Origin: Bombyx mori
Taxonomy: Eukaryota > Arthropoda > Insecta > Lepidoptera > Bombycidae
Length of the DNA: 64,000 nt
Assembly: GCF_030269925.1 (NCBI RefSeq)
Contig: NC_085129.1
Coordinates: forward strand, 17,847,501-17,911,500
Reading direction: 5' to 3'
Of this stretch, positions 1-64,000 are shown one piece after another; within the stretch, counting starts at the first letter, position 1; each line of letters starts with the position of its first letter. The notes beneath the pieces were generated by a model that worked only from the letters and a program-made list of their open reading frames with translations, was not told the DNA's origin and did no database searches. The position numbers and the translations under genes are program-made.

Positions 1-218
1 GGGCCAGAGACAGATCTCGAGATGTACGCAGACCGGTGCCGCATTTAAAACATTCATTGATTTAAACATACTAATTAATATTCATTGAATAATTAAATTT
101 CGATCATAATTGCCGGTACCTCAAGACTTAAATTCATTTTGAGTGCTTTACTTAAAAAAATGCTTTTTAAAAAATGGGAAAGCATTTTAATCAAAGTAAA
201 TTGATACCTCAGTCGACT
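1..218. other. No gene seen
   Basis: AT-rich sequence without a convincing open frame or splice-site pair. Confidence 0.5.
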
Positions 219-539
219 TGGCTCTAAGTACGTCATTACAGATCCTCCCAATCGATTAACGATGCTTTTAGGTACCACAAGCACCGGTCACCGTTCTCGT
301 CGAACCCATTGTTTGGGACGAAGGGCTCGACGAGTAAATTAACCCATAGACACAGCCCACTGAGTTACTCGCCGGATCTTCTCAGTGGATCGCGTTTCCG
401 ATCCGGTAATAGATTCTGCGAAGCACTGCTCTTGCTAGTGTTAGCAACACTCTCGGTTACAGCCCCGTGAGCTCACCTACACGTCAAGGAGAAGCTGAAA
501 TAGCCTCTCAAGGCTCAAAGCATTGGTAGGGAAAAAAAG
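219..539 (+). mobile_element. BMC1-like LINE, 3' end
   Basis: This is the end of a Jockey-clade non-LTR retrotransposon. It carries the arginine-rich C-terminus of the reverse-transcriptase ORF (motif HRSRRT, here damaged), the 3' UTR containing CCGGATCTTCTCAGTGG, and a short A tail. It is 5'-truncated, as is usual for copies made by target-primed reverse transcription. The name is from memory; the same sequence recurs more than ten times in this window. Confidence 0.75.
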
Positions 540-1562
540 ATACCTCACAAAAAATTTTTAATAGATATACAAGATTTAAATTGACTAGCGCGTCCGATGC
601 ACACGTCTTAAATCCGAAAATTTCATTATATGATTTATTAAATTTCATTAAAAAAAACATTTCGCGGTGGAGCGAATTGTGAATTCACTTGAACATAATT
701 TAATTATATAAAAAACACATCAAAATCGCTCCGGCCGGCGCGTCCGACACACGCAGGAAATTTCACCTCAAAACAAGAAATTAAGTGACCTTTATCAATC
801 CATCACGTTTTCATTGAATTATTACGCAAATGAAATACTCGTAGTAGCAAAACACAAAGAGATTTCAATTCACCATCTTTATTATAATTTAGCTCAGTTT
901 CTGACTTCTATCTCTTTTCACGTTTCAGTTCGTAAAGACAATAAAAAATCATACCACACATCAAACAGTTAAAGTTGATTTTTTATTGTACTTACTGAAA
1001 CTTATAGGTTATGCGTGGTATTAATGTGAAAAAAAAAAACAAGATTTTTTTATTTATATCTGTCTGTATCTCTATCTTACGCTAAAATTATACTCTATTC
1101 TAATATACGTCTCATATTAGAGTTATAATAACAAACATTCACAGTTAAAAATATTTCATGTTGATTTAGAAAAAACGCGCGCTTAAAACTTCGATTTAAT
1201 TTTTGGCGGGAACGCGAGAAACAAGTTGTGTGTGTGTGTTGTGTATGTGTGTTTTTTCGACGCAAGATCCTCGTTTAGTTGTCCTCCTGGTAGTTGTAAA
1301 AGTTTAATCAAAAAAGTAATAAACAAAAAAAAATACATTTTAATTAAAATATGACAGGACATCGAGGCTTATCATCGCAAATATCTCATTTATCCATTGT
1401 TTAATCCGATAACTCTGCGATTGCCGGTCCCAAGCTCGGATGAGGAAAGAGGAGGGTTGAGTTGGACTTAGACCTTTCCACCGTAAAATAACCAACGCCG
1501 AATGTCTGACGGCGGTTAATTAGCCGGTCTTAATAAGGCTTCAGCTACCTGAAAGAACTAAA
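540..1562. other. No gene seen; AT-rich intergenic
   Basis: Only low-complexity features are visible: an imperfect GT run near 1,228-1,252 and several A/T runs. No reading frame is supported. Confidence 0.5.
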
Positions 1563-1802
1563 TTTTTTTTTATTTTTTTAATGCTTAGCTGGCTGGACGA
1601 GCTCACAGCCCACCTAGTGTTAAGTGGTTACTGGAGCCCATAGATATCTACAACGTAAACCCACCTTCAGATATAAGTTCTAAGGTCTCAGTATAGTTAC
1701 AACGGCTGCCCCACCCTTCAAGCCGAAACGCATTACTGCTTCACGGCAGAAATAGGCGGGATGGTGGTACCTACGGGTGCGGACTCATAAGAGGTCCTAC
1801 CA
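1563..1802 (-). mobile_element. Bm1 SINE, 3' portion
   Basis: This is the antisense copy of the Bm1 body. It runs from a T-rich stretch (its A tail) through AGCCCACCTAGTGTTAAGTG to the region that reads GGTAGGACCTCT on the sense strand. The tRNA-like head is missing. Confidence 0.8.
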
Positions 1803-2024
1803 TGAGTGAAAAATCTCTTCCAAAAGCACTGCCGTGGAAGGACGCGGGACAATGTGCATTTTCCTAAGAAAGCCTCATGGGGCCACGACCCTCAGCATTG
1901 AGGATTAGCGACGCAAGCTGAAGGAACGGTAAATGGGGCGGCATCTATCTTAAGACGCATGCCACCCTCCAAATCACACGACTTATTCGCGACAGAATTA
2001 AGCGAGTGAAACCCATGCTCAACC
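1803..2024. other. Unassigned sequence between two repeats
   Basis: GC-rich relative to its surroundings and probably older repeat sequence. I could not match it to another copy in this window. Confidence 0.35.
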
Positions 2025-2300
2025 TTTTTTTATTTTTTCCTACCTATGCTGATAGCCTTGAGAGGCTATTTCAGCGTAACCTTAACTAGTAGGTGAGCTC
2101 ACGGGGCTCAAACGTGACGACGTTGCTAACACGAACCTTAGCAAGAGCCGTGCTTCGCAGAATCTACCACCGGATCGGAAACGCGACCCACTGAGAAGAT
2201 CCGGCGAGAAACTCAGCGGGCTGTGTCTGTGGGTTGATTTACTCGTCGAGCCCTTCGTCGCAAGCGACGGGTTTGACGAGAACAATGAGCGGTGCTCAAA
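2025..2300 (-). mobile_element. BMC1-like LINE, 3' end
   Basis: T-rich tail complement, the full 3' UTR, and the last ~30 codons of the LINE ORF (arginine-rich end) on the minus strand. It is 5'-truncated. A diverged ~70-bp Bm1 body fragment follows at about 2,325-2,395. Confidence 0.75.
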
Positions 2301-2568
2301 CTACCAAACAAACACTGCAACAAATTTTGCCGGTTTGATTTTTATAGAAATGTTGTAATTCCTTCACCGTTGAAGTCAGTCTTGAACGTTTCTTAAACCT
2401 TCATCAACGTATTTTTACCATCACTGGTGTCCTATGTGATGCACTGAAGTAATTAACATAGATAATACACATAAATTAGTTATAGATAAGCAACTCAAGC
2501 ACTCAACAAAAATGTTTACGGGCGTCGGCCACAAGATGGCTTCGCTTCGATTAGTTTCTCATAGCTTC

Positions 2569-3340
2569 AAATCAAATCAAATCAAATCAAATCAAAAAAT
2601 TTTATTCAACATAAATGAAAGTACATACTTGTTGAACGTCAAAAAAACTACCGCCAATTCACAAGAACTAGCCTCCGTCCTGAGAAGAATTGGCAAGAAA
2701 CTCAGCGGGCATGTCTTTTTTTTTTTACATATGAAATTATTATTTATTTATTTTTTAATATTAGATTTTTTTTTTAAATATGAATTTTTTACAATGAGTA
2801 ATATAACGTAACAATTACTACAATATTGAAATGCCTGGAGCGTGCAACTCATTCCCACTTTGTGCAATCTTCTAGATAATCATTGACTTTATAATAAGCT
2901 TTATTGCACAGATGTTCTTTAATAGTTTTCTTAAACCTATGTATATGTAGGTTCTGAACATCTTGTGGGATTTTGTTGTACAGGCGCACAGACAAACACC
3001 CGAATGAATTTCGTATCTTATGTAACCTACTCATCGGCACAACAAGCTTGTGTTTGTTCCTAGTATTTCTATTATGTATGTCCGACTGTTTAGGAAACTC
3101 CTCAATATGTTTACGAACATACATCAAATTTTCAAAAATGTACTGGGATGGCATAGTGAGAACTTTAATTTCTTTAAATTTTTCCCTCAGGGATTCCCTT
3201 GAGTGCATGTTATAAATAGCACGTATAGCTCTTTTCTGCAGAATAAATATCATTTCTACATCGGCCGCATTGCCCCATAGCAAAATGCCATAGGACATGA
3301 TTCTTCTGTAGATCGCAGTAACATATTACCTATCCCATAT
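2569..3340 (-). mobile_element. CR1/Jockey-type LINE, reverse transcriptase C-terminus
   Basis: A 149-residue open frame (2,849-3,298) shows the non-LTR reverse-transcriptase tail motifs SYGILLWGNA and LQKRAIRAIY, then a thumb-like basic region ending in HRFKKTIKEHL. Downstream on the minus strand comes a 3' UTR and a (TTTGA)n-type simple repeat at 2,569-2,594, which acts as the 3' tail. The 5' part is missing. It differs from both BMC1 and LINE-B. Confidence 0.75.
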
Positions 3341-3656
3341 TTTATTTTTAAAGAAGGATTTTGTAAATTTTCAGAAACCACAATCAATTGATAAAATTTA
3401 ATCAATTTGTCTATAACAAATAAAAATTCTATGATTTTTATTTTTTTTATTTTCTGTTTAGTTATACAATAATTAAATGCCTTAACTTTGACAACATTAA
3501 AGTTTAGGGGCATCCGCTACAAGATGTCGATAGTTTCCATACAAAAAAAATATTCGTCTTAAAGTATCGCAGTTTCAGGGCCCTCGTAATTATGTCGATC
3601 TGTTAGTAGACTTTAGGAACTATCTAGTATAAATAATAAATATCTAGTAGACTTTT

Positions 3657-3885
3657 ACTGGTGGTAGGACCTCTTGTGAGTCCACACGGGTAGGTACCAC
3701 CACCCCGCCTATTTCTGCCGTGAAGCAATAATGCGTTTCGGTTTGAAGGGTGGAGCAGCCGTTGTAACTACACTTGAGACCTTAGAACTTATATCTCAAG
3801 GTGGGTGGCGCATTTGCATTGTAGATGTCTATGGGCTCCAGTAACCACTTAACACCAGGTGAGCTGTGAGCTAGTCCACCATACT
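3657..3885 (+). mobile_element. Bm1 SINE, 3' portion
   Basis: Starts at ACTGGTGGTAGGACC and runs through GCGTTTCGGTTTGAAGGGTGG to the region before the A tail. The head is absent. A ~65-bp antisense head fragment lies nearby at 4,045-4,112. Confidence 0.8.
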
Positions 3886-4126
3886 GAGAACGAATCGATT
3901 GCTAAAAGACTTGAAAGACTAAAACGCGAATTAACAAACAAAAGAAGGCAACATTCGGTAATCCAATTAGCTTTAGTAACAAAAATTAACACAATTACTT
4001 CAGTGCGCCGCGTAGGGCACCGGTGACCTACGTGACAGTCGCAGGACTAAGTAGGTACGTGTTTCATTAGAAAAATCGGTACTCGCCTGCGGGCTTCTTA
4101 TCTTCTAGTCGCATTATTCTAATGAA

Positions 4127-4523
4127 CTAGAGGTCCCACAGTAGTCGAAATTCGATTATAATTAATTGGAATTGGAAGTTTGTACATATTCTACGATCAT
4201 AAATTTCGCCAAGGCTACTATAAAAAAATATTAATAAAGACAAACAATATTTAATCTATTCTCTATTTGACAACAGACGTCAAGAAGAAAAGTTTGACAA
4301 TAAATAGTATGCATGCGTGTTGCGTCAAATACATGGTATGTAGTGTGTGTAATGTTTTCTTTATTGATTTAATGTATCTTTTATGCATTATTTTAAACAA
4401 ATAATAGCATTGTGCACTTCTTCTCTATATTATCTATAAGTGTGGAAAATTTCATACTCCTCCGTCCGCGCAATTTTCGTAAAAAGGGATACAAAGTTTT
4501 TGCTTCACGTATTAATATATAGA
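4127..4523 (-). mobile_element. Non-autonomous Helitron (family H1), copy 1
   Basis: On the minus strand the element begins TCTATATATTAATACGTG and ends with a palindrome (GTCGAATTTCGAC-like) followed by CTAG. It sits exactly between a host A and a host T. Helitrons of known families begin with TC, end in a hairpin plus CTRR and insert at AT. It has no terminal inverted repeats, no target duplication and no coding capacity. Related copies lie at 16,711, 52,695, 53,559 and 37,138. Confidence 0.6.
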
Positions 4524-4768
4524 TTAACAAACAAAAACAAACAAGATCAGTGAGTGAGTATAATCGCGACAACGCTCTTTTATTTATTTTTTTGAGTCAA
4601 AGTATTCATGTCATCGACCTAACTGCCGACACACCGACCCACTTTCCAAACTAGTTCATTGTTTATTGTAACAACGGACTGACGAACAATTTGGGCTGTG
4701 CGACAATGAAAATGAACGTGAATATATGGTTAGCTTAAATAAATAGATACTGTCGATTATTTTTTAGA

Positions 4769-5212
4769 AGTCGTCGTGGCCTAAGTGATAAAGTGTCCGG
4801 TGCATTCGTATCTAGCGATGCACCGGTGTTCGAATCCCGCAGGCGGGTACCAATTTTTCTGATGAAATACGTATTTAACAAAATGTTCACGATTGACTTC
4901 CACGGTGAAGGAATAACATCGTGTAATAAAAACTCAAACCCGCAAATTTATATTGCGTAATTACTGGTGGTAGGACTTCTTGTGACGCACGGGTAGATAC
5001 CACCACCCTCCCTGTTTCTGCCGTGAAAGTAATGCGTTTCGGTTTGAAGGGTGGGGTAGCCGTTGTAACTATGCCAAGACCTTAGAACTTATATCTCAAG
5101 GTGGGTGACGCAATTACGTCGTAGATGTCTATGGGCTCTAGTAACCACTTAACACCAGGTGGTCTGTGAGTTCATCCAAGCATTTAAGCAATAAAAAAAA
5201 TAAATAAAAAAA
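4769..5212 (+). mobile_element. Bm1 SINE, full length
   Basis: A complete SINE with a tRNA-like head. An A-box-like region (TGGCCTAAGTG) lies near 4,777 and a B box (GTTCGAATCCCGC) at 4,828-4,840. These are followed by the Bm1 body and an A-rich tail at about 5,190-5,212. The two boxes would form an internal RNA polymerase III promoter. Confidence 0.85.
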
Positions 5213-5629
5213 AGCAATATAAAAAATAAACAAAAAAAAAGTTGGATTACCGATTTCGCTTAACACGCAACATTTATCTTTGTAATTAAAGGTGCGTTTT
5301 ATTTGGTATCAGCATCAACAGTACAACGTTTTTTATTGAACCTCTATTAAGTTTACTCCATTCGAATAGCCCAAGAAGTTTTTTTGTTATGATATTTTTT
5401 CCAAAATTTACCTGACTGAAAATGGCTCTCCTGTTAAGTTGGAAAAATAACGCTAAAACCAAAGAGTATTTTACCCATCGGTTTGATTAACAAAACGTAT
5501 ATACTCGACGTTTTAGTGTTCAAATTCAAATTCAAAGTGTATCTAGACATTTCGATTGTGTAAATAAATAAACACAGGCGACGCGGGCAACCATCTTGAA
5601 ACATTTTATGTAACTGTCAAGTGTGTAAA

Positions 5630-6048
5630 TGTAGCAGCCTCACTTTGAAAAGGCGGCACGACATGGAAACCGCCGCCGGGAATTACATACTCGATCCTGT
5701 GGACCGAATGGTAAATAGTCGACGTCGCCCTAAACACGTCATTACAAATCCTCCCGATCCATTAACAGTGCTTTTAGGTACCACAAACACCGGCCACCGC
5801 TCTCGCCGAACTCGTCGCTTGCGACGAAGGGCTCGACGAGTGAATTAACCCATAGAAACAGCCCACTGAGTTTGTCGTCGGATCTTCTCAGTGAGTCGCA
5901 TCTCCGATCCGGTGGTAGATTCTGCGAAGCACTGCTCTTGCTAGGGCCAGTGTTAGCAACACTTCCGGTTTGCGCCCCGTGAGCTCACCTACATTCCAAG
6001 GAGAAGCTGAAATAGCCTCTCAAGGCTATCAGCTTAAGTAGGAAAAAA
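5630..6048 (+). mobile_element. BMC1-like LINE, 3' end
   Basis: Carries about the last 70 codons of the LINE ORF (AAGNYILDPVDRM, then an arginine-rich terminus) followed by 3' UTR and A tail. The frame is open to its natural stop. Confidence 0.8.
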
Positions 6049-7242
6049 AAGTAACAGCTATTTTTCCCTTCAAAACTAAACGTCTAAGGCATAAGGTCGA
6101 TTCCGCTTAACAGTTAATCTTTTGCATTGGCAAAGTTGCAGTCCAGATTGATCTGAAGGCACGACAATTTAGAACCTAGAAGACTTTTAATGCTTTAAAG
6201 TTATTGGCAGGAAGGCGAGGTGCGAAGTTGAGTTTTAAATTTTAATCACAGTTTTCTTTTCAACTGTTTTTTAAGTATGGCAATAGGATTCTTCGGATTC
6301 AATTTTTGCCAGTGTCGACTTTAAAACATCAATTATTTAAAAAACGGAAGTTTATCCTACAGATTGAGTACTTGATCTGTACGTCTTAAATCCGAAAACT
6401 AGTTACTGTTTTTTTTTTGTACAAAATTAAGTAGGTATAATAAAATCTTTAGTAGTCAAACGCAAGGTGAATCTAAGCCAATATCGAATCCACTTGAATA
6501 CAACCAATAAACATCTAAATAGGTCCAGTCCAGATTAGGTGGACTTCAGGTAATAAACACATAAGCACAGAAGGTTTTTATACTTAAAGATAATTATATC
6601 TTATTATAGGTAAAATGGCACGGGATGAGATGAATTTTGGACATTTAACCTGGAATATCTTCTAACCGTTTGCAACACCCGCGCGAAAATGAATTCCCTA
6701 GAAATCTTCAGATTTAACCGTTAAATAAATCTCATGTGTATATGAAGCCGCAATGGCCGTAATTACCATCGCTATCTCGTATTTAAATTAATGAATTTTC
6801 ACGGCTCTTCTTTATTGAGGTTAAGGAAAATTATATAGGTTAGAAAAGAAAAAAAAAAATACAAAATGGCGATTTATTTCTAAATTCAAGCTATGGAGAG
6901 CTAAATTAGGGAGGACCGTCTTAGTGTATAAAAAAGTTTCCGCAGAAAGAGGACCAATTAAGATGGCGTCACGGTAGTAAGTGGAAGGGTTTGAAAAACA
7001 GCGTCATTAGCTATTAGAGTAGGATACTAAATTAAGAATGAAAGAAACGCTTCCTACGTAAATAGTAATAAAAATAAATAGTTGATATTTTAAATACTGG
7101 ATGTTTTTTAACTACACAGCTCACGAAAAATATTAAATTATTCAATACAGCACATTTCACTCTGTTTAAAACTGCTATATTCATAAGATTTCCTAAACTA
7201 GAGCAATTTCGATGAGTCTCCGAATATAGCTTGCTGTTTACA
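6049..7242. other. No gene seen; includes a MITE-like fragment
   Basis: Mostly AT-rich. The stretch 6,893-7,020 resembles the left end of the inverted-repeat element at 15,028-15,556 (GGACCGTCT..., then AAAAAGT and a TGGCG...GTAG block), so it is probably a decayed copy of that family. Confidence 0.4.
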
Positions 7243-7600
7243 GGTTTTTTTTTATTGCCCCTCTAGGCAGTCGAGCATACGGCCCGCCTGATGGTGAGTG
7301 GTTACCAATGCTCATGGACGTCAGCAACGCCAGGGACAGAGCCAAGCCGCTGCCTACCGCTTAATACTCTCCACAAGCCTCGTTTGAAGAAGGACATGTC
7401 ATAGCGCTCGGGAAACACCGTGGAGGGGAGCTCATTCCAAAGTCGGATGGTACGTGGCAAAAAATATTTCTGTAAACGCATCGTGGATGACCGCAGTGGC
7501 TCCAGGTGGTATGGATGTACTCTACTCAGGTGGCGGGCGGTGCGATGGTAAAAACGAGATGATGGAATCTTCACAAACAATTCCTCAGAGGACTCAGGTG
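7243..7600 (-). mobile_element. LINE-B (non-LTR retrotransposon), 3' end
   Basis: A 92-residue minus-strand frame (7,302-7,580) carries motifs FYHRTARH, FLPRTIRLWNELPSTVFPE and SFFKRGLWRVL. These are typical of the C-terminal tail of insect non-LTR reverse transcriptases. The T run at 7,243 is the complement of the poly(A) tail. I am unsure of the clade (CR1-like is my best guess). Similar truncated copies recur throughout the window. Confidence 0.75.
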
Positions 7601-7976
7601 GATACTTTTTAAATTTGTCCTCTATAAAAGATAGTGCTACTTCTACCCTCCATAGTTAAAGCTAAAAAAGCGGGAATAAAAATGTATGTCGGGGCTATAG
7701 AGACGGCAAACTGCCTATAGATACTCATTGAGATAGCTTGAAGGCTACCCCAGCCAGAGCTCATTGCTTAACCGTAGTTAGAATTCAGAATAATGGTACC
7801 TACCCGGTCGGGCTTCTCGGGAATGAAGTAGAATTCTCTGAGATAGGAGAATTAATACCACAGACAGTTATTATAACTAGATAAGTAGACCGAATATTAA
7901 GAATCTATCTTCGATCTATCTAATGATGAGCGGTTATCGCAGATTCTGAGATTTGCATTTTACTATTATAATAAAA

Positions 7977-8216
7977 CTAGCTTCGCTGGGCATTTAAAAT
8001 TAGCATTATCATTTCTCATTCCCACAAAGATTCTCATCATTAACGCCCCCGCAACTGGTGTAGGGGAGTCCAACACTCATGTAAATATTAGCCTATTCAT
8101 TAAGTACATGTATTTTCTACATGGATACTAAGTTTCAAGTCAATCGGATGCATGGTTCAGTAATTATAACGGAACATCCGTAAAAACCACTGTAGATTTA
8201 TATATTAGTATATAGA
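7977..8216 (-). mobile_element. Small non-autonomous Helitron (family H2)
   Basis: On the minus strand it begins TCTATATACTAATATATAAA and ends GCCCAGCGAAGCTAG, between a host A (8,217) and a host T (7,976). The ends fit the Helitron pattern (TC start, GC-rich stem, CTAG end, AT target). It is 240 bp and non-coding. Confidence 0.5.
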
Positions 8217-8794
8217 TTTCGATTTTTAAGCATGAAAAAAAAAACAGATTTTATTCATTTCTTTACATTTTCATGTGAATATGGGTGCAAAGGACCAGGT
8301 ATTTATATTCCATAAATTTGACATCCGCGAATGTAATATTTAACTATGAGTTTGATGATCTTAAATCTTCCTATGTTACCAAATATATTTTTGTTAAATT
8401 TATTATTATTATTTAGTGATCACACATTTGTTGCACTATTTCTTTTAGATGGTGCAATATTTTGTTCGGAAAATCATAATTACGATGCGTTTTTTCCGTT
8501 CTCAACATTAAAATCTGTGGTATCGCGTTTTCCACATTTTTCCCTCGCATAAGTCACTATTTTGACAGATTTATTGTAGATTTATTCGTAGCTAATCTAC
8601 GTTATGAAGAGCTGCAGAATTTTGATTTTTTTTTTTTTTTTTTTTTTTTTAATTTTATGACCTGGTGACAGAGACCTTTAGGTCATATCTTATTTGGAAA
8701 ATGTTCATTACTTTGGCAGAATTTTGAAGCGCTATTCTCAGCATAGATTCGAATAGCTGTAATTTCATATCTACTTTTTTATGTTTGAGAGATT
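8217..8794. other. No gene seen; long T run
   Basis: AT-rich. An uninterrupted run of about 24 T lies at 8,627-8,650 with no recognisable retroelement next to it. Confidence 0.4.
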
Positions 8795-8990
8795 AATGGT
8801 GGCCTTTCCAGTTTTATTAGTGCAGGTGGGCGAGCAAGGGCTCAGCCAGGAGGAATGGGGCTTGCTAACAGCTACCCGAGCGCCTCCAATGGAGTCCTAA
8901 CAATTAAAGAGTAGCTGCTTCGCAAAAGAATCTACTACCGGATCGGAATCGCGGCTCGCTGAGAAGATCCGGCGAGAAACTCTATTACTA
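8795..8990. mobile_element. Dispersed repeat (family C) fused to BMC1 fragment
   Basis: The block with GGCCTTTCCAGTTTTATTAG and GAGCAAGGGCTCAGCC recurs inverted at 11,085-11,225 and directly at 50,262-50,365, so it is a dispersed repeat, probably a LINE 3' UTR. It continues into a degraded minus-strand BMC1 fragment (8,935-8,985). Confidence 0.5.
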
Positions 8991-9007
8991 TAACTATTGC
9001 TTAAAGG

Positions 9008-9225
9008 GGTGAATGAGCTCACAGACCACCTGGTGTTAAGTGGTTACCAGAGCCCATAGACATCCACAGTGTAAATGCGACCACCCACCTTGAGATATGA
9101 GTTTTAAGGTCACAGGAAAGTTACAACGGCTGTCCCACCCTTCGAACCGAAACGCATTGCTGCTTCACGGCAGAAATAGACAGGGTGGTGGTACCTACCC
9201 GTGCGGACTCACAAGAGGTCCTACC
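9008..9225 (-). mobile_element. Bm1 SINE, 3' portion
   Basis: Antisense Bm1 body from the CTCACAGACCACCTGG end to GACTCACAAGAGGTCCTAC. No head and no clear A tail. Confidence 0.75.
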
Positions 9226-9584
9226 GAAACCAAAAAAGCACGGAATGGTTTAACGAGAAAAACACCATACATACATACCCATCAAGACTTACAATAACCT
9301 GCTACTAGTAAATGTTTTTAAATAACAAATTCCTTGTACTGACACAAACCGAATCAGAATCCAGATAAATCTAGATTTCATAAAAAAAAACTGCGCATTA
9401 AGTTATGTCCTACAGCAGTTGCGTATGAGAAAATTTGCATATTATCTACAACGAGTAACTTTGACCTATAACAATTTCGTTATATGGGCCATTTGTCGCA
9501 TAATAATAACTAAGTACAGACGACAAATAAAGCCTTTTTGTTATTGTACAGTAAGATTAATAGAGCAAGTTTGCTGGGCGATTC

Positions 9585-9700
9585 TTAAATCGCAGCAGAT
9601 TGAGAGCAATTGTACAAGAGAGATTGATACAGCGGTGGAGTCATAAACCTCAGGAGAACGACGGATGGAGGAGGAAGATTAGACATTGACAGATATTGGA
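9585..9700 (-). mobile_element. Dispersed repeat (family D) fragment
   Basis: Matches, in inverse orientation, the block at 14,440-14,560; both encode a motif ending SAAI in the same frame. Another piece is at 11,545-11,650. Probably part of a retroelement; the class was not identified. Confidence 0.4.
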
Positions 9701-9836
9701 AACCCGATAAAGAGGAAATAAACGACTTCTCATCACAAGAAATGGGTGACCTTTGGCTCAACAGTCTGGAGCGCAAACTATCCCGTCACCGAGTCAGTTG
9801 TGACCGTTAGCATTTTAGTTTATCAAAATATTACAT

Positions 9837-10075
9837 TACTGGTGGTAGAACCTCTTGTGAGTCCACAAGGGGAGGTCCCACCGCCTATGTCTGCCGTGAA
9901 GCAGTAATGCGTTTCAGTTTGAAGGGTGGGGCTGCCGTTGTAACTATACTGAGACCTTAGAATTTATATCTCAAGGTGGGTGGTGCATATACGTTGTAGA
10001 TGTTTATAGGCTCCAGTAACCACTTAACACCAGGTGCCTGTGAGCTCGTCAACCCATCTAAGCAATAAAAAAAGG
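9837..10075 (+). mobile_element. Bm1 SINE, 3' portion
   Basis: Bm1 body from CTGGTGGTAGAACC to AAGCAATAAAAAAAGG. The tRNA-like head is missing. Confidence 0.8.
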
Positions 10076-10189
10076 GTTACAAGCGTGAAGGATCAACTAA
10101 GTTTAGGACTAACGAAATAGAAACCACGCAATGGTCAGTTTTTTTGGGCTTACCCTCTCTAGGAACCCCGAGGTGTGCTGCTAGCTTCA

Positions 10190-10312
10190 ATGAACGTGTA
10201 GGCGAGCTCACTCGGCCTGAAGAATTTGCTAACACTAGCTCTAGCAAGAGCAGTACTTCGCTGAATCTACCAACGGTCGGAATTGCAACATACTAAGAAA
10301 ATCCGGCGATTA
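10190..10312 (-). mobile_element. BMC1-like LINE fragment (left arm of an inverted pair)
   Basis: Degraded 3'-UTR piece on the minus strand. It directly abuts a plus-strand copy of the same region beginning at 10,313, so the two form a potential fold-back. Confidence 0.6.
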
Positions 10313-10515
10313 GCCCATAGACACAGCCCACTGAGTTTCTCGCCGGATCTTCTCAGTGGGTCGCGTTTCCGATCCGGTGGTAGATTCTGCGAAGCACTGC
10401 TCTTGCTAGGGCCATCGTTAGCAACACCTCCGGTTTGAGCCCCGAGAGCTCACCTACACGCTAGGGTTAAGCTAAAATTGCCTCTCAAGGCTATCAGCAT
10501 AGGTAGAAAAAAAAA
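10313..10515 (+). mobile_element. BMC1-like LINE, 3' UTR and A tail (right arm)
   Basis: Carries CACAGCCCACTGAGTTTCTC through AGGTAGAAAAAAAAA. It is better preserved than its inverted neighbour, which suggests two separate insertions rather than one duplicated copy. Confidence 0.7.
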
Positions 10516-10711
10516 GAGAGAAACTCAGTGGGCTCATTTCGCACAACATTTTGGATTAAGTATTTTATACAGACGTACGTATCATCGCAATTCTCATTTA
10601 ATTTCTAATATTTATTTTTCACATAATAACTAAAAAAATATATATGTAAATTCTATCGTTTTTCGCTATCTTTACACAATTTCCGATATCGGTGACCACG
10701 AAAACCGTAAA

Positions 10712-10840
10712 GTTTTTTTTTAAGTTTTTTTTTAATGCCCTTGTAGGCAGACGAGCATACGGCCCACCTGATGGTGTGTGGTTACCGTCGCCCATGGACT
10801 TCAGCAATGCCAGGGGCAGAGCCAAGCCGCTGCCTACGTA
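10712..10840 (-). mobile_element. LINE-B, extreme 3' end
   Basis: T-rich start followed by CCTTGTAGGCAGACGAGCAT and about 100 bp of LINE-B. Strongly 5'-truncated. Confidence 0.7.
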
Positions 10841-11084
10841 TTCGAAACATCATATTATACGAATTAATGGAAATAAAATTCACGATATTAAACCGTAAAA
10901 GTACTTACATTTGATTATGTCAACCACTCGCAAGAAAAAAGAAATCAAAATAACAAAAAAAAGAAACGTATTAAACAATTATTATTAATGTTTTTGTTTT
11001 CCAAACCCTATATAAACAATTGCGTGTAAGTACAGTGTAATGCTATGCTGTAAGTTGCATCAGTCAGTTTTTCTGTGAAAATCA

Positions 11085-11225
11085 TAACCATATAGTTACC
11101 GCCAACGATAACTATTACTCCTTAGGAGGCGCTCGGGCAGCCGTTAGCAAATCCCACCCCTCCTGGCTGAGCCTTGTCCTGGAGAAACTGGAAAGGCTTC
11201 CGGGCCACAAGTAATCCTTCAATCA
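11085..11225. mobile_element. Dispersed repeat (family C), inverse copy
   Basis: Contains CTCCTGGCTGAGCCTTG and AAACTGGAAAGGCTTCC, the reverse complement of the block at 8,795-8,905. It ends near an A-rich stretch. Confidence 0.5.
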
Positions 11226-11347
11226 TAAAAAAAAAAACAAAAAATGTACTTTCTCATTTGGATAAGGATTACTTTCTTTTACACTATATTAAAAAAAAAA
11301 CCATTACTAAAAATCTACGTCGCTTAATCTCTCCTGCTAGCCATAAG

Positions 11348-11500
11348 CACATTTTTTTTCCTACCTAAGCTGATAGCCTTGAGAGGCTATTTCAGCATAA
11401 CCTTAACTAGTAGGTGAGCTCACGGGGCTCAAACCGGAGTGATGCTAACACTGATCCTAGCAAGAACAGTGCTTCGCAGGATCTACCACCGGACCGGTAT
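11348..11500 (-). mobile_element. BMC1-like LINE, 3' UTR
   Basis: T run, then CCTACCTAAGCTGATAGCC and the standard BMC1 3' UTR on the minus strand. The coding part is lost. A family-D fragment follows at 11,545-11,650. Confidence 0.7.
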
Positions 11501-11650
11501 CTAAAAGCACCGTTAGCGGATCGGGAAGATCCGAAATGGCGTGTATAAAAAAGGCAAGCAAACCACTCCTCCTCCGTGCGTCGTATTCCTCAGTTCTGAG
11601 GGTCGTGACCTTTACTGAGCACTTTTGTCAGGACTATGTTCTTCCATTCA

Positions 11651-12358
11651 CTTCTGTACTTCACACCAGTCGGCCCGGGTACCAACTGGCGCCGGTTGTT
11701 AATCGGATCGTCCAACAAACAAACCACTAGTATAAGATTATACGTATCTTAAGATACATCTTTAGATTATACGTGAGCTATCTTAAGAGACGGCTGGTAG
11801 CTGGCGTAGGATTTCTCGGAGTGATGACTGAGTCCTAATTAAAGCAACGCCTTTGTTATCATTCCTGGTACGGAATTTCTAAAGTCCTCCGTAGTCCGTA
11901 CTCAATATATGAAAGGCAGACGTGATAATGAAATGAATCGAGTATTGTATTCAATTAACAGAAATATGCAACGTTTGGTTGTTATTTAAAAGTGTAAAGA
12001 AAATTAATGTACGCATTAAAATGATGGAAGTGACAAACGCATATAATTTGTCGCACGCAATGTATTACGTACTTAGAACGCGCGGGGTCAATGTCCTGCT
12101 GGAAGCGCGGGCAGTTGGTGTATACCGTCACATTGCATCGCGCATTCACGAAATGTAATCGTTATAAAAAAATAATACAATAAAACTATTCTATAAACTA
12201 TAACTAACTATTAGTAATCTATAAAATAGTCTATAGTTTAATATAATAAGTGAAACATGAAGAAACCATAGATATTTAGTACGGAAAAACGATTTCCAAA
12301 TCAAAATGATACCACTATAGCTCGTCATTAGGTACTTAACTGCGAACCTTTTCGTGGC
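11651..12358. other. No gene seen
   Basis: AT-rich. No repeat could be matched within the window and no exon-like frame was found. Confidence 0.4.
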
Positions 12359-12600
12359 ATACTGGTGGTAGGATGTCTTCTGAGTCCACACGGGTAGTTA
12401 CCACCACCATGCCTATTTCTGCCGTGAAGCAGTAATGCGTTTCGGTTTGAAGGATGGCGTAGCCGTTGTAACTACACTGAGACCTTAGAACTCATATCTC
12501 AAGGTAGGTGGCGGCATTTACGTTGGAGATGTTTATGGGCTCCGGTAACCACTTAACATCAGCTGGGCCACGTGCTCGTCCGCTCATCTATACAACAAGA
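12359..12600 (+). mobile_element. Bm1 SINE, 3' portion
   Basis: Diverged Bm1 body starting TACTGGTGGTAGGATG and ending in an AACAAGAAAT tail. The head is absent. Confidence 0.75.
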
Positions 12601-12851
12601 AATTTAAATATTTTTTTTTAAATAAACTGTTATTATTATCCAATACCGGCTCAAATGTTCATAGCCCCTGTTTCGTGCCAAAGGCGATTCCATCTCAAAT
12701 CGGTACAGTTAAGTTCTCTGTACTTAAATGTCAACTTTGATTCATCGCGAAAGTAGTACAAATGCGACAACGAACTTGTTTACGTCCACCATTGATTTTG
12801 TCCGATTCGGTTATATAGTGCGACGCGCGGTTCGGTCTTAAGAATCAGTGA

Positions 12852-13215
12852 GTGTGCTTAGTGCGAGTTTTTTAACGTTCTCGATAGCGTAAAAGTGAAC
12901 TCTAAACTGTGGTAGTTTTCCAATTACAGTACAAGAGCGCATTATGCGGCATAATGCTCAACTAAGCTTCAGCATAATTCGGCATTGTGCGTAGTTTTCC
13001 AATTACAGAGCATAATGCGACTCAGTGACGCACAATGCCGAATTATGTTGAGCATTATGCCGCATAATGCGTTCTTGTGCTGTAATTGGAAAACTACCTG
13101 TATGGAGCAGGAACGTTTGCCTACGTTTGCCGCTAGGGGCGCTGTTCTAACTGCATACAAATTTGAGTTAACTTTTACGCTATCGAGAACGTTAAAAAAC
13201 ACGCACTAAACACAC
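12852..13215. mobile_element. MITE with long nested inverted repeats
   Basis: The outer ends, 12,852-12,901 and about 13,165-13,215, are near-perfect inverted repeats sharing TTTTTTAACGTTCTCGATAG. Inside, 12,912-12,995 and about 13,015-13,097 form a second inverted repeat with GTAGTTTTCCAATTACAG at its outer ends. Nearly the whole 364 bp could fold into one long hairpin. It has no transposase, and I could not settle on a target duplication. Short frames on both strands are a by-product of the symmetry. A fragment of the right end occurs at 17,541-17,615. Confidence 0.65.
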
Positions 13216-13257
13216 AATTTGTATTAGAATAGCAATGGTATTTCAAGGCAGAAATCT

Positions 13258-13612
13258 TTTTGTTTTTATTGCCCTTGTAGGCAGACGAGCATACGGCACA
13301 CCTGATTGTGAGTGGTTACTGTCGCCCATGAACTTCAGCAATGCCAGGGACAGAGCCAAGCCACTGCCTACCGCTTAATACTCTCCACAAGCCTCGTTTG
13401 AAGAAGGACATGTCATAGCGCTCGGGAAACACCGTCGAGGGGACTTCATTCCATAGTCGGATGGTACGTGGCAAAAGACCTCTGGAAACGCACTGTTGAT
13501 GAACGCAGCGGTTCCAGATAATATGGATGAACTCTGCTCCGATGGCGGGAGGTGCGATGATAAAAAGGAGATGAGGGGATCATCTCAAACAATTCATCAG
13601 AGCACTCCCCAT
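13258..13612 (-). mobile_element. LINE-B, 3' end
   Basis: CCTTGTAGGCAGACGAGCAT through ACAATTCATCAGAG, antisense to the reverse-transcriptase tail. The frame is broken by small changes. Confidence 0.7.
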
Positions 13613-13872
13613 GGAACATCGAGGCATACTTAGCTACATACGCTCGTAAATATAATTCGCGAGTAAATGAATTGGTTTTTTATGGCACGAGAACACAATA
13701 AGGTCCCGTAATGGGTCGGAAAGGTCAGACGATATTAGCCACGCTCAAGAAACCAAGTGAAATATTGCGTTCGATTCCGTGAAACGGTCGCGCGCTGTCG
13801 CAGCCCAAAATCTGCACTGTAATGATGTTAACAATCAGACAACTGTAATATTGGTAATTGTTCTGCTCCATT

Positions 13873-14117
13873 TTGCTTTTATTGCTTAGATGGATGGACG
13901 AGCTCACTGCCCACTTGGTGTTTAGTAGTTACTGGAGCTCATAGACAGCTACAATATAAATGCGCCACCCACCTTGAGATATAAGTTGTAAGGTCTCAAG
14001 TATAGTTACAACGGCTGCACCACTCTTCAAACTGAAACGCATTGCTGCTTCACGGCCGAGATAGGCAGGGCGGTGGTACCTACCCGTGCGGACTCACAAG
14101 AGGTCCTACCGCCAGTA
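13873..14117 (-). mobile_element. Bm1 SINE, 3' portion
   Basis: Antisense Bm1 body starting at TTTTATTGCTTAGATGGATG and ending GGTCCTACCGCCAGTAAT. Confidence 0.8.
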
Positions 14118-14227
14118 ATAACTTTTAGCACACCTTCATTACCTCGCTATGCATTAACGTTTTTGGACGTAACTGAATCTTTGAAAGTCTTTGTATATAA
14201 CGTCGATATATAACAAGGGTTTGGCGG

Positions 14228-14330
14228 GTGAACTAGCCCACTGAGTTTCTCGCCGGATCTTCTCAGTGGGTCGCGTTTCCGATCCGGTGGGAGATTCATC
14301 GATGCGCTGCTCTTGCTACGCCTAGGTCTG
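14228..14330 (+). mobile_element. BMC1-like LINE fragment
   Basis: About 100 bp of 3' UTR with CTCGCCGGATCTTCTCAGTG. Both ends are truncated. Confidence 0.6.
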
Positions 14331-14439
14331 TCTGGTAGGTGGACATCCCACACTGCGTTTACTAGTACGTGGTCTCCACTTGAGGATCCATCTTGAGGAG
14401 AAATCAGAGAGAATTATTAACACCGTCATTATCATCCTC

Positions 14440-14700
14440 AGACACCTCCTCCTCCTCGCGTCGTTTTCCTCATTACTGAGGGTCGTGACTCCCCCGCTGC
14501 ATCAATTTCTCCCGTACGATTTCTCTCCATCTGCTGCGATCCTTAGCTTCATGAAGGGCATTGTGGAAGTTGATGTTCAGAGAAGATCGTATTTGGTTCG
14601 ACCATCTCGTGGGACTGCGTCCTCTGGGACCTTTGCCCCTTTCCTGTCACCATCACCTGTTCTAAATCGTGACCCTCTTTACGAGGGCTATGTCCGAAAA
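14440..14700 (+). mobile_element. Dispersed repeat (family D), longest copy
   Basis: Part of a 116-residue open frame (14,380-14,730) that shares sequence with 9,585-9,700 (inverse) and 11,545-11,650. The phrase CTGAGGGTCGTGAC is common to copies. I do not recognise the protein, and the frame may be antisense to the true element. Confidence 0.4.
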
Positions 14701-15027
14701 ATTCCAGCACCCTACGAAAACATATTATAGTGACAACATAGGGGCCAATAGGAAGATCGAGCTAAGAGAAATATTGAGTAAGCCAATCATGTTTGTTGTC
14801 ATAAAACAATTTAGAAATCTTCTCTTGACGTTAGCAAACGAAAACGAATGACAATTCTTAGGACGGAGGCACCGCTCTTCTAGAAGGCTGGTTGGTTAGT
14901 GTGATGGCGTCTGCGCGCCTCCATCGGCTAGGCTCTGTCGTGGCACGAAGTTAGCCGAGTTCCGACGATACCGCAATCGTGCTGCCATCTCTCGGGAATC
15001 GTGCTGCGTTTCGTTTAGCTAAAAAAC

Positions 15028-15556
15028 TATGGAAGGTAGAGGTAAGGAGAACCGTCTCTGTATGTGAAAAAGTGTCTGTTAAAATTTGCTAAATAAGGGT
15101 GGCGCTACAGTAGCAACCGGGTAAATTTTAAAAAAGACGCTGAAAGATACCAGAATAAGATAGAGAAAAAAAAAGGACGAAAGAACTGTAAGCACTACAA
15201 AATCACAAAAAGTATTTTATTTAAAGCTGATAATAAAATGCAATCGATGTCTCCACTTTTTACTGCAGCAATAATTTTAGGTTATATTGACGAAATTAGT
15301 TTGGACTACGTAAACATCTGAGGTTTTGCATATTAAACTATCACTAACTACTCTCTCTAGTCATTGAATATATTAAATTTCCTAACTCGGCCTACTACAA
15401 TCAGTTAACAACTGCTCAATTCATATCATACCCTGTGCCTATGCTAGCGCCATTCTGGAGGATTTTTGAACTGTTATTTAGTGCTGAAAGTGGGACACTT
15501 TTTCAAGCATCGAGAGCATATGAGACGGTTCTCCTCACCTCTATCCTCCGTATACC
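15028..15556. mobile_element. MITE-like element with ~45-bp inverted ends
   Basis: The left end (15,028-15,080) and the reverse complement of the right end (15,490-15,556) share AGGAGAACCGTCTC and TGAAAAAGTGTC in the same order. The interior is AT-rich and non-coding. A related left end is at 6,893-7,020. No clean target duplication was found. Confidence 0.5.
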
Positions 15557-16710
15557 AAACTAATGGCCGTCTCCGACATATTTATCTTGTAGTGTCACGA
15601 ATTTGAAGCCATGTCGCCTTATCCTTATAAAACCAATCTAACTTTCGTATTTATTGTGACGTATGATTTAAAAAACAAAAAAAAACACAAGTAATTTACG
15701 TAACATCATGATTAATCACATTACGTAAAGGAAAAAGGTAGTAAGTATATGCACAATCGAAGGACCTTTAGTGCCATCGCAAAAGGAACGATATTGTTTT
15801 TGTGTTTAACGGTCAAAATTGAGCTTGGCCAGTTATTAAGACGCGAGACACCGTACAGTTAAACGAAGAAGCTTGGTCGGTCGGTGAATCATTCAAAATG
15901 TAGGACGTGTACACAGTTCAAATGTATTGAAGTGAGTACACTGAAAGAAAAGAACGATCAAACTTTGCTATGTATTTTCTTATATTATTAATAGTACACC
16001 GGAACATACCTGCTGTATCTTTATCTTTTCCAGAATTTTTGTTAGTTAAACGGTTGTCTGTTAGACCGCCTCTTGTACAAATGAGTCTGCTTGTTGACTG
16101 TTTTGTAATGTTAATTGTGTTTTGGTGTGTAATAACGTATGTTATCTCTCTTTCTCTCAACTTCTGATCACAGTCCGGTCCCGTAGTAAGTAGATGTCAG
16201 AGTTGATAGACATTGCGGATACCTTGAGACATGAGGTCGCGACAACAATCAGCCAGATGTTATTGAGGTCGATCGGGTAGGTACTTCCCGGAACTATCTA
16301 GAACCACTGCATTCAACAGTGTGTTTCCACAGCTCTTTACTGGCCACGTACCATCCAGATTTGCTATGAAGCTTTCGTGTTAGTGGAGAACTAAGATGTA
16401 GACGCTACAGATGAATCATATGGTCAAACATGTTGATTTACCCTTTGAGCGCAAGCCGTCGATATATCGACTCTATTCGTATAACATTTAAAATTATTTT
16501 GATGTTAATTTAGCATTGATTTTTGCATAATATTTTCATTACGTTAAAGTATTTTATATAAGGTAATTTTGTTGAAAAATCCTTTAGCCAGTTCTGTAAA
16601 AAAAAAGTGAAAATAAACACTTCACCCAAAAGGTTAATTTATCTGTGTTTCTATATTTCACACCGTCGCGGCGTCGTCGAAATATCCGTAAAATCCCTCA
16701 TCAATTTAAA
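15557..16710. other. No gene seen
   Basis: Short overlapping frames on both strands at 15,918-16,167 have no recognisable content. Nothing else stands out. Confidence 0.4.
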
Positions 16711-17132
16711 CTAGTGGTCCCGCAGTAGTCGAAATTCGACTATAATTAATTGAAATTATATGTTTGAACATTATTATGGTTCTATTGTCAAATACTATTA
16801 TTTTACTTCCTATAGTCACAGATTTCGCTAAAACTAAATTACAGACAAATATTAATAAAGACAAATATATATTAATCTATTCTCAATTTGACCAGACTTT
16901 AAACAATAAATAAGTTTGAAGCTGAGTTTGTGTGTATGTCAAATACATGGTAGTGTATGTCATGTTTCTTTTATTTATTTAATGTATTTTTATGCATAAT
17001 TTAAAAAAACAATATTAACATTCTGCACTCCTCTATATTCTCTATAAGTGTTGGGAAATTTCATACTCCTCCGCTCGCGCAATTTTCGTAAAAAGGGATA
17101 CAAAGTTTTTGCTTCACGTATTAATATATAGA
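16711..17132 (-). mobile_element. Non-autonomous Helitron (family H1), copy 2
   Basis: Same family as 4,127-4,523. The minus strand starts TCTATATATTAATACGTG and ends in the GTCGAATTTCGAC palindrome plus CTAG. It is flanked by host A (17,133) and T (16,710). It is diverged from copy 1 and about 25 bp longer. Confidence 0.6.
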
Positions 17133-17411
17133 TACACAATAATTTTCCCGAATTTGGGCGATTCACATTACCGAAAAAATAGTGTACTTACTATACAATT
17201 AACGCACTATGTAAGGCAGCGCATGTAACAAAGCTTAACAAAGCCATGAATCACATTTATCGATAAACGTTATGCATAATCTTTCATGTTATGTTCGTAA
17301 ACTGATTCTCGTCCACCCATCAAGAGATCGCTAGTAAAAAAAAACGTGTAGATTGCATCGTATCTTCTTCAAATGCGGGCGAAAATGTTATCAATGGTCT
17401 TCTGTGTATTT

Positions 17412-17505
17412 TAGCATACGGCCCACCTGATGGTGAGTGGTTATCGTCGCTCATGACGTCAGCAAAGCCAGGGGCAGAGCCAAGCCGTTTGAAGAAGGAC
17501 ATGTG
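17412..17505 (-). mobile_element. LINE-B fragment
   Basis: CATACGGCCCACCTGATGG to GAAGAAGGACATGT, with an internal deletion relative to other copies. Confidence 0.6.
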
Positions 17506-17540
17506 TGCTTATGGGAGCTTTTTAACTTCTTGATCGCTAC

Positions 17541-17615
17541 TACGACCGCTAGGGGCGCTGTTCCCACTCCATACAAATTTGAGTTAACTTTTACGTGATC
17601 GAGAAGTTCTAAGCA
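17541..17615. mobile_element. Fragment of the nested-hairpin MITE family
   Basis: CGCTAGGGGCGCTGTT and AATTTGAGTTAACTTTTACG match the right side of the element at 12,852-13,215. The rest is missing. Confidence 0.5.
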
Positions 17616-17724
17616 TTGAGCTCACTGGCTTAAAAACCAGCTGATTATATATATCCGATAGCTCATTAGATGGTGCGGTCGAAGTGGAGTGCAGTTTCTT
17701 TTTTTTTCCTACCTATTCTAGTTT

Positions 17725-17830
17725 TTTTTTTTGATCAGGAGGAAATCGCCGGACTTCCGCCCTCCACTGGGGATGGCGGGGCATGTCAGAGTCGAACTGA
17801 CTAAAACCTCCTGTCACTCAACAACTAACG
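17725..17830. mobile_element. Dispersed repeat (family E) fragment
   Basis: A T run followed by CAGGAGGAAATCGCCGGA. A longer relative is at 39,618-39,870. It is GC-rich and possibly the 3' end of a LINE; class unknown. Confidence 0.4.
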
Positions 17831-17860
17831 TCCAAACCTCGCATGAAACAGACTCATGAT

Positions 17861-18276
17861 TTTTTTTTATCGCTTACGTGTGTGGACGAGTTGACAGCCC
17901 ACCTGATGTTAAGTGGTTACTGGAGCTCATAGACATCTACAGCCTAAATGCGCCACACACCTTGAGATATAAGTTCTAAGGTCTCAGTATAGTCACAACG
18001 GCTGCCCCACCCTTCAAACCGAAACGCATTACTGCTTCACGGCAGAAATAGGCGGGGCGGTGGTACCTACCCGTGCGGACTCACAAGAGGTCCTACTACC
18101 ACTAGTAATTACGCAAATTATAATTTTGCGGGTTTGATTTTTATTACACGATGTTATTCCTTCACCGTAGAAGTCAACCGTGAACATTTGTTAAGTACGT
18201 ATTTCATTAGAAAAAATTGTACCTGCCTGCGGGGTTCGAACACTTCTTATCCTTTAGGCCACGACGACTTCGAAAA
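17861..18276 (-). mobile_element. Bm1 SINE, nearly full length
   Basis: Antisense copy covering tail, body and head. The B-box region (GGGGTTCGAACA) survives, but about 25 bp of the tRNA-like head between the boxes is deleted, so the pol III promoter is probably broken. Confidence 0.8.
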
Positions 18277-18344
18277 GGCAAAGGGGGGAAAGTGAAGCGT
18301 TTAGTGCGGAGCACATCTCTCCCATCACCTATTCTAGTAACCTC

Positions 18345-19125
18345 GAGGGGTTATTCTAAATTTGCCGAGGTAGTAGGTGAGCTCACGGGGCTCAAACCTG
18401 ACGACGTTGCTAACACGAACCCTAGCAAGAGCCGTGCTTCGCAGAATCTACCACCGGATCGGAAACGCAACCCACTGAGAAGATCCGGCGAGAAACTCAG
18501 TGGGCTGTGTCTGAGAGTTAATTTACTCGTCGAGCCCTTCGTCGCAAGCGACGGGTTCGACGAGAACGGTGACTGGTGATTGAAGTACCTAGAAGTACCG
18601 TTAGTGTATCGGGAGGATCCGAGGTGACGTGTTTTGGGCGACGTCGACTGCTTTCCATTCTGTCCGCAGGATAGGGAATGTAGTTACCGGCGGCCACGAT
18701 GAGAGGGTTCTCGTGTCGTGCCGCTTTATCGAAGTGGCGCATCGACGCCGACTGTAAATATTTACTGATGGACTCTAAGTCCAGGTCGTCATGGAGGTCG
18801 ATGTTCCTGACGAACCACGGGGCTCCGACGGCTATCCTGCAAAAACGGGATTGAATGATTTGGAAGGATTTTAAGTGAGTGCGGGCCGCGTGAGCGAACA
18901 CTACACTTGCATAGGTCATGACGGGGCGTATGCAAGTTTTGTAGAGTGTCACCTTATTTCTAAGAGACATTTTACTTCGCCTGCATATCATCGGGTAGAG
19001 ACGTCCTAGAATGAAGGCGGCACGGTCGCGTACCGTCTTAATATGAGGGCGGAATGTCATCCTTCTGTCGAGGGTGACGCCTAAATATTTCGACCTTCGG
19101 GGCCCATGGTATGGGCTGGTCGAAA
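18345..19125 (-). mobile_element. BMC1-like LINE, reverse transcriptase C-terminus and 3' UTR
   Basis: The longest BMC1 piece here. A 180-residue minus-strand frame (18,518-19,060) extends upstream in frame to motif YLGVTLDRRM. It holds the Jockey-clade tail: ILGRLYPMICRRSKMSLRNK, then PVMTYASVVFAHAARTH, and an arginine-rich end. This part lies after the catalytic domain, so no polymerase motif remains. It is 5'-truncated near 19,125. Confidence 0.85.
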
Positions 19126-19652
19126 ATCGATAACTTTACAACTACCTTACCTGGAGTGTGTTTTTAAAAGACCTTTTCCGCTATGAAATTTAAAAGAATA
19201 CGCCATGCTCTTCCAACGCGATCCACCCACATTTCTACCTTCAGCTCTGTGACCACAAAACGAAACGCCAAAGACACTTTAGATTCAAAGGACCTAAACC
19301 ATACCCACTTTCGATCGGCTTAGATTGTCTCTGTTCCGATCTAGTTAAAGAGACATTTCTTGTTCGTTGAAGGTTGAATATAACAATGAACTATGTGTGT
19401 TTAAATGTCAGTGTGTCGTGGACTTAGTTCGCTTCTGAGTGTCTATTGAAAAGGTCCGCGTGGGCGATAATAGGTTGCTGTTGTGAACTGGAACAAACAT
19501 TGGATGTTTTGTTTCTTGGTAACAGCAGGATATTTTGCCTCTTTGTATAGATGCAGCGACAGTTTCGTAGTCCAAGTTATGGCTTGAGATGAGCGTCTCG
19601 ATTGCATTTATTTATTTAGTTCCACCATCAAAGTGATCATCAATATAGAATA

Positions 19653-19757
19653 CTAGCGACCCGACTTCGCTTCGCTTTAGGAACTGTAATTTATTTTTGA
19701 TAACATTCACAATTGTCGCTACTTCGATACGTTATATATCGACTAGATCTGAGAAAG
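19653..19757 (-). mobile_element. Possible Helitron 3' end fragment
   Basis: ACTAGCGACCCGACTTCGC reads on the minus strand as a GC-rich stem followed by CTAG and T, like the end at 42,850. The rest of the element is not recognisable. Confidence 0.3.
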
Positions 19758-20004
19758 TTTACTGGTGGTAGGACGTCTTGTGAGTCCGCGCGGGTAGGTA
19801 CCACCGCCCTGGGCTATTTCGGACGTGAAGCAGTAATGCGTTTCGGTCTGAAGGGTAGGGCAGCCGTTGTAACTATACTGAGATCTTAGAACTTATATCT
19901 CAAGGTGGGTGGCGCATTAACGTTGTAGATGTCTATGGGCTCCAGTAACCACCTAACACCAGGTGGGCTGTAAGCTCGTGCACCCATCTAAGCAAAAAAA
20001 AAAA
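19758..20004 (+). mobile_element. Bm1 SINE, 3' portion
   Basis: Begins TTACTGGTGGTAGGACG and ends AAGCAAAAAAAAAAA. The head is missing. Confidence 0.8.
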
Positions 20005-20582
20005 GTTGTGACGTCACCGATGTGATGGTGCGAGTGAGATAGCGACTTCCCGCACTGCTCTACCCTCCCGTGCTTTTGAAGTATTTATTAATCATTTTTT
20101 AACCGACTTCATTTAAGAATCATAGCTTAAAAAAAGTGTATAGACTATATTGCGCTGGGCTGAATAAGTGAAAATCCTTACCAAAGCCCCACTTAGCGAG
20201 TGCGTGTGCCAAGCCTCAGATCGCGAATTATGGAGAACAGCTGTCTAGGCTATAATAAATAAAGATTCCACGTGACCACAACTGCTCTGCCAAGAGTATC
20301 CGACTATAATAGATAGACTATAGTCATGTATCAGAGGAGATATAGAATCATCAACCACAAAGCTAAATGGAACTATAAAATCAATGATGCTGTCCCAAAA
20401 AGCTTGTAGATATTCTTCGAATTCATTATTCAGGTATTTATAACAATAGGCTTTGTTATACTCGCATACTTGTTACATCGTAACTGTCAATGATAGAAAT
20501 CAATTCATCATATTTGTAATGATATTATTAAGTTGTATCTGAATCATCATTGGTTCATTAAATTAAAGACTGTAAATTCTTA

Positions 20583-21734
20583 GTCTGGCCATAAATACTG
20601 TTACGCACTGTCTGGCCATAAGCAAGCACTCTTTCCTTGGGAAAATTTTTCACTGCCAATCGTACGGATTGTTTTAGGGACTCCAAATTATCATGGCGTT
20701 TAGAGCAAGCCATACTCTCTAAAACTAACTATAAATCATAATCCAGCGGATTAAGATCGGGACTAGACGACGGCTAGTCGTCAGCTCTGATGAAGTCCGA
20801 AACGTTCGTTTCCAACCAAGACTGCGTAGACCGAGCTTTATGACCTGGCGCCGAGTCTTGCTGGAAGGACCATTCTTGATTATTGAACATGGAGTTGTTA
20901 AGGGGCTTCACTACCTTCTCAAGAATAGTATCTTGATACACTTGTGCCGATGTTTTGATACCTTTTTCACAAAAGTATGGCTCAGTCACTCCTTCATTGC
21001 TAATACCCCACCAAACCATCGCCGAAGTCGGATAGTGCCCACGTTGCACTCTGTCGACTAATTGGGAAGCTTCCTTAGAGCTTTGACCATAAATACGGTC
21101 ATTTTGTTTGTTAAAATGTTGCTCAATTGTAAAAATTTTCTCATCCGTAAACAAAAATTTTCTATGACCTCCCTTTGCGTACCGCTTCAGTAGTTGTTTC
21201 GATTTTACCACCCTATTCTCTTTTAAATTATTAGTTAAGAAATGACCAGTACGTCCCTTATAGGCTGCAAGTCCTAAATCATCTTTTAAAATACGCGACA
21301 TGGTTCTAGGTGCTATCTTCATCTCCCGAGATAAAATCTTTTGCTTTCGGACAGGATTTCTTCGAATTCTTTCCCTTACCGCTTTGACCACCTTTTTCGT
21401 ACGAACACTACGTGGACAGTCAGATCTTTTTCTGTCACAAACAGAGGAGGTCTCATTGTACCTATTAATAGCCCGGTACACAAACATTTTACTAATACCA
21501 AGCGTATGGAGAGTTTTAAAAATTGCATTTGGCTCCATACCTACTTTGTGTAATGCAATCACAGCGATTCTGTTCTCTTAATCACCCCACTCCATTTTAA
21601 TATCGCAAAATATTGTACAATGTATTGGCGACAAAATGAGAAAACTCAATGAGCAATCATATAAAAATGACAGATTCCAAATTCAAATGTAATATTTTGT
21701 TTATTTTTAATTGTAACAGTATTTATGGCCAGAC
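20583..21734 (-). mobile_element. Complete mariner element, D,D37D type
   Basis: A 1,152-bp element bounded by perfect 22-bp inverted repeats (20,583-20,604 and 21,713-21,734) and flanked by TA on both sides (20,581-20,582; 21,735-21,736). This is the target duplication expected for Tc1/mariner. Twelve bases of the repeat (GTCTGGCCATAA) occur again just inside the left end at 20,610-20,621. It carries one dead transposase gene on the minus strand. The type matches what I remember of silkworm Bmmar1/maT-like mariners; I cannot confirm which family. Confidence 0.9.
20585..21595 (-). pseudogene. Mariner transposase (D,D37D), inactivated
   Basis: A DNA cut-and-paste transposase of the Tc1/mariner superfamily. 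The likely ATG is at 21,593-21,595, but codon 6 is TAA. An open stretch of 262 residues (20,774-21,562) follows. It contains a paired helix-turn-helix region, then LFTDEKIF (first catalytic Asp) and FQQDSAPGHKA (second). Two more nonsense codons follow, one right after IRADD (at 20,774-20,776) and one after PLDYDL. The third Asp, in SPDLNPLDY, lies 37 residues after the second, which defines the D,D37D class. Both late stops replace what are probably Trp codons. All three catalytic Asp codons survive, so only point mutations have killed it. Confidence 0.9.
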
Positions 21735-22808
21735 TAAGTATATCCCCTATTCATGACAACTAAAAAATGGCTTCTTTAAAAAAAAAATCAAACTACTGAT
21801 GAGCCTGATAGAAATATACGAGTTAAATGTCGATGAATAGCATAGATCTTTTTTGCCATCAGTATATTCTTCGTAACATTCAACAAATTGTTCCTGACGG
21901 AAAACTGAAGCGATAACATATATGGATGACGCAATTATTGACCTGCCTGTGAGTCCTGCGCATAGAGTTACTATTCTAACTGGAGTGCTTACTTCGTTTG
22001 ACATAAAAACTAAAAATATACTTTATCTCTATGGCTTAAAGTTTATTTTTAAATAGCAAAAGATGTAAGGAAAAACGGTCTGAAAAGAGAATGATTATTA
22101 AGTGGTGGTGTCCCTCTCGCACATTTTACAAACAAAAAGCAGTGTTGCTAGCTTAGAGGATTTTCCATAAAATCTCGGAATTTGGACCCCGTCTTCGTTA
22201 TCAAAAATGGCTTTTAGTGGTTAGTGGATTTTTTAGTAGCTTGGGTGTTGTTGAAAATTATCGAAAAGTTTAAAATCAATCCACTTTACAGGATTTTAAA
22301 CATTTTATGACAATAATATATCTAAATACATATTATTTAAACGAAGTGACTTAAACTTAACTAGAAAATGTTGCGAGAATTTAGAATTTCCATCAACGTC
22401 AAAAATTAAATTGGTTCAAAATAAACGTACAAAGTTATGGTGAAATTAGTTTCTGATGATGACAATTTATTAAAATAAATTATATAAGAAGTATTGATTA
22501 TATGATATATATTGATTTTTAATAGAACATCATATATTAATAAAGCTTATTAACAAAAAAATTATTGTTCTATGTTAATAAGAACTCTGTTTAATGGAAA
22601 ATTTAATGGTAGGTACGTAGATTTCTGATGGTTTTCATGTTGAATTTGGTGGGAAGCCAGATTAATTGTTGGCATCACCGAAAAAGAGCTATGAATGGAT
22701 TAAAAGAAAAATGGCGTCTATTTACGTTTGTAGTGCGAAGTTAAAATGGCACTGATACAGCTTGTGGCTTGTTTTTTTTTCGAAAATCGTGAAAGTTTCC
22801 GTGTAATC
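21735..22808. other. No gene called
   Basis: An 85-residue minus-strand frame (21,747-22,004) has no recognisable motif and ends in AT-rich sequence, so I do not call it. The rest is plain AT-rich DNA. Confidence 0.35.
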
Positions 22809-23382
22809 ATGGTGAACACTTTTAATGTAAGTGGTTTTAAGCGAGAATCGTCTCCAGTTTGTGGAATATCCTTCCATATGTCAGATTCATTGATAAATTT
22901 TTACTAGTGTGAGCATATATTTTTAAAATGTGAGATATTTTTTCTCATTATAATATTTAATACCATTTGTCTTGTAAATTGTACTTAATCTATGTCATAT
23001 ACTAAATTTGAAAAAACAATCGTGAAAACTATAATTTTGCAATGTATTTTTCATTTTATAAGAGCCATCACGTGGTATTTTTTGAACTTTTTTTATTGTA
23101 TTGAATAGCGTCGCACGGAAGCATGTATATCATTTGCCTGACGTTAAGCGAACGAGTAGGATCTTCTAGTAAATATGACGTTGGAATTTCTGGAAAATGT
23201 CCTATATAAAGGTCAAACAAGAAGAATCAAGTACTCAAACGCAAGAAATAAAAAATACCCCGAGAAAAGCAAAATTACGACAAGATGTTAAGGTATTGAA
23301 ACAAAAACTTAAAAGTCGCGAAATAGTGATTGTAAATATAAAGTCGATTTTAGATTTATTAAAGAAAAATGGCGATTTTTAA
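22809..23382 (+). pseudogene. Possible THAP-type protein remnant
   Basis: An ATG at 22,809 opens a 32-codon frame containing KRESSPVCGISFHM, reminiscent of the start of a THAP zinc-finger domain, although the expected early cysteines are missing. About 290 bp later, 23,197-23,382 encodes a basic coiled-coil-like end with NTPRKAKLRQDVKVLKQKLK, which resembles the region after the THAP domain in P-element-like proteins. AATAAA-type sequence follows near 23,649. I infer a deletion derivative of a THAP gene or P-like transposon; the middle is not coding. A small real gene with an unseen splice pattern is the alternative. Confidence 0.35.
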
Positions 23383-25364
23383 TTGAATTGAAATTTAAAT
23401 TGCGAAATTTTAATGATACTCATGGTCCACTTAGATATTGATTAAAATAAATTATGTATTTCGTTGAAAAAAAAGAATTTACTTAAAATAGAGGAAATGT
23501 TATATTATAAGACTACAGAAAATTAACTGAACTTAATAATAATAATATGTATAACCAATATTTTGTAAATAGAGATCAAGTACTATGTGTATCGTGTTAT
23601 GTGTATTGACTTGTCATTTAAGAGTTATTTAATTGTCTACATATAACAAATAAATGAATTTCAGTTCATTTCATTTTATTACCCATTGTGTTTTATTTCC
23701 TAAAATGTAACTAGTAGACTTAATATACACGTGTCATTAAAATAGCACAGAAGTAAAAATACAAACAATTTTAAATCAATTGAAGATGTGAATGTAGGAA
23801 AAGAGCACCCGATACGCGCAGACCATGTGTGTTGCAGTGTCTCACTCAGTGTGTCAAATATTAATTTGCACGGCCCACTTAGCCAGTACATTAAAGTAGG
23901 AATTGCGTAATTAAGTTCAACATAATATATTATTTAAGTCGCGGTTGAGTATTCGGACGTTAAACACGAGTTTGAGGAAGTTTAAGTAATAGAACTGAGG
24001 TAATGATGTTTGTAATAAAACTCAGTGCTAGATTTTCGACAACGCAGCAATTTCCAAAAAAAACCGTCGAAAAAAAGTCACCATGACGACGAAGCAATGT
24101 TTAGAATTGAATTTACATAAATAAAAGGTTGCAAGCACGTGTTTTGTATTTACATAGGGTTACACAGAATTACTTAAGGTAAATTCAAAACTTATGCATG
24201 TGTATAATTTTGTCCTATAATTAAATTATATATGGTCACCACATTAGACAAGGACACCGCGACCAAAAAGTATTCTCTTTCGAGACCGATTTCTCGGCAT
24301 TAGACAGCACTCCAGTTGTAGGTACTTATTAACTCCATGGTCCTGCGACTAATAACACCGACACAAGCTGTGTGATCTATATCTATCTTTTTCGCACTCG
24401 CGCATCTATTAATAATAATAACAATTCGAGAGTTTCAAATCCAATTTCATTCATTGAGCGTCCATGTCGTCGGGCGTAATAAATGTAATAATAGATGTCT
24501 CGCCACGTAAACGTTACGAATATTTTTTCCTATGAATTTTATTGAAAATGTAGAAGTGAAAACAGTGTATAATAAGCTTTTTAATAAGCCATATTGTTGT
24601 AATCAACTCAATTGATTGAACAGCAGACACAAAGTTGGCATCTAAACGTAAGCTATTTTAATAATTGGTGTTGTATATAATTTAAGTCGAACAAAAGCGG
24701 TTTTACTGTGAGAATTGCGCCAAGTTCATATTCAACAGGTTATTTAAAAACAAGGCTAAACTTTCCTTTTGGTTCCGTCGATTTGGAAGTTCACAATATT
24801 AGTTGTAGATAGTACACATAAATAAAAAGCTTTTTGCAAAATTTCAAGTTGCGGAGACTCACGGTTTACGAGATATAATTTTTTAAAGTTTGCGTAAATA
24901 TTAGAAAAATCGTCAAGGTAGATGTCACATTTGACGTTTCACGTTCCATTCACGTGTAATATGTTAAATTTTATGTCATGTTTTTACCGAAATATATTTT
25001 ATTATTTTAATATATTCACATAGTAAATTTGTTGTAATTAATGTGCATTGTTACTGTTTCTGTACTAAGCAACTATATTAACTTTTTTACACAAAAAGTA
25101 ACAAAATTTTGCTTATATACTGTGGAACAGAACGTGAAATGACGCATTTTTTATAGCGTCTTTTTATCTGTCTCTGTAACAAACTAACTTTTTAAGATTT
25201 AAATATAAAACAGTAAAATTGCTCGTGTTTTGGAAATAAAATTGCAAAAATATTCGAAAAATATCGAAAACCGAATCAGAGCACCCCACTTTCCACCTGG
25301 TCTTGTCTGCCCTACCCCTAGAGTGTATATAAAAAACCGGAGGCGCGGAGGGAGAGCAGACGTT
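23383..25364. other. No gene seen; AT-rich intergenic
   Basis: Two kilobases without recognisable repeat copies or supported exons, one of the few such stretches here. The minus-strand frame at 23,700-23,891 has no identifiable content. Confidence 0.45.
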
Positions 25365-25675
25365 GGTCCTCCCGATCCACTAACGGTGCTTTTAGGTACT
25401 TCAAGCACCGGTCACCGTTTTCGTCGAACCCGTCGCTTGCGACGAAGGGCTCCTCGACCAGTAAATTAACTCTCAGACACAGCCCACTGAGTTTCTCGCC
25501 GGATCTTCTCAGTGGGTCGCGTATCCGATCCGGTGGTAGATTCTGCGAAGCACGGCTCTTGCTAGGGTTCGTGTTAGCAACGTCATCAGGTTTGAGCCCC
25601 GTGAGCTCACCTACAAACGTTAGGGTTACGCTGAAATAGGCCCTAAGGCTATCAGCTTAGGTAGGGAAAAAAAAA
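25365..25675 (+). mobile_element. BMC1-like LINE, 3' end
   Basis: The ORF terminus (GHRFRRTRRLRRRAPRPVN, with a 3-bp insertion relative to other copies), 3' UTR and an A10 tail. Confidence 0.75.
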
Positions 25676-25800
25676 AGGAGAGCAGTCCTCGCCCGCTGCG
25701 AGTGACCGTGCTTCGGCACGCAAGGGCGGAAGGGCTGCTCTTCCCGCAACGCCGGAGATAGGGCGGATTCAAACTTAAGCTCCCTTGGAGTTTAACTAAA
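25676..25800. other. GC-rich stretch before tandem units
   Basis: A locally GC-rich segment with a palindromic CCGTGCTTCGGCACG. It could be part of a 5' exon or promoter of the BEN gene, but nothing proves this. Confidence 0.3.
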
Positions 25801-26270
25801 TAATGCAGTTTTAATCTAAAAAATTAACCATGGATATCTTCATAGCCATGGGGATCTGCGGCTTGGTGATGGTGCAGTGGTAAGCCCTTACACCCCTCCC
25901 TCCACAACTCAAAAATAATGGACCATAATTGAAATTTTAACCCTGTGTTGACTAAATAGTGCTATTTTTACCTCAAAACATTAACCGTGGATATCTTCAT
26001 AACCATGGAGTTCCGCGGAGTGGGGATGGTGCAGGGGATTAGCCCATACTCCCCTCCCTCCCGACTCAAAAATAGATGGACCCTAATCTAAATTTTAACC
26101 TTATTTTGACTAAATAGTGCTATTCTAACCTCAAAACATTAACCGTGAATATCTTCATAACCATGGGGTTCCGCGGGGTGGGAATGGTGCAGGGGGTAAA
26201 CCCTTACCCCCTCCCTCCCTCCACCCCCACCCCGACCCAAAAATCGACGGACCCAAAAGTAAAGTTTAAC
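25801..26270. repeat. Three diverged ~157-bp tandem units
   Basis: The phrase TTAACCATGG/TTAACCGTGG followed by ATATCTTCAT recurs at 25,824, 25,981 and 26,139, a spacing of 157 and 158 bp. Each unit carries ATATCTTCATAACCATGG and ends in a C-rich CCCTCCCTCC block. The array stops about 20 bp before the BEN gene's first visible coding exon. Confidence 0.75.
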
Positions 26271-26292
26271 CAATTTAACGATTTATTTTCAG

Positions 26293-28123
26293 ATGAGTAA
26301 ACAGAAAGAGTTTAAGTTTCATGTAATTGAATTATTGGAACCTCCATGCATAAATGCTGAAAAATATGTTTGCGTTCCGAATTCTTGGCTAAGATTATGT
26401 GAAACATCAGATAGTGAAGCTCTGGTTAAATTTCCTTGCGAAGAACTATCAGAAATAAAGAGATGTGCTAAGAATCAAGAAATCTTAGAATACTGGAAAG
26501 TTTTATTGGCTGATATAAAGTACAGTACCAGTAAGTCGTAATCATTATCGTTTTATGTGTTCATTATAGGGCCTCTTTTTTTAGGTAGCGATAATATCTG
26601 ATACGATTTGGCAAACAGTTTAACCTCCACTATGTTTTCTAAAAACTATTTGCTGCAATTGACTAAACCGCTATTCTAGTTCAGAACTAGTGATACTTCC
26701 CTGTCAATAATACAAGTCTAAAAGAGTATTCGACATAGTTTGGGTAATTAAAACTAATTTTTTTATAGACTCCTATAAAGACGCAAGCAACTATATCAAG
26801 ATATTAAATAAAATATCCGATCAAGATCAGAGCAGCACGAAAATAGTCGAAGGTATCCTATTGTTCTGTTGACACTTAAAAGCATTTCTTTTGATTAGGT
26901 CGCTAATAGTTAAAAATTGCATTCCAGATGTGCCATCAACATCGGAAAAGAGTTTACTCCAATCACAATCGAGCTCAAAAACAAACAAAGTCCGTACAAC
27001 TTCAGCTCTAAACAGTGATGCGGAACCAGTGAGTAATGAAATACCAAAACAACTTGACTTAACTAATGCCGAAGTAAAAATAGGCCAAAAGAAAAGTAAA
27101 GTTGAAACTGCCGATTCTTCCCCCAAAGCCAGAAGATGTTTGACAAGAGAGTCACTCAGAATATCTTTATCAGGCAATAATACCGTTAGTTTGCCAGATC
27201 AAACTGCAAAAGAGAATCTTCCGACAACTAGCCATTGTGTTAAAGGGAGCGATAAGATTAACAACAACCAAGAAAATGAACCATCAGCACAGAACAGTTC
27301 AGAGTTAAAGAGAAAATGGCAAATTATAATGGCTCTACGGTCAGTCTTTGGTGATAACTTCAAAGAAATATTGGAACAGCTTCATAGTGAGTATGAAAAA
27401 AACCAATTACTGTTAGAGAAAATGCGGCTTGCGTTTATGGAAAATTGTAAGATCTTAAAAGACTTCATTGAGGTAACTAATGAAATCTGTAATGGTCCTG
27501 ATATTAGTGATCTAGATTCTGTAGTCGAAGAATTAGAAAATAGAACGATGGAAATAAATATAAATGAAAACAATCCAGATAAAGCAACCGGATCAAAAGT
27601 ACAAAATGATACTCGAAAAAAGGAAGAGAAGAAACAAAATAGTGACGGTTCAGAAGTTAAAAATAATAATCCACTGAATAAGATCCGAGACAAAGCGCAC
27701 AAGTTTACTTTACCACCAGAGTATGATCCGAATGACTCAAGATGGACCCTAAAGCATCGGGAAAAGAAAAGTGGACTTGTTGAACTCCTACCACAGTCAC
27801 AAGTGTACATAGACGCCATTCAACTAAGCAATTGTAACATAATGTCGCAAGGCAGCAAAACCCTTGCACGAATGTTGTTACTAGAAATTTTTACCAAGAA
27901 TGCACTAAGCGTTTGTTCTCTAACTGGAAAAAAAGCCAATGCATTCGAAGGACCAATAAGGCCCGGTCTAGATGAACATGCAAGAACTGTTTTATTGAAC
28001 TATGTTAAGAAATATGCGGCTGAAAAAAATTGGGCTGATTTTGATAGGCAGCTGGTTGTGAACAGTATTCGTAACAAAATGCAAGAAATGAGAGGCAAAT
28101 ATAAAAAAATAGTCGAAAAATAA
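26293..28123 (+). CDS. BEN-domain protein, three exons (511 aa)
   Basis: Exons 26,293-26,530, 26,769-26,852 and 26,910-28,123 join in frame (phases 1 and 1) and give 511 residues with a TAA stop. The ATG directly follows a splice acceptor (ATTTATTTTCAG), so a 5' non-coding exon must lie upstream. Residues 1-107 form a conserved-looking N-terminal region (KYVCVPNSWLRL). Residues 110-240 are Ser/Asn/Lys-rich and probably disordered. Residues ~241-301 look like a coiled coil. A Lys-rich linker follows, and residues ~404-501 match a BEN domain (GSKTLARMLLLEIFTKNAL, then LDEHARTVLLNYVKKY). BEN domains bind DNA and act mostly in transcriptional repression and chromatin. The second intron is only 57 nt; an alternative acceptor at 26,898 would break the frame. 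I cannot tell which BEN family it is. Confidence 0.8.
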
Positions 28124-28184
28124 TTAGGCTATAAGGAAATATTGCTGGCGTGATGGATGGCGTCATTTAATTAATTAGCTGATT
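28124..28184. other. 3' flank of BEN gene
   Basis: No canonical AATAAA is seen right after the stop; the transcript end is unknown. Confidence 0.3.
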
Positions 28185-29035
28185 GAAGTTGTAACAGGGA
28201 AAATCGAACTTCCCAGGGTCATTATCGACCAGTTAATTGACGCCACGGTAGGTAAGGGCTCTCCTTTACCTTTCGATTTTGACAAGTAGTTTCAACTTGT
28301 CACCAGGCGTGCAAATCGAAAGTCCCCACTGCTGTCCCCGGAAAATGAAGCAGGGCGTAACAATAGAAAAGTTCTCGAAAGAACCGAGGCTCGAGAGTAT
28401 AAAAGGGCCGGTTAGAGAAAGAACAAGGCTTTTTCCCTTCTGGAAAACAGTGGCCTTTTGTTTTTTGAGCCAGTGACGCTTTTGAGAGAGTGGCCCTTTC
28501 GAGAGAAGTCGTTAGTCAGTATAGTGCTGTGTAATAATTGTCATCGAGGTACAGAACAGTCAAGAAGGAAGCCAATTTGTGAACTGGAATTTAGAAACCC
28601 TTTATCTGGAGCCAACTAATTCATTAGAGACTAGGAGACAAACCAATAACTGATCCAATAACTGGTACAAATATGTACTCCAGTTAGGGTGCGGAACGTG
28701 ACCTTTTGATCACCTTCAGAATCCCATAGCACTTTCCTATATGGACTCTGCCTGAAGCGGGGAGCTCTAGCCAGTCGGTCCAAGGAAGGCTGCTTGACTA
28801 CGGTAATAACAGTACACCCCCATTCCCAACCTCTCTCTCATACAGCAACCCCGGTTGCTGAGAAGTGATCCCGGTGAATCATATTCTGCTTCTTTTATTT
28901 AATTTGTATTAATTTATTGTGTAACCTTCTCGCGTGTTCGGTGTATCTACCGACACACATTCTTTAGTGACTTAAATTTTGTAACTATCTTAATCTCTCA
29001 CTAGTATTATAATCTTATAACTATTATTGTAAATT
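28185..29035 (+). mobile_element. LTR-like promoter sequence (degenerate)
   Basis: Contains a strong TATA motif in GAGTATAAAAGGGCCGG at about 28,397, with GC-rich sequence before and a pyrimidine/purine-rich leader after it. No ORF is present. Together with AATAAAG near 29,869 and the GTGGCGCCCTGAG stretch near 29,935, it could be a solo or broken LTR split by the LINE at 29,036-29,850. No matching second LTR was found. Confidence 0.3.
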
Positions 29036-29850
29036 AACTATTTATTTGGATGAGACTCAAATAACTCTAACCGACTCAGTTAAAAACCTGGGTGTTATTG
29101 TAGATTGACATCTTTCGTAGAGTTCTCACGTTGCTGAGATCAGTAGGAAGGTGCACTTCGCCTTGCACTCGTTGAGATGTCTGCAGGGCTTCTTACCTCA
29201 GCATACAAAAATCCCTATACGCCTTCGTAGGAATACTCGAATATTATGTCTCCTATTCAATATCCTACATAAGCCCACTTCTCCCTTATATTTACGTGAG
29301 CGATTCTCTTTCATTCGTTCTCCTGATGCTCCCTGCAGATCAAACCAACGTTCTGTCTTGTTATTCCTTTCCCACAAAACCATTTCTATTCTCACTCCTT
29401 TACTGTGCACGCGGTCAGACTGTGGAATTCGTTGCCGGCTGACATCCGAGTTTGCAAGTTTGTTTCTGTTTTTAAATACAACGTCAAACAATTCTATCTC
29501 TCATCAACCGAATGATCATTGTTACGTTGTCTATACTCGTATGATCGTTGTCTATACTCTTCGTATATACTGTGTTACTTATAATATTTTGTATTCGAGT
29601 TTAACAATATTTGCTATGTGTATGTGCATTACTATAATTCTCATGTTGTATTTGTTATTTTAGTTATATGTTATTTGTTCTACACACACTCATCACTTTT
29701 AATTATTATTCTCATAATCCTCTCGCAGGTCTGCTGGAAGAGATTTCTTAAAGAAATAAGCAGTGCCTTTGTACATAATTTTCCTATTACTCTGTACTAT
29801 GTCTTATTTTCTGTGTGTACATAAATAAATAAATAAATAAATATTTTATG
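29036..29850 (+). mobile_element. CR1/L2-like LINE, reverse transcriptase C-terminus and (TAAA)n tail
   Basis: Opens with TDSVKNLGVIVD, a motif seen after the catalytic core of non-LTR reverse transcriptases, then VHFALHSLRCLQGFLPQHTK. An internal deletion follows, then IRLRRNTRILCLLFNILH and YLRERFSFIRSPDAP. The 29,151-29,663 frame has the deletion and a frameshift before its end. The element finishes at a (TAAA)n tail (29,821-29,845). It is a different family from BMC1 and LINE-B. Confidence 0.75.
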
Positions 29851-30085
29851 CTTTTAATATTTGTGTCAAATAAAGACAATCTTGTTAATTATAATTTGTT
29901 TCTTTTATTGGTGTAAGTCTCCCAGAGCGGTAAGTGGTGGCGCCCTGAGATCCTCCTCACAGAGTCTCCTGTTCATCGGTTGTCTACCGGTGGTGACGTG
30001 TCAAGAAGTGGTGCGACTCGGCCCCGTGTCTCTCGACCCATAGACCACCATTTGGTGAGTGACGCGACTGGCCTCATGTAACATC
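29851..30085. other. Possible LTR/leader remnant
   Basis: AATAAAG near 29,869 and a GC-rich stretch with TGGTGGCGCCCTGAGATCC. It may belong with 28,185-29,035 as the other half of a split LTR and leader. Low certainty. Confidence 0.25.
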
Positions 30086-30452
30086 GGCATACCAATTTTT
30101 GTAATGAAATACGTACTTATCAAAAATGTTCACGATTGACTTCCACGGTGAAGGAGTAGCATCGTGTAATAAAAATCAAACCCGCAAAATTATAATTTGC
30201 ATAATTACTGGTGGTAGGACCTCTTGTGAGTCCGCGCGGGTAGGTATCACCACCCTGCTTATTTCTGCCGTGAAGCAGAAATGCGTTTCGGTTTGAAGGG
30301 TGGGGCAGCCGTTGTGACTATACTGAGACCTTAGAACTATATCTCAAGGTGTGTGGCGCATTTACGTTGTAGATTTCTATGGGCTCCAGTAACCACTTTA
30401 CACCAGGTGGACTGTGAGATCGTCCACACATCCAAGCAATAAAAAAAAAAAG
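30086..30452 (+). mobile_element. Bm1 SINE, lacking part of the head
   Basis: Starts in the sequence after the B box (CATACCAATTTTTGTAATG), has the complete body, and ends in an A12 tail. Confidence 0.85.
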
Positions 30453-30469
30453 CGGCTTTGGAAATAGAT

Positions 30470-30740
30470 GCCAACATCATGATGAGTTGGGCGGGTAGAA
30501 GTTTAATAACGGGTTAGAAATACCGTCTGAACCGGGAGCCTTGCGAGGACGTAGGTCTTTGATCAATTCTTTAACTTTCATCGGGGTGACGGTCGGTAAC
30601 GCGTCCGAAGGTGGTAAGGAGGCTCTGCGTTCGACCTCACTGTCTACTAATTCTACATGAGCAGAGTCCATGAACTGAGTGCTGGGAGTGCAATGAATCG
30701 GCCAGCAGCTCTGCTTTTTCGTCATCATCGAACGCCGCGA
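30470..30740 (-). mobile_element. Jockey-clade LINE, start of reverse-transcriptase domain
   Basis: Minus-strand frame with VKELIKDLRPRKAPGSDGIS, the hallmark start of the reverse-transcriptase domain in Jockey-clade elements, preceded by CTPSTQFMDSAHVE as in BMC1-like proteins. Both ends are cut. It is an internal fragment, unlike the usual 3' ends, and sits next to the 105-bp tandem array. Confidence 0.75.
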
Positions 30741-30772
30741 GTCGGCCTGAGGGGCCTACGAGGGGGGGCATA

Positions 30773-31141
30773 AGTACAGAGCTGCAGAGGACTGTGTCTA
30801 TAGTAGTGTAGTATAGGACTAGAGGCTAGATGTAAGTCGGATCTGTGTCTGTTTGTGTACGAGAAGAGCTCGGGATCAGTACAGAGCTGCAGAGGACTGT
30901 GTCTATAGTAGTGTAGTATAGGACTAGAGGCTAGATGTAAGTCGGATCTGTGTCTGTTTGTGTACGAGAAGAGCTCGGGATCAGTACAGAGCTGCAGAGG
31001 ACTGTGTCTATAGTAGTGTCGTATAGGACTAGAGGCTAGATGTAGGTCGGATCTGTGTCTGTTTGTGTACGAGAAGAGCTCGGGATCAGTACAGAGCTGC
31101 AGAGGACTGTGTCTATAGTAGTGAGGTATGGGACTAGAGAC
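30773..31141. repeat. 105-bp tandem repeat, about 3.5 units
   Basis: Units start at 30,773, 30,878, 30,983 and 31,088 with AGTACAGAGCTGCAGAGGAC and are nearly identical to each other. Because 105 is a multiple of three, a minus-strand frame (30,725-31,165) stays open as a 35-residue repeat (HYYRHSPLQLCTDPELFSYT is its recognisable part). I regard that frame as accidental. The array ends ~50 bp beyond the dehydrogenase stop codon and may lie in its 3' UTR. Confidence 0.9.
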
Positions 31142-31189
31142 TATATTTAAAATTAAAACACACATAATAAAACAAGATTTTTGTATTAT

Positions 31190-34100
31190 TTAATTGATTT
31201 TGAACATGGCTTTAGAAACAAGGCCGGCTCTTAAATCTTTCAGAGCGCTTTCGTATTCGGATAGAGCGTACGTCTTCACGCCGAGTTTTTCATAATTCAC
31301 GTATCTGAGAATAAAATTGAAAGATTTTACTCCTATTATTATTGGCAGAGGTCCTTGGCCGTACTGATTATAAACATTATTAATCCACCCTCTTTATTAG
31401 TTGCTGTCACGGATTCAAGGAAAGACATCACGAGACAAATGAATAATATACCCGCAATTTGTTTTTATCGCAATTTAATGGTGGTAGGACCTCTTGTGAG
31501 TCCGCACGGGTAGGTACCACCACCCCGCCTATTTCTGCCGTAAAGTAGTAATGCGTTTCGGTTTGAAGGGTGGAGTAGCCGTTGTAACTATACTGAGACC
31601 TTAGAACTTATATCTCAAGGTGGGTGGCGCGTTTACATTGTTGATGTCTATGGGCCCCAGTAACCACTTAACACCAGGTGGGCTGTGAGCTCGTCCACCC
31701 ATCTAATCAATAAATAAAAAAAATTGAGAAACTAATTTTTCATGTAACTATTAGACATAGCTTCTAAACTCCCGTCTTTCAGAATTAATGGCATTGGCAG
31801 CTTAACAAGCTTAACTTAAGCTTAACTTGTTTTTTTGACCTTTGACCACACTCAATCAGATCAAACAGCGGATGTTTGTCCTCAAATTTAACTCAAATTG
31901 AATTCAGACCTATCGATCCTTACTGCTATTTTCTAGGGTATTATATTTCAAAAAACATTACCAGCCTAAAACCATATGGGAACGATAACGACCCATATCA
32001 AAAGCATAGAGAAAAGCTCCTAAGCGACCTTAATATAGACAAGAAGTTTGTATAAATCAACGTAAATATTAACATGTGGCTTTTAAGGGGACTTCGAGTC
32101 TTGAAAACATATTTGCAAGACTGAAATGGATAATTTCGTTTGACGGCTACAAAGCAATAAGAAATTCCTCTTACCCAACACTAGAAAATTTCTCGGCTAC
32201 AGTGAAGCTGAATAAGGTACCAGGTTTTTTTTTGAGATGGTGGAATCGCTCTCTGGTTTAACCAAGACGGTAGTCAGGGGCTAACCCAAAACACCAAAAC
32301 CGCTACCTTACATTGCTTTTTCGTTTTCCGAATGAACATACCTATTACCCATGGCCTTCAGCCAGCCCAAGGCGTTAGGGAAGCTGAACGGGTTGATCTT
32401 AACGCCGATGATGGTCAGTTCCTTGTCGTAAATTTGGAATGGATTTATCCTGAAAAAACGTGGACATCATTCAGATTTCAAAAACTTCTTTTTTCCTACC
32501 TAAGCTGATAGCCTTGAGAGGCTATTTCAGCGTAACCTTAACTAGTAGGTGAGCTCACGGGGCTCAAACTTGACGACGTTGCTAACACGAACCCTAACAA
32601 GAGCAGTGCTTCGCAGAATCTACCACCGGATTGGAAAAGTGACCCACTGAGAAAATCCGGTGAGAAACTCAGTGGGCTGTGTCTATGGGTTAATTTACTC
32701 GTCGAGCTCTTTGTCGCAAGCGACGGGTTCGGGTTCATTTTTAGTTGAATTTCGATTTTTTAAATTTTTTTTTCAATTTTTTTGGTATTGAATTGTCATC
32801 GGTAAGGACCGATGACCGTTTGGTATACTTATTAAGTAATAAGTATTCCAAATTTCGAGTTAATCCGACGTTTTGACGGGGGTCAAAATCATATTCAAAG
32901 ATTCCGTTACATACATAACTCTGAAGGTAATAAAAGGGTTATTAAAACTAAAAAGACGAATATACATCTAAGTTGTCCTATTAAAGCGGAATTTCTACTG
33001 CAAACGAAATAAACTGGCAGTCATACGGACATACTGTTTTTGTACTGGTGGTAGGACCTTGTACTGGTGGTAGGACCTCTTGTGAGTCCGCGCGGGTGGG
33101 TACCACCACCCTGCCTATTTCTGCCGTGGTAACTATACTTGAGACCTTAGAACTTATATCCCAAGGTGGGTGGCGCATTCACGTTGTGGATGTCTATGGG
33201 CTCCAGTAAACACTTAAGGCCAGGTGGGCTGTGAGCTCGTCCACCCATCCAAGCAATAAAAAAAACATAGGTACATATAGACACTCACGAAGCTTGATGA
33301 GTCGGTGGACAGCATCCGAATAGCACGTATTTCCCGCCGTGACGAAGATAATTGAAACTGATCTCCATCACTTTACCGACGCCTAGAAATGGGACCAGAC
33401 AATAGACACAATTACAATACAACAGGTACAATTTTTTTTTGCTGTTGTAGACAGACTAGCATACGGTCCACCTGATGGTGAGTGGTTACCGTCGCCCATG
33501 GACTTCAGCAATGCTATGGGCAGAGCAAAGCCGCTGCCTACCGCCTAATACTCTCCACATTCCTCGTTTGAAGAAGGACATGTCATAGCGCTCGAGAAAC
33601 ACCGTGGAGGGGCGCCGGATGGAACTTGGCAAACAAGACCTCTGGAAATGCACTGTGGATGACCGCAGTGGCTCCAGTTAGTATGAATGAACTATACTCC
33701 GGTGGCGGGCGGTGCGATGGTAAAAACGATACGAGAGAAGGTATCATTTCGAACAATTCCTTATATAATTCCATAAGTCCGGTTTTCGATATCCACAAAG
33801 ACCAGATCTTTTGACTCCCTCCTTGAATCCTTTGGTAGGAGATTGGGGTTAATTCGATTCAGAATAGATTTGTTATAATAGAGCAGGTACCTGAATCGCT
33901 CTAGCTTATCAAAACTGCCGCGCAAACTTCACATAGCTCGGCTGAACGCTTCGATCAACAATAGTAAGTTACTATTGATGATCGAAGGCTGAACGTGATT
34001 ATACGTCCGTGTGACGTCATTTGTGGGTTAAGTAGCGGAGTCGATCCTAAATCAAACCCAACTCATTCCATTGTGATCTATCATTAACTTTGCGTCTAAT

Positions 34101-37100
34101 TTATCCTAATTTAAAGTTCCTTAACTTTGTAGGGTCCTGTGATTTATAGAAACCTTGTGGAGTTCAGTTACCACTAAACTTTATTAAAAAAAAAACATGA
34201 CAGATATAATTCTTCGGAGTTGTTTAATCATGTTACTCAGGATTTACAATTTAATGGAACAGTCATTATGGCGACTCCTGCGGAAGCCATGTCCAGAAGG
34301 AAACCTCTGTGGCCTGACCACGTAATATTTTACTGGTAGGACGTCTTGTGAGGCCGTAGGTAGGTACCACCACCCTGCTTAATTCGGCCGCGAACAAACG
34401 CCTTCCGGCTTGAAAGGTACCTTAAGACCCCCCACTTACAGTTCGTGTGGCGGCGTTATTGATGACTATGGGTTCCAGTAGCTACTCAATTATGTGGATC
34501 ATGGGCACGCACACCAATCTGAGCAATGGAATCTTTATACACAATGTTTACAATGATTATAGATTGTTTAGCATCTGCGTTCATAACGTCTGTTTTAGCA
34601 AAACACCTAAAACACTAAGACCTCAACCGAATTACTGACCTGTGCAGTCGATGATGACGTCATACAGCTGTTTCTCCTTGTCCAGAACATCGGGAGTGAC
34701 CAACCTGTATCCAGTCTCTGGAAATTGGAATATTAAAGTCCTTTAAGTGTGATATTGCGCCGATTAAGGTACAGAAGCAAAAAAAAATATTTTTAGTAAA
34801 TGAACGTTTTGAATAATAAAATCTAAATCGTAGAGCTAAAAACAGATTATGTTAATGTGAAAGTAAAAGAAGAAACAGTCTCACACGTGTGACTCCTATA
34901 TACTACTGGAGATATAACGCAAGGAGGGTTGACGTCAGAAAGACGACCAGTTGTAACACTCATGACAAATCCCTATGCACCATGATGTGTGCGTTTCGGT
35001 TTGAAGGGCGGGGCAGCCGTTGTACTGTAAAACAAGGTTTTTTTATTGCCCTAGTAGGCAGACGATCGTACGGCCCACCTGATGGCGAGTGGTTACCGTC
35101 GCCCATGGACATCAGCAATACCAGGGGCAGAGCCAAGCCGCTGTCTACCGTCAAATACTCTCCACAAGCCTCGTTTGAAGAGGGGCATGTCATAGCGCTC
35201 GGGAAAGACCGGAGCTCATTTCATGGCAAAAAAGATCTCTGGAAACGCACCGTGGATGAACGCAGTGGCTTCAGCTAGTATGGATGAACTCTACTCTGGA
35301 TGGAGTGGATGGTGGATCTGTTGACGTCTATAGGCTCTGGTATCCACTCAAATCCAGGGACGTCGTGAGTTCCTCCACCCATCTTAACATTAAAATTCAC
35401 ACCCTATCAATCAAAGACCGTTTTATCCATCCATACTGATGATGATACCCCACTCCGCTTAGCTTACTAGGCAGTTTTGGTAATAAGCCATATACATAAT
35501 TATGTTGGTCAGTGGTTAACGTCCAAACAACCGCGGTCGCTGACGCGAATAAACATATACTTATACTTATTGACCGCTCCAATGAGGTTTCCGGAAGACA
35601 TTACACACTAACCATAAATAACCTCACCACAAACATTCAGACCATCGTTAAGTAATACCTTACCCAGTTTGTTGACGATTTCAAGTCTGACTTTATTCAT
35701 CTCTGAAACGGTCACGTCTCTGTGGCCTAGTTGATGTAGGGACGTGACCCACAGGTTACCTAAAAGACCAAATTCAATTAAGGAGTTAATAGTGGTACAC
35801 GGACAGGACCTTCTCACCGTGAAGCGCTGAAGTATCCTGAAATTCCTGTATTATAATGGACAAGGGACTTTTAAGGTCTTTTTAGTTTGATGAGCACACG
35901 ATCCATCTGATGGTGAGCGGTTTCCGTCGCTTATGGACATCAGCAATCCCAAGGGCACAGCCAAGCCGGAGTCAAAAGCTGTGCACTCTCCGCAAGCCAT
36001 TTAAAGGACGGGTCATAGCGCTCGGGAAACTTGCACTGGTGGTAGGACCTCTTGAAAGTCCGCACGCGTAGTTACCACCACCCCGCCTATTTCTGCCGTG
36101 AAGCAGTAATGCGTTTCGGTTTGAAGGGTGGGGCAGCCGTTGTAACTATACTGAGACCTTAGATTTATATCTCAAGTCGGGTGGCGCATGTACGTTGTAG
36201 TGTCTATGGGCTCCAGTAACCACTTAACGCCAGGTGAGCTGTGAGCTCGTCCAGTTATCTAACCAATAAAATTAAAAAGATATTTTAGAATTTGAGTACA
36301 TGTAGGATTGGTAAGAATCGAACGCATAAAAAGAGTGTGGAACGAAGCGTTAAGATGTGAGTAAGAGAAAACGGTAAGACAAGGAAAAGAGAATGACAGA
36401 CATGACAGAGAAAAGGAAGATGACGAAGACGGTTAAGGCGTAAAAAAGGTGTTAGATATTTTTTTATTATAATAACAGAAGTTTTCGGAACAGTGGAAGT
36501 TTTATTTTATGCGCTGCGATCCCTATTCTACATACGTATTCATTCGTATGTCGTATCACTCTTGTCAGAGCGGTCGTGGTCGTCATCCAGCATCATTGCC
36601 CATGCGATGGCCCGACCAGATCAAGTCGGCAGTTGGCGGCTGTTCGCATGAGTGTATCGGGCTCACCACAAACCCGGAGGAGTGGCGATTGCTCGTAAGG
36701 CGCGTACGTATTCATTACTTACCAATATCCGGTGGTAGATTCTGCGAAGCACTGCTCTTGCTAGGGTCAGTGTTAGCAACTCTCCGGTTTGAGCCCCGCG
36801 AGCTCACCTACAAACGTTAGGGCGAAGCTGAAACAGCCTCCCAAGGCTATCAGCATAGGTATGAAAAAAAAAAAAAAAACTTACCAATAATTCCGGCTCC
36901 GACGATGAGGATTTTCTCTCCGACAAGTAGAGGGGAAGCGCGATCGTAGCCGTGCGCCACGCAAGAGTATGGCTCGCATAGGCCACCTATGTTTAAGAAA
37001 AGCCGAATCTGTACTTTTGTAAACACGTTAGTCCGATCAGATTAAGACGACTTTGGACTCCGGCATCAATGTCGTTATTCACAGTCCGGAGGAGGAGGAT

Positions 37101-39203
37101 TTAATGTATTATTCAAGCAGAATTGAAAAGAATATTAACATTCTGCACTCCTTCTCTATATTCTTTATAAGTGTGGAAAATTTCATACTCCTCCGTCGGC
37201 GTAATTTTCATAAAAAGGGGTACAAAGTATTTGTTTCACGTATAGTATGAATGAATGAATACATACACAAAAATTCATTCAAATCGATCCAGCCGTTTAG
37301 TTGCAGTACAGATAAATATCGCACCTGCCGGGACGATTTGTGAATCTAAACTATCCAAGGCGCCACCCAAACGCATTCAAAAAAATCATTCAAATCGATC
37401 CAGCCGTTTAGTTGCCGTATAGATAAATATCCCATCTGCCGGTATGATTTGCGAATCTAAATTATCTAGGGCGCCACCCAAACGCATACAAAAAAAATCA
37501 TTCAAATCAGTCCAGCCGTTTAGGAGGAGTTGGGTGGCATACCTACACACGTACAGTAGAATTATATATATAAAGATAAAAATAAAAGTTAAATTAGAAA
37601 CGGATAGATTTTGTTTACGCTGCGAGGTTTTAGGCTCTATTTAGGCTATAATCTCGTTTGGAAAGGAGAAAGAAAGAAAAACAGACCTTGCTCCGTGGAC
37701 ACGCCGTCAGGTAGGAGGTAGACCTGATCCTGCGGAACCTTTACGTACTGGGCCCAGCCTCCGTCCCGCCAGATCCCGACGGTACTGTTAATACCGGCGG
37801 TCAAGCAGTACTGGTATTTTCCTTTACGACAGAAATCACAGAGGCTGCAGGCTCTGAAACGGGAACAAACAATCTATTTAGTTTTAAAGTAATCGTGGCC
37901 TAAAGGATAAGACGTCCGGTGCATTCGTATGTAGCGATGCACCGGCGTCCGAATCCCGCTGGCGGGTACCAATTTTTCTAATGAAATACGTATTTAACAA
38001 AATGTTCACAGTTGACTTCCACGGTGAGTGAATAACATCGTGTAATAAAAATCAAACCCACAAAATTATAATTTGCGTAATTACTGGTGGTAGGACGTCT
38101 TGTTAGTTCGCACGGGTAGCTACCACCACCCCACCTGTTTCTGCCGTGAAGCAGTAATGCGTTTCGGTTTGAAAGGTGGGATAGCCTTTGTAACTATACT
38201 GAGACCTTAGAAATCATATCTTAAGGTGGGTGGCGCATTTACGTTGTAGATGTCTATGGGCTCCAGTAACCACACCAAAAAAACAACGGCTGCCCCACCC
38301 TTCAAACCGAAACGCATGAGTGCTTCACGGCAGAAATAGGCAGGGTACCACCACCTACCCGTGCGGACTCACAAGACGTCCTACCAGTAAGTAAAAAAGA
38401 AAAGACAGTCATTCATCAATAAACAATTCATATGAATCAAAATGATTGACCAATATGAAAATTCCCCAAAAGAACACTCTGTATAACTCCTATGTAGTGA
38501 ATAAAATAACCTTGCGCATGTCCACGAACCTGTTCGGATCCACGACGACCTTCTGACCTTTCCTGAAGACAGACTTCTTCCCAACATCCGTAATGGTGCC
38601 ACTGAATTCGTGACCAAGCGGTAGGGGGCGCTCTTTGGAAGCCGGAAACTCACCCTGATAAGAAAAACATACTGGTAGAGCCACATAATTTCACGATTAT
38701 CTTCTAGTTCTAAAGATAATTATTTTTTCTATTTTTTTATTGCTTAGATGGGTGGACGAGCTCACAGCCCACCTGGCGTTAAGTGGTCACTGGAGCCCAT
38801 AGACATCTACAACGTAAATGCGCCATCCACCTTGAGATATAAGTTCCAAGGTCTCAGTATAGTTGCAACGGCTACCTCGCCCTTCAAACCGAAACGCATT
38901 GCTGCTTCACGGCAGAAATAGGCGGGGTGGGTGCTGCCTACCCATGCGGACTCACAAGAGATTCTACCACCAGTAAATTATTATTTAGTAACGCCCCCTT
39001 GATAATAGATGGCGTTGATTATAGTTAATTTATAATTATTTTGAATTGTAATTTCCAACCTGTACAATGTGTAGATCAGTCCCACATATCCCGGAGTACT
39101 CCACTTTCACAATGACGTCATCGTCGTTTTCTATCTTCGGCAATGGATACTTGTTATCGTATTTTAATGTCAAAGTTTTTCCATCGAATACGACCGCCTC
39201 CAT
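31190..39203 (-). CDS. Zinc-dependent medium-chain dehydrogenase (polyol-type), nine exons, 342 aa
   Basis: Exons in transcript order: 39,203-39,060; 38,654-38,530; 37,853-37,687; 36,986-36,885; 35,759-35,664; 34,717-34,640; 33,382-33,289; 32,449-32,342; 31,304-31,190. All GT-AG junctions keep phase and the 1,029-nt CDS ends in TAA. The protein has catalytic-zinc candidates Cys40 (SGICGTDLH), His63-Glu64 (GHEFSG) and Glu150 (CEPYSC). Structural-zinc cysteines are at 92, 95, 98 and 106. The Rossmann motif GAGIIG is at 175-180, with VTVSE following, whose acidic residue fits NAD(H). The family oxidises polyols or other secondary alcohols to ketoses in the cytosol; sorbitol-, arabinitol- or threonine-dehydrogenase-like are the closest types and I cannot fix the substrate. 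All key residues are intact. A splice acceptor (TTATTACAG) 10 bp before the ATG suggests a 5' UTR intron. Confidence 0.9.
31477..31725 (+). mobile_element. Bm1 SINE, 3' portion (dehydrogenase intron 8)
   Basis: Body from GGTGGTAGGACCTCTTGTGA to an A-rich tail. It is antisense to the host gene. Confidence 0.8.
31850..32261 (+). other. Unassigned open stretch in intron 8
   Basis: After a possible acceptor (TATTTTCTAG at ~31,938) the plus strand is open for ~38 codons (KPYGNDNDPYQKHREKLLSD) to a stop. A second short frame (32,076-32,261) follows. I recognise neither; they may be remnants. Confidence 0.2.
32487..32733 (-). mobile_element. BMC1-like LINE, 3' end (intron 7)
   Basis: Full 3' UTR and a few final codons, same strand as the dehydrogenase. 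Its T-run complement lies about 40 bp upstream, in transcript order, of the exon at 32,449. Confidence 0.75.
33043..33267 (+). mobile_element. Bm1 SINE, 3' portion with duplicated start (intron 7)
   Basis: TACTGGTGGTAGGACCT occurs twice within 20 bp at the start, a small tandem duplication. The middle lacks ~25 bp around GCGTTTCGGTTTG. Its tail reaches to within ~20 bp of exon 33,289-33,382. Confidence 0.8.
33428..33780 (-). mobile_element. LINE-B, 3' end (intron 6)
   Basis: Starts with a T run and GACAGACTAGCATACGGTCC and has the full coding tail with a small deletion. It begins ~45 bp from the exon that starts at 33,382. Confidence 0.7.
34328..34515 (+). mobile_element. Bm1 SINE, strongly diverged
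   Basis: TACTGGTAGGACGTCTTGTG and GGTAGGTACCACCACCCTGC are clear; the rest is much mutated, so this is an old copy. Confidence 0.6.
34985..35395 (+). mobile_element. Bm1 fragment interrupted by LINE-B (intron 5)
   Basis: Bm1 sequence stops at GGGGCAGCCGTTGTACTGTA (about 35,030) and its end (GACGTCTATAGGCTCTGG to CCACCCATCTTAACAT) resumes at 35,320-35,390. LINE-B fills the gap, consistent with a LINE inserting into an older SINE. Confidence 0.6.
35036..35300 (-). mobile_element. LINE-B, 3' end nested in Bm1
   Basis: T run, CCTAGTAGGCAGACGATCGT, then the LINE-B tail to GATGAACTCTACTC. The 5' truncation falls at the Bm1 boundary. Confidence 0.65.
35878..36033 (-). mobile_element. LINE-B fragment (intron 4)
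   Basis: Diverged copy: GATCCATCTGATGGTGAGCG to CATAGCGCTCGGGAAAC. It directly abuts the next Bm1. Confidence 0.6.
36034..36275 (+). mobile_element. Bm1 SINE, 3' portion (intron 4)
   Basis: GCACTGGTGGTAGGACCTCT to ACCAATAAAATTAAAAA. Confidence 0.8.
36728..36879 (+). mobile_element. BMC1-like LINE 3' end abutting a splice donor
   Basis: Carries ATCCGGTGGTAGATTCTGCG through GGTATG and an A run (about 36,864-36,879). The A run touches the dehydrogenase exon-4 donor, whose GTAAG occupies 36,884-36,880 on the minus strand. The LINE tail now supplies the sixth intron base onward. Confidence 0.8.
37138..37245 (-). mobile_element. Helitron family H1 fragment
   Basis: TTCTGCACTCCTTCTCTATA to TTTGTTTCACGTATA matches the 5'-end region of the H1 copies at 4,127 and 16,711 (minus strand). 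The rest is missing. Confidence 0.5.
37255..37576 (-). mobile_element. Repeat with internal ~111-bp tandem units, possibly a Helitron
   Basis: TCATTCAAATC occurs at 37,275, 37,386 and 37,498 (spacing 111 and 112), each followed by CCAGCCGTTTAG. On the minus strand the right end reads TCTTTATATATATAATTCTA next to a host A, a Helitron-like start. The left end was not identified. Confidence 0.5.
37893..38273 (+). mobile_element. Bm1 SINE, full head, tail lost (intron 2)
   Basis: TCGTGGCCTAAAGGATAAGA, the tRNA-like head with a mutated B box (GTCCGAATCCCGC), and the body to CTCCAGTAACCAC. The copy breaks off there and meets an inverted Bm1 piece. Confidence 0.85.
38285..38393 (-). mobile_element. 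Bm1 SINE fragment, inverted
   Basis: CAACGGCTGCCCCACCCTTC to GACGTCCTACCAGTAA, antisense to the copy just before. The two can pair over ~105 bp. Confidence 0.8.
38735..38978 (-). mobile_element. Bm1 SINE, 3' portion (intron 1)
   Basis: TTTTTTATTGCTTAGATGGG to GATTCTACCACCAGTAAA. Confidence 0.8.
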
Positions 39204-39617
39204 TTTGAATTTCTGTAATAAATTGTTTTGATTTTGAACGCAGAGCGAAGTTGTTGTTCGGACTTTGCAATTTCTTTCGGATCAGGAATCGGGTGTGATA
39301 TGTTAGTGGATAACATATCGTATATTGAGAGCTAAAATAAACATGACATCCGCATCGAAAAGATCACAGATAACAATGAAAACATAGCATTTAGATGCAT
39401 TCTAGCGAGTCGTGAACATAATTAAAATTAAATTTACGGTTTAACGTCGCTTTTTGATGATCGTTAACATTATTCTGCGACGCGTCCAATACTTTACAGT
39501 TTTCGTGATCGTGAAAAATAAAACGGTAAAAGTTATTTTAATTACGAAAATAATATGGTTTTCTTTGTAATATTGACGCCAGTACTGCTTATAGAACTTG
39601 TCCTGTTAAATTTCTAG

Positions 39618-39870
39618 CTTTTTTTTATGCAGGAGGAAATCACCGGATTCCTACCCGCGCGGCGGGTGTGTGGGGGTTGAACCTTACTAAAAGCTCCTGC
39701 CGCTCACATCCGGCGCCCTACCCCGGACCGGGCCGGACCCCAGCCAGGGCCACTGAGACGAGGGTTGACGCAGAGCATGTTACATCCATCCCTCCGTCCC
39801 CCAGACGCCGGACTGGCAACTACCATCGACCACCGGGTCCCTCGGTAAATTTCTGGCTTGGTGGTTCTTG
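39618..39870. mobile_element. Dispersed repeat (family E), longer copy
   Basis: T run and CAGGAGGAAATCACCGGATT followed by ~200 bp of GC-rich sequence. Shares its start with 17,725-17,830. It lies upstream of the dehydrogenase start, so it could disturb that promoter. Confidence 0.4.
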
Positions 39871-40271
39871 ATTCGAATCGCAGTTGCTTTGACTTGCTTG
39901 CTTGACTAAGTTTTGACTAAGCTTGTATCATCTTAATTTCATTTATGTATTTTGTGACGGGTAGATGACAAATGCCCGAATCTCGAAATCGTAATAATAA
40001 AAGAAATAAAATAAATAATGAACTGTGATATAAGTGTATTGAAACTGTTCCCGGTCATGTGAACACTAAAGTACCCTACTTTACTGGCGACTCCCAGGCG
40101 ACTCCTGATACGACACCACTAAAAATCACAACACATGTGCAAATGTATACAAATTACAATTTATGGTTTTGACTGCTTTTCTGGGGCTTATCTAGGGTAG
40201 TTCGGGGGTCATAAGAACCTACTTATTTTTTATGTCTACAATCTAAGAAGCCCGAGGTGGGTAACAGAAAG

Positions 40272-40455
40272 CCTTAGTCCACTGAGTTTCTCGCCGGATC
40301 TTCTCAGTGGGTCGCGGATCCGATCCGGTAGATTCTGCGAAGCACTGCTCTTACTAGGGCTAGTGTTAGCAACACACCCGGTTTGAGCCCCATGAGCTCA
40401 CCTACACGTCAAGAAGCTGAAATAGCCTCTCAAGGCATAGGTAGGGAAAAAAAAG
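40272..40455 (+). mobile_element. BMC1-like LINE, 3' UTR
   Basis: AGTCCACTGAGTTTCTCGCC to GGCATAGGTAGGGAAAAAAA. A 45-bp antisense Bm1 scrap lies at about 40,838-40,882. Confidence 0.7.
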
Positions 40456-41536
40456 CACAATCATTGTCGGTCCCCCAAAACTTTAATCCGACTAATAAAC
40501 CAGTTGTAAGTACAGTCCACTTTTATTCAGATAAGCTTTTCAACCAACATCTCATCGCAATGGCGCCAACAAACACAAAGCCATAATATTCAAAATCTTA
40601 ACTCACCTCCTTGTGCGGCGCTTCGAACAGAACTAAATCGAAAAAAAAAACATTATACCTCGAAAACAAGATAATGTATGTAGTTCTGGGATTATCACTA
40701 TTATGACATACAATTAGGGTGACTACATTTTTTTATTAAATTATCGGACAGCAGTCAGAATCCGTCGTGATATCTTTAAGAAAAACTTTCCTTATTGAAA
40801 CTACCGTCACGCCATCACTGACGGTTTGATATTTTTTTTATTATTTAATTGTGTGGATGAACTCACGGCTCACCTGGTGTTGCCGTCTATTTTTTGTATA
40901 AGCATATCTAATTTTTAGACGCATTCCTTTGCGCACGAAAACAATTAACTGTATCTTGAGGTGTGGCAGTGCGACTTGAATTTGTGTCTTCACGCTAACC
41001 GGACACAGGTATTATAAAGGAAATAAGATAAACTTTTTAATATAGTGACGATAAAAACCGTAAAATTATTTTAATTATTTCTACGACTAGCAAAATACCG
41101 AAGCAAAAAACAATTTCAATAAATAATTACGGTGGCCCTATTCAGATAAACGTTGTTATGTTAAAGACTAAGGTTATCGTCGCTCGCATCAAATGTTTAT
41201 CTGTACAGCACGATAGTAATAGTAAAATATTTATGAATACTTTCTTGTACGTATTTAAATATTATAAATTTAGTTTCGTTCGAGTCGTAAGCATGATTAA
41301 AGCAACTTTTACGGATTAATTCAATTAAACAGTCGCCCGCCAACGCGAAATATCGTAAAAGTTATTTTAATTATTTAAGTATACTCGGATATTATAAGCA
41401 TTACACCATACATGCTAATTTTCAACTTAAAATTAAAAATATCAACTCCTGATCATTTTTTTAAAATCACTTAAAATATTTATACCTTCGCGTTATTATA
41501 TTCAAATAAATTACATGTAAATATTTTTTATTCCCT
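40456..41536. other. No gene seen
   Basis: AT-rich, with only the Bm1 scrap noted above. Confidence 0.4.
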
Positions 41537-41800
41537 ACCTAATCCACTAACGGTGCGTTTAGGTACCCCAAGCACCGGTCATCGCTCAGGCAGGGCTCGA
41601 CGAGTAAATTAACCCACAGACACAGCCCACTGAGTTTCTTACAGGATCTTCTCAGTGGATCCCGTTTCCGATCCCGTGGTAGACTTCCAAGCTGCTCTTG
41701 CTAGTGTTAGCAAATTCTCTCACGTTAAGCGCGTGAGCTCACTTACTCGCCCGGTAAATCTAGTATGACCTCTCGAGGTTACTACAATAGGTAGGAAAAA
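41537..41800 (+). mobile_element. BMC1-like LINE, 3' end, facing an inverted fragment
   Basis: CCACTAACGGTGCGTTTAGG to CAATAGGTAGGAAAAAAA, with deletions. At 41,803-41,900 a diverged minus-strand piece of the same LINE follows (AGAAAATCAGTGGGCC), giving a second inverted BMC1 pair. Confidence 0.65.
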
Positions 41801-42112
41801 AAGGGGACACCGAGAAAATCAGTGGGCCTTGGAAACTCAGTCTTCGTGCTAGTTCGTAGGTCGAACGATTGACGAGTTTGACGAGAACGACATACGTTTG
41901 ACGAGACATATTTATGACAAGTTGACTTAAGGATGTAACTATGTTAGCGCGCCGCTGAGAGAAAAAGATTGAGAATCGCTGGCTTAGACGCACACATGAC
42001 AAACACGTATGTATATACAAAAATTGATATTAACAAAATGCACTTTTACTTCGTGTAGGTACTTTATATCTTGGTGATAAGCACGAAGATCCCTTTAATA
42101 AAGATACTGCTA

Positions 42113-42850
42113 TCTATACTAATATTATAAAGAGGAAAGATTTAATTGTTTGTTTGGATTGAATAGGCTCACTGTTGGGAAGCTACACTTATTCACGGAT
42201 GACATAAGCATTAATATATTTTCAAAAAACTTAGGGATCCTTACTAAAATTCCAATAATGTAACCCAAGGTGTAAAAATAAAAAATACCTAACTTATTCT
42301 TTACATCACACCCCTTTACAATAGGTGTCGCAACAGGAAATATCTAACTATTATACTTATACATAATACATAAAAAGTTTTCTTTTCTTTAAAAAAAGAA
42401 AAACCACATCAAATATCATTTACAAAAAATTTGAAAGAAAAAATCATTAAATCCTTATTTAAAAAAAACAATAAAAAATCTTTATTTATAACTATTTTTT
42501 TTTAGTAACCTGACGAAAATATTTGAGCTTAGGTGTGTGTACTAAAGTTATTTACAATTTTTTTTACATTTTTTAGCGCGTAACAATATATTAACATTGA
42601 CATTTACTTTAAAGTACACTGACGCGTCGGTAGCGCTCGCGGCGTGAACGTTGGCGGCGGACGGGCGATGTATAAAATCGCGCCTGTCTTTGGTTACAGA
42701 GCGTTTGCCGATATGAAGTTTCGCATTAGTCGAAAGCGGTTGTTGGGTTAACAGAAACTTCCGTAACAATGGCGCGTAACAATAGGTTCAATAAAACTAA
42801 TATTTTGAAATTATTGTTAAATACCCGAACGAAGCCGGGCGGACCGCTAG
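42113..42850 (+). mobile_element. Non-autonomous Helitron (family H3)
   Basis: Starts TCTATACTAATATTATAAAG after a host A (42,112). It ends with a short stem (CCCG at 42,824-42,827 with CGGG at 42,836-42,839) and CGGACCGCTAG before a host T (42,851). TC start, hairpin, CTAG end and AT insertion all fit. It has no Rep/helicase coding. The interior frame at 42,548-42,769 (minus) is not recognisable. Confidence 0.65.
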
Positions 42851-42996
42851 TAACTTATATAACTGTTATTAAAATGACGTTTGTCTTAATAAATTCTGGA
42901 TGCTATGTTTATTAATTTACGACAAATTGTTATTGTTTGTGTATCTAATCGAATAATTTATTTAGATAACAATAGTGCGGCGTTCTGGCGTGGATG

Positions 42997-43336
42997 TTTT
43001 TTTTATTTTTATTGCCGTATAGGCATCGAGCGTACGGCCCACCTGATGGTGAGTGGTTACCGCCGCTCATGGACGTCAGCAATGCCAGGGGCAGAGCCAA
43101 GCCGCTGCCTACCGTTTAATACTCTCCACAAGCCTCGTTTGAAGAAGGACATGTCATAGCGCTCGGGAAACACCGTGGAGGGGAGCTCATTCCATAGCCG
43201 GATGGTACGTGGCAAAAAAGATCTCTGGAAACGCACTGTGGATGAACGTAGTGGCTCCAGGTAGTATGAATGAACTCTACTCCGATGGCGGGCGGTGCGA
43301 TGGTAAAAACGAGATGTCGGTATCATCTCGAACAAT
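42997..43336 (-). mobile_element. LINE-B, 3' part, split by an insertion
   Basis: A well-preserved copy: FYHRTARHRSRVHSYYLEPL and FLPRTIRLWNELPS are intact in a 103-residue frame. Homology stops at 43,336 and resumes at 44,581. Confidence 0.8.
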
Positions 43337-44580
43337 GAAGTAGGAAACCTATGGAAATGAAACGTCAACCAAAATTTCGTGCCACTGTGACGTCATCTGG
43401 CCACAAAACATGGCGGCTTTAGTGCTGTACAAAAGATTTCAATGTTATCAGGTTTTATCGATAAACGTTCTTGGCTCATTTTATTTTAAATATTGTTGAG
43501 TATTATTTATTTGTAGAATTTATACTTTAATGGGAAGTAAGTAGGTATATTGTTATGTGCAAATATGATATGATTTAGATGGGTGAAATCTAAGACAAGT
43601 TCGTCCTTCGAATTTGCCAAGTATTTGCCCATTTCTAGCATGCTAAATGTTATCGTATTTTGAGTACCTACGTGTTTTTCTTAGACTATTACAATCTATT
43701 TTAATTGTTTTGCTGACTTTAAAGTCCGTAACATACTACCGCAGCGCACCCCAAGGAAGGTGCGCCGCACCATTTGAATCTCTTTCGCTTGAGAGTGATT
43801 CAAATTTTAAACTTATCAAGGGACCGCGTGAAAAAAAAAAACACCTACAGAACATTTATTCATTAATTACAAACGTCATTCCTTGTGACTTCCTCTCTAA
43901 AATCACTTAATTATTAAATATTTAACAAATTTACAATAGTGTTTTACTCACTGCGGAATAAAACTATTTTATTTAAATAGTTCCGAAGAGATTTTGTCGG
44001 TAGCCTTTTTCCCGAAATATCTAAACAGAATGTCTAAATATGTTTTGATGACATATTTTAAAGTGGTATTTATGATTAGTGTCATGATCAATAGATTCCG
44101 ACCGAAAAATGGATTTTTCGGATGAGGGCTCCATAATGAATTTAAATACATATAGATAATAGTTTTAGGACATCGACTTTCTTGAGATCCTATAAAATAC
44201 CTTTTAATTATTATTTTTGTATGTTTTAAGCATGATAAATTATGAAATTTTATATAATCAATCATATTAAATCGATATCATAGTCAATAAATAATGTACA
44301 ACCCAAAACAGACGGCCGAACTGACGTGACAATGACATTTGGCGCGCTAAACATGGCGGATTTTCGGCCTCATTAGACGGAGACGGAGATATTTACGTAT
44401 ATTCATGTTTCATTTTATGTACGCACTGAAATACTGTTATATTGTTTTCCTGCGAGTTAAAGTGCTGACTAAGAACGAGATAGATATATGTTTATGTATG
44501 TGCCTTCAAAATGGGTGCTATTTATATAAGCAATTGTACGTATAGAACAATATGTCGTGTCCCTACTATATAGGTCTATG
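43337..44580. mobile_element. 1,244-bp unclassified insertion with 12-bp target duplication
   Basis: Flanked by perfect direct repeats ATCTCGAACAAT (43,325-43,336 and 44,581-44,592) within LINE-B sequence, which continues normally on both sides. The insert has no long ORF, no A tail and no clear terminal inverted repeats. Both halves carry an ACATGGCGG motif (near 43,409 and 44,353). Twelve bases is long for a DNA transposon and suits target-primed retrotransposition, but the mechanism is unclear. Confidence 0.7.
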
Positions 44581-44605
44581 ATCTCGAACAATTCCTCAGA
44601 GAAAT
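44581..44605 (-). mobile_element. LINE-B, continuation after the insertion
   Basis: ATCTCGAACAATTCCTCAGAG matches the LINE-B region next upstream in its ORF, as at 7,578 and 53,130. Homology then fades. Confidence 0.6.
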
Positions 44606-45452
44606 TTTTGTTTACGCTTTCTGTATTATCTGTGGATGTTTTTAAATAATTTTTCTACTTACAGGTGTGTTGCGTTGCAATGCGAGACTCTGAATGGTTA
44701 ACTCGCGTATTTGTTGTTGACTTTTCTTTATAATAAAGTCACTCCTATCACAAAGTTCAAGGGCGACTAATTTTTGCAAAACAATAGTTATCCTCAAACT
44801 TCATGATTGGTTGATTTTACTTTAGGTACCTACATTACGAATTCCAGCTGTTGTCGCCGTAAAATTTTAATACTTTACGATCAGATAATTAAAAAAAAAA
44901 TGCAGTTAAGAATACACACAAGACAAACGCCTAATGCCTATAAAATGTTACGAGATCATAGTTATGTTAATAATATTGAAAACAATACTCTATTATAATT
45001 TAATTTTATTTCAATAACGACATCTATTGTTGATCTAAGTAATTAATCACTCAATGACTTTTTTGTTTGTTTTCAACTATAAGTACACAGCGTTTGATTT
45101 CCTCAAATGATTCTTTATCTGTAGAACAATCTCAGCTATAAGACCGCCCATTAGCCTTTTTGTATTTAATGTTTTGGGTTTGTTTTGTCTCACTTGTATA
45201 TTAGTGTACAATAAGGCTAACTCTTACTATGACTGCCATCTAGTATCAAATAGAGTACTAAAAACTGAGACACAAAATGCGACTGCAACGGGAAAGATCT
45301 GCGACACGGTCATGCCACTGGCATTGATAATATCACACGCGCAACGGTGATAAACTTCGTCAGCAGACATTGACAATAGAAAAAAAGATATAAAATCTAA
45401 AGTTACGAGCTTGTACATATCGTTTGATGTATATTCTATTTGGCAAACGATT
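44606..45452. other. No gene called
   Basis: A minus-strand frame (45,227-45,544) has hydrophobic stretches, but its N-terminal part is MITE sequence and I do not recognise the rest. Confidence 0.35.
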
Positions 45453-45460
45453 CCTAATAG

Positions 45461-45656
45461 CAAGGGCGGATCCAGCTTTGGCGCCAGGAGGGGGTCACAT
45501 AGTCGTGGGCAAGTTAAGAACTTATAATTTAATTTTGATAACAATAGATAATAAATAAATCATGATGTTCTTCAATTAGTCCATGTTAGTTCAAGTCCTG
45601 GAACTATCTCAGGGGGGGGTCATGACCCCATGACCCCCCCCCTGGATCCGCCGTTG
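45461..45656. mobile_element. hAT-type MITE
   Basis: A 196-bp element with 15-bp inverted ends (CAAGGGCGGATCCAG / CAACGGCGGATCCAG, one mismatch), flanked by perfect 8-bp direct repeats CCTAATAG (45,453-45,460; 45,657-45,664). An 8-bp duplication is typical of hAT elements. The interior has a G/C-run palindrome around GGGGTCATGACCCC. No coding. Confidence 0.85.
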
Positions 45657-45664
45657 CCTAATAG

Positions 45665-46189
45665 CTTACTCTGTCTGTAAAAATTAAGCTATTGGAACTT
45701 GACAAAATAAGAAAAAGAACAGCAACATTTCACTACGGTATGCTTTTTAAACGCCTAAAATAAAATCAATTATAAATTGCATTAAAACAATTACAAATTA
45801 AATGAATTATTGCACCGAGTGTGGTAGAATTCAAGAATGTCTTATAATTTAATTTCATTTTCATTTATATTGTCTGTCTTCTATTGAATAAAATTAAATA
45901 TTACCAATTAAAAGAATAAATTATATAAGTTTTAGTTATATAAGCTAGGAATTTGTTTTTTCTTTGGCAAAGCTTGGGTTTGTTACAAAAACCAACTAGT
46001 GCCACAAACCAAAAACATTTCAGAGGAATCGTTACTTAATTGTGCACGGTTTGATTCGAAAGTTGCCATAAACCATAAAGAAAATGGCGTTGATTTCTGC
46101 AAATGGCCAGTTCTGTCGCATACGCACAAGCTTTTAATTATTTTTTAGCAACTCTGTGGGTCCTTAATTAGTTTTACGTTATAATTTTT
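45665..46189. other. No gene seen
   Basis: AT-rich. Confidence 0.4.
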
Positions 46190-46475
46190 TCCCTACCTAT
46201 TTGCTAATCGCCTAGAGGGTTATTCTAGCTACGCGCAAAAAAGAGTGGTTGAGCTGACGGGCTGAAAATATGAGAATTGCAACACCAGTACTAGCAAGAG
46301 CAGTGCCCTCGAATATATTAAGTGTATAATCTATGGCAGTGCCTCGCAAAATCTGCGACCAACTGGGAAGATCCCGCGAGAAACTCAGTGGGTTATGCCC
46401 ATGGGCTAGTTCGGTCGTCGAACTCTTCGTCCTAATCGACGAGCTTGATGAAAATGGTAATGCTTGAAGAGCCTA
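46190..46475 (-). mobile_element. Diverged BMC1-relative LINE, 3' end
   Basis: Same order of blocks as BMC1 (CCTACCTATTTGCTAATCGC, AGCAAGAGCAGTGC, GAAACTCAGTGGGTTATGCC) but much changed, with a ~25-bp insertion. An older subfamily; the copy at 51,585-51,707 is similar. Confidence 0.6.
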
Positions 46476-47130
46476 ATCGCAATTAAATATAGCCTTTTAT
46501 ATTCTGTAAGCTGCGATTTATCCACAATACATTAACATGAGTACATAGTTCAAAATAATATAAGTTTTATCAATATTAGAAGCTTTATCGTAACATGGGT
46601 AATTTTATTCACGATGTTCATAGCTGTGTTTCATTTTAGTTTATCAAGGCAATCACCTTCTTGCAGCATCAAGAACCTATACAGGGTTATGTGGAAAATT
46701 TTTAGAAAGTGCGTTGAGCGTATGGTTACAGAGTGGGGCAATATATAACTAACATAAAAAATATCAATAAAGTAATACTAAGATATAACAAATAGGCACG
46801 TAACGAAAAAAAAAAGGTATAGTTTAGTAACAATCGCCATTTGTGTTAACCATAGATAATAAAGTGGAAAGATCTAGTGCTTTCACATCCTTCTCGTATC
46901 ATTTCCGAGAGTAAAGAAATATTTTTCATTGAGTAGCATTTTTATTACGCCAAATTTTTAATAACACAACAAGCGGTTTTGTTCAATTGTTTGAGCAAAA
47001 CTGTGGTTAAGCTTGCACATGTACTAGGCGCCTTAGTTCATTCAACCTATTCATTCGGCTTCAATTCATTCGTCCCTATCATTCATCAGTTAACGTTTGA
47101 TTAAAAAAGCTTCTTCGTGTAACGTACAAA

Positions 47131-50100
47131 ATGGATCGAAATATTTACGTTTACGTTTTTTACACTTTACTATTGTATTTCACTTGTAATGGTAAGTTAA
47201 ACTATTGTTGAAATTATTAATTTGTATACCAAAACAGGTTTTAGAATGCATCGATAAGTATTTGCATGGAAAATAGAGAAATTAAAGAACAAAAACAATG
47301 TTTTGAAGCAATTGGGTGTCACGCCCATATTCACCAAAAAGTTTTAATTTCTATCTGAACTTCGCATATTAATTGACAATTTTATGGGATACATTACTAC
47401 GATCTAAATTGTTTTAGTAGTTTAGTATTTCTGTAATATTTAAAACGTTTATATTAAAGAAAACACATAATCCATGGCTACAAATCCTGCGTAAATGTAC
47501 AGGTCGTGTTTCAAGTCCATTAGTACAAGTTTTGGCGTTCTAATTTTTCTAAGTTCTAAGTTATATTTTCGAAATAGTACCTATATTGCCTTGAAATAAG
47601 TTGCACAGGCAAGAAAACCCATCTATTTTATCGTAAACTACTCTGCTTAGAGTTTTGAAAACAATACTAATCAATGTTAAGTAAAATCAGTCTCGGAACA
47701 TAAATATTAAAACAAGTAAAGATGTAATGTTCGTAATGAATTCCATGCTATAACACAAACACAATGTGTGATCATAAAATATTTACAAAAAACTCATATT
47801 TAAGTCATGGTATGAATACATTGTGAAGAAGAAATATTTGTCAGATCTAAAGTAGCTATTTATGTAAATTTAAAAATACTTTATGATGACATTTTGATAT
47901 ATCAAAAAACACACTGATCTTAAATACACTAATGTGATGTAAGATTTTTAGCTTAATATTCGGAGAGTAGTCATGGTATGCGGCAAAACTTGTTTCAAAT
48001 GGATTTTTTAAAAGTTACAAACAAGTTTAGAGTTCCACAAAAAATTTTAAGGGCTTGTGTGTGGTACCTCAGCGCCACCTCAAAAATATCGGCGTCAAGA
48101 TCTGGAAGGAGAAAGCCCTGAACAGAGCAATCTGGAGAGACATACTGGACCAGGCTAAGGCCCACCCTGGGCTGTAAGGCCTAAGATGATGATGATGATG
48201 TGGTACCTCAGAAATTCGTCTATGGATCTTATACAATTAAATTAGACTCCTAGGGCTTCACTGATTTTCTTAAACCTTGATCTAAATGTTACAATTGGCA
48301 AAGTGTAATAAACTTAAACAAAAGTCATGAAAAATGTATTCATAATCTGACTTGTAGATGTCATTTTAAGCACTTTCCATGTGCATTAAGCATTAAGTTT
48401 TTTATCAACTCTAATTTAGGCTGGACAGTTAGTATCAGAGAACACATGATTGCTTTGCTGCTGAAATAGTAAGATGGTGGTATTCATGCATAAGGAGTCA
48501 TCTCAGACCGTCTTTTCACATTATAAGAGTACAATTTCCAAAAATATTCGAAATTGAGTTAAATGCGGAATCATTTGGTATCACCAGTATTTTTCTCACA
48601 AATACTGTCAAAAGAGTGTAGTTTAGTTTTAGTTTTTTTAGTTTACCTATATTCTGACTACTATTAACAAAATTAATACATAATTTTATTTTACTTTAAA
48701 AGACTGATAATGTAACTGGTAAAAAATAAAAAATAGCTGTTGCAAAGATGATTAATATTAAAAATATCACATGTTAAACCTTTAAAACACTTTCCTGTAA
48801 AATTAATAAGTTTTGAGATTATAGTTTTAGTGCGAGAAGACAATATGTCTTATCACTAGTAATTTTTAAGACCGACCAAACTATAATGCAGTTAAGATAT
48901 TGCCTCCTTAGTAGCTGCATTAACATTGTCAAATGTAAAAATAAGTTTGAATTGTCTTTACAGTATCAGCCCAACGGACACCAACAATCTCGCACATCAC
49001 ACAAGAGCAGATCAGGGATATCGGAGGCCAGGTAGACCTGGAATGTTCCGTGCATTATGCACAAGAGTTTCCTGTTGTCTGGGTAAGTCTGTCTGTGCCT
49101 CTGGCTTTTCCATGCCGGAAAGCCAATATTTCTCATAATTGACCAGCCCCCAGGTCTTTGGTGCTGAAAATGATGACTGAGATTCATTTGACCACATCCA
49201 ATAGCATTCTCTGAATGATGCACCAATATACTGGAATCAGTAACTGACATTTACAAGTAGAGGGCATTGTGAGCTACATAACATATCTCCATATCCTTAG
49301 AACAGCCATAACCAGCCATAAATACCAATTTCAAGTATGGGATAGCCATTGGCTAATCATTGAGACATTTCTCATGTCTCAAGGTAGGTGGTGAAATACA
49401 CATAACTAAACTAGTCGAAAAAATCAAACGCCCCAAAAACATTTATAGTGTTTAATCAGATGGCAGTATTTTTATGGAAAATAGCCCATACTGTTACTGT
49501 AAAAAAAAAGCAATTTGAAACTTGAAGAAGCTAGTTTCAAGGTTTTTGATGGTTTTTTTTTATGGCTTAGATGGATGGATGAGCGCACAGCCCACCTGGT
49601 GTTAAGTGGTTACTGGAGTCCATAGACATCTAAAATGTATATGCACCATCCACCATGAGCTATAAGTCCAAAGGTCTCAGTATAGTTACAACGCCCCACC
49701 CTTCAAACCGAAAGGCATTACTGCTTCACGGCAGAAATAGGCAGGGTGGTGGTAACTGATCCATCGGACATCAAATGGAAACAGATCACTTTGTCTTTGA
49801 TTACACAACACACACAACTTACAGGAAAAATTTGTCGCGGATCATCTCCCAATTAAATATAAATTAATCTTAAGCAATGAATGAAATGTAATCAAATCTT
49901 AGCTGTATATATTTTTTTATTTTTGATGTTAATGCACTGTCGATTGCACCTATAATTGAGGTGACATCTGCCATGAACTTTTGTCAATTGTTCAATGTTT
50001 TTTATTGATGATCACTTTGTTGGTGCAACTTAATAAATAAATAAATAAATTACGGTTATCCCAGTAGACCATGCTCCCATCTTCAATTCTCAAAAACAAT

Positions 50101-50506
50101 CCCTTCCTGATTGTTTTTTTTGACATATTAATTTATTTCACTAGCGCGTATAGTGTGAGAGGTACTGAACTATTCAATGCTGCATTTGTTTAGCAATATT
50201 ATCACTGGCACCTTTATTAGTTGATGCGTCCAGGGATTTGGGGAAGCTTTTTTTTTATATTAATGAAGGATCACTGGTGGCCAGAAGGCCTTTCCAGTTT
50301 CACAGGTCGGCGAGCAAAGGCTCAGCCGTGGGAGGAGGGGGGGGGTTCGCTAACGTGGGAGCGAATGGGGGGAGCGCTACTTTTGTTATCATAACGTACC
50401 TAAGAAATACGTAGAACGAGAGAGAAATTATTCGAGGTATTTCCTTCAGTTTACATTTGTGTTTAATGTATCACACTGTTTATTTGTTTTTTGGTGTACA
50501 ATAAAG

Positions 50507-50542
<36 letters not shown>

Positions 50543-53500
50543 CCACGAGTCGTGGACATAAATTGTAACTGCATTTTACAGTTCACAGTTCTCGTGGTCA
50601 TATCGTCGTTTCTGTAGTGACCACGAAAACTGTACATATGTATTCGAAACGTTGGAACGACAGTTAAAATGGCCAGATTAAATCGTAAAACAAGTTTGAA
50701 TGATATAATCATAATAATAAATAAATAAGTGAGAACAAATCACGCATGGTCATTCGGTCCCAAAATTAGGATTCCCTGTGTTATGGGTACCAGAGACTAT
50801 AATAATTGTGAATAGACATGCTTTAACAAAAACCGACTTCAAATAGAAAAAATAATTCCAAAACAAATTAATATACACTAAAAACAATAAAATCATCGAA
50901 ATCGGTTGGCGGATATTGAGTTATTCATCTATTTATCGCGCACGTACTTAATGCAAATTTAAGACTTATATGGTTTTCTCATGGATGTCAAATTCAGATC
51001 CTCTTCCTTTTTTGAAATCGATTAATAAACACTCAGACAACGAGCAACCAAACCTGTTTATGACACGAATGTTTGCCCAATGTGGAAATCGAACCCACGA
51101 CCCTCGGTCCAACAGTCGAGAGCGCTAACCACTGCACCACCGACTCAATTACGTAGTGGTATTATTAAAATGTTTTAAACTTACATATGTAAGAACGCAC
51201 ACGTCTTAACTTCAGCACGGGACAATGAACATTCAATCAACACGATCTCTTATCACGTAAAATTTATTATATATGATTATATTTTTCAATAAAATTTTAT
51301 GAAGTCATCTTGTTTTTCGCTTTAACTAGCGTGAATCCTTTAAACAATATAAACATTAACATAAATAATATAATGATAATGCATAACAATGTATATGTGG
51401 CTTTTTAATTCAATTGTGTTTTTTTATAGCATAACATGCCCATAGATCTTACGAAGTGACAGAAGCGACGAATTTATTTCAATGTATTGTTATTCATTCG
51501 CTCAACTCGTTCGTATTTGGTTCGTATATGAAGGTCAGGATGTCTCTTTGTCTTTGACAATATTGACACCTTTGTTCCGTATCCAATCGCCGGTAGCCTA
51601 AGGGGCTATTGCAGCTACGCCCGGACGGGTAGGTGAGCTCACGGGCTCAACCTGAGGGTAGGTAACACTAGCCCTAGCAAGAGCAGTGCTTCGCTGAATT
51701 GAGACCACATATAAATATATTTATGAAGTCGTCGTGGCTTAAACGATAAGACGCCCGGTGCATTCGTATCAAGAATCTCTCTAATGAAATACGTGCTCAA
51801 CAAATGCTTACGATTGACTACCTCGATGAAGGAGTAAAATAAGAATCAATTACGCAAATATTATAATTTGCGAAGTTACCGGTGGTAAGGGTGGTACCGG
51901 TGAGCTAACAAGGGTAGGTACCACCGCCCCGCTTATTTCTGCCGTGAAGCAGTAATGCGTTTCGGTCTGAAGGGCGGGGCAGCCGTTGTACTGTAAAACT
52001 GAGACTCAGAACTCATGTCTCAAGGTGGGTAGCGGCATTTACGTTGTCGATGTCTATGGGCTGCACTAACTACTTCAGGCCAGGCGGCCGTTCAGTTCTT
52101 TAACCAGTTCCATTCACTGATTTCTACGGACTTCGATAGTTTACGTCACAGGAGTGTGGGTCATGTTCACTTGTAAATGAAAAGTAGTATACATCTCCCA
52201 AGGTATATCGAAGTAACGGTTTCTACATTAGAAATAGTACTCTATGACTTAATAATTCAGCCACTTGGTTACTTGACGTCTAGTTGAAGGTCTTTGTATA
52301 TTAATGTGTATAAATTGATATTAATTTATCTACGGACAACCAATGTGACTATGAAGGCTTCAATAGAAAATGTCGTATGTAAACTAAAGTATTCGAATCA
52401 TCTCTCGAAGGTCGGAATATTGTTGAACGGTCGATTACCACTTGAACGGTCGTTTGTTATATTGTTGTCTTATATCAGAACGGTCAATTCGTTCTTTTTC
52501 GTCTTTTTGTGTCTTTCTTTAAGGACGTCAAAAAATGTACTGCCGTGCCGCTGGTCACGTACGCCCTCGTTCCATTTCTTTTCGAATTATTTTCAAATCT
52601 CTGTCTTAGTCTGTCTATGTCTAGTCATTATAGGTCTTATGTCCTGTCAAAGAGGTTGCACGCCACGACAATTGTCTTCTTATATTTATATAAACTAGAG
52701 GTCCCACAGTAGTCGAAATTCGACTATAATTAATTGGAATTGTAAGTTTGTACACTATTATGATTGTATTTTATACTTCTATAATCACAAATTTCGCCAA
52801 GACTACACTATAAAAAATATTAACAAAGACAAACCATAATCTATTCTCAATTTGACAACAGACGTCAAGAACAAAAGTTTTTCAATAAATAGTATGCGTG
52901 CGTGTGTGCGTCAAATACATGGTATGTAGTGTGTGTAATGTTTTCTTTATTGATTTAATGTATCTTTTATGCATTATTTTTAAAAAATATTAGCGTTGTG
53001 CACTTCTTCAAGTGTGGAAAATTTCATACTCCTCCATCCGCGCAATTTTCGTTTGGAACCTCTCGGTCTGCGGAGGGACTTTGGTTCCCTCTGTATTTTG
53101 TACCGTATGCTCCATGGGAAGATGGCTCTCTGAGGAATTGTTTGAGATGATACGTCATCTCGTTTTTACCATCGCACCGCCCGCCACCGGAGTAGAGTTC
53201 ATCCATACTACCTGGAGCCACTGTGGTCATCCACGGTGCTCCAGAGGTCTTTTTTGCCACGTACCATCCGGCTATGGAATGAGCTCCCCTCCACGGTATT
53301 TCCCGAACGCTATGACATGTCCTTCTTCAAACCAGGCTTGTGGAGAGTATTAAGCGGTAGGCAGCAGCTTGGCTCTGCCCCTGGCATTGCTGAAGTCCAT
53401 AGGCGACGGTAACCACTTACCATCAGGTGGGCCGTATGCTCGTCTGCCTACAAGGGCAATAAAAAAATCTTAGTACAGAATATTAGGTCCTCACATATGA

Positions 53501-54253
53501 AATTGGCGTTTTGTAAGGGAGGAATATAAAGTCTTTTTTTTTTGTAAAATATATTTAACTAGAGGTCCCACAGTAGTCGAAATTCGACTATAATAAATAA
53601 TTGGAATTGTAAGTTTGTACACTATTATGATTGTATTTTATACTTCTATAATCACAAATTTCGCCTAGGCTAAACTATAAAAAAATATTAATAAAGACAC
53701 AATATTTAATCTATTCTCAATTTGACCACAGACGTCAAGAACAAAAGATTGACAATAAATAGTATGCATGCATGTATAAACATTACATCAAAGTATGCAC
53801 CGTTGTATGTGCATACTTTGATGTATCTCATAGGTAGTGCATTGATCCCTTTACTAAATAAATCATGGGGTTGAGAATCAATAACCTCTTTGAAGGCGGC
53901 TTGGACTGCCGCATCGGAGTTGAATTTTTTTCCTAAGAAGTAAGAAGTTGTCCGAATTCCGGTGTATATACACGCAGACTGCAAGACAATGCCGCATGAA
54001 CCCAACCTGAGGGTGGCCACGAACCTTCTCCGTACCGCCTTTTATAGGCAGCGGCAACATACCCTCAAATAAAAAAAACGTTAAAAAAAGTTAAACCTCT
54101 AACGATATATTATTATATATTTTGTTGCAGACCAAACGCGATCGTTTGAAGACGATCGAATCGATACCCCTGTCGACCAACGCCGGGCTCATCATCAAGG
54201 ACTCTAGGTTCTCGCTGCGCCACGACGAGGCAACGGCCACGTTTACGCTCTCC
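47131..54253 (+). CDS. Lachesin-like Ig-superfamily protein, first three coding exons (partial)
   Basis: Exons 47,131-47,191, 48,964-49,082 and 54,131-54,253 join in phase (1, then 0). Each has good splice sites (GGTAAGTT; TTTACAG / GGGTAAGTC; TTTGTTGCAG / CCGTGAGTT). Exon 1 encodes a ~20-residue hydrophobic signal peptide. Exon 2 starts the first Ig domain (GGQVDLECSV, then FPVVW: first Cys and core Trp). Exon 3 carries its middle (STNAGLIIKDSRFSLR, then ATFTLS). This motif order is characteristic of lachesin/Amalgam-type cell-surface adhesion proteins, which work in septate junctions and the nervous system. The rest of the domain with its second Cys is not in the window, so the gene should continue beyond 64,000 unless it is broken. 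Intron 1 is 1.8 kb and intron 2 is 5.0 kb. Confidence 0.75.
48063..48200 (+). mobile_element. RTE-like LINE, extreme 3' end with (GATGAT)n
   Basis: Open frame with KNIGVKIWKEKALNRAIWRD and AKAHPGL, then a stop and a GATGATGATGATG tail. This is the usual end of a family of insect endonuclease/reverse-transcriptase LINEs. In lachesin intron 1. Confidence 0.65.
49551..49757 (-). mobile_element. Bm1 SINE, 3' portion
   Basis: TTTTTTATGGCTTAGATGG to GCAGGGTGGTGGTAACTG. In lachesin intron 2. Confidence 0.75.
50262..50365. mobile_element. Dispersed repeat (family C), third copy
   Basis: GGCCTTTCCAGTTTCACAGG and GAGCAAAGGCTCAGCCGTGG; compare 8,795 and 11,085. A G9 run follows. Confidence 0.5.
50508..50538. 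repeat. (CT)n microsatellite
   Basis: About 15 CT units following AATAAAGAATA, possibly the 3' tail of an unrecognised retroelement. Confidence 0.8.
50925..51146 (-). mobile_element. tRNA-derived SINE, distinct from Bm1
   Basis: On the minus strand, GTCGGTGGTGCAGTGGTTAG (A-box region) is followed by GGGTTCGATTTCC (B box) and then a non-tRNA body. The acceptor arms do not pair, so it is not a functional tRNA gene. Confidence 0.65.
51585..51707 (-). mobile_element. Diverged BMC1-relative fragment
   Basis: GCCTAAGGGGCTATTGCAGC and AGCAAGAGCAGTGCTTCGCT. Resembles the older subfamily at 46,190. Confidence 0.55.
51727..52095 (+). mobile_element. Bm1 SINE with damaged head
   Basis: GTCGTCGTGGCTTAAACGAT start, but the B-box region is deleted and replaced by AAGAATCTCTC. 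The body is diverged. Confidence 0.75.
52695..53049 (-). mobile_element. Helitron family H1, copy 3, cut by LINE-B
   Basis: CTAG end at 52,695-52,698 with the GTCGAAATTCGAC palindrome just inside. The sequence follows copy 1 until the GCGCAATTTTCG block, where LINE-B begins. The TC end is lost. Confidence 0.6.
53053..53468 (+). mobile_element. LINE-B, 3' end
   Basis: The only clear plus-strand LINE-B copy. GAACCTCTCGGTCTGCGGAG runs into the coding tail with frameshifts and ends CTACAAGGGCAATAAAAAAA. It extends slightly further 5' than most copies here. Confidence 0.75.
53559..53772 (-). mobile_element. Helitron family H1, copy 4, cut by mariner remnant
   Basis: CTAG at 53,559-53,562, the same palindrome, and the first ~210 bp of the family; then the sequence changes to the mariner fragment. 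Confidence 0.55.
53773..54060 (-). pseudogene. Mariner transposase C-terminal remnant
   Basis: The minus strand has KKFNSDAAVQAAFKEVI, then HDLFSKGINALPMRYIK and NGAYFD, like the last ~50 residues of D,D34D-type mariner transposases. The part upstream is frame-shifted. A perfect 16-bp inverted repeat with an 8-base loop (53,785-53,824) lies near the ORF end. It belongs to a different mariner family from the one at 20,583. It ends ~70 bp before lachesin exon 3. Confidence 0.5.
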
Positions 54254-54864
54254 GTGAGTTGTCTTCCAGTATAATTGCGTACAAAACTATGTATATATAT
54301 CCTGCAACACTTTTGGCATCCAATGAACACAAAAATACATTTAAAGTGGCGACCACCGACATTTGGCGACCAATATGCGGTCGCCACTTTGTTTCTCAAT
54401 ATTTTTAACACCAATCAACTGTAGATGACGCTATGGTTACTATATCAATTTTTGAGATGGTCACCAAATTGCCTCAGAAACGTTTGGAAAAGCATATCGC
54501 AGTGTCGAGCGGTGCCGCCAGAGGGTGTGTATACGTAGCGCTGTATATTGGCTTTTACCATACCGATGATTTGGCGTCCCCAGCCAGCTCGAAATTTCGC
54601 TTGTGAACAACGTGACGTTGCCGACTATTCACTTCCGATTCAAATTTCAAACTCTGTACTTATTGTAACGTGCGTGTCGTGGGTGTAAGTACTGCGCACT
54701 ATTTCACCGGCCGGCATCACATCACGTTTTATGCACGTTTTGTATAATTTCACAATTATTACAGTGCACGTTTTATTGTGAATTTCAAGTGAGATTGATT
54801 TTAAAAAAATTGTGCAGACAAGACAAGTAAAAAATACTAACAGTAAAACTAAGAAAATATCAGT

Positions 54865-57800
54865 ATGACCAGAAAGCGTCAAGTGGTAACAAGAACTCGC
54901 CGATCAAAGAGAAGTAAGTACCTATTTTTACAATAATTTTAATTACTTAGTAGTGATGAAAAGTATTGTTATTCAATGTTGTTATGCTATTTTTTTATTG
55001 CGTAGATGGGTGGACGAGCTCACAACCCACCTGGTGTCAAGTGGTTACTGGAGCCCATAGACATCTACAACGTAAATGCGCCACCCATCTTGAGATATAA
55101 GTTCTAAGGTCTCACGTATAGTTACAACGGCTGTCGCACCCTTCAAACCGAAACGCATTACTACTTCACGGCAGAAATAGGCGGGGCGGTGGTACCTACC
55201 CGTACAGACTCACCACACGTCTTACCACCAGTTTTGTTTTAATATTCCTATGTGGGTACAATCAACAACACTAATAGCTGTCGGAAACTTGTATTTAATT
55301 TTATAGCTCTATTTGTTTGTAACCCTTGTTATTGGATTTTTTCCTTTAGATTTACTCGGTAGCGGCTCGGAGACTAATTTTGAAGACTCGTCTGAGGCTG
55401 CGGTAGGTAAAAAAGCAATTTTTTTCCTTATCGTTTTAAATGGGTAAACGAGCTCACGGCCCACCTGATGTTTAGTAGTAACCGAAGCCCACATACATTA
55501 CTAATGGGAATGCCGCCACCCACCTTGAGACATAACGAAGAGTATTTATGCAGATATTACAATTAACGCACAATATACCCGTACGCCTTCTATTCATGAT
55601 AAAAGCGCAAAAAATTCAAGTCGCAAGGCACAATCGGAGTCCGTTAGAAAAAAACATTATTTGCACAAGTAGTCGTATGGGGGCAGAGAATCAAGTCCGT
55701 TGGCGAAGCCAAGATCAAAACTTAAGATGAACTAGGTCAATCGTGTGATAACAGCGTACAACAAAATAAAGCAACTGGCAAAGCTATTACAAATCATTTA
55801 ATAGGCTATAGAGTCAGTACTGCCATAACTATTATTTTAATTACCGTATATTTACACACTTGATTAATCTTACAGCTTAATATATTATTATACAACAAAA
55901 CACAATTATTTAGTTATTTTATTACGTACCAATTAACAAAGAATAATTAATATTATTGTTTATCATTTGAAATACTTTAGGAAATTATTTTTTTAATAAA
56001 TACTGCAATTTTTTTGGCAACATTTTTAATCGATACTTTACAAATGCATTAAACCGGAAGCACCAAAAAAACGAATTAAAAGCTTATATTAAATTAACAT
56101 TTTTTTGTGGCTTTGCCACGTAAACCTAACATCAGCAAATAAAATTATTAAGTTTCGTTTATGTCTCAATCTAAGACGCTTTTTAAAACATTCAGTTAAA
56201 AAATTGCCATTCTTCTTTCCCGTTTTATTTATTTATTATGCAAACTGTATTTAATGCATTTTTGGCTAAATTTTATTCACATAACTATATAAATGATCGT
56301 CAACATATAGTTCATGCACTCGCTTGAAATTTTATTTTATATTTGTTTTTTTTTAGTCGTACCAAGATTCATCTGAGTCCTACAGACCATCGTCTGAAAC
56401 TGAAGAAGATAATTGCTCTTTAGAGTCACAAAGAGTATGTACTTTCCTATTTTTTAAAAATGGTTATTACATTGACATTGATAAATTTTTAACTAAAAAA
56501 GATTTTGTTCAATGTATAAAACACCAACTAATTTGGCCCTGGAAGGTCACTCATTTTGTAAGAATGAATAAATGTTTCAACTGTAATGCTAGCGCTCATA
56601 GTATCATACATATACAAAGCCCGTTACATTTCGTAACAAGCATGAACAGAAATTGTATTAGAGCATTAGTAGGTAAAAAATTTTTTTGGTGTCAAATTTG
56701 CAATTATGCCATATATGATCATTATACACCTGATGAATGTGACTGTAATTATCAACCAAGGTTCATCTAGGTTTACTTTTAGATATTGATTAGTGGCCTT
56801 AATTCACTTTATTTATAATCAAAATGGATAAAAAGCTAACGAGAAACGAATAATATTAATATTTTCAAGATATCGTACAGTTTTAACCGTCTCGTCGCTG
56901 TTTATGCGCTAAGATTTCTTGTGTAGAAGAAGTAAATCACCCTCAAATTCCTGTGAGACAAACTTTGCAGATTACTAGAGTCACTGGTGTCACCTTATTT
57001 CGAATTTCAATTTTTAAGATATATAGTTTTAGTTTTTATATAGTTATAGCGAAAATGAAGAATCGAATAGTCATAAAAAGTCTCTTTCGTTTTCTCATTA
57101 ATGTCAAACATTAACTTTTCAACACTTATGAACCAAGGCTTGATGATTGTACTAAATTATAATAAATAATTAATATATAATAAATAATAATAATAAATAA
57201 TTGGTTATAAGATTATAATAAATAAAATAATTATTTTAATTTTTGCCACTACGCCTGTTGCGCCTATTACTATGGGGATGGTTTCTGTGTGTGTATTCCA
57301 GAGTCGTGTTAGTTCTATTTTTAAGGGGTGATATTTACTAAATTTTTCCAGTTCTTTTGATCCTATAATAAATAAAATAGGTATTTGGATATGATTTTTT
57401 AACATGGCAGTGCCAACTGCCTCCTGTCACACTCTTAAGAAATTATTTAAACTCAAGGTCTTAAACATAACTAAATCTGCAGGTACAGGTGGCAACAGAA
57501 ATTTCTGACGAAAATAATGTTGACAACAGCGCGAATTTCACATTGAATTCCGATATAAGTACATACTTCAGACATTCACAAATATTAAATACACTATCTA
57601 ATTCAAAATGTGATACGCCTACGTCTACCCATGAGGATGAGTACTGTTTTTTTTGTAATAAAAAAGTTCAGGATTTTTTAAATCATTATAGTGCAGTTCA
57701 TGAATACAACTTTCAGCATGCAATTGAAACACCAAATAATAATCTTAATGCAACTCCCAATTTAGCCAGTTTTAATAATAGTTCAGTTTTGTCAAAAGAA

Positions 57801-59924
57801 ATAAGTAACATACTACCACCGCATGATTCACTCACGGATACACCCACAAACACCAATGACGACCAAAAAAATTTAAATAAATTACAAAAAACCACAAACA
57901 CACAGAAAGAAAATAAAAAAAGGCTACGTCTTCCAGACTTCTGCTTCTATTGTGAAAAACAAGTCCATAATTTTTCGAGACATTTAATCAGGAACCATGC
58001 CGTCGAATGCGAAGTTCAGAAAATTTTGTCAATTCCTAAAAAGAATCCTAAAAGAAAAAAGCTACTTACTGATTTACGAAAAAAAGGGAATTACATACTC
58101 AATTCGGCCCAGTGTGTAAAACCCATGAAAAAGACTGCCCATTCTACAGTTGATGATTATTTACCTTGCACGAAATGTTTAGGGTTTTACTCGCGGAGAC
58201 AGCTATGGAAGCATCGCAAAACATGCACTGAGAATAATAGCGATAACTTTTCACAAGCAGATGCTCAAAATTTCTTAGTACGAAACTTAAAGGTTGATGA
58301 TAAATTAAGGAGTTCAGTATTTCGACGCATGAGGGCGGATAAAATCTCACTGATAGCTAAAAAAGATCTTATTATTTGTGCATTTGGTGCTCAGTATCTC
58401 AAAACGCACAGAGAGAAGCATTTTGTGAACGTTGTGTCACGAAAAATGCGGGAGCTGGCTAAATTGCTAATCGAGGCTAAAAAAATTAAGCCAGAAATAC
58501 AAGACTTATTCAGTGCATTAAAGCCAGAATACTACGATGTTATGGTAACAGCTACGAAAAATTGCGCGAAATTTAATGTAGAGAAAGACGTATACGTCAG
58601 TCCCACATTCGCAATGAATATCAGTACTTCTATAAAGCAATGTTGTAATATCGGCATTATGGAAACTCTAAAAACTCAAAGAAGTGTTAAGAGTGCTGAA
58701 ATCGAAGCAGACTTGAAAACATTTATTCAACTTATTGAAGCAAATTGGAAATTTGACGTTTCTTCCCATGCAGCTGACGACTTAAATATGAAAAAATGGA
58801 ACAAAATCACGATAGTTCCCCTGGCTAGTGATTTGAAACTGTTAAAGGAGCATTTAACTAAATTAGCAAATAGTAGCACCAGTAAGTTACAGCATACCGA
58901 TTTAAACGTTACAGCATACATAGATTTAATGGAAACCATATTTTGTAGAGTACTCTTGTTAAACAGACGCCGTCCTGGAGAGTTGCAGCGTCTTCTTCTC
59001 GATACCTACATATCTGCAGAAGATACACAAAGTAAATATGAAGAATTTGACAGAGCTATTACAGTGACTGAAAAAGTCTTAATAAATAGCTTGAAACGCG
59101 TCGTGATTCGTGGAAAAAGAGGAAGGGGTGTTCCTGTTCTGTTTACGCCCGATGTCCAAGAAGATCTGAAAATACTGATTAATGCGAGAGATAAATATAT
59201 AGAAAAAGGAAACCCTTTTCTTTTTGCCAACCCTGGTTGCAATACATCAATTTATGGTTATAAAGTAATTGATAAACATGCTTTACTCTGCAAAGCGAAA
59301 AATCCAAAAGCAATATCTTCAACGCGCTTAAGAAAGCATTTAGCGACTTTAACACAATTATTTAACATGACCGAAAACGATTTAGAGCAGCTCGCGAACT
59401 TTATGGGTCATACAAGTGCAGTCCATAAGCAATCTTACAGGTTACCTGACGACATCTATCAAACGGCTAAAATTTCCAAATTACTTATGTTGATGGAAGA
59501 CGGTAAAGCTGACGCGTACAAAGGCAAAAGTCTTGATGAGATTAATTTAAACTTAGACGAGGAATTGGAAGGAGAAAATATAGATACGGAAGTACTTGAG
59601 TGTGCAGAATATATGGAGCAGACTGTAAATGTGAACCAGGAACCAAGTTCATCCGGTGTAAATCAAGAGGATGGCACCATAGCCACCGAAACATTAACAT
59701 TAGGCCAAACTAACTCGAAAATTTCAAAGAAGCGCATTTTGGTCCCGTGGACGACAGAACAGAAATCAGCTGTTTTAAGTTATTTCAAAATGCATATTAA
59801 GAAACGTAAGCCGCCAAAAAGAGGAGAGTGCGAAACATTAAAAGAATTATATCCAGATTTACTGTCGAATAAAGATTGGCTCAAAATTAAAGTATTTATT
59901 CAAAATACTTACTCAAAGAAGTAG
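54865..59924 (+). CDS. Zinc-finger protein with tyrosine-recombinase-like domain, four exons (~873 aa)
   Basis: Exons 54,865-54,913, 55,350-55,402, 56,357-56,434 and 57,483-59,924 join in phase (1, 0, 0); the last acceptor could also be at 57,488/57,489 (two residues fewer). Exon 1 encodes a basic start (MTRKRQVVTRTRRSKR); exons 2-3 are Ser/Glu-rich. Finger-like motifs: C-x2-C-x9-H-x4-H at ~115-133 and ~214-232, and C-x2-C-x11-H-x3-C at ~289-308. Residues ~540-730 resemble a tyrosine recombinase: Arg557 (RRRPGEL), Lys ~605 (RGKRGRG), Arg677 (TRLRKH; the usual His of HxxR is Thr), His703 (MGHT) and Tyr712 nine residues later (SYRLPD), the XerD-like spacing. Residues ~813-868 look SANT/Myb-like (PWTTEQ). 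I recall similar multi-exon proteins in fish and corals, often uncharacterised. Crypton-type origin is an inference. No terminal repeats flank it, so it looks like a host gene. Confidence 0.75.
54990..55232 (-). mobile_element. Bm1 SINE, 3' portion
   Basis: TTTTTTTATTGCGTAGATGG to CGTCTTACCACCAGTTTT. In intron 1 of the recombinase-like gene. Confidence 0.8.
55437..55538 (-). mobile_element. Bm1 SINE fragment
   Basis: GGGTAAACGAGCTCACGGCC to CACCCACCTTGAGACATAA, with a deletion. Intron 2 of the recombinase-like gene, 35 bp after the exon-2 donor. Confidence 0.6.
56357..56770 (+). CDS. Alternative terminal exon: cysteine-rich C-terminus (isoform of the recombinase-like gene)
   Basis: If the donor at 56,435 is not used, the exon-3 frame stays open for 112 more codons to a TAG at 56,768-56,770, in AT-rich DNA where stops should be frequent. 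With exons 1-2 this would give a ~171-residue protein. The extension has paired cysteines and histidines: CFNC, then WCQICNYA, then DHYTPDECDC, suggesting metal binding. I do not recognise the domain. It lacks both the recombinase and the fingers of the long form. A relic coding segment is the alternative. Confidence 0.5.
   Translation, partial: SYQDSSESYRPSSETEEDNCSLESQRVCTFLFFKNGYYIDIDKFLTKKDFVQCIKHQLIWPWKVTHFVRMNKCFNCNASAHSIIHIQSPLHFVTSMNRNCIRALVGKKFFWCQICNYAIYDHYTPDECDCNYQPRFI
57165..57415 (-). mobile_element. LINE fragment: reverse-transcriptase C-terminal tail
   Basis: Minus-strand frame with KYHPLKIELTRLWNTHTETI and PIVIGATGV, a sequence common at the end of insect non-LTR reverse transcriptases, followed by a TAAT-rich tail. 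It ends ~70 bp before the acceptor of exon 4. Confidence 0.65.
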
Positions 59925-61364
59925 TTTTAATTTCATAGGGGTGATAAAATCAATATGGTGATAGGGTATTTCATTTTTGTTACTGGGTATTCAATTTTTT
60001 TTTTTTTGGGTTCGATCTATGAAAAATGTGTATTCACCAGGCCTGTAGCCAACATGTAATTTTACAAAGGAAAACACCAGTTGAAACGTACACAATGTAT
60101 GTGATTGACATTAGCGTTTCGTTGTCAATTCATAAATTGTGTACTTTTTTATAAGCGTTTTCGATAGTGAAATTGCATGTTAACTAGAGGCATTGAATAG
60201 ACTGTCTGACTGAACAGACTGAATAGTCGTTCGGATCGTAAAACAAGTTACAGAATCCTATCCAGAATCCAGATCTCTTGTCTGGATTTCAGCAAACATT
60301 GCGTAGATCAATAATATACTTATTTAAATATAAGTCCTATCATTTTCTTTAAACACACACACACAAACACACACACCAACCTACACGTACAGACACACAA
60401 ATACACACGCTAACCTACACGTACACACACACAAACACACACGCCAACCTACACGTACACACACACCCAAACACACACGTACATACACATGCACACCAAC
60501 GCACATAAATACTCTCGCAAGATTATTCAAATTCTTATACGCACCTGACCATTATTATGCGTGGACAACCGAGTAGAAGAGTAATTTAGGTTCCTATCTC
60601 TTATAATATTTGGTTTGCATTAATATTATTATAATTTCTGTAATATTAAACAATTTTACAATATGATAATGCGTAATATTATCCAGGTATTGTGATTGTA
60701 ATAGAAAAATAAATCGTATTATATTTTATAATCTATAGATATAGAACTTACTTAATATGAAACAACAGTACTTTTGGATAAATGTATCCAAATAGTTTCT
60801 AAATTTGTACACTAGTGGTTTTATAGAAAATAAAAAAATTTAAATCTCTTCATAGCTGGATCCTCCGAAAACGAATCTTATTCTTGCAAAACCGTATTTA
60901 TGAAATAATATATGATGTGGTGCTAGAGTAAGAGTCGTCTTCAAAAGCCTTCAGACGATGAAGATAGATAGATATATTCATGAAGTTTCATGAAGATATA
61001 TTCAATATTTTCTAAAAAACAACTTGTAAGTAATATTATAATTTCAGTTTTATTTTTATTTGTTAATAATTGACTTGATAGAAACGGTTTTCTTTTTATT
61101 AATTTTGTTTTGAAACTAATTAATTTGATAGAAACTATTTTTAATTCATCCAACCTGAAGATTTGTTATTAGTTTTAAAATTACAAACAAGACACTACCT
61201 AATGGTATTTTAGAATTAATATTTTGTTTTTTGTGAATATTTGATAATAAATTTTTTCTATTTCCAGACAGGCTTTTATATTTATCCCTTTCAGTTATGT
61301 ATAACCAAATAGGCAAATGTTGAAAATTATTTTAGAAAAAAACCAATACTTTTATCAAACTGAG
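59925..61364. other. 3' flank; no further gene seen
   Basis: AT-rich. No AATAAA occurs in the first 100 bp after the stop, so the transcript end is unknown. I looked for the next lachesin exon (the Ig-domain Cys region) and did not find it. Confidence 0.4.
60352..60512. repeat. CA-rich minisatellite, ~34-bp units
   Basis: AACCTACACGTAC recurs at 60,378, 60,412 and 60,446 within a (CA)n-like background. Confidence 0.8.
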
Positions 61365-61544
61365 TGTTAAAACTACACTTTTAAACTATCTCCCAAAACT
61401 GACGTAGCAACTGATCAACTTCGACTTGTGTGTGTGCATAATAACTACATTGTGTGACTGATGGGCAGACTGCGCAACTTCGCCGCTTACCAGCCAGCCC
61501 AATCTTGAGTTCAAAGCGACCAGAGACTCATTGCGTTTTATTAT

Positions 61545-61797
61545 TATTATTATTTTTTATTGCTTAGATGTGTGGACGAGCTCACAGCCCACCTGGTGTT
61601 AAGTGGTTACTGGAGCCCATAGACATCTACAACGTAAATGCGCCACACACCTTGAGATATAGTTCTAAGGTCTCAGTATAGTTCACAACGGCTGCCCCAC
61701 CCTTCAAACCGAAACGCATTACTGCTTCACGGCAGAAATAGGCGGGGCGGTGGTACCTACCCGTGCGGAGTCACAAGAGCTCCTACCACCAGTAAAA
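61545..61797 (-). mobile_element. Bm1 SINE, 3' portion, inserted in BEL element
   Basis: TTTTTTATTGCTTAGATGTG to GAGCTCCTACCACCAGTAAA. BEL coding sequence continues on both sides, so the SINE is younger than the retrotransposon. Confidence 0.85.
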
Positions 61798-63552
61798 ATT
61801 CCGTCAAGAATAATATGCGCATATACAACTGCACCTAATAGCACGTCGATAGATCCTGGCTTGTGAAAGTGTGGATCCGCAAGATCCGAAATCTCAGAAG
61901 AAGGCCAGGTATCTGATGGGAGCTCTTGTGATGGTAATCTCGAATTTATTCGTCTAAGGACGTACACCTTAGCTGTGATCATGTGTGATGAATTTCTTAT
62001 AGCATGAAAGTTCAACATAACTTGTGACTTGGTTATCAGCGGTATAGATGATATGCCAGTAATTTTTCTGCTGATGGAAGTGCGCTCGAGATTAAGCAGT
62101 TGAGCTGCCGCTTCAGTAACAAAGTTTGATTGCGAGCACGGATCAATCAGTGCTCTCAAGACTATCGTGTCGCCGTTCCTCGACTTAACTGCAATTCGTG
62201 CGGTTGCCAATAATACTTCCTGACTGTTGCTGTCAACCTCAGCCTTGTAAACGACGGATGATGTGGGTTGGCTTGTTTCAGGTGTACTGGGTGTTACTGT
62301 ATCGCTTTCCGGCACTGATGTGGTCTTCTTAGGGTTTGTGAAGTGCAACAGAGTGTGATGTCGTCGACTACTTTCTCTACAGGTGGTGCTCTGCCTACAC
62401 GCATTAACGGAGTGACCCTTTACAAGGCAATTAAAACAAATGCCATTCTTCTTAATAAAATCCTGACGTTGAGGAACATCTAATGCGGCGAATTCTTTAC
62501 AATGACAAATATAATGGTTTTGTGAGCAATAAGTGCATTCACTGCTTACTTCTGTGACAAATGACTTCATATTTGTGGGTTTTTGGGTTGTATACTTTTT
62601 AACTAAGTCCTTTTTCTGCGGTTGGTCTTTTTTGTGAGTAACATTTACAATATCCATAGAACCGAAACGATTTTCTAAAAATAATGATAAAATGGTAAAT
62701 GTGGGTATGTCTTGAGATGATCCAAGTGACTGTTCCCATTGTTTGTGTGTTTCTAAGTCCAATTTGGATACAACTAAATGTACGATAATCGCATCATATG
62801 TGGAGGTATCCACGCCAATATTGTCAAGAGAATTCAAACATTCCTTCGTAGTATCTAAAATTTCCTTTAAACTTTTAAAACATTCTGTGTTCATCTTCTT
62901 TTGATTTAAAAGGCAGCTAATTATTGTAGTGACGATCATACGTTTGTTATTGTATCTACTCTCAAGTGTGCTCCAAGCCTTATCGTAATTAGCCTCCGTG
63001 AGTGCAAAATGTTTTAGAAGTTGTTCAGCCTCTCCCGATAAACTCGTTTTTAAATAATGATGTTTTTCAATCGTTGTTAGATGCACGTTGTCATGCATGA
63101 GAGCCTTAAACAAATCTTTAAAACTTGTCCAGTCGTTATAATTACCGGCGAACTTTGGAATCGATAAAGGAAGAAATTTACTTCTAATCGGGGTGGTCTC
63201 GCCATCATTTGTTGCTGAAAAACTCTGCTTAGTATTACTTGATTGTGGTTGACCTTGACCTTTCGAAAATTCCAGCAAGTAATCGTTTAATAATCCCTTA
63301 AATTCAAGGTATATCTCTTCAGTTGTCTCGTATAGACTTTCGGCATTAAATTGTAATGCTCCAGTTCAGTTTTCGTAACCGCTGATTTAATCTCATATTG
63401 AATTTGATACTTAGACCAATAGCTTTCTAATCTTTCTAACTGTGTTTGTAGATAGCCAAGTGTGTATCTTGATTTAGACGTCTTTTTAGTATTATTTTGT
63501 AACTTAGAATACGTTCCGATAAGGTTTTTTGTGATTCACAAAGTTGAGCCAT
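61798..63552 (-). pseudogene. BEL/Pao gag-protease polyprotein, broken
   Basis: The long open part (to 63,278) carries the BEL gag region (LSIPKFAGNYNDW; YLKTSLSGEAEQLL), an upstream Cys/His cluster, a CCHC zinc knuckle (CFNCLVKGHSVNAC) and an aspartic-protease-like motif (ALIDPCSQSNF, where the usual D-S/T-G reads D-P-C). A likely original ATG at 63,550-63,552 is separated from this frame by at least two frameshifts. Downstream the frame runs into the inserted Bm1, which adds foreign codons. The changed protease motif and the frame breaks suggest it is not functional. Confidence 0.8.
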
Positions 63553-64000
63553 TGTTTACGTAGGTAACGAAATTGTTTTAGTCCAAATCACTTTCTAAAT
63601 ATTAGCAATTACTATAGTCCAAATATCATTAATCCAAAATTAATTACGCACTGTTTAAATGTCCAAGTTTGTGAAATAGTTCATAAAGGTTATAAGCTCA
63701 CCGGTGCATGAAATTAAAGTTAATATATACAGTCTTATCCTGTCAACTCGCAGTAATTAGCACTTAGCCTTTTACACTATTGTTTTTAACACTTACTACA
63801 CTTTCACAATCCAATTCTCGAAGGACCAAACATGTTAAAACTACACTTTCAACCCAAAAATTTATTAAATAAAAAACAGCGAGCGAACAATTTTTGCTTA
63901 ATCACTAACTTCAAATCTGATTGATATTTTTATCCTACCTCCTTTTACGGTTATAAAAACGAGTTGTTAAGTCCATATTACTAGTTGAATGAATGTAACC

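Follow-up and report, generated by a model that had tools for sequence, protein, structure and literature searches.

According to PMC3212892, eukaryotes rarely possess tyrosine recombinases. Those of animals, in the parts of the literature consulted here, belong to Cryptons, DIRS-type retroelements, catalytically dead, domesticated remnants and endogenous viruses (PMC3212892, PMC4157794, PMC10871703). As far as the consulted sections of Kojima and Jurka (2011, PMC3212892) go, animal Cryptons yielded no terminal repeats and are described without a C-terminal domain, and domesticated DUF3504 genes have lost the catalytic site. For a bird recombinase sequence in ATF7IP, the same paper suggests strong selection and possible activity. 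CryptonV elements are, in the relevant part of PMC8869645 (citing Kapitonov and Jurka 2012), animal recombinase transposons (of cnidarians, going by the cited title), some families of which are said to insert in microsatellites. Endogenous nimavirus recombinases, according to the passages of PMC10871703 used here, comprise C2H2 and SAM-like domains in some cases and are encoded by multi-exon genes in others; they are not close to DIRS or Cryptons and insert into telomere repeats or 28S rDNA.

Here we analyse a gene of Bombyx mori that lies on the plus strand of a 64-kb stretch of DNA, called the window in the following. An earlier note on this DNA had interpreted it as fitting a recruited, domesticated recombinase and as a candidate for an undescribed system. 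While the gene, its fold and its active site were borne out, the argument for domestication, the claim of an undescribed system and the picture of an isolated recruit were not. Rather than an isolated new system, we more probably see here the gene of a mobile element or a descendant of such a gene. In our view it is fairly probably an intact full-length recombinase copy of an animal-wide, multi-copy, probably mobile, Crypton-like family.

Gene model and protein domains

Four exons, with GT-AG borders at all junctions, join in frame into an open frame of 873 codons. Exon 1 (54865..54913) contains the start codon and residues 1-17, the last codon being split before a GT donor, while exon 2 (55350..55402) encodes residues 17-34 between AG and GT junctions. 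Residues 35-60 are encoded by exon 3 (56357..56434), and exon 4 (57483..59924) comprises an open frame of 813 codons for residues 61-873 plus the stop, including fingers, recombinase and tail. The product is identical, letter for letter, to LOC105842288 [Bombyx mori], the first match of the NCBI protein search (P0001; on a 21.6-Mb contig), which is listed as uncharacterized and has neither a function nor a Pfam domain nor a family attached. An acidic 'YxP' stretch, DSSESYRPSSETEED (around YRP; 56366-56410, residues 38-52), is encoded in exon 3. Of 240 proteins, 155 could be searched for a pattern that we wrote from this stretch, and 84 of these have it N-terminal to their first finger, compared to 5.9 expected from shuffled N-termini as null. 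Since this acidic pattern recurs across relatives, the small exons are supported independently of RNA. Judged by its sequence the gene is real, with predicted splicing, and its exons, junctions and frames are all as previously claimed.

The predicted fold of the protein is that of a two-domain tyrosine recombinase, based on an AlphaFold2 model and on structural alignments. Structure alignments covered the Bombyx protein with 113 of 120 and with 92 of 240 listed proteins, and alignment to XerH, XerD and Cre bore out the fold that had been proposed. For XerH and Cre the alignment begins at model residue 155, which corresponds to protein residue 354. In the model a helical core-binding domain spans about residues 315-496 (58245..58790, plus strand), and conservation together with the fold delimits a catalytic domain at about residues 540-740 (58920..59522, plus strand).

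The nearly complete active site described in the earlier note is indeed present. It consists of R557 (58971-58973), K605 (59115-59117), R677 (59331-59333), H703 (59409-59411) and Y712 (59436-59438), and T674 (59322-59324) takes the place of the first His of the HxxR motif, all on the plus strand. Among the 120 listed insect-set proteins, the finding included, R557, T674, H703 and Y712 are found in 120/120 and K605 and R677 in 119/120 each. The 120 listed fish-set proteins have R557, T674, R677 and H703 in 120/120, K605 in 117/120 and Y712 in 119/120. Because it is kept across 120 listed proteins, the residue pattern is not due to chance. An active-site His normally stands where this family has Thr. 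The first His of HxxR is a more variable position, and membership of the fold superfamily does not, in our view, depend on it. This His is missing from the family: Thr674 is fixed in all 240 listed proteins, and consequently it is a family mark rather than a sign of decay. The Bombyx copy is probably catalytically competent, and its proposed capacity for strand exchange gains support as a possibility.

Of the three fingers that had been noticed, all are present, yet only two are family features. Finger 1 (C115-H133; 57645..57701, plus strand) is an extra finger that resembles finger 2, and its alignment columns are mostly gaps; the Bombyx protein is the only one with three fingers among the 120 listed insect-set proteins. 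Finger 2 (C2H2, C214-H232; 57942..57998, plus strand) and finger 3 (C2HC, C289-C308; 58167..58226, plus strand) are common to the family: C214 is kept in 101/120 insect-set and 83/120 fish-set proteins listed, and C289 in 114/120 and 90/120, the remainder being mostly gaps in each case. At the C-terminus a conserved tail (residues 811-873; 59733..59921, plus strand) forms helices in the AlphaFold2 model. Its W816 and W859 occur in 111/120 and 109/120 of the listed insect-set proteins and in 77/120 and 76/120 of the listed fish-set proteins, where the remainder is again mostly gaps. No Pfam model matched residues 739-873, which include the tail earlier labelled 'SANT-like'.

Relatives and genomic surroundings

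In total, 382 database proteins match the 873-aa protein at E<=1e-3, and the best 120 of these form the insect set. Among the matches listed, the named relatives are moths, butterflies, beetles and one damselfly, and some species possess several divergent copies. The fish set consists of 120 listed proteins of 1208 found at E<=1e-3 with a stretch of fish proteins as bait; its named members, among those 120, are mostly ray-finned fish, plus two frogs. By BLASTP all 120 match the finding, the best one with 31.6% identity over residues 182-868 (E 7e-103). The architecture is common to the fish and frog set and the Bombyx protein. With the protein already annotated and hundreds of relatives at hand, the label of an undescribed system finds no support.

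The closest relative listed, P0017, has an intact active site and is 82% identical over 454 aligned columns. BLASTP puts it at 86% identity to the finding; the further relatives among the 120 listed proteins stay at or below 66%. Trees, which took in 66 of 120 and 27 of 240 listed proteins, mix moth families, the latter tree grouping for example Diatraea with Parnassius (96/93) and Euphydryas with Eumeta (100/100). An AU test against a Diatraea-Scirpophaga pair, chosen after the tree was known, gave p 0.025. In the fish Metynnis, pairs with 97.2% and 97.6% identity lie on different contigs, which might be an assembly artefact. Taken together with the kept cleavage residues, this speaks for an animal-wide, multi-copy and probably mobile family.

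Among the repeat families listed, which were 20 out of 32 direct and 25 out of 37 inverted ones, no long pair other than SINE copies was found around the gene. Pairs of A+T-rich stretches of 16-19 nt bracket it; these are of a kind expected by chance. Several candidate targets and ends were rejected: a search for a telomere-repeat array as target gave one match with one mismatch compared to 4.7 expected by chance, a CA-rich array (60354-60496), considered as microsatellite target, is present on one side of the gene only, and an imperfect palindrome (60028-60202) sits downstream of the gene without link to an element end. The earlier note had taken absent terminal repeats and target duplications as evidence of domestication. 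This argument does not hold, because terminal repeats did not turn up in animal Cryptons either, according to the consulted sections of PMC3212892.

Intron 1 harbors a SINE copy (54990..55232, plus strand), presumably Bm1-like, that differs by 5.8% from a consensus built from 15 other copies of the window, themselves 2.1% to 12.0% diverged from it. A partial, more diverged SINE-like copy lies in intron 2 (55421..55535, plus strand).

Origin of the Bombyx copy

Neutral drift was simulated on the window's own frame, while relatives were compared as proteins. The absence of any stop in 873 codons has a P of 0.0015 at 5% drift and of 0.0245 at 3%. The comparison used columns in which 100 or more of the other 118 proteins have a residue; 143 of these columns are at least 95% conserved, and the Bombyx protein deviates at 3 of them. 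Under neutral drift of 4% per site the mean is 12.7 deviations, and none of 1000 runs gave three or fewer; under 3% the mean is 9.7, with three or fewer in a fraction of 0.011 of runs; drift of 2% (P 0.107) and 1% (P 0.60) both remain compatible with the observation. A clean frame beside a SINE of 5.8% divergence would suggest selection. Three histories would account for it: selection on the frame after the SINE had entered, a later move of the whole gene that carried the SINE along, or a SINE younger than its distance from the consensus suggests. On the branch since P0017, 0 of 102 conserved and 14 of 318 variable columns changed (Fisher p 0.027), which fits selection, and any mobile phase falls within the same branch.

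Such results could be expected if a copy had been recruited as a host gene in the Bombyx lineage, be it as a site-specific DNA-binding protein or as a still-active recombinase, and we regard this as possible, though doubtful. The few deviations and the stop-free frame favor it, yet drift of 1-2% could leave the same picture; the SINE favors it as well, although the copies in the window cover a wide range of divergence and this one may have travelled with the element. That there is one close relative with an intact active site, P0017, and that the P0001 cluster lies on one contig point in the same direction, while the lack of other listed proteins of comparable identity and the several lineages of the family in moths point away from it. 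Two observations disfavor a host gene that is old and common to moths: the patchy distribution over multiple lineages in moths, and the absence of listed relatives besides P0017 above 66% identity. The kept active site cuts both ways. The Crypton-derived DUF3504 genes listed in the consulted part of PMC3212892 lost their catalytic residues, whereas these are kept throughout the present family, and the idea of a bare DNA-binding recruit is therefore disfavored. However, kept catalysis is compatible with a host role, given that the bird ATF7IP sequence may, as suggested in the same part of PMC3212892, still be active. A related reading, which we consider unlikely, sees an unclassified animal-wide lineage of Thr-variant recombinases with fingers, tail and, in fish, sometimes a predicted SET domain, of which the Bombyx copy was kept as a competent host recombinase.

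Less probable still is a host multigene family without mobility, i.e., old recombinase-like regulators with ordinary duplication and frequent loss. The introns within the coding region, the preserved acidic N-terminal pattern and tail, the precomputed SET domain in 28/120 fish-set proteins listed and the four Serrasalmus copies on contigs of equal size would all be in line with such a family, but the Metynnis pairs of 97% identity with their separate contigs, the patchy lineages in moths and the kept cleavage residues are not. It is hardly probable that the recombinase was left behind by a retrotransposon of the DIRS or Ngaro type or by an endogenous virus. Such elements do carry tyrosine recombinases (PMC4157794, consulted part), and among crustacean endogenous nimaviruses some have C2H2 domains and some multi-exon genes (PMC10871703, consulted part). 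However, when intact frames were looked for within 53-61 kb, no other one of at least 150 aa appeared, and hence no reverse transcriptase that would place the gene in a DIRS or Ngaro element. The neighboring frame (61722-63365, minus strand) matches DUF1759 instead. Furthermore, the precomputed annotation of the 240 listed relatives contains no reverse-transcriptase domain under the accession that we take to denote it, and two scans of IMG/VR found no relative.

We thus favor a recombinase copy of a Crypton-like family. This reading rests on what the computation shows, namely the two-domain recombinase fold, the family-wide active site with its fixed Thr, the two fingers common to the family, the acidic N-terminal part, the conserved tail and the intact Bombyx frame. 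One might envision that the fingers and the core-binding domain bind DNA at a specific site, where Tyr712 would attack the backbone, assisted by R557, K605, R677 and H703. Strand exchange could then excise the element as a circle or insert it elsewhere, without any need for terminal repeats. Because the frame is clean although the SINE in intron 1 has diverged, the Bombyx copy would either have moved with the SINE inside or have been kept in place by selection.

Comparison with known systems

XerH, XerD and Cre, for which structures are solved, share the core-binding and catalytic folds with the Bombyx protein, with 8-18% identity in structural alignments. They differ from it in that they are not known to possess zinc fingers or such a tail and in that their HxxR motif starts with His. 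With its hundreds of members, spread from damselfly to frog, and its altered but seemingly cleavage-ready site, the Bombyx family would widen the list of animal tyrosine recombinases. It supplies intact enzymes for testing and raises the question of how a recombinase works with Thr at the usual active-site His position. The Bombyx copy is annotated but unexplained, and it has an unusual fixed active-site residue in a widespread, probably mobile family.

In the consulted parts of PMC3212892, PMC4157794, PMC3537659, PMC10871703, PMC5753468 and PMC8869645 we found no description of this family. Because its active site is kept, it falls outside the domesticated DUF3504 genes as these are characterized in the sections of PMC3212892 at hand. 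At E<=0.1, 50 of the 120 proteins have listed matches to 16 families, and DUF3504 is not one of them. CryptonA and CryptonI likewise use a recombinase as enzyme and occur in animals, including insects; in animals they yielded no terminal repeats (PMC3212892, same sections). With respect to dispersed copies, 97% identical ones were detected on different contigs in one fish. In contrast to CryptonA and CryptonI, the Bombyx family comprises a tail, two fingers and Thr674, a distinction drawn by description only, and because of the conserved tail it lies outside both groups as described in PMC3212892. CryptonV, known here by description only, could be the same family as the Bombyx recombinase. Nimavirus recombinases, by contrast, are carried by virus genomes, and it is by description only, from part of PMC10871703, that they can be likened to the Bombyx family. 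Compared in this way, either CryptonV or the nimavirus recombinases may be its kin.

Surroundings of the recombinase gene

Features lie on both sides of the tyrosine-recombinase gene LOC105842288. Upstream, on the same (+) strand, a segment at 54130–54252 is preceded by AG and followed by GTGAGT, and to judge from its sequence it looks like an exon of a separate gene. We assume a likeness to an Ig-superfamily protein; a Pfam search with this segment returned no match, and a PDB search no credible one. The recombinase gene may lie within an intron of the gene that holds this putative exon. Downstream, 104 bases past the stop codon, begins an imperfect palindrome of ~175 bp (60028–60202), which matches its own reverse complement at 70%. 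The region 59990–60260 folds far better than its shuffles (z -5.06), and the palindrome looks like a hairpin-type miniature element.

Among the matches listed for the fish relatives, 28 of 120 proteins, including those designated P0122 and P0133, carry a precomputed SET domain together with the recombinase, which may represent a fusion or a prediction artefact.

Other features of the window

A 416-aa open frame (26873–28120, +) comprises a BEN domain close to its end (Pfam, E 1e-17). A mir-2807 precursor family match (13088–13170, +) is, with 54.3 bits, barely over the Rfam threshold of 54 bits. The frame at 20777–21577 (-) is transposase-like, presumably mariner/Tc1-like, with helix-turn-helix matches (Pfam), the best of which, at E 2.5e-6, is slightly below the curated cut-off. 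Finally, a 548-aa open frame (61722–63365, -) with a DUF1759 match (Pfam, E 3e-38) encodes a gag-type protein of a retroelement, which we take to be BEL/Pao-like.
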